IMG/VR virus record: IMGVR_UViG_3300044643_000326
Span: 1 to 20,432 of that record
Length of the DNA stretch: 20,432 bases
From: a virus
Strand: one strand, 5' to 3'
Shown: one piece after another, positions 1-20,432 of the stretch
Position numbering within the stretch: position 1 is the first letter of the stretch
How the letters are laid out: every line of letters starts with the position of its first letter
Notes under the pieces: generated by a model
The model's database searches: none
What the model saw: only the letters and a program-made list of their open reading frames with translations
Told to the model about the DNA's origin: nothing
Position numbers and translations under genes: made by a program

Positions 1-404
1 TGAAGACCTTCGTGGTCACACTTGATCTGTGCAATTTGCTTCATCAGGTCAGCTTCTTCATCAACTTCAGAGTGGTCAAAGAACAAGCCTTCATTGTCAT
101 GAGCGACAATCTGTTCCATTGCCCAAATCATTTCATCAAGAACATAGTCCCATCGTTTGAAATGGTTGTCGTCAACGTCCCATTCATTCTCTGTAGGTGG
201 TGCTGCTGTAGAGCGAAGATGTTCTGGCACATACTCGTCATCAACCAATGGAGCACCATGCGTCGTAGCCTTCAACTGCTTAAGCATTGGTACGATGATG
301 AGAGCTAAGGTGTGGTCCATGCTCCATGTGTCGTAGGGATCGATGACGATTTTCACTCGACGTGGAGTGTCGCCTTTAGGGTAGCGTCCGATGCTTACTT
401 TCAT
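1..404 (-). CDS. Conserved phage hypothetical protein, 3' end cut by window edge
   Basis: An open frame starts at ATG 404 and runs off the left edge after 134 complete codons, so the C-terminus is missing. It begins MKVSIGRYPKGDTPRRVKI and continues with 'DPYDTWSMDHTLALIIVPML' and 'HFKRWDYVLDEMIWAMEQI'. From memory, this pattern recurs in phage hypothetical proteins near replication genes; I know no assigned function. The protein is soluble-looking, acidic and Trp-rich, with no membrane segment. Its start lies one base after the stop of the upstream 52-aa gene, so it is probably translated from the same leftward message. The downstream end and any C-terminal domain are not visible. Confidence 0.8.
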   Translation of the reverse strand, partial: MKVSIGRYPKGDTPRRVKIVIDPYDTWSMDHTLALIIVPMLKQLKATTHGAPLVDDEYVPEHLRSTAAPPTENEWDVDDNHFKRWDYVLDEMIWAMEQIVAHDNEGLFFDHSEVDEEADLMKQIAQIKCDHEGL

Positions 405-405
405 G

Positions 406-564
406 TCAGTTCCTTCGGTGGTTGTTTAAGATTTGCAACAAGATGTTGATGGACTGCACCAACATCATCTGCTCCATTGGATCTAGCTGGTGGTACTGTG
501 GTACAGGGTGGGGCCACTTCTTTGTAATGGCGTTCCAGTATTGTTCTACTTCGCTCATGTTCAT
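406..564 (-). CDS. Small conserved phage hypothetical protein (52 aa)
   Basis: This frame reads MNMSEVEQYWNAITKKWPHP and then 'QYHQLDPMEQMMLVQSINIL'. The stop is one base before the next gene. Two in-frame starts exist. ATG 564 overlaps the HNH stop as ATGA, and ATG 558 gives 50 aa. The Shine-Dalgarno AAGG lies 4 bases before the first and 10 before the second, so the start is ambiguous. The 'YHQLDPMEQ' composition looks like a short helical, possibly partner-binding protein. I do not recognise a function. Its translation signal sits inside the 3' end of the HNH gene, which matters if the HNH gene is a late insertion. Confidence 0.7.
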   Translation of the reverse strand: MNMSEVEQYWNAITKKWPHPVPQYHQLDPMEQMMLVQSINILLQILNNHRRN

Positions 565-1058
565 TCTACCTTTTTATCTGTTGAATGCAACTCAATTATC
601 TTATTAGCAAAATATAGAAGTTCATCAATGCTTGCGTTGTACTTCATTGCGTTTGCTTTATGAGACATAAGTTGTACGTTTCCTTTAACGTATCCTTTTT
701 CAGGAACGATCCTGTCAATTGTGGGTGAGTTATGGGATGGACCTTTTGCGTCTAGGTTTTGTTTGAGTTCGATACCTAGATACGGACAGAGCTTCACAAC
801 TTCTATGTCATCAATGGTGATGTCAAAGGGAACTCCTTTTTGTTTCGCACGGTTCTTTGCTTGTTGAACTAAATGTTGAAGCCAGTTTTTTCTAAACCAC
901 TTCCTAGATTCCTTATCCCAACAACTTTTACAGATTGGTTTAAGATAGCTGTAGTACGAAATAGTTCCATCTTTCTTGGTGTGCTTGCACTGCCTCGCGT
1001 AATAGTCCTCGACAAGTTTATTCTCACCGCACTCGTTACATACTTTATGTGTTCGCAT
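561..1058 (-). CDS. HNH endonuclease (probable free-standing homing endonuclease)
   Basis: The protein is 165 aa. The start is fixed at ATG 1058 by a strong AGGAGG six bases upstream; the longer reading from 1106 lacks such a site. The N-terminus has a zinc-ribbon-like pair, 'CNECGENK' and 'PICKSCWDKESRKWFRKN'. A basic middle region is followed by the C-terminal HNH signature 'SPTIDRIVPEKGYVKGNVQL', then 'SHKANAMKYN'. This layout is typical of phage HNH nucleases that cut DNA and can mobilise their own gene. The gene sits alone between the primase-helicase and a tiny gene, has its own unusually strong ribosome site, and looks more AT-rich than its neighbours by eye. Both points fit an acquired selfish gene. 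A packaging-linked HNH role is less likely this far from terminase. Confidence 0.88.
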   Translation of the reverse strand: MRTHKVCNECGENKLVEDYYARQCKHTKKDGTISYYSYLKPICKSCWDKESRKWFRKNWLQHLVQQAKNRAKQKGVPFDITIDDIEVVKLCPYLGIELKQNLDAKGPSHNSPTIDRIVPEKGYVKGNVQLMSHKANAMKYNASIDELLYFANKIIELHSTDKKVE

Positions 1059-1111
1059 AGTATACCTCCTAGTATTTGAACATAGTAGGTATACCATATG
1101 ATCCAATAAGA

Positions 1112-2722
1112 TTACAACACGTCTTCTGTACCAGTGGGATCGTCAATCTCAATCAATCGCTGAGCATCCTTGTCGAACAACAGAAACCCTGCTGGTCCTG
1201 TCTCACCTGTGAATCTTGACTTGAGTAGCCTGACACACGTAGTGTTACGGACTTTAGGATCATCGTGCTGCTGATCACGTTGCAGTCCAATGACAGCGTC
1301 AGACAGTTGAGCGATACCTGCTGTGCCTCGCAGAGAAGACAACGTCATCTCAGCACCATTCTCCGCACCTCTAGTACCATTCTCACGACGAGTGTGTGAC
1401 ACACCAAACAAACCAACACCTGTCTCTTCAACAAATGTACGCAGTTTGGTGAGCAACATATCCAGACCTTTGCGTTCGTCGGTGTCCATACCAGACAAGA
1501 TCATTTGGTAGTGGTCAAGAATAATCCAGCTACACCCCATACCTTTAGCCATCCAACGAAGACGAGCAATGACGTTATCAATGTCAAGACTTCCGAAGTG
1601 ACTGAACATTGTCACACGTCCAGTACCCATCGTTTTATCAAAAGCGTTACGCAGTTCTTCTTCTGTGTACTCAGTGGTTGGTAAGTGTAGTGCCTTCATT
1701 GCCTCGATAGACATGATGCCTTGTGCTGTACGTGATGGAGACTCCTCTAGGAAAGCGCAGCCGATTTTATCGTCCGTTGTCATCAGCAAATGGTGAATGA
1801 TCTGTCGAAGGAACGTGCTCTTACCTTGCCCTGTACCAGCAGCAACAGTGACAAGCTCACGCTTACGCAGGCCGCAGAGCATCTCATCAAGGGTGGCGTA
1901 GGGCCAGTGTGCGTCAGGCTTCTGGCGGGGCTTCTTGATGTCTTCCCAAAGGCTTTCTCCGTTGATCAAACCATCAGGAGTAAACGCCTCTGCCGACCAC
2001 CAGCGACTGACAAAGGTAGACTCTTTTGAATCAGCCAAGTAATCGCATGCGTCTTTGTAGGCAGGGTCATGCTTGACAATCTTCACCTTGCTACCGAAGA
2101 TGCCAGCAACTTCTTTAGCTGCTTTCATTCCCGGCTCATCGCTGTCAAAACAAATCACGATAGTATCGAAGCTATCAATGTATTCGTAGTTGGCTTTGCA
2201 ATCTTTCAATGCTGAAGCTGCACCATTCCTGATGGACACAACAGGCCACTTCGATCCTGTCATTTGGAATGCAGCCAGTGCATCGAACTCGCCTTCAGTG
2301 ATGGTTAGATACTTGCCACCAGAGGGGAACAGGTTCTGTCCATACAGCGTTGCAGCTTTCCAGTTGCCAACAGCGCTGAAGTCTTTGCGGTCTACGGGTC
2401 TGACCTTCGCTGCCACCAGCACAGAGTCTTTGTCGTAGTAGGGGAAGTAGTATTTGCCGTTGTCACGGACAGTGCCATACTTCTCCATAGTGGTTTTGGT
2501 GATGCGTCTTTCTGACACAGACACTGGCACACCTGTGTTGAAAGCCTTAGTAAAGCTCATGTCTTTAACGGGTTCTGCGATTGGTTCGATCACTTCTATT
2601 CCTTCTGTACCGGGGGTTAATGTTGAACAGGCAAAGCAATACGTTGACCCGTCTGCGTTGATGCTTGCACCATCGCTGCTACCACAAGCAGGACAGGCAA
2701 CGTGAGTGCGGATGAAACTCAT
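1112..2722 (-). CDS. DNA primase-helicase, T7 gp4 type
   Basis: This is a bifunctional replication protein of 536 aa, close to T7 gp4 (566 aa). It would synthesise primers and unwind DNA at the fork. Residues 10-32 form a zinc-binding primase domain: Cys10, Cys13, Cys29 and Cys32, with 'CPACGSSDG' and 'YCFAC'. Residues about 138-228 form a TOPRIM domain ('YLTITEGEFDALAAFQ' and 'VICFDSDEPGMKAAKEV'). The C-terminal RecA/DnaB-type helicase has Walker A 'AAGTGQGKS' at 294-302 and Walker B 'WIILDH' at 399-404, followed by 'GVSHTRR' and 'SLRGTAGIAQLSD'. The start ATG overlaps the stop of the upstream 84-aa gene (ATGA). No DNA polymerase is in this window; one would be expected further left. Confidence 0.95.
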   Translation of the reverse strand: MSFIRTHVACPACGSSDGASINADGSTYCFACSTLTPGTEGIEVIEPIAEPVKDMSFTKAFNTGVPVSVSERRITKTTMEKYGTVRDNGKYYFPYYDKDSVLVAAKVRPVDRKDFSAVGNWKAATLYGQNLFPSGGKYLTITEGEFDALAAFQMTGSKWPVVSIRNGAASALKDCKANYEYIDSFDTIVICFDSDEPGMKAAKEVAGIFGSKVKIVKHDPAYKDACDYLADSKESTFVSRWWSAEAFTPDGLINGESLWEDIKKPRQKPDAHWPYATLDEMLCGLRKRELVTVAAGTGQGKSTFLRQIIHHLLMTTDDKIGCAFLEESPSRTAQGIMSIEAMKALHLPTTEYTEEELRNAFDKTMGTGRVTMFSHFGSLDIDNVIARLRWMAKGMGCSWIILDHYQMILSGMDTDERKGLDMLLTKLRTFVEETGVGLFGVSHTRRENGTRGAENGAEMTLSSLRGTAGIAQLSDAVIGLQRDQQHDDPKVRNTTCVRLLKSRFTGETGPAGFLLFDKDAQRLIEIDDPTGTEDVL

Positions 2723-2973
2723 TTACTTACAGCCTTACTGAAAACATGGAAGCGCTTGGCATGTAGCAAAGCCTCGTCACGTTCTTTGTTGAGGCCATAG
2801 ATTGTGCCAACTTCAATGCCTTCATCACGCTTACGCTTCACCACCTCAGTGCTGATCTGTGATGCTGTCTTGCCTGACAGCTTAGCCTTGAACAACACAT
2901 CGTCAGCGAAGATGGAAGGGCGTGGATGTTCTTTCCAATGGAAGGGTGACAGGGGGTGGCAGTTGCAGGTCAT
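2719..2973 (-). CDS. Hypothetical protein upstream of primase-helicase (84 aa)
   Basis: The 84-aa frame starts at ATG 2973, with AAGGA six bases upstream. It begins MTCNCHPLSPFHWKEHPRPS. Residues 25-40 ('DVLFKAKLSGKTASQIS') and the following 'VVKRKRDEGIEVGTIYGL' look helical, with a possible HTH-like run, but I cannot name a family. The protein is basic overall and lacks membrane segments. Both ends overlap neighbours by four bases as ATGA, so it is very likely a translated member of the replication operon. Confidence 0.7.
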   Translation of the reverse strand: MTCNCHPLSPFHWKEHPRPSIFADDVLFKAKLSGKTASQISTEVVKRKRDEGIEVGTIYGLNKERDEALLHAKRFHVFSKAVSK

Positions 2974-3170
2974 GATGGTTCCTTGACAATTGTTTTAAGT
3001 TCATCTAACAAGTCGTTTAATACAGGGGTCAGTGTCACTCTACAGCAACTGATTTGTACAGGGTGAAACATCACACCGTTGTCGCTTTCCTCTTGCATGT
3101 CGAGGTAGCTGAACAACTCTCTGACTAGGCTACGCAGATAGGCAAGCTCTGCCGTAGTGGTGTCGGTCAT
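2970..3170 (-). CDS. Hypothetical protein (66 aa)
   Basis: A short acidic protein starts at ATG 3170, with GGAG five bases upstream. It is coupled to thyX (upstream stop) and to the 84-aa gene (downstream start) by ATGA overlaps. The sequence 'LAYLRSLVRELFSYLDMQEE' followed by 'VLNDLLDELKTIVKE' suggests two amphipathic helices. Two adjacent cysteines, 'ISCCRV', sit in the middle. No family is recognised and no function is proposed. Confidence 0.65.
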   Translation of the reverse strand: MTDTTTAELAYLRSLVRELFSYLDMQEESDNGVMFHPVQISCCRVTLTPVLNDLLDELKTIVKEPS

Positions 3171-3829
3171 ACATTCTCCAAAGGAAAGAAAGCACCAACT
3201 GTAACAGGTGCAACATCACGCAACACAGCCAACACATCCTGTGCCACCAACCTATGTTCCTTCTGTGTAGACGAATCAAGTCGTGCTTGCAAGAATGTAA
3301 TCCAGCTACGCATAGTGCCATTGACGTACAGCTTAGACGGTGTCAACCCTTCAGGCAGCAGAGCACGGGCTTGTTCTTTAGCAATGCCACGATGTAATGC
3401 TTCGCCATAAAGAAACTCAGCTTCACCAATCATCCTAGCCTGTGCTGCTTTCCACCACACACCAAGTTCAATGTCGTCTGTGTCGAAGTCGTCTAGCTCT
3501 AAAGAGTTCTGCCTATTCTTGTTGTCTTGTATTCGGCATTCTCGAATAGCGAATTCACCAAGCTGTGTAGCATCAGCATACCTTTGCGAAAATTCTTGAA
3601 AGCTAAAGCTTCTGTGTCGCAATATCTGTCGTGCAATGTCGCGGGTGGTGGACACTTCGATACACACACTAGCCATTTCAAACACAGACCAGTGAGCATT
3701 ACGAGCGCAGTAGCTGAGCAGCCCTGCAACATTGGGGTTGTCTTGGTTGTTGGGGTTGCTGACACGGGCACAATATCCGATGTGTTTGTCGGCATCTGGT
3801 GTTGCCCAAATAAGTTTTGCTGTTGTCAT
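3167..3829 (-). CDS. thyX: FAD-dependent thymidylate synthase ThyX
   Basis: The protein is 220 aa, the usual length for the family. It makes dTMP from dUMP using methylene-tetrahydrofolate, FAD and NADPH. The diagnostic ThyX motif RHRxxSxQExSxRY is complete as 'RHRSFSFQEFSQRY' at residues 71-84. Later family-typical stretches are 'ARALLPEGLTPSKLYVNGTM' and 'SWITFLQARLDSSTQKEHRL'. The start has AGGA five bases upstream. It lies in the replication module three genes upstream of the primase-helicase, which fits a role in feeding phage DNA synthesis. Confidence 0.96.
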   Translation of the reverse strand: MTTAKLIWATPDADKHIGYCARVSNPNNQDNPNVAGLLSYCARNAHWSVFEMASVCIEVSTTRDIARQILRHRSFSFQEFSQRYADATQLGEFAIRECRIQDNKNRQNSLELDDFDTDDIELGVWWKAAQARMIGEAEFLYGEALHRGIAKEQARALLPEGLTPSKLYVNGTMRSWITFLQARLDSSTQKEHRLVAQDVLAVLRDVAPVTVGAFFPLENV

Positions 3830-3830
3830 T

Positions 3831-3899
3831 TCATTCCTGTTTGAAATAGTTGAAGTTGTTAATGATTGATGTTGTGTTGTGGAAGTTTTTCAAACTCAT
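3831..3899 (-). CDS. Possible 22-aa leader-sized ORF before thyX
   Basis: The gap between the zinc-finger gene and thyX is filled almost exactly by a 22-aa frame, MSLKNFHNTTSIINNFNYFKQE, read here as two parts around 'TTSIINNF'. Its ATG overlaps the upstream stop as ATGA, and its stop is one base before the thyX start. It has no convincing Shine-Dalgarno of its own. It could be a coupled micro-protein, or simply a spacer that keeps ribosomes moving into thyX. The support is positional only. Confidence 0.35.
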   Translation of the reverse strand: MSLKNFHNTTSIINNFNYFKQE

Positions 3900-4078
3900 T
3901 CAGCATCTTTAACAAGGTCGCCAATCTTCTTTGCACAAGCTACACAGAAGTAGATGTTCTGTCCACGATTGCGAAAAGAATAAGTGTAGATCAGGTCTTC
4001 ACCTTTGACGATCTTCTTGTCACATCCACGGCAAAACGCATCACGCTCCGCTGGTCTTCGTTTAATTGATTGACTCAT
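3896..4078 (-). CDS. Small zinc-binding protein (60 aa)
   Basis: The 60-aa protein has two CxxC knuckles: 'FCRGCDKKIVKGEDL' near residues 15-30 and 'FCVACAKKIGD' near 44-54. They are separated by an aromatic beta-like stretch ('YTYSFRNRGQNIY'). This resembles a treble-clef or PARP-finger-like fold in miniature, and DNA or protein binding is plausible but unproven. A basic N-terminus, 'QSIKRRPAER', precedes the finger. Its ATG overlaps the stop of the 49-aa membrane gene. Confidence 0.75.
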   Translation of the reverse strand: MSQSIKRRPAERDAFCRGCDKKIVKGEDLIYTYSFRNRGQNIYFCVACAKKIGDLVKDAE

Positions 4079-4224
4079 AGTTTCATTGCTTCCATAGTTA
4101 GTCCGATGTTACCAATGGCATAGCCAACAAAGGCTAAGCCAAGTCCTGTGTTGCCCTTGATCAATAGATCAATTGCGATGACGGCGTACACGACACCGAT
4201 CACTGCGATAAGCCAAGCGCTCAT
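4075..4224 (-). CDS. Small membrane protein (49 aa), holin-like size
   Basis: This short frame reads MSAWLIAVIGVVYAVIAIDL, then 'KGNTGLGLAFVGYAIGNI', and ends 'LTMEAMKL'. It has two hydrophobic helices, residues about 3-20 and 26-43, with a short KGN turn between them. Such two-helix mini-proteins are common in aquatic phage genomes, and I recall similar hypothetical sequences. Membrane location is a safe inference. A holin or superinfection role is a guess. It is locked between integrase (ATGA at 4221-4224) and the zinc-finger gene (ATGA at 4075-4078). Confidence 0.75.
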   Translation of the reverse strand: MSAWLIAVIGVVYAVIAIDLLIKGNTGLGLAFVGYAIGNIGLTMEAMKL

Positions 4225-5309
4225 ACCATTCCTCTCATGTTCTGTGCCACTGTAGCACTCTTCAATGTGTGTTTGACATACGGTGTAAGGCTATGCACTG
4301 TCGCATGCCCACTCAATGCCATGACGTTTGTGAGAGCAACACCAACCTCAACCATCTCGGTGATGGCTGTTCTTCGTAAGTCCATTAACTGCAACTCGTC
4401 AGGCAATCCAGCCTCTTGCATCACCACCTTACCCACCTTGCTCAACTGATGCAAGCTGTAGGGCTTGGGTGTGTTCTTCGTTGACGCTGGCATTATATAG
4501 GGTTGCCATGACAGGTCAAGGTGTTGTTGCTTGAGCATCTCTTGCAAGTCCTTCGGTAGTGGTATAGCCACCCTAGCTCTACGCTTGCTCTGCTCCAACG
4601 ACAACACCCCTGTGTTGATGTCATAGCTATCCCATGTCAACATTCTCATATCACCCAAGCGCTGTGCTGCGGCGTAAGCCGTATACACAATGAGTCCAAT
4701 GCTTCGCCATTCATACTTGCTGAATGCTGTAGCCATGAAAGCTTTGATGTGTTCCTTCGTCCACACTGTGCGGCGTGGTCGATCTGTCTGTCGCTTGACA
4801 TTGGTGAATGGATTGAAGGTGCAGAACCCATTGCGTATGGCATAGCTAAACAACAAGCGATACACAGCCAGTGAATGATTGGCTAAGCTGACGCTGTTGC
4901 TTGCATGAGTGTCATAGATTTGTTGACACATCGGTGTTGTCAAACTGCCAAGCCTTGTGTGCAACAGAGTCTGCCCTGCTGTGCGGTCTTGATACCATTG
5001 CTTGAGGTAGTAGGCATAGTCTGAGCGTGTCTTGATACCAAGCCTGCTGTGTTCAAGGCTGTTGACATAGCTCTTGGTTAGATCGTTGACGGTTGACTTG
5101 TCTGTCAAGTGTTTGAGGTAGCGGTGATGCTGCCTCCACTCATCCATCAATTCGTTCTGTTCGTTGCAATAGTTGATGGCTTCAACGAGGTTGGTTCCTA
5201 TCTTGATGCGCTTGACAATGTTGGCTTCAACAGCATCAGCGGGTGGGTTGTATCGGTAGTAGGTGACACCGTTGTTGTCAACACGTTGCATGTAACGGGC
5301 TAGGTTCAT
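4221..5309 (-). CDS. int: Tyrosine recombinase / phage integrase
   Basis: This 362-aa site-specific recombinase is expected to cut and rejoin DNA at att or dimer-resolution sites. The start is ATG 5309, which overlaps the upstream stop (ATGA) and follows AAGGGGG; the longer reading from 5414 overlaps that gene. An N-terminal arm-binding region is followed by an SAM-like core-binding domain at about 70-165 and the catalytic domain at 175-350. Catalytic candidates are Arg217 ('AQRLGD'), Lys242 ('QSKRRARV'), Arg312 ('MDLRRTA'), His335 ('LSGHATV') and nucleophile Tyr344 ('TPYVKH'). The usual first His of the HxxR box is Met309. No attP could be identified next to it, because the flanking genes overlap. 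Confidence 0.92.
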   Translation of the reverse strand: MNLARYMQRVDNNGVTYYRYNPPADAVEANIVKRIKIGTNLVEAINYCNEQNELMDEWRQHHRYLKHLTDKSTVNDLTKSYVNSLEHSRLGIKTRSDYAYYLKQWYQDRTAGQTLLHTRLGSLTTPMCQQIYDTHASNSVSLANHSLAVYRLLFSYAIRNGFCTFNPFTNVKRQTDRPRRTVWTKEHIKAFMATAFSKYEWRSIGLIVYTAYAAAQRLGDMRMLTWDSYDINTGVLSLEQSKRRARVAIPLPKDLQEMLKQQHLDLSWQPYIMPASTKNTPKPYSLHQLSKVGKVVMQEAGLPDELQLMDLRRTAITEMVEVGVALTNVMALSGHATVHSLTPYVKHTLKSATVAQNMRGMV

Positions 5310-5581
5310 GTGTTCCCCCTTGCTCGGATGGCTTCGGCACACAGATAGGCTTCCAAAGCGGCGGCATTTGCTTTTTTGTTTTGCGTTGCAACTGCAATCT
5401 TTTTGCACCGCCAAGCATCGTCTTCACACACCTTTGCACATGCCTCACGCTCATCAGCACGGACAAGGGCTTCAAAGCGTTCAATCTCTTTTGCACAATC
5501 ATCATTGATGGTCGTTACATAGATCAGTCCATTGTGTTCTTTGAAGCCAGCTTCACGGGCCATGTCTATCGTGGTTTTCAT
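5306..5581 (-). CDS. Conserved phage protein with EREACAKVCE motif (91 aa)
   Basis: The protein starts MKTTIDMAREAGFKEHNG and contains 'FEALVRADEREACAKVCEDD'. It ends 'EAYLCAEAIRARGNT'. This string of motifs is widespread in phages and prophages of proteobacteria, usually as a 60-100 aa hypothetical protein. Its biochemical role is unknown to me. It is mostly helical, with conserved cysteines that may be structural. It overlaps both neighbours by ATGA. Confidence 0.8.
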   Translation of the reverse strand: MKTTIDMAREAGFKEHNGLIYVTTINDDCAKEIERFEALVRADEREACAKVCEDDAWRCKKIAVATQNKKANAAALEAYLCAEAIRARGNT

Positions 5582-5781
5582 TTAGTTTCTTCCTTAGGTT
5601 TCTTAGGCAGTGGAGCCCAATGTGTCCATTGTTTATCATCACCACGCAACTCACCATACACAGCAACACCATGCTTGCTCAATAGTTGCACCTTCGCAGA
5701 CCTTGGGCATGTTGCAATGGGTTGCCAGTAGTAGTCGGTGTCTACAACGGCTGTGCCGTCTCTTGTTAGTCTTACGGTCAT
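5578..5781 (-). CDS. Hypothetical protein (67 aa)
   Basis: The likely start is ATG 5781, because it overlaps the stop of the 23-aa membrane peptide as ATGA; a longer frame to 6006 would overrun two other small genes. The sequence 'YYWQPIATCPRSAKVQLLSK' followed by 'GVAVYGELRGDDKQWTHWAP' and a Pro/Lys-rich tail resembles DUF551-like phage proteins. In those, a W-x-P-I-x-x-C-P start precedes 'THW.PLP'. I make that match from memory. Its function is unknown. It has no clear Shine-Dalgarno and probably depends on coupling. Confidence 0.7.
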   Translation of the reverse strand: MTVRLTRDGTAVVDTDYYWQPIATCPRSAKVQLLSKHGVAVYGELRGDDKQWTHWAPLPKKPKEETK

Positions 5782-5849
5782 ATGAGTATCAGGGTGACAA
5801 CACTGATGATGTACACCAGCATTGTCAGCTTCTCTTCTGTTGTGTACAT
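5778..5849 (-). CDS. Single-span membrane micro-protein (23 aa)
   Basis: The frame MYTTEEKLTMLVYIISVVTLILI, in pieces 'MYTTEEKLTM' and 'LVYIISVVTLILI', has a charged N-terminus and a 13-15 residue hydrophobic end. ATG 5849 is preceded six bases upstream by a good AGGA, and its stop overlaps the next start as ATGA. Those two signals make translation credible despite the size. It may be a regulator of a membrane protein or a lysis accessory; nothing in the sequence decides this. Confidence 0.6.
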   Translation of the reverse strand: MYTTEEKLTMLVYIISVVTLILI

Positions 5850-5865
5850 AACATTTCCTGTGCTG

Positions 5866-5886
5866 TCTAACATAGCTTATGTTAGA
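5866..5886. repeat. Perfect 9-bp inverted repeat
   Basis: TCTAACATA and TATGTTAGA are exact reverse complements separated by GCT. In the leftward message the hairpin sits just upstream of the ribosome site of the 23-aa gene. No U-tract follows, so it is not a classical terminator. Part of the arm is repeated again downstream as TGTTAGATG. Confidence 0.6.
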
Positions 5887-5975
5887 TGTGTTGTTGATGT
5901 TAGATGCATGTCTCTCCATGCTGTCACCGATTGTCGTAACCAGAAAAACCACATAGCGGTTAAGGCCATTGTCAT
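5877..5975 (-). CDS. Possible 32-aa aromatic membrane peptide
   Basis: ATG 5975 follows the DUF932 stop with no gap. The frame reads 'MTMALTAMWFFWLRQSVTAW' and ends 'RDMHLTSTTHLT'. A short Trp/Phe-rich hydrophobic stretch could sit in a membrane. There is no independent Shine-Dalgarno, so it would rely on termination-reinitiation. The frame fills most of an otherwise empty 126-base gap. It may be chance. Confidence 0.33.
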   Translation of the reverse strand: MTMALTAMWFFWLRQSVTAWRDMHLTSTTHLT

Positions 5976-6812
5976 TCAAGCAATAGCTGCTTCGGCAATA
6001 TCCCACAACTCACGGTTGATACGGACAGCTTCTTTGATTGAGTTGATTGGTCGTGCCTTACGCATTACACCGTGAGGATGCTGTTCAGTGATGGAGCGAA
6101 TCATTGCATTGCCACGAACAACACCTTCCTGAATGCGGTTGAACACAGTCCATGCATCGTAGCCTTCATCACCAAGACGGCGCACTTGCATCACATCCTT
6201 GACAGTCTGTGCCACAGCATAAGCACCTTTGGGTTGACCTGTGTAATCGCTCCAACGTGTAGCCACACCAGCAATTGCCATGTCGTATGCTTCACCAGTG
6301 GTCAGTGACACACCACGCATCCTGTCAATGCGGCCCATCAACTCAGGCAATGTAGCCACTGTGTTACGCAGCATCTCTTCGAAGCCGTTCAATGCTCTGC
6401 TGTGATAGATGCGAGATTGAAAGCCTTCACCAGCCACGATGCCATTGGAGCAGATGAAACGGAATGCACCAGCAAACAGCTTCACACTACCACTACCATC
6501 GTGAGAGTTGTACAAGATAATTTCAGGGCGAATGTCACCTGTCTCTGCAATGTCGGTGGTCTTGCTGAACGCCAACATGTGAGCAGCATGCATTGGGTCT
6601 GCCTTACGGCTACGCTTTTGTGCAGCCTGTGTTGGCAGGTAGCCATAGTCTGCCATGATGGGCAGCACATCGCTTGTGTTGAGGGAAATGTAACGGTCAG
6701 ACAAACGCTCTGCCTTGGTGACACTGAAGGCAGCAGGAGCACGTTGATGAATGGCTTCAATGCTCAAGGCTGAGTTGTTGGCATTACGGGAGAAGATGAC
6801 ATGCTTAGACAT
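5976..6812 (-). CDS. DUF932 family protein
   Basis: The protein is 278 aa from ATG 6812, chosen because AGGA lies eight bases upstream; the longer frame to 6962 overlaps another gene. Internal stretches 'SDRYISLNTSDVLPIMADYG', 'KLFAGAFRFICSNGIVAGEG' and 'QTVKDVMQVRRLGDEGYDAW' match the DUF932 phage and plasmid family as I know it. The 'CSNGIV' turn and the late 'WTVFNRIQEGVVRGN' are characteristic. The family is common in phages and plasmids and its molecular role is not established. No catalytic motif is evident. It is separated from the upstream gene by a 104-base gap with a hairpin. Confidence 0.88.
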   Translation of the reverse strand: MSKHVIFSRNANNSALSIEAIHQRAPAAFSVTKAERLSDRYISLNTSDVLPIMADYGYLPTQAAQKRSRKADPMHAAHMLAFSKTTDIAETGDIRPEIILYNSHDGSGSVKLFAGAFRFICSNGIVAGEGFQSRIYHSRALNGFEEMLRNTVATLPELMGRIDRMRGVSLTTGEAYDMAIAGVATRWSDYTGQPKGAYAVAQTVKDVMQVRRLGDEGYDAWTVFNRIQEGVVRGNAMIRSITEQHPHGVMRKARPINSIKEAVRINRELWDIAEAAIA

Positions 6813-6880
6813 GGTGTGTTTCCTAAGTGTGTTGTGGCAACATTGCCGAGTTGGGCCTTCAGTGTAAAGGCTTTCCAGAA

Positions 6881-6897
6881 AAGTTGCAACGCAACTT
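6881..6897. repeat. Hairpin in the gap upstream of the DUF932 gene
   Basis: AAGTTGC and GCAACTT pair perfectly around a 3-base loop. On the leftward RNA the stem can extend to about 11 pairs with two G-U pairs, and TTTTCT follows within the 3' arm. It could be a weak terminator or a processing hairpin in front of the DUF932 gene. TTTTCTGGA occurs on both sides of it. Confidence 0.5.
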
Positions 6898-6916
6898 CTC
6901 CAGAAAACCCTACAAC

Positions 6917-7156
6917 TTAGTCGGGTTTGTCCTTCTTCACAAGCGGTGCAACCTCTGCCCATGCTTGCAGGTGCATCACTTCGTTCTTCATGTTGACACA
7001 GTAGCTGTACATACCATCGATGTGGTCAAAGAACACCACCTCATCAATACCTGTGCCATCCATCCACGGCAGCTTGATGTAGCTACGGGGCTTGACGTTG
7101 TACAACTTACTGACTGGCAGTACGTCGTAGTCTGCAATATCAATTTCGCTAATCAT
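6917..7156 (-). CDS. Conserved phage hypothetical protein (79 aa)
   Basis: The start is ATG 7156, overlapping the stop of the upstream 54-aa gene as ATGA, with a purine-rich AAAGAGAAACAAA leader. It reads 'MISEIDIADYDVLPVSKLYN', then 'VKPRSYIKLPWMD' and 'FDHIDGMYSYCVN'. The look is that of a small beta-barrel, a form I associate with T7-like and T4-like phage unknowns. It has no membrane segment or catalytic motif. No function is known to me. Confidence 0.75.
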   Translation of the reverse strand: MISEIDIADYDVLPVSKLYNVKPRSYIKLPWMDGTGIDEVVFFDHIDGMYSYCVNMKNEVMHLQAWAEVAPLVKKDKPD

Positions 7157-7317
7157 TTTGTTTCTCTTTCTATGTCGTTCTGCAAAGCTACAGCACCATC
7201 GATGTAGCCTTGTTTGTATTGCCCACCTTCCCAACTGTCAGCGGGGAAGAGGTAGGGGTGTTGTTGTAAGCCACGAACACCATGAGCATAGCCTACGTTG
7301 TATGCAACAGTCTTCAT
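7153..7317 (-). CDS. Small hypothetical protein (54 aa)
   Basis: The frame begins MKTVAYNVGYAHGVRGLQQH and ends 'YIDGAVALQNDIERETK'. The repeated GY-aromatic pattern ('NVGYAHGVRG' and 'YKQGYIDGA') resembles small phage proteins with 'Y..GY..G' repeats. Both ends overlap neighbours by ATGA, at 7314-7317 and 7153-7156, which strongly supports translation. No function is assigned. Confidence 0.7.
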   Translation of the reverse strand: MKTVAYNVGYAHGVRGLQQHPYLFPADSWEGGQYKQGYIDGAVALQNDIERETK

Positions 7318-7520
7318 TCATCCCTCACCTTCACCAATGCATCAGCTATCTTGTAGCAATGGCGGCTCAGTGCAAGCGGATCTTCAACAGCTACACCAGA
7401 GGCAAGGATGCCCTTCATCACCTCCAGCGAGAAGGTGTCACGCAGGGATGGTTCAGCCTTCTCAGCGAATGAGGGACGACCTCGTGAACGGGTTGTCTTC
7501 TCTGTTGTTTCATCAGTCAT
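7314..7520 (-). CDS. Hypothetical protein (68 aa)
   Basis: The protein has a basic, AT-hook-like N-terminus, 'TTRSRGRPSFAEK', where RGRP is the DNA minor-groove hook core. A helical C-terminus, 'LALSRHCYKIADALVKVRDE', follows. A DNA-binding or host-chromatin role is possible from the RGRP alone, but this is weak. AGGA lies upstream of ATG 7520, and the start overlaps the hydrolase stop (ATGA). Confidence 0.65.
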   Translation of the reverse strand: MTDETTEKTTRSRGRPSFAEKAEPSLRDTFSLEVMKGILASGVAVEDPLALSRHCYKIADALVKVRDE

Positions 7521-7984
7521 TGCTTTTTCCTATAAAAGATGTGATTGTTTATAACGACAACCTTGTCCAATGCCCTACGCCACACAGGTTTGACCTTCGT
7601 AGTGTGGTAGTGGGTAGCACCAGATGTGAAGTCGGTGAGCACACCTGCTATGGCTTGTGATGCCACAGCATGGACGGTGTCGATGTTACCTGTGATGGGT
7701 TTGTTACGACCCTTCGCAGTGTTTGTCCAAGAGAATTGTTTACGTTGGTATACAACTTCACAGACTGTCTTGTCCTGTTGCTTAGCCCTGTTCAATGTGA
7801 CCAGTGCCACAGCTTGCATGCCTTCAACACCTTCCCCTCGTGCTTCGTGGTAGATGTTCTTCAACATACATTTGAACTCTGTAGCCTGTGCCACAGTGGG
7901 TACAGGTTGATGCTCACATGATGCTGTGGAGAGCAATAGAGCGCCACAGAATACAGCGATGGGGATGTGTTTCGCTACGCTCAC
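7517..7984 (-). CDS. SleB/CwlJ-type cell wall hydrolase with lipoprotein-like signal
   Basis: This 155-aa hydrolase belongs to the Hydrolase_2 (SleB) family, which cleaves peptidoglycan glycan strands. The domain signature is 'NIYHEARGEGVEGMQAVALV' with Glu47 as the likely catalytic residue, followed by 'TLNRAK', 'QFSWTN' and 'GATHYHTTKV'. Residues 8-22 form a hydrophobic signal ending 'LLLSTASC', so Cys23 could be lipidated, though position -3 is Thr rather than Leu. The start is GTG 7984, overlapping the upstream stop as GTGA; no in-frame ATG precedes the signal peptide. It is probably the phage endolysin or an exported wall enzyme. Its position in the leftward replication-side operon is unusual for a lysis gene. 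Confidence 0.88.
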   Translation of the reverse strand: MSVAKHIPIAVFCGALLLSTASCEHQPVPTVAQATEFKCMLKNIYHEARGEGVEGMQAVALVTLNRAKQQDKTVCEVVYQRKQFSWTNTAKGRNKPITGNIDTVHAVASQAIAGVLTDFTSGATHYHTTKVKPVWRRALDKVVVINNHIFYRKKQ

Positions 7985-8085
7985 AACGGTGCATCCTCAT
8001 GGTTGTTGGGGTTGAACGGTGGGGGCTTGCGCCCCTTGTCGAGTGGGTTAGGCCATACCGGAAACGGCCAAGTGTTAGAAGCCAT
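7981..8085 (-). CDS. Proline-rich small protein (34 aa)
   Basis: The frame reads 'MASNTWPFPVWPNPLDKGRK', then 'PPPFNPNNHEDAPL'. ATG 8085 has AAAGG seven bases upstream, whereas ATG 8091 is too close to it. The stop overlaps the hydrolase GTG start, so this peptide probably couples translation into the hydrolase. Pro and Trp are enriched. I know of no family. Confidence 0.6.
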   Translation of the reverse strand: MASNTWPFPVWPNPLDKGRKPPPFNPNNHEDAPL

Positions 8086-8347
8086 ACTCATACCTTTCAT
8101 AGCTACGAATGCGGCTGTCTTTGGTGCTACTCTTCTCAACAAACTTGATGCGGGTATCTCGTTCGTTCAGTGCCATACACAGGGTGGTCAGGTCACAGTC
8201 TTCTTCAAGGTAGGCATAGTCGCCACGCTGATAGCTGTACCGTGTGATCTTGTCGGCAATACCGAGGTTGACTAGCACGTCTTTCCTGACTTTTCCCCAA
8301 GCGTGACCGACATCTGAGTAGACCGTGATGGTGAATGTCTTGCTCAT
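8075..8347 (-). CDS. Conserved phage hypothetical protein (90 aa)
   Basis: The sequence starts 'MSKTFTITVYSDVGHAWGKV' and contains 'SYQRGDYAYLEEDCDLTTL'. It ends 'SRIRSYERYEYGF'. This layout (T-V-Y-S-D-x-G-H-x-W-x-K-V, then Y-Q-R-G-D-x-x-Y-L-E-E-D-C-D, then R-I-R-x-Y) is one I know from many proteobacterial phages and plasmids. There it is a hypothetical protein; some relatives sit near antirestriction genes. No membrane segment is seen. Its ATG overlaps the upstream stop (ATGA). Confidence 0.82.
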   Translation of the reverse strand: MSKTFTITVYSDVGHAWGKVRKDVLVNLGIADKITRYSYQRGDYAYLEEDCDLTTLCMALNERDTRIKFVEKSSTKDSRIRSYERYEYGF

Positions 8348-8547
8348 GCTGTCACTCCAAGGTTACGACTTTCGTCAGTTGCAAACTGCTCATACACTTC
8401 GGTGCATTCCCAATCGGCATCACCGTCATCATATGCACCATACTCAGCCTCATTCCAGACTTTGTCTTCGGCCTGTTCTTTTGTCTCAGCGTCAACGTAG
8501 ACGGTGACGTAGCTTGTACGCTTCAACTCAACTGCAAATTGTTTCAT
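8344..8547 (-). CDS. Small acidic conserved phage protein (67 aa)
   Basis: The protein begins 'MKQFAVELKRTSYVTVYVDA' followed by 'ETKEQAEDKVWNEAEYGAYD'. The beta strand-helix layout, with 'RTSY.TV.V.AETKEQAE' leading to 'DADWECTEV', is common to a small phage family of unknown role. It is strongly acidic, a property shared with DNA-mimic inhibitors. That is only a compositional observation. ATGA overlaps are present at both ends. Confidence 0.75.
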   Translation of the reverse strand: MKQFAVELKRTSYVTVYVDAETKEQAEDKVWNEAEYGAYDDGDADWECTEVYEQFATDESRNLGVTA

Positions 8548-8810
8548 GCTGTCACCATAGCGTTGTTGTTGATGGTCAAGCCTTCACATGTCACCGACAC
8601 GATGGTGTCTTTGTTGACGCTACGATAACCTGCATTGAGGGTGTCATAGACGATAAGGTATTTGTCAAGATCAACAGTGGCTGTACCGTTCTTGAGATAC
8701 TTGGTAACACCAATGCGACCATTCAGTTTACGAGTTGTACCATCTTTCTTGATGAAGTTGATGGTGATGAACTTGCCCTTGCTTTGGGCGATGAAGTCTG
8801 CGATTTTCAT
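8544..8810 (-). CDS. Conserved phage beta-barrel-like protein (88 aa)
   Basis: The start is ATG 8810, six bases after TAGGAA; the longer reading from 8843 lacks this site. The sequence 'KGKFITINFIKKDGTTRKLN', then 'GRIGVTKYLKNGT' and 'YDTLNAGYRSVNKDTIVSV', is a phage SH3-like barrel pattern I have seen in T7-like and T4-like genomes. Its function is unknown. Its ribosome site can pair with an upstream TTCC (8816-8826). Confidence 0.8.
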   Translation of the reverse strand: MKIADFIAQSKGKFITINFIKKDGTTRKLNGRIGVTKYLKNGTATVDLDKYLIVYDTLNAGYRSVNKDTIVSVTCEGLTINNNAMVTA

Positions 8811-8845
8811 GTGTTTTCCTACGGAATAGATGCGATAGTGCATCG

Positions 8846-8872
8846 GTAATGACCCTCATTGAAGGCCATTAC
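8846..8872. repeat. Intergenic hairpin without U-tract
   Basis: GTAATG (8846-8851) pairs with CATTAC (8867-8872), and CC/GG pairs can add inside after one mismatch. It lies in the 91-base gap between the 124-aa and 88-aa genes. No T-run follows on either strand, so a processing or stabilising hairpin fits better than a terminator. Confidence 0.45.
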
Positions 8873-8901
8873 AGGACACTAGCTACAGGAGCCAGAGGCG
8901 A

Positions 8902-9276
8902 TCACCACCATGAGTCGTAGTACACAGCCTTGCCATAATCCAGTGCCTCTCTTGCTTTGGCAATGAAGTCTGCAATGCTTTCGAGTTGTTCGGGGTATAT
9001 CTCTTGCTCACCGAAAAAGAAACCAGCAACAGGTTGTAGATTGTTAGCTTCACGTTCAAGCCTGTCAAGGTCTTCATTGGTCAATCGCACTGTAGTGCAG
9101 TTGAAATCAACTCGCAAGCCTTTCTTGCTACGGTATAGCTGTTCCATCCAGCCATGCAAAGCATTGAATTTGCGCCAGTAGAATAGCTCTACAGCATTGT
9201 CACCCAGTGCCACATCAGTGACAGCATCACCAACATCTTTCGCATCCACAGTGAATGCATACATGTCTAAGCCCAT
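8902..9276 (-). CDS. Conserved phage hypothetical protein MGLDMYA family (124 aa)
   Basis: The protein opens 'MGLDMYAFTVDAKDVGDAV' and contains 'FYWRKFNALHGWMEQLYRSK', then 'FNCTTVRLTNEDLDRLE' and 'GFFFGEQEIYPEQLE'. It ends 'ALDYGKAVYYDSWW'. This exact series of landmarks is shared by a widespread phage family of unknown biochemistry, often loosely annotated as phosphoglycerate kinase. No kinase motif is visible. AAAGGAAAC is seven bases before ATG 9276. Confidence 0.85.
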   Translation of the reverse strand: MGLDMYAFTVDAKDVGDAVTDVALGDNAVELFYWRKFNALHGWMEQLYRSKKGLRVDFNCTTVRLTNEDLDRLEREANNLQPVAGFFFGEQEIYPEQLESIADFIAKAREALDYGKAVYYDSWW

Positions 9277-9312
9277 TTTGTTTCCTTTAAAGAACGACTC
9301 GACAGTGAGTCA

Positions 9313-9340
9313 GTAACGCTACTGTGGTCAATAGCGTTAC
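9313..9340. repeat. 9-bp inverted repeat in the gap below the DUF2591-like gene
   Basis: GTAACGCTA and TAGCGTTAC are exact complements separated by ten bases. A second short stem (GACTC / GAGTC) lies next to it. The pair fills the 73-base gap between the 114-aa and 124-aa genes. No T-run follows on the leftward strand. The core TAACGCT with GGTCAATAG reappears at 10,696-10,714. Confidence 0.55.
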
Positions 9341-9349
9341 AAAGCGCTG

Positions 9350-9694
9350 TCAGACTAGCTCAGGTGGCACATCCACGTCATCACCCAGCTTGGATGCAAC
9401 GTAGCACCGCATGGCTGCGATCAGGGGTGTGTCTCCCCGCACTTCGTCTGGGCTACTGCGGTCGTGGAAGCGTGAAGTAACTAAGGCCCACCACCCTTTA
9501 CGTGTGCCAGCAGGTATGCACTGAACACCAATCTCCTCACGCTCAATGATCGGCCCACCTTGTGCCCAGTCGGTTGAATAGTCAATCCACCCACCAACTC
9601 GGCAGGCAGCGCCATAGCTGATATAAAGTTCAGCGCCCTCACACTTCGCCACCGCCCAATCAAGGGCAGCGCCTGTCAGTTCTGATGTTTTCAT
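9350..9694 (-). CDS. DUF2591 / NinX-like phage protein
   Basis: The start is ATG 9694, giving 114 aa; GGAA lies seven bases upstream and the previous stop is one base away. Family landmarks are 'MKTSELTGAALDWAVAKCEG', then 'YSTDWAQGGPIIEREEIGV' and 'DTPLIAAMRCYVASKLGDDV'. These match the DUF2591 (NinX-type) proteins of lambdoid and other proteobacterial phages. That family's function is unknown. It supports a proteobacterial host. Confidence 0.9.
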   Translation of the reverse strand: MKTSELTGAALDWAVAKCEGAELYISYGAACRVGGWIDYSTDWAQGGPIIEREEIGVQCIPAGTRKGWWALVTSRFHDRSSPDEVRGDTPLIAAMRCYVASKLGDDVDVPPELV

Positions 9695-9695
9695 A

Positions 9696-10085
9696 TTAGT
9701 TCCAAACACTAATGTGAGAACGTTTGTTCTCGTTGTAAGTCGTCACAGATAATGCCACAAGACGACCTGTCTTGCATGGATGCTCACCGTACAAGTGTAC
9801 AAAGGTGTCGTATTTGTAGGGGTTGTAGGTGATAGCTTGACCATAACGCAGCACCCTGTCATGTGTCACATCGACAGCATCATCCCACTGACCGACAACA
9901 CCAGCATGTACATTCTTTTTACGTTCACGAAGGACACGTTGACGACCTGCCTCTGACACCTTAAACGTGCCATCGAAGAGCAACACATCGTCACGGTGTG
10001 CCACGACACGGCCCTTGTTCGGGCCTTCCAGTGCCTTAATGCTAAAGCATTTGCGATGCAGGTTGAAGTAGACGAATACTTTCAT
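9696..10085 (-). CDS. Conserved phage hypothetical protein (129 aa)
   Basis: The sequence 'MKVFVYFNLHRKCFSIKALE', then 'GPNKGRVVAHRDDVLLF' and 'SEAGRQRVLRERKKNVHAGV', is a recurring phage family. I recognise it by pattern only, and its role is unknown. The middle 'VTYNPYKY'-like segment here is 'ITYNPYKYDTFVHL'. The protein is basic and could bind nucleic acid. The ribosome site AAAGGATAC is paired by an upstream TCCT (10,092-10,102), and the stop codon of the next gene upstream lies in that loop. Confidence 0.85.
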   Translation of the reverse strand: MKVFVYFNLHRKCFSIKALEGPNKGRVVAHRDDVLLFDGTFKVSEAGRQRVLRERKKNVHAGVVGQWDDAVDVTHDRVLRYGQAITYNPYKYDTFVHLYGEHPCKTGRLVALSVTTYNENKRSHISVWN

Positions 10086-10096
10086 TTTGTATCCTT

Positions 10097-10306
10097 TCAG
10101 GAAAGCTTTTTCAGTTCATCGGATGTGTCATCAATACACAATTGGATGCGGTCAACCCGGTCCCATTCACCTAATGCAAACGCTTGAACGCATTCTTGTT
10201 GAAGAAGGTGCAGGTGTTGTTGCAGTGCAACCTTGTGCTTTTGCAGTTGTTCGTAATGAAAACGGGCATCGTCACGGTCAAAACCGCTTCGTCTTGTTGT
10301 ATACAT
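10097..10306 (-). CDS. Coiled-coil hypothetical protein (69 aa)
   Basis: The protein starts 'MYTTRRSGFDRDDARFHYEQ' and continues 'LQKHKVALQQHLHLLQQECV', a likely coiled coil of four to five heptads. It ends 'DRIQLCIDDTSDELKKLS'. It probably forms an oligomer or pairs with another helical protein. AAAGGAAACACA precedes ATG 10,306, again with an upstream TCCT able to pair with it (10,313-10,323). Confidence 0.7.
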   Translation of the reverse strand: MYTTRRSGFDRDDARFHYEQLQKHKVALQQHLHLLQQECVQAFALGEWDRVDRIQLCIDDTSDELKKLS

Positions 10307-10324
10307 TGTGTTTCCTTTCAGGAG

Positions 10325-10540
10325 TTATACGAAGTCAAAGCTGTACTCAGTGCCCGGTGTCACGACAACACCAACACCACTACACTCAAACGCTGTCTGC
10401 ATCTTGGATGCTTCACGGGCAGTGCATCCAGTGACGTACAGTGTACCGTTGAAGTATTCAATTTGAGCAAGTGGTGAAGCCTGTTTAGCTACATCGTATA
10501 CATACTGTTCAAAGCATAGATTGTCCATCACATTAAGCAT
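10325..10540 (-). CDS. Hypothetical protein (71 aa), first gene of the 10.8-kb unit
   Basis: The start is ATG 10,540, seven bases after AAAGGAAAC; the longer frame to 10,660 runs through an untranslated leader. The sequence 'MLNVMDNLCFEQYVYDVAKQ' then 'YFNGTLYVTGCTAREASKMQ' suggests a small alpha/beta fold. I recognise no family. It is the first gene after a long leader and a sigma70-like promoter. Confidence 0.65.
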   Translation of the reverse strand: MLNVMDNLCFEQYVYDVAKQASPLAQIEYFNGTLYVTGCTAREASKMQTAFECSGVGVVVTPGTEYSFDFV

Positions 10541-10808
10541 TTTGTTTCCTTTGAGGAGTTGGTTTAAAACAACACACTGACATAGTGCATTGTCAGAAAC
10601 CCACTGTATAGTGCCGACCCCGACACCACAATGAGCACTCATGCATATTTTCAGTGCCATATGCTAGAGCACCCGCACAATTGACGCTTGCACGATAACG
10701 CTGGTCAATAGACGCATTCACACTACGCCCGACACCAGTAAACAATTGTTAAAGAACCTCAGACTTTACAGCCTGTACCACTACGATCAGTGGCTTTTGT
10801 TTTGTTGT
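10541..10808 (-). other. Long untranslated leader / intergenic region with hairpins
   Basis: This stretch has no convincing gene on either strand. As RNA on the leftward strand it would be a 5' leader of about 270 bases. It contains CTGACA/TGTCAG around eight bases (10,577-10,596), CCACT/AGTGG around six bases (10,778-10,793) and the palindrome AACAATTGTT (10,741-10,750). A partial match to the 12.9-kb direct repeat (CCACTGTAT) lies at 10,601-10,609. Confidence 0.5.
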
Positions 10809-10849
10809 TGACGCTATTATTTGATCAATCAAACAAATTTGTCAACAAC
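10804..10849. repeat. Nested inverted repeats over the 10.8-kb promoter
   Basis: The outer arms GTTGTTGAC (10,804-10,812) and GTCAACAAC (10,841-10,849) are exact complements. The inner arms TTTGAT (10,820-10,825) and ATCAAA (10,828-10,833) flank CA. Together they cover the -35 and -10 boxes, as expected of an operator bound by a dimeric or tetrameric regulator. Confidence 0.6.
10816..10845 (-). promoter_or_regulatory. Sigma70-like leftward promoter
   Basis: A perfect TTGACA -35 box (10,845-10,840) and an AATAAT -10 box (10,821-10,816, five of six consensus bases) are 18 bases apart. The start point would be near 10,808. It would drive the 71-aa gene and everything further left. A nested dyad overlaps both boxes, so repression is likely. 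Confidence 0.6.
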
Positions 10850-11005
10850 TATTTTGTCGGTGTTGTTTTGTTGCAACATGCAACGCCTCCGCACCTAAAC
10901 TGTCCCTCTGAAAGTCAACCCAACCCAATGGCTATTCTAATACTTTCGTTTGTGACTGCTCTGCAAAGGACTGTTGTATAAAAACAACAACCCTTCACGC
11001 AATAG
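10850..11005. other. Intergenic region between two leftward units
   Basis: I see no gene in this 156-base stretch. GTTGCA/TGCAAC (10,870-10,884) forms a small dyad upstream of the promoter. TGTTGT/ACAACA (10,972-10,989) forms an A/T-rich stem just past the stop of the 77-aa gene. The latter is followed on the leftward strand by few U residues, so it is at best a weak terminator. Confidence 0.35.
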
Positions 11006-11239
11006 TCAACCCTTTAATGTTCGCCGTTCACTGTAGCGCACCCGCCCTTTGTACATGATGGCGTGATCATAACAAGCTAGCCATTCCAGCGCATCTGCCC
11101 TTGTAAGACTATAGTGTTTCTTTTTAAAACCAACACCGATTACAGTGTAGCCAAATAGTTTGCACAATTGTTCTTTGATTTCACGTTGCATGATGTAAGC
11201 GGCCAGTGCCACACTGGTAAATGAGACAATTAGTAACAT
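11006..11239 (-). CDS. Membrane-anchored small protein (77 aa)
   Basis: The start is ATG 11,239, eight bases after AAGGA. Residues 1-15, 'MLLIVSFTSVALAAYIMQ', form a membrane anchor or signal-like helix. A basic C-terminal part follows, with 'KLFGYTVIGVGFKKKHYSLT' and 'DALEWLACYDH'. No lipobox is present. It is probably bound to the inner membrane, with the basic part on either side. I do not recognise a family. Confidence 0.65.
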   Translation of the reverse strand: MLLIVSFTSVALAAYIMQREIKEQLCKLFGYTVIGVGFKKKHYSLTRADALEWLACYDHAIMYKGRVRYSERRTLKG

Positions 11240-11261
11240 GATGTTGTTCCTTTTAGAAAAG

Positions 11262-11465
11262 TTAAAGATCAAATTTATTGTAAAAGTTTTGCAATTCTTG
11301 TTTTGCTTTTTCAGCACCGACAATAGTCCGGTGGTTACTATGCACACCAACTGCACCAATTACTTGAAATGATGTAGTCGGCCCCTGTTCTGTCCATTCG
11401 TGACCACTTACAGGGTTGACCTTGTTTTGCTTTTTAAAGATTTCACGGATTGATACTGTAGTCAT
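11262..11465 (-). CDS. Hypothetical protein (67 aa)
   Basis: ATG 11,465 is preceded by AAAGAAACAAAA, a slightly degenerate form of the leader used by other genes here. The sequence 'MTTVSIREIFKKQNKVNPVS' is followed by 'HEWTEQGPTTSFQVIGAVGV' and a helical tail. No family or motif is recognised. Confidence 0.6.
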   Translation of the reverse strand: MTTVSIREIFKKQNKVNPVSGHEWTEQGPTTSFQVIGAVGVHSNHRTIVGAEKAKQELQNFYNKFDL

Positions 11466-11476
11466 TTTTGTTTCTT

Positions 11477-11647
11477 TCAAAAAGGCTTGTATTGTTGACG
11501 ATTTCGCCCCTGATACTCAGGAATGTATACGGGCGGGTTGACTAGCAAAGCCTTTATTGTTTCGACAGACAACCCGGTCTTAACTGCTATTTCATCAATG
11601 GACATGTTGCATTGTTCAAAATAGTATTTGATGTTTCGTTGTGTCAT
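11477..11647 (-). CDS. Small HTH-like protein (56 aa)
   Basis: ATG 11,647 lies eight bases after AAGGG; the longer frame to 11,749 overlaps the Gp88-like stop. The core 'MSIDEIAVKTGLSVETIKAL' has the spacing of a helix-turn-helix (DEIA, then TGLS, then ETI). A Pro/Tyr/Gln-rich tail follows. It could be a DNA-binding transcription regulator of the early region. At 56 aa it would need to act as a dimer. Confidence 0.62.
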   Translation of the reverse strand: MTQRNIKYYFEQCNMSIDEIAVKTGLSVETIKALLVNPPVYIPEYQGRNRQQYKPF

Positions 11648-11689
11648 TGTGTGACCCTTTGAAATAGTGCAATAGCGCACACCATAAGA

Positions 11690-11703
11690 GCATGAAAGCA
11701 TGC
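11690..11703. repeat. Short hairpin upstream of the 56-aa gene
   Basis: GCATG and CATGC pair around AAAG in the 73-base gap between the Gp88-like gene and the HTH-like gene. No T-run follows. Confidence 0.35.
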
Positions 11704-11720
11704 CCCTACAGTTTACGTTA

Positions 11721-12590
11721 TCAATGCATTGCAATGATGATTGGCACACCCTTTAACGCTTGCATACCGCATGCATGCCCTTTACCTGTACATGTGCCAC
11801 AAGTACCGGGACAGGGAAAAGCTTTACCATCAAAAGCGGCTCTTAAGGCTTTCACTGTAGCGGGTTTGCCATGATCGCTAGACTTAACCTTAGCACCGAT
11901 TGATACCGCTATGAATTCGCCCCTGACAATCGGCAAAGCCTTTACAGCCTGAAGCAATGATGGGCTTGCATTGTGACCACTTGAAAGGTTTAAGACATAG
12001 TTTTTTGGATAGTCGCCAGTGTATGACAGCAAAGCTTTAAAGCTTTTGGAATACCCGTATACGTTTGCATTCGGGGTTGTTTTGATGGTGTCAAACCAGA
12101 ATGAAACATCATTAGCATTTGCAAAGTCACCGTCAACATACAAACGCACATCATAGGATGCACCCTTGAAAGTAGCGTCAACGTCATGCAAAGCGCTTGC
12201 TATGGTTTTTGGTGCATGAATCATGAGATATGCATTCTGACATTGTCTCGCAAACGCTGAAGGATACCGCCAAGCTCTGAAGCTATAGCACCATGTAAGA
12301 CAGTCGCCAGCACCCTCGCAAGTGACACCGGGTAAGCTTGAAAAGGACACAAAAGGAAGCTTAGAGTTACCGTTAAGGGCGAAGACACTAAACAAGGGTT
12401 GTTTAGTGGCGAAAATGTCTGCAAGCTTGTTAAAGGCTGTTTGCCAGCCTTTGCCCTGAAAGTCGTTATCAATTTGAAGACTGTAGAGGGCTTTGCTAGT
12501 GGCGGTATCGTCGCCACTTTGAATAGCGACAGCGAGTTGCTGAAGCTTGGCGAATTTAGGTGCTGAAGCGCTGAAGGTTTTGGTTTGCAT
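11721..12590 (-). CDS. Gp88-family-like cysteine-rich phage protein
   Basis: The protein is 289 aa. Residues 88-117 carry Cys91, Cys97, Cys101 and Cys117 ('GVTCEGAGDCLTWCYSFRAW'). 'YDVRLYVDGDFANANDVSFW' follows at 146-165 and 'ANVYGYSKSF' at 175-184. A C-terminal cysteine cluster has Cys260, Cys264, Cys267 and Cys274 ('FPCPGTCGTCTGKGHACG'). The order (C-rich turn, arm with H/Y-x-x-G-D-F, aromatic Y-S/T-K-S, terminal C cluster) matches the mycobacteriophage gene 88 family as I recall it. Function is unknown. The two clusters suggest metal or Fe-S binding, and a radical-SAM-like role is speculation. The ribosome site can pair with upstream TTCCT (12,599-12,611). Confidence 0.75.
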   Translation of the reverse strand: MQTKTFSASAPKFAKLQQLAVAIQSGDDTATSKALYSLQIDNDFQGKGWQTAFNKLADIFATKQPLFSVFALNGNSKLPFVSFSSLPGVTCEGAGDCLTWCYSFRAWRYPSAFARQCQNAYLMIHAPKTIASALHDVDATFKGASYDVRLYVDGDFANANDVSFWFDTIKTTPNANVYGYSKSFKALLSYTGDYPKNYVLNLSSGHNASPSLLQAVKALPIVRGEFIAVSIGAKVKSSDHGKPATVKALRAAFDGKAFPCPGTCGTCTGKGHACGMQALKGVPIIIAMH

Positions 12591-12626
12591 GATGTTGTTT
12601 CCTTTGAGGAAGAGTGAAGGGGTTGA

Positions 12627-12818
12627 TTAGTAAGTGAAGCCAATGAAGACAAGCTTATCACCCTTGATCATCAATTCTTTATTGATGTCTTCAGCATCGA
12701 TGCATGAATAGGCTTTTGAAGCTTTGCAGTATTCACCGCGAATATAAACAGTCTTGGCTTCAGGCTTGCGCTTGAAATAGTCGCCTTGTTTGACTTGTTT
12801 GATTGTGACGTTTTGCAT
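12627..12818 (-). CDS. Conserved phage hypothetical protein (63 aa), first leftward gene
   Basis: The sequence 'MQNVTIKQVKQGDYFKRKPE', then 'AKTVYIRGEYCKASKAYSCI' and 'KGDKLVFIGFTY', is a small phage family known to me by pattern (KQGDYFKRKP, TVYIRGxY, YSCID, V-x-GFTY). It is a probable beta-barrel of unknown role. As first gene after the divergent region it is likely an early gene. Its ribosome site AAGGAT pairs with an immediately upstream ATCCT (12,826-12,837). Confidence 0.82.
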   Translation of the reverse strand: MQNVTIKQVKQGDYFKRKPEAKTVYIRGEYCKASKAYSCIDAEDINKELMIKGDKLVFIGFTY

Positions 12819-12863
12819 GGTTTGTATCCTTCAGGATGTTTAAGATGTTGCGGGAGTCGCTAG

Positions 12864-12891
12864 GTTATCACACAAAACCACTGTATGTAAA
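12864..12891 (-). promoter_or_regulatory. Candidate leftward early promoter
   Basis: TTTACA (12,891-12,886) and GATAAC (12,869-12,864) are spaced by 16 bases upstream of the first leftward gene. One copy of the 15-bp repeat lies across the -35 and the spacer, and the other is 22 bases upstream. The boxes match consensus only partly. Confidence 0.4.
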
Positions 12892-12909
12892 TAGCAAAAC
12901 CACTGTATG
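12873..12909. repeat. Two exact 15-bp direct repeats, 22-bp phase
   Basis: CAAAACCACTGTATG occurs at 12,873-12,887 and 12,895-12,909. The 22-bp period is two helical turns, so a regulator would bind both copies on the same face of the DNA. They overlap the candidate early leftward promoter. Confidence 0.75.
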
Positions 12910-13015
12910 CCCGGTAAAGATTTGTAAAGCAAAGGACAGTGATGTATACTTTTGTTTCGCGTTATCGGGCTTTGCAGTGTAGGGGATATGCTTTTTTGTT
13001 GGTGTTGTTGGTGTC

Positions 13016-13162
13016 GGTGTTGATGGTGTTGGTTGGTTTAGATGGTGTTGGTTTTTGTTGGTTGTTGTTGGTTGGTGTTGGTTGGTTTAGATGGTGTTGG
13101 TTTTTGTTGGTTGTTGTTGGTTGGTGTTGATGGTGTTGGTTGGTAAGGGTTGATGTTGTATT
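13016..13162. repeat. C-free GT-rich tract with 49-bp tandem duplication
   Basis: The plus strand has no C over 147 bases and is built of GGTGTTGGTTGG-like words. Bases 13,025-13,073 and 13,074-13,122 are identical 49-base units. A diverged partial third copy begins at 13,123. The many GG pairs allow two-tetrad G-quadruplexes or R-loops on this strand. Confidence 0.85.
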
Positions 13163-13186
13163 CCGCTACCAACACACACTAAATCT

Positions 13187-13207
13187 AAATGAGAATCATT
13201 CGCATTT
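13187..13207. promoter_or_regulatory. 21-bp palindrome resembling a Fur box
   Basis: The sequence AAATGAGAATCATTCGCATTT is symmetrical at all but one pair of positions around the central C. The inner 15 bases fit the 7-1-7 Fur consensus TGAnAATnATTnTCA at nearly every fixed position (GCA instead of TCA at the end). It may be a host Fur site or a phage operator. Confidence 0.5.
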
Positions 13208-13544
13208 GGGATTAACCATCATTTGAGACACTGTTTTTGAATCAGTTAACAATGTTCTTCTAAGTCGTTGATTTCATTAGAGTTTTCTACAGTCTAGTGA
13301 CTTGCAAAGCTTTAGATTCTCTACCAGCTACAGCATTGTAGGCATTTTGTTTTCTAGCTGGTAACGCTGTCATTGCTAGGGCAGGCGTGGGACACCCCCC
13401 GGTGGTGCGCTATATGTATACAACAAAGCCCACGGAAGGGTCTTTTTCAACCTGTTAACCACCACCATCTAAAACGCTCCATCCGTACACTATGTAGCCC
13501 ACACACGGCCTACACAGCCTCCACAATCGCTTAACTGTACAGGA

Positions 13545-13562
13545 GTGTTGCAGAGGCAACAC
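13545..13562. repeat. GTGTTGC/GCAACAC hairpin
   Basis: A perfect 7-bp stem with the 4-base loop AGAG lies in the non-coding control region. No T-run follows on either strand. Confidence 0.5.
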
Positions 13563-13833
13563 CACCCCCTACAGGACCATTTATGCGTTTCAGATAAAGC
13601 AGGCTATTCCGCTACAGAAAATCGACCATGAAAACATAGACCTCCAGCATTTATGTATTAGTAATGGATGATTGCTTAGCTTCTATACAATGCAGCGGCT
13701 TAGACTATCTTGCTGCTTTACAATCTAGCTACTCCATCTATACAGTGTGTTGTCATTTACGCCAACAACAAAGCTTATGTAGACCATCTACTTACACTAT
13801 GTTGCAACAAAGCAACAGATGCAAATATATCGC

Positions 13834-13861
13834 TTGACAACATTTTTCATGTCGGTATAAC
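13834..13861 (+). promoter_or_regulatory. Strong sigma70-like rightward promoter
   Basis: TTGACA (13,834-13,839) matches consensus perfectly, and TATAAC (13,856-13,861) matches five of six bases. The spacer is 16 bases. Transcription would begin near 13,868 and run toward the packaging module with a leader of about 300 bases. Confidence 0.65.
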
Positions 13862-13883
13862 ATAGGGGTATTGGGGCTTGGGG

Positions 13884-13900
13884 CTATGTAGACTATGTAG
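13884..13900. repeat. CTATGTAG direct repeat, 9-bp period
   Basis: CTATGTAG occurs at 13,884-13,891 and 13,893-13,900, just after the 13.83-kb promoter. Another exact copy is at 13,490-13,497 and a one-mismatch copy (TTATGTAG) at 13,775-13,782. Confidence 0.5.
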
Positions 13901-14075
13901 TGATGCAGTGAGCATAGAGTACATAGGGTACATAAATTGAAGTTGTTCTGTGCTGACAAACCATTATAGACAATCATCAAACTCTAAACACAGACTATGA
14001 AGCTATAAAGACGCTAACACAATATCGACTGTGAAGATAACAACTATAGATGTTTCTTATGTTTGTCTTCTTTTG

Positions 14076-14104
14076 TTTACAATGTTGCTCTAAAGCGGTA
14101 TACT
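14076..14104 (+). promoter_or_regulatory. Second rightward sigma70-like promoter
   Basis: TTTACA (14,076-14,081) and TATACT (14,099-14,104) are separated by the ideal 17 bases. The start point would be near 14,111, some 60 bases before the first rightward gene. Confidence 0.65.
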
Positions 14105-14133
14105 GTCTACACAACCAGTCAGTGTCGCTATAA

Positions 14134-14146
14134 ACAGACAGTCTGT
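14134..14146. promoter_or_regulatory. ACAGAC-A-GTCTGT palindrome, possible operator
   Basis: This exact 13-base dyad lies about 25 bases downstream of the predicted start of the second rightward promoter. It could be a repressor site or a short leader hairpin. Confidence 0.4.
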
Positions 14147-14170
14147 GTTGAACCTATACAGTAGAAGCAT

Positions 14171-14425
14171 ATGACCATTTTGTTGAATAGAGAAGCGGTA
14201 GAAGCTAAAGGGATGATAGATAGTCCCCCTTATTCTGTTGCATCAGATGTGTTTAAAGCGTTACATCGCAACCAGCTAGACAGCCTACACATTCCGCATA
14301 GTGATGTTTATTACGTCAGAGCAGCTTTAGAAAAGCATACAGGCTACTACTTTCCTTTAGATGTTGTAGAGAAAGCTATGCGCGATGAAGGCTGGCGTGA
14401 CCGCAAAGGTAAAGGACGATATTGA
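14171..14425 (+). CDS. Hypothetical protein (84 aa), first rightward gene
   Basis: The protein starts MTILLNREAVEAKGMIDSPP and contains 'SDVYYVRAALEKHTGYYFPL', then 'VVEKAMRDEGWRDRKGKGRY'. It is helical and basic at the end, and no family is recognised. The ribosome site before ATG 14,171 is weak (AGAAG). Its stop lies one base before the next start, so the two genes are coupled. Confidence 0.65.
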   Translation: MTILLNREAVEAKGMIDSPPYSVASDVFKALHRNQLDSLHIPHSDVYYVRAALEKHTGYYFPLDVVEKAMRDEGWRDRKGKGRY

Positions 14426-14426
14426 T

Positions 14427-14681
14427 ATGGCAATCAAACGAGGCAGTGAAGAGTTTAGTGGCTACAACAAGCCTAAAGCAACACCCGATCATCCAACAAA
14501 GAGTCATGCTGTGTTGGCTAAAGAGGGTGATAAGGTGAAGCTCATTCGTTTTGGTCAGCAGGGTGTTAAAGGCTCTCCCGATGGTAGCAAACGCAACGAA
14601 GCCTTCAAAGCTCGTCATGCCTCTAACATTGCTAAGGGTAAGATGTCGGCTGCGTTCTGGGCCAACCGAGAAAAGTGGTGA
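14427..14681 (+). CDS. Conserved phage protein, DUF6321-like (84 aa)
   Basis: The start is ATG 14,427, after AAAGGACG and one base beyond the previous stop; the longer reading from 14,385 overlaps that gene. Landmarks are 'MAIKRGSEEFSGYNKPKATP', 'KSHAVLAKEGDKVKLIRFGQ', 'QGVKGSP' and 'FKARHASNIAKGKMSAAFWA'. They match a small phage family of about this length that I associate with DUF6321. It is strongly basic and beta-rich in the middle. It usually sits beside head or terminase genes. Function is unknown. Confidence 0.8.
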   Translation: MAIKRGSEEFSGYNKPKATPDHPTKSHAVLAKEGDKVKLIRFGQQGVKGSPDGSKRNEAFKARHASNIAKGKMSAAFWANREKW

Positions 14682-14713
14682 GATGTAGCAATAGGTGCTA
14701 TAACTCTGACGTT

Positions 14714-14734
14714 GAGGCGTGGCCTCTATTTTTG
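14714..14734 (+). terminator. Short rho-independent terminator candidate
   Basis: GAGGC and GCCTC pair around GTG and are followed by TATTTTTG. The stem is only five pairs but GC-rich. It falls in the gap between the 84-aa and 92-aa genes, so it would attenuate rather than end rightward transcription. Confidence 0.5.
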
Positions 14735-14750
14735 TTAAAGGAAACATGAT

Positions 14751-15029
14751 ATGGCTACGGCTCCAATGAACACAGCAGCTAAGGTTGCTAAATTGCGTAA
14801 GATGGCAGAGGACAAGAGCCTGCCCCAAGACGTTCGTAACACCTATCTCGATGAAGCTGTGAAGCTGGAAGAGAAGGCTGCTAAGGGCGCTGGTGTGAAG
14901 ATGGCTAAGGGTGGGGCTGTGAAGACTCCTGCTAAAGCTGCTCCTAAGAAGATGATGGGTGGTGGCTATGCTGCCCCTATGAAGACAGCAATGGCTAAGG
15001 GCGGTGCTGTGAAGAAGGGGAAGAAGTAA
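14751..15029 (+). CDS. Lys/Ala/Gly-rich protein with two MAKGGAVK repeats (92 aa)
   Basis: The N-terminal half, 'KVAKLRKMAEDKSLPQDVRN' and 'TYLDEAVKLEEKAAKGAG', is helical. The C-terminal half is low-complexity and basic, with the exact octapeptide MAKGGAVK at residues 51-58 and 81-88 and a Met/Gly stretch 'KKMMGGGYAAPMKTA' between them. AAAGGAAAC precedes the start. Similar KGG-tailed proteins occur near terminase genes of aquatic phages, with no known role. The stop overlaps the next start (TAATG). Confidence 0.75.
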   Translation: MATAPMNTAAKVAKLRKMAEDKSLPQDVRNTYLDEAVKLEEKAAKGAGVKMAKGGAVKTPAKAAPKKMMGGGYAAPMKTAMAKGGAVKKGKK

Positions 15030-15613
15030 TGGGTGCATTATCTAAACTGGTTGGTAAAGCCATTCTCAAAGATACGAAGCGTGGCGCTACTAAAGAAGCT
15101 TTGAAAGAAGAGTTCAAAGACAAAGGCATGACTGAGTTGCAAGCAGCCAATAAAGCTCATCGTGAGATGGCTAAAGATGCTGGCAAGAAAACAGCAATTG
15201 AAAAGGTTGATGTCAAACAAGACCGCGATACCAGCAAGTTCAAAGCTGCTGACAGTAAAGGCGGTAACAAGACATTAGCTGTGCAGGCACGTGATCTTGA
15301 CAGCAACAAGTTTGTCTCAATGAAGCGTGAGTCTGACGAAGGCTCCACTGTGCGTTCTGTTGCTGAGCGTCAGAAGCTTCGTGAGGCTGGTGAGAAAATG
15401 TTCAAGGCTGGTGTTAAAGAAGAAGTAAAGAAGACTGGTAAGCAAGCTGCTGGTGTTGCTGTGGCAAGTGTTGTTGCTGGTAAAGAAATCGGTGAAGGTA
15501 TTAAAGAGCGCCGTGAAGCTAAAGAAAAAGAAGAAAAGAAAATGAACAAAGGCGGCATGGTCAAAGCCAACTGTGGTGCGTCTGTACCACCTGCACAGAA
15601 AGCGAAGAAATAA
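15029..15613 (+). CDS. Basic helical protein with KGG-type tail (194 aa)
   Basis: The protein is Lys/Glu/Ala-rich throughout, with 'MGALSKLVGKAILKDTKRGA' at the start. A hydrophobic glycine/alanine/valine segment follows ('GKQAAGVAVASVVAGKEIGE'), then a charged run ('IKERREAKEKEEKKM'). The tail 'NKGGMVKANCGASVPPAQKA' shares the KGG-x-V-K motif of its neighbours. The Ala/Val stretch may insert in a membrane or pack in a capsid. No family is recognised. Confidence 0.7.
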   Translation: MGALSKLVGKAILKDTKRGATKEALKEEFKDKGMTELQAANKAHREMAKDAGKKTAIEKVDVKQDRDTSKFKAADSKGGNKTLAVQARDLDSNKFVSMKRESDEGSTVRSVAERQKLREAGEKMFKAGVKEEVKKTGKQAAGVAVASVVAGKEIGEGIKERREAKEKEEKKMNKGGMVKANCGASVPPAQKAKK

Positions 15614-15615
15614 TC

Positions 15616-15774
15616 ATGGCTACAAAGAAAGCATTCAAGCCCTGCGAAGGCTGTCCATCCCCTGCCAAGTGCAAGGCTGCTGGTAAGTGTCTTGCCAAAG
15701 AAGGTAAGGGCGGTAAAGACGCTCTTGTCATTATGGTTGGTGTTGGTAAGCCAATGAAGGCTAAGAAGAAATGA
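15616..15774 (+). CDS. Small four-cysteine protein (52 aa)
   Basis: The frame 'MATKKAFKPCEGCPSPAKCK', then 'AAGKCLAKEGKGGKDALVI', carries the pattern CX2CX5CX4C near the N-terminus, a likely single-zinc knuckle. It ends in a basic tail. It begins two bases after the previous stop, and its own stop overlaps the next ATG (ATGA). The C-P-x-C...C-K-x-A-G-K-C type is one I recall from phage late clusters without function. Confidence 0.75.
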   Translation: MATKKAFKPCEGCPSPAKCKAAGKCLAKEGKGGKDALVIMVGVGKPMKAKKK

Positions 15775-16238
15775 AACGCCTTGTTGACATTCCTATCAAG
15801 TCCAGCAAAGCTGAAGCTAAGGCAATGATTCGTGCTAAGCTGGCCTCTGGCGACTTGTCATTGGGCGATGAGCGTAGGCTCAAAGACATGTACAAAGAGT
15901 ATGCCAAAGGTGGTGATGTCACTAAGAAGCCTGTTGGCCTTTACGCCAACATCAACGCCAAGCAAGAGCGCATCAAAGCTGGTAGTGACGAGAAGATGCG
16001 TAAGCCCGGTAGCAAAGGCGCTCCCACCGACAAAGCCTTCAAAGAAGCTGCGAAGACAACTAAGCCTGTTAAGATGGCTGAAGGCGGTATGACAAAGAAG
16101 CAAACAGCTAAAGTGGCTAAGGTGATGGGTGAGTTTAAAGACAAAGGGCTGCACAGCGGTAAAGGCGGTCCTGTTGTTAAAAACCCTAAGCAGGCTATAG
16201 CAATTGCGTTGTCTGAAGCTAAGAAGGCTAAGAAGTAA
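15771..16238 (+). CDS. DUF6496-like protein with LYANI motif (155 aa)
   Basis: Two conserved phage segments are joined. The first, 'KPVGLYANINAKQERIKAGS', continues 'DEKMRKPGSKGAPTDKAFKE', a segment often seen alone in aquatic phages. The second, 'KVAKVMGEFKDKGLHSGKGG', continues 'PVVKNPKQAIAIALSEAKKA', the DUF6496-type signature. Linkers carry 'YAKGGDVTKK' and 'MAEGGMTKKQ'. It is very basic, suggesting DNA contact in packaging or head formation. Function is unproven. Overlaps on both sides are ATGA and TAATG. Confidence 0.78.
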   Translation: MKRLVDIPIKSSKAEAKAMIRAKLASGDLSLGDERRLKDMYKEYAKGGDVTKKPVGLYANINAKQERIKAGSDEKMRKPGSKGAPTDKAFKEAAKTTKPVKMAEGGMTKKQTAKVAKVMGEFKDKGLHSGKGGPVVKNPKQAIAIALSEAKKAKK

Positions 16239-16585
16239 TGAGCAAAGAACCAAAGATTAGAAGCATTGGTAAAGTGTTGACTGCTGGTGTAGCCAACACT
16301 GTCTACACCTGTCCTGACAACTATATTGCCAAGATGACTTTGTTGTTTGTTTCCAATCATGCTGGTAATAACAAGACTGTTCAGGTTCAATGGAATGATG
16401 TTAGTGCCAGTGGAACCTATCATATTGTTGGTGGGTATACATTAGCAGGCAATGCCTATCTGAAGCTTGACGGTAGCTACCTTGTTCTCAATCCCGGTGA
16501 CACTGTCCTTGTAACACCCGAAGCTGGTTCGACTATGGATTCCACCATCACCGTCGAAGAATACTACGAACAGGCATTGTTTTAA
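16238..16585 (+). CDS. Beta-rich putative virion-associated protein (115 aa)
   Basis: The sequence begins 'MSKEPKIRSIGKVLTAGVAN' and continues 'TVYTCPDNYIAKMTLLFVSN', 'NKTVQVQWNDVS' and 'LVLNPGDTVLVTPEAGS'. Alternating strands and a Y-T-x-P/C-x-x-x-A-x-x-x-x-L/I-F-V-x-N pattern resemble small phage head or tail decoration proteins. Its location between late genes agrees. Other beta-sandwich roles are possible. Confidence 0.65.
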   Translation: MSKEPKIRSIGKVLTAGVANTVYTCPDNYIAKMTLLFVSNHAGNNKTVQVQWNDVSASGTYHIVGGYTLAGNAYLKLDGSYLVLNPGDTVLVTPEAGSTMDSTITVEEYYEQALF

Positions 16586-16587
16586 TC

Positions 16588-16962
16588 ATGGCTAAAAAAG
16601 AACTAACAGAACAACAGAAACGATTCCTTGAGGTGTTGTTTGCTGAAGCCAATGGCAACATCAACCACGCTATGAAGATGGCAGGGTTCTCTGAAGGCTA
16701 TAGCCGTAGGCAACTCACCAACTCGTTGAAGGAAGAGATCATTGAAGCTACACAGCTTTACATTGCTATGGCAGCACCAAAGGCTGCGGTGGCTATGATT
16801 AATGCCATTGACGATCCTACAGAGCTTGGCCTCAAAGAGAAGATGTCAGCCGCTAAAGACTTGCTTGACCGTGCTGGCTTGGTTAAAACTGAGAAGGTGC
16901 AAGTAGAGAGCAACACAGGTGGTGTGATGATATTGCCTGCTAAGGAACGCGAAGAAGAATGA
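16588..16962 (+). CDS. Putative terminase small subunit
   Basis: The protein is 124 aa with an N-terminal HTH-type segment, 'LTEQQKRFLEVLFAEANGNI' and 'NHAMKMAGFSEGYSRRQLTN'. An oligomerisation-like helix region follows ('EKMSAAKDLLDRAGLVKTEK'), then a short tail with 'GGVMILPAKERE'. These features are characteristic of TerS proteins, which recognise packaging sites and regulate TerL. Its position two genes before TerL agrees. The stop overlaps the next start as ATGA. Confidence 0.8.
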   Translation: MAKKELTEQQKRFLEVLFAEANGNINHAMKMAGFSEGYSRRQLTNSLKEEIIEATQLYIAMAAPKAAVAMINAIDDPTELGLKEKMSAAKDLLDRAGLVKTEKVQVESNTGGVMILPAKEREEE

Positions 16963-17435
16963 TTGAAGTTGACACTACCAAGTATGACTTTGGTTTAGGT
17001 GTCTTCATACTACCGCAACCTAAAGATGCAAAAGAGTATGTTAAGATACCGAGGCTAGGACGAACCATCCCGTTCGGGTATGTAGTTGATGAGGCCGATG
17101 ATGGCTGGCTTGTTCCTGTACCTTTAGAGCTAGAGGCGCTTGAGAAAGCTAAGAAGCATTTGAAGCAATATAGTTTGAGACAGGTATCAGCTTGGCTCAC
17201 TACTGTGACTGGTAGAGAAATAAGTCATGTAGGTTTGATGAAGAGGATTAAGAGTGAACAGTCCCAAAGACGTAAGTCCTCTACTTATCGAGAGCTTGCC
17301 GACAGGTACGAAAAAGCCCTTAAGAAAGCGCAAGAGTACGAAAAAAGAACAGGAACCGGACAAGACAGCTTCTTCGGTAGTGATCGATTCGTCCAACTTA
17401 GCGCCACCTTCTCCGACAACAGCACCGATAGTTGA
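16959..17435 (+). CDS. HTH-containing protein overlapping terminase start (158 aa)
   Basis: The sequence 'MIEVDTTKYDFGLGVFILPQ' is followed by 'KIPRLGRTIPFGYVVDEADD' and 'HLKQYSLRQVSAWLTTVTGR'. 'EISHVGLMKRIKSE' then completes a recombinase-type HTH. A basic coiled tail at about 101-135 and a Ser-rich end follow. I recall similar proteins directly before TerL in aquatic phages, with no defined role; DNA binding in packaging is a fair inference. Its last 182 bases are also read in another frame as the TerL N-terminus. Confidence 0.72.
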   Translation: MIEVDTTKYDFGLGVFILPQPKDAKEYVKIPRLGRTIPFGYVVDEADDGWLVPVPLELEALEKAKKHLKQYSLRQVSAWLTTVTGREISHVGLMKRIKSEQSQRRKSSTYRELADRYEKALKKAQEYEKRTGTGQDSFFGSDRFVQLSATFSDNSTDS

Positions 17436-18840
17436 GCTTGTTGAGTATGAGAACGTCATCTTCAAACCCAACCCCGGCCCTCAGACAGCCTTCCTAGCTG
17501 CTCCTGAGCGTGAGGTGTTGTATGGTGGTGCTGCTGGTGGTGGTAAGAGCTATGCCATTCTTGCCGATCCTCTACGCTACATAGCCCATCCACAATTCTC
17601 TGGACTCATTCTTCGCCACACCACAGAAGAATTGCGAGAACTCATTTGGAAATCGCAAGAGATGTATCCAAAGATATATCCCGGCATCAAGTGGAGTGAG
17701 CGAAAGATGCAATGGCAGCATCCAAGTGGTGGCAAGTTGTGGATGTCCTACCTTGACCGTGACGAAGATGTCATGCGTTATCAAGGTTTGTCGTTCTCCT
17801 ACATCGCTTGGGACGAGCTAACACAGTGGCCTACACCGTTTGCCTACAACTACATGCGTTCTCGTCTGCGTACAGCAGCACCTGACCTACCTGTGTTCAT
17901 GAGAGCTACCACCAACCCCGGTGGTCCCGGCCATCAATGGGTCAGGAAGATGTTCATTGTCCCTGCACCGCCCGGTAAAAGCTTCTATGCCACCGACATT
18001 GAGACAGGACAGACTCTAGCCTACCCCAAAGGACATAGCAAAGAAGGCTTGCCTCTGTTCAAACGCAAGTTTATATCGGCAAAGCTGGCAGACAACCCCT
18101 ATTTGGCTGACTCTGGTGACTACGAAACCATGTTGTTGTCTCTACCAGAGCACCAACGTAAGCAATTGCTTGAGGGAAACTGGGATGTTGCTGAAGGTGC
18201 AGCGTTTTCAGAGTTCAATAGGGCTATTCATGTGGTTGATCCCTTCATCATCCCGTCAAATTGGCCTCGTTTCAGGTCTTGTGACTACGGATATGGTAGC
18301 TATAGCGCTGTATTGTGGTTTGCTGTAGCGCCTGATGACAGTTTGGTGGTGTATAGAGAGCTTTATGTCAGCAAAGTGCTGGCAGAAGACTTGGCTGTGA
18401 TGGTGATGAACGCCGAAGATGGCGAAAAGATACGTTATGGTGTGCTTGATAGCTCATGCTGGCACAAACGTGGCGATACTGGACCCTCTATTGCTGAACG
18501 AATGATCATGAAGGGGTGCAGATGGCGACCTGCTGACCGATCTGCTGGTAGTAGGGTGGCTGGTAAGAACGAAATACACCGCCGTCTACAGGTTGATCAG
18601 TATACAGAGGCTCCTCGCATAGTGTTCTTCAACAACTGTGTACAAATCATTGCTGATCTGCCTACACTGCCCATCGATAAGACAAACGTAGAAGACATTA
18701 ACACCAAAGTCAGCAACGATCACACCTATGACGCTCTACGTTATGGTGTAATGAGTCGTCCACGTAGCGGATTGTTTGACTTTGACCCTGCTTCTCAACA
18801 CACAGGTATGACTATTGCCGATCCCACAATGGGTTACTAA
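17254..18840 (+). CDS. terL: Terminase large subunit (TerL)
   Basis: This is the DNA-packaging motor ATPase and nuclease, 528 aa from GTG 17,254. That start is chosen because GAGGA lies six to seven bases upstream and no ATG precedes the ATPase domain. Walker A is 'GGAAGGGKS' (91-99), Walker B 'YIAWDE' (183-188) and the coupling motif 'ATTNPGG' (218-224). The RNase H-like nuclease has acidic residues Asp344 ('RSCDYGYGSYS'), Asp399 ('GVLDSS') and Asp493 ('NDHTYDALRYG'). The first 60 residues are basic, low-complexity and encoded within the previous gene in another frame. Confidence 0.95.
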   Translation: MNSPKDVSPLLIESLPTGTKKPLRKRKSTKKEQEPDKTASSVVIDSSNLAPPSPTTAPIVELVEYENVIFKPNPGPQTAFLAAPEREVLYGGAAGGGKSYAILADPLRYIAHPQFSGLILRHTTEELRELIWKSQEMYPKIYPGIKWSERKMQWQHPSGGKLWMSYLDRDEDVMRYQGLSFSYIAWDELTQWPTPFAYNYMRSRLRTAAPDLPVFMRATTNPGGPGHQWVRKMFIVPAPPGKSFYATDIETGQTLAYPKGHSKEGLPLFKRKFISAKLADNPYLADSGDYETMLLSLPEHQRKQLLEGNWDVAEGAAFSEFNRAIHVVDPFIIPSNWPRFRSCDYGYGSYSAVLWFAVAPDDSLVVYRELYVSKVLAEDLAVMVMNAEDGEKIRYGVLDSSCWHKRGDTGPSIAERMIMKGCRWRPADRSAGSRVAGKNEIHRRLQVDQYTEAPRIVFFNNCVQIIADLPTLPIDKTNVEDINTKVSNDHTYDALRYGVMSRPRSGLFDFDPASQHTGMTIADPTMGY

Positions 18841-18883
18841 CATGTTATACCTTTACACATTGACGTTCTAACACGGAAACACT

Positions 18884-20432
18884 ATGGCACTAATTGATAA
18901 ACCTACAACCGACAAAGTATTGGCATTGGATGACGCTACCACTGACGCAGACTCCTTCAAGGCCAGCGGCTTAATCTCGTTCATTCAAGAGCGTTACACT
19001 AGGTCTGAAGAAGCTCGTCGCACTGACGAGACACGCTGGCTCAAAGCCTATCGCAACTATCGCGGTCTGTATGGTCCTGATGTGCAGTTTCTTTCTACAG
19101 AGAAGTCGCGTGTATTCGTCAAAGTTACCAAGACCAAGGTGCTGGCTGCATATGGTCAGATCATTGATGTGTTGTTTTCTAACAACAAATTCCCTTTGAG
19201 TATTGACCCGTCAGTATTGCCTGAAGGTGTTGTTGAGTCTGTCCATTTCGACCCCAAAGGCGCACCTGCTGCACCAGCTATTCCGTTCGGTGAAGAGGGC
19301 GCTGCCAATATGGGCAACGACTTCGACCTCGACAAGCTGGAAGAGATGTTGGGTGCTATGAAGGACGACTTGAAAGACATCCCCAACTTGAAAGAAGGAC
19401 CGGGTGTCACACCAACCTCTGTTACTTTCCATCCTGCTATGGTGGCAGCTAAGAAGATGGAGAAGAAGATTCATGATCAGCTTGACGAGAGTGGTGCTAG
19501 TAAGCATTTGCGTCTGTCAGGCTTTGAGATGGCGCTGTTCGGTACAGGCGTGATGAAGGGTCCGTTCGCTGTCAACAAAGAATATCCAAACTGGACTGAG
19601 GACGGTGAATACAAACCAACAATCAAGACAGTACCAGAGGCATCACATGTTTCGTTGTGGAACTTCTATTGGGATCCAGACGCTAACAACACAGACGAAT
19701 GCCAATATGTCATTGAGCGTCACAAGATGTCGCGTACACAGCTTCGTGCTCTGAAGAAGCGTCCTCACTTCCGTGGCAAAGTGATTGATGAAATCGTTGC
19801 AGGCGGTGAAGGCTATACTAAGAAGTATTGGGAAGATACCCTCAAAGACTACGCTTTGAACTACGGTGTTGATCGCTTTGAAGTGTTGGAGTATTGGGGT
19901 AATGTTGATGTTGAGTTGCTTGAAGAGAATGACATTGAAGTGCCTGAAGATTTCGATGGTGAACTCCAAGCCAACATTTGGTATTGCAACGGTAAAATCA
20001 TTCGCCTTGTGTTGAATCCTTTTAAGCCAGCCAAGATTCCGTACTACGCTGTCCCTTACGAACTTAACCCCTACTCTCTGGCAGGTGTTGGTATCGCTGA
20101 AAACATGGACGATACCCAAACCCTAATGAATGGTTTCATGCGTATGGCAGTGGACAACGGAGTCTTGTCTGGCAACCTCGTTTTCGAGATTGATGAAACC
20201 AACCTTGTTCCCGGTCAAGACATGAGCGTCTATCCCGGTAAGGTGTTTCGTCGTCAAGGCGGTGCTCCCGGTCAAGCTTTGTTTGGTACGAAGTTTCCTA
20301 ATGTATCGCAAGAGAACCTTCAGATGTTTGACAAGGCTCGTCAGCTTGCCGATGAATCGACAGGTATGCCATCGTTTGCTCACGGTCAAACTGGTGTGAG
20401 TGGTGTTGGTCGTACAGCGTCTGGTATTTCGA
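18884..20432 (+). CDS. Portal protein, 3' end cut by window edge
   Basis: ATG 18,884 is preceded by GGAAACACT, and the frame stays open for 516 codons to the right edge. Landmarks: 'ASGLISFIQERYTRSEEARR' near the N-terminus, 'FVKVTKTKVLAAYGQIIDVL', 'GFEMALFGTGVMKGPF', 'NFYWDPDANN', 'AKIPYYAVPYELNPYSLAGV' and 'GIAENMDDTQTLMNGFMRMA'. The last part is the typical portal core, where P-Y-Y...G-V-G precedes a polar helix. The portal forms the dodecameric head-tail connector through which TerL pumps DNA. Its place after TerL supports the call. Confidence 0.88.
   Translation, partial: MALIDKPTTDKVLALDDATTDADSFKASGLISFIQERYTRSEEARRTDETRWLKAYRNYRGLYGPDVQFLSTEKSRVFVKVTKTKVLAAYGQIIDVLFSNNKFPLSIDPSVLPEGVVESVHFDPKGAPAAPAIPFGEEGAANMGNDFDLDKLEEMLGAMKDDLKDIPNLKEGPGVTPTSVTFHPAMVAAKKMEKKIHDQLDESGASKHLRLSGFEMALFGTGVMKGPFAVNKEYPNWTEDGEYKPTIKTVPEASHVSLWNFYWDPDANNTDECQYVIERHKMSRTQLRALKKRPHFRGKVIDEIVAGGEGYTKKYWEDTLKDYALNYGVDRFEVLEYWGNVDVELLEENDIEVPEDFDGELQANIWYCNGKIIRLVLNPFKPAKIPYYAVPYELNPYSLAGVGIAENMDDTQTLMNGFMRMAVDNGVLSGNLVFEIDETNLVPGQDMSVYPGKVFRRQGGAPGQALFGTKFPNVSQENLQMFDKARQLADESTGMPSFAHGQTGVSGVGRTASGIS

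What the first reader, a model, noticed from the sequence alone, without database searches (positions are those of the whole stretch)
13016..13162. C-free GT tract with a perfect 49-bp tandem duplication at the divergence point
The plus strand lacks C for 147 bases and contains two identical 49-base units plus a diverged third start. Such extreme strand asymmetry at the boundary of leftward and rightward transcription could form G-quadruplexes or R-loops and prime or pause replication. An exact repeat of this length also suggests recent slippage or active selection.
Basis: partly seen in the sequence, partly recalled or inferred. Interest (0 to 1): 0.62.

Follow-up and report, generated by a model that had tools for sequence, protein, structure and literature searches.

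The report
GT-rich repeat in phage control region
A stretch of phage DNA with no C on one strand is a recently duplicated, fast-changing tandem repeat sitting where related phages keep other repeats or DnaA-binding sites, in what looks like the phage's replication-start and gene-control region.

Summary
Window 13016-13162 has no C on the + strand, and 13024-13072 is repeated exactly at 13073-13121. The window is a fragment of an uncultured relative of HMO-2011-type podoviruses. The tract lies in a 1.35-kb noncoding region between leftward replication genes and rightward packaging genes. The close relative L126 has the same tract with exactly one 49-bp unit, so the duplication looks recent. Other relatives carry unrelated repeat units in the same interval: 18 bp (L031), 24 bp (L025), 10 bp (L079), 8 bp (MW202701), and 21-bp tandem DnaA boxes (L053, L055). 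Many have no array. DnaA boxes are 21-fold enriched in this region of relatives, and all exact Fur-type palindromes found in 1.39 Mb lie in it. I read the tract as a slippage-born minisatellite in the variable repeat slot of a putative origin and control region. G-quadruplex potential is weak and not shared by the other arrays; R-loops and replication pausing are untested. The sequence is dispensable; the position, and a G/T bias on the same strand, recur.

The parts
12997..13162 (+). G/T-rich minisatellite (imperfect ~10-bp unit TGTTGGTTGG); C-free from 13016
13024..13072 (+). 49-bp unit, copy 1
   Evidence: the single copy of L126 matches it
13073..13121 (+). 49-bp unit, copy 2, identical to copy 1; the match runs on to 13129
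12852..12966 (.). left module, 85% identical to L031 but unrelated to L126, which has DnaA boxes here
12864..12891 (-). candidate leftward promoter read by eye: TTTACA, 16-nt spacer, TGT-GATAAC; faces away from the tract
   Evidence: inference, also kept in L031
12875..12909 (.). two copies of AAACCACTGTATG 22 bp apart, possible operator pair
   Evidence: also in L031; function inferred
13188..13206 (.). Fur-type palindrome AATGAGAATCATTCGCATT
   Evidence: binding not tested
13229..13247 (.). operator-like inverted repeat CACTGTTTTTGAATCAGTT, similar in most relatives
   Evidence: function inferred
13387..13433 (.). conserved core GTGGG..GCGCTATATGTATAC..GCCCAC, followed by GTTAAC
   Evidence: 22 distinct sequences
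13834..13863 (+). rightward sigma-70-like promoter TTGACA-18-TAACAT
   Evidence: similar sequence in L017, L031 and L038

Best explanation
The tract is a noncoding minisatellite that grew by replication slippage in the variable 'repeat slot' of the phage's control region, which is probably also its replication origin. Shown: a G/T array built on an imperfect 10-bp unit; one 49-bp block present twice here and once in L126, with 8 bp of further period match as expected from slippage between short repeats; unrelated arrays, tandem DnaA boxes, or nothing in the same interval of relatives. Inferred: the region is an origin, and replication starts there, or recombination between phages, make arrays expand, contract and be swapped. 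Also inferred: the array itself works mainly as a spacer of no fixed sequence between the left promoter module and the Fur-type and operator-like sites. The same-strand G/T bias is unexplained; amplification of a short G/T seed, or mutation of a strand often left single, would give it.
For: Exact 49-bp difference from L126 with near-identical flanks. Exact unit found only in L126 among viral contigs. Different array units at the same place in L031, L025, L079 and MW202701, and tandem DnaA boxes in L053 and L055. Arrays in 9 of 26 anchored slots, against 44 merged arrays in 1.39 Mb overall. DnaA boxes 21-fold enriched upstream of the neighbouring gene in relatives. Module junction about 30 bp left of the tract.
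Against: The window itself has no DnaA box in this region, and no initiation data exist. The shared G/T strand bias is more than plain neutrality predicts and may point to a function. Only one relative carries this particular tract, and its single copy could be an assembly collapse. Intergenic DNA holds more arrays than genes anyway, so the enrichment is a guide and not a test.
Confidence: 0.55

Rival explanations
1. Strand-asymmetric replication element: the G/T strand forms an R-loop or G-quadruplex, or is a single-stranded entry or priming site at the origin.
For: Extreme G skew on the + strand (0.97), and all arrays are G- and T-skewed on the same strand. A weak rightward promoter match lies just left of the tract at 12922-12950. 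DnaA boxes in relatives.
Against: G4Hunter is below the usual 1.2 threshold, with two-tetrad motifs only and none in other lineages' arrays. The RNA fold with quadruplexes allowed does not change. The promoter match is not kept in L031. Most relatives have no array.
Confidence: 0.13
2. Recombination-promoting G/T DNA: TGG-type repeats stabilise RecA filaments, so the tract favours exchange between phages at this junction.
For: RecA filaments are most stable on TGG repeats, which resemble Chi (PMC3763553). A module junction lies beside the tract. L025 units contain GTTGGTGG, one base from Chi.
Against: The same paper finds that RecA does not nucleate at Chi. The junction is one case. L079 and MW202701 arrays lack TGG-type repeats over most of their length.
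Confidence: 0.12
3. Leader RNA or Rho-utilisation site: a leftward transcript through the tract would be C/A-rich, free of G and unstructured.
For: The leftward RNA has no G over 147 nt and folds to 0.0 kcal/mol. C-rich, G-poor RNA is the known preference of Rho (own knowledge; PMC9160355 was listed but not read).
Against: The best leftward promoter candidate, 12864-12891, lies left of the tract and points away from it. No conserved leftward promoter was seen on the right. C-over-G excess is modest in L079 and MW202701.
Confidence: 0.1
4. Coding sequence: the 63-codon + strand ORF 12939-13130 is a small hydrophobic protein.
For: The frame is open for 63 codons.
Against: The 49-bp duplication is not a multiple of 3. 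A-poor DNA has few stops by composition alone. The ORF start lies in the left module, which is absent in L126.
Confidence: 0.02

Closest known systems
Bacterial minisatellites (VNTR loci)
   Same: Head-to-tail units, copy-number difference between close relatives, short-repeat slippage signature, noncoding
   Different: In a phage, at a fixed place where other lineages carry unrelated units, with a shared same-strand G/T bias
DnaA-box and iteron arrays of replication origins (oriC, iteron plasmids, phage origins)
   Same: Same intergenic slot holds tandem 21-bp DnaA boxes in L053 and L055 and 4-7 boxes in several GP88-bearing relatives
   Different: The window's own tract contains no DnaA box and no known initiator site
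HMO-2011-type podoviruses
   Same: Terminase 67-73% identical to isolates CRP-1, CRP-2, CRP-345 and HMO-2011 and 79% to MW202701; primase-helicase, ThyX and integrase present; a similar TATATGTA..GTTAAC core is seen in HMO-2011
   Different: No such G/T array in the HMO-2011, CRP-1, CRP-345 and CRP-2 stretches examined

Membership tests
Minisatellite / VNTR | Tandem head-to-tail units of about 10-60 bp | tested here: met
   Periods 10 and 49
Minisatellite / VNTR | Copy number varies between close relatives | tested here: met
   Two copies here, one in L126; one relative only, assembly collapse not excluded
DnaA-dependent or iteron origin | Initiator boxes in the window's own region | tested here: not met
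   No TTWTNCACA within 1.3 kb left of the core in the window
DnaA-dependent or iteron origin | Initiator boxes in the same region of relatives | tested here: met
   38 strict boxes in 26.5 kb against 15 in 223 kb
DnaA-dependent or iteron origin | Replication starts there | not testable with these tools
   No marker-frequency data
G-quadruplex element | Four G-runs of at least 3 with short loops, or G4Hunter above about 1.2 | tested here: not met
   No such motif; score 0.71, best 25-mer 0.96
HMO-2011-type phages | Related terminase large subunit | tested here: met
HMO-2011-type phages | DNA polymerase with a partial DnaJ central domain (PMC9038755) | not tested
   No polymerase was identified in this fragment; it was not searched for further

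The most novel reading that the evidence does not exclude
HMO-2011-type phages keep a swappable initiator slot in which lineages replace DnaA-box arrays by fast-evolving, same-strand G/T-biased arrays that do the same job without DnaA, next to a Fur-type site that would tie the region to iron.
Probability: 0.15. Interest if true: 0.68.

Novelty: new variant of a known kind. Interest (0 to 1): 0.4.

Why it matters
HMO-2011-type phages are reported to be among the most abundant and widespread marine viral groups (PMC9038755), yet that paper does not mention DnaA or a replication origin site. The slot described here, with DnaA boxes in relatives, variable arrays, a Fur-type palindrome and a conserved core, is a concrete candidate to test. 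It also shows how quickly a phage control region can exchange its repeat content while keeping its layout.

Tried and rejected
Coding peptide: rejected (frame-breaking duplication, start not shared with L126). Canonical G-quadruplex: rejected by score and by lack of conservation. Rfam families: none in the window. tRNA genes: none. DnaA boxes in the window's own intergenic region: none. The exact unit elsewhere in viral contigs: only L126. Host: the genome collection gave two metagenome-assembled genomes of unlike phyla, so no host was assigned. A paper search for DnaA box, Fur box, phage and origin together found nothing.

Full report
Observation. The + strand has no C from 13016 to 13162 (147 nt; A10 G61 T76), against a next-longest C-free run of 53 nt. 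The 49-bp unit at 13024-13072 recurs without a mismatch at 13073-13121, and the period holds for 57 positions. An imperfect 10-bp unit, TGTTGGTTGG, underlies the tract.

Setting. The window is a viral record of 20,432 bases and probably a fragment. It encodes a primase-helicase, ThyX, an integrase and a GP88-family protein leftward, and a terminase rightward. The terminase is 79% identical to MW202701 and 67-73% to roseophages CRP-1, CRP-2 and CRP-345 and to HMO-2011. The tract lies between the leftward ORF starting at 12818 and the rightward ORF starting at 14171.

Close relative. In L126 the stretch between the anchors GGCTTTGCAGTGTAGGGG and GTATTCCGCTACC is exactly 49 bp shorter (142 vs 191 bp), with one unit instead of two. 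The stretch to the right of the tract is 90% identical. The exact unit is found in no other viral contig by an exact 27-base pattern. This supports a recent duplication, or loss, by slippage. A collapse of the repeat in the L126 assembly cannot be excluded; a false second copy in the window is less likely.

Module junction. Left of the tract, window and L031 are 85% identical over 115 bp, whereas window and L126 are unrelated there (36%). L126 instead resembles L012 and L017 (71-73%), which carry DnaA boxes. So a recombination junction lies about 30 bp from the tract.

Other relatives. In the same interval L031 has an 18-bp-type array (TGCTGTATCGGGCTGTGT), L025 a 24-bp array of 8.9 copies, L079 a 10-bp array (GCGCGTGCTG), MW202701 an 8-bp array (GCTGTAGT), and L053 and L055 a 21-bp array of DnaA boxes. 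Of 26 anchored slots, 9 contain an array with a Tandem Repeats Finder score of at least 74; the other 17 have none. The group loci hold 44 merged arrays of that strength in 1.39 Mb in all. Intergenic DNA is expected to hold more arrays than genes, so this enrichment is a guide and not a test. The distance from array to the operator-like repeat is about 65-70 bp in window, L053 and L055 and longer in L025, L079 and MW202701 (read).

Strand bias. All arrays are G- and T-skewed on the + strand in window orientation. For window, L126, L025, L031, L079 and MW202701 the G-C skew is 0.97, 0.92, 0.65, 0.43, 0.25 and 0.36, and the T-A skew 0.81, 0.79, 1.00, 0.85, 0.85 and 0.37. Relatives without an array show only a mild excess (62% G+T at -500). 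In 2.0 Mb, seven distinct places reach the 80% threshold and six are in this intergenic region. Two of these six are not the slot itself: in L019 it is a G-run element, and in L079 a CA-rich stretch right of the core.

Origin-like features. Strict DnaA boxes occur at 1.43 per kb in the 1 kb upstream of the GP88-family gene, against 0.067 per kb elsewhere in the same loci (38 in 26.5 kb vs 15 in 223 kb; some loci are near-duplicates). The window has none there. A core, CGTGGG..GCGCTATATGTATAC..GTTAAC, is shared with variations by 22 distinct sequences, and a similar stretch is seen in HMO-2011. That the region is an origin is inference.

Mechanism. I favour growth of a minisatellite by slippage in a variable repeat slot with no required sequence. 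Shown: repeat structure, copy-number difference, unit turnover, position. Inferred: the origin, the cause of instability, the spacer role. A DnaA-independent function of the array is possible but has no direct support. The G-quadruplex reading fails the conservation check. The Rho reading fits the composition, but the best leftward promoter candidate (12864-12891) points away from the tract. The RecA reading has a literature basis in filament stability on TGG repeats (PMC3763553) and fits the nearby junction, but nothing here tests it.

Side result. Every exact GAGAATNATTCTC palindrome in 1.39 Mb of group loci lies in this intergenic region; they come from eight lineages (L012 and L039 are the two ends of one contig). 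The full 19-mer AATGAGAATCATTCTCATT, present for example in L012, is the published Xanthomonas campestris Fur-box consensus (PMC1790865); the window copy matches 18 of 19. Fur binding is not shown.

Noticed in passing
window 13188-13206; L012, L013, L017, L019, L021, L031, L034, L038: Fur-type palindrome, identical or nearly so to the published Xanthomonas Fur-box consensus, in the same intergenic region of eight lineages and nowhere else in 1.39 Mb of group loci.
   Followed up: partly
L003, L006, L009, L016, L021, L022, L053, L055: Clusters of about 4-7 DnaA boxes upstream of the GP88-family gene or in the slot, an unreported candidate origin for these phages.
   Followed up: partly
window 13387-13433; 22 distinct sequences in relatives: Strongly conserved core CGTGGG..GCGCTATATGTATAC..GTTAAC. 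In many relatives it is G-rich enough for a canonical G-quadruplex (G4Hunter up to 2.4), while the window has CCCCCC there instead.
   Followed up: partly
L038, L048, L053, L055, L123, L136: Another palindrome, TTACTGAC..GTCAGTAA or a close variant, lies in the place of the Fur-type site; L038 has both.
   Followed up: no
L201 4138-4341 (MW202701): The annotated hypothetical protein UOF80745.1 covers the GCTGTAGT minisatellite and is probably not a gene.
   Followed up: no
L012 and L039: Both ends of the 57.8-kb contig 3300002143_000037 lie in this intergenic region and share about 240 bases, so the contig is probably circularly complete or ends there.
   Followed up: no
L152 1806-1890: A contig picked up only by its Fur-type site carries a tandem 30-bp array of that palindrome, 2.8 copies.
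   Followed up: no
L079 1641-1757 and 2110-2209: Two strand-biased stretches in one intergenic region: a G/T/C array left of the core and a CA-rich stretch right of it.
   Followed up: no
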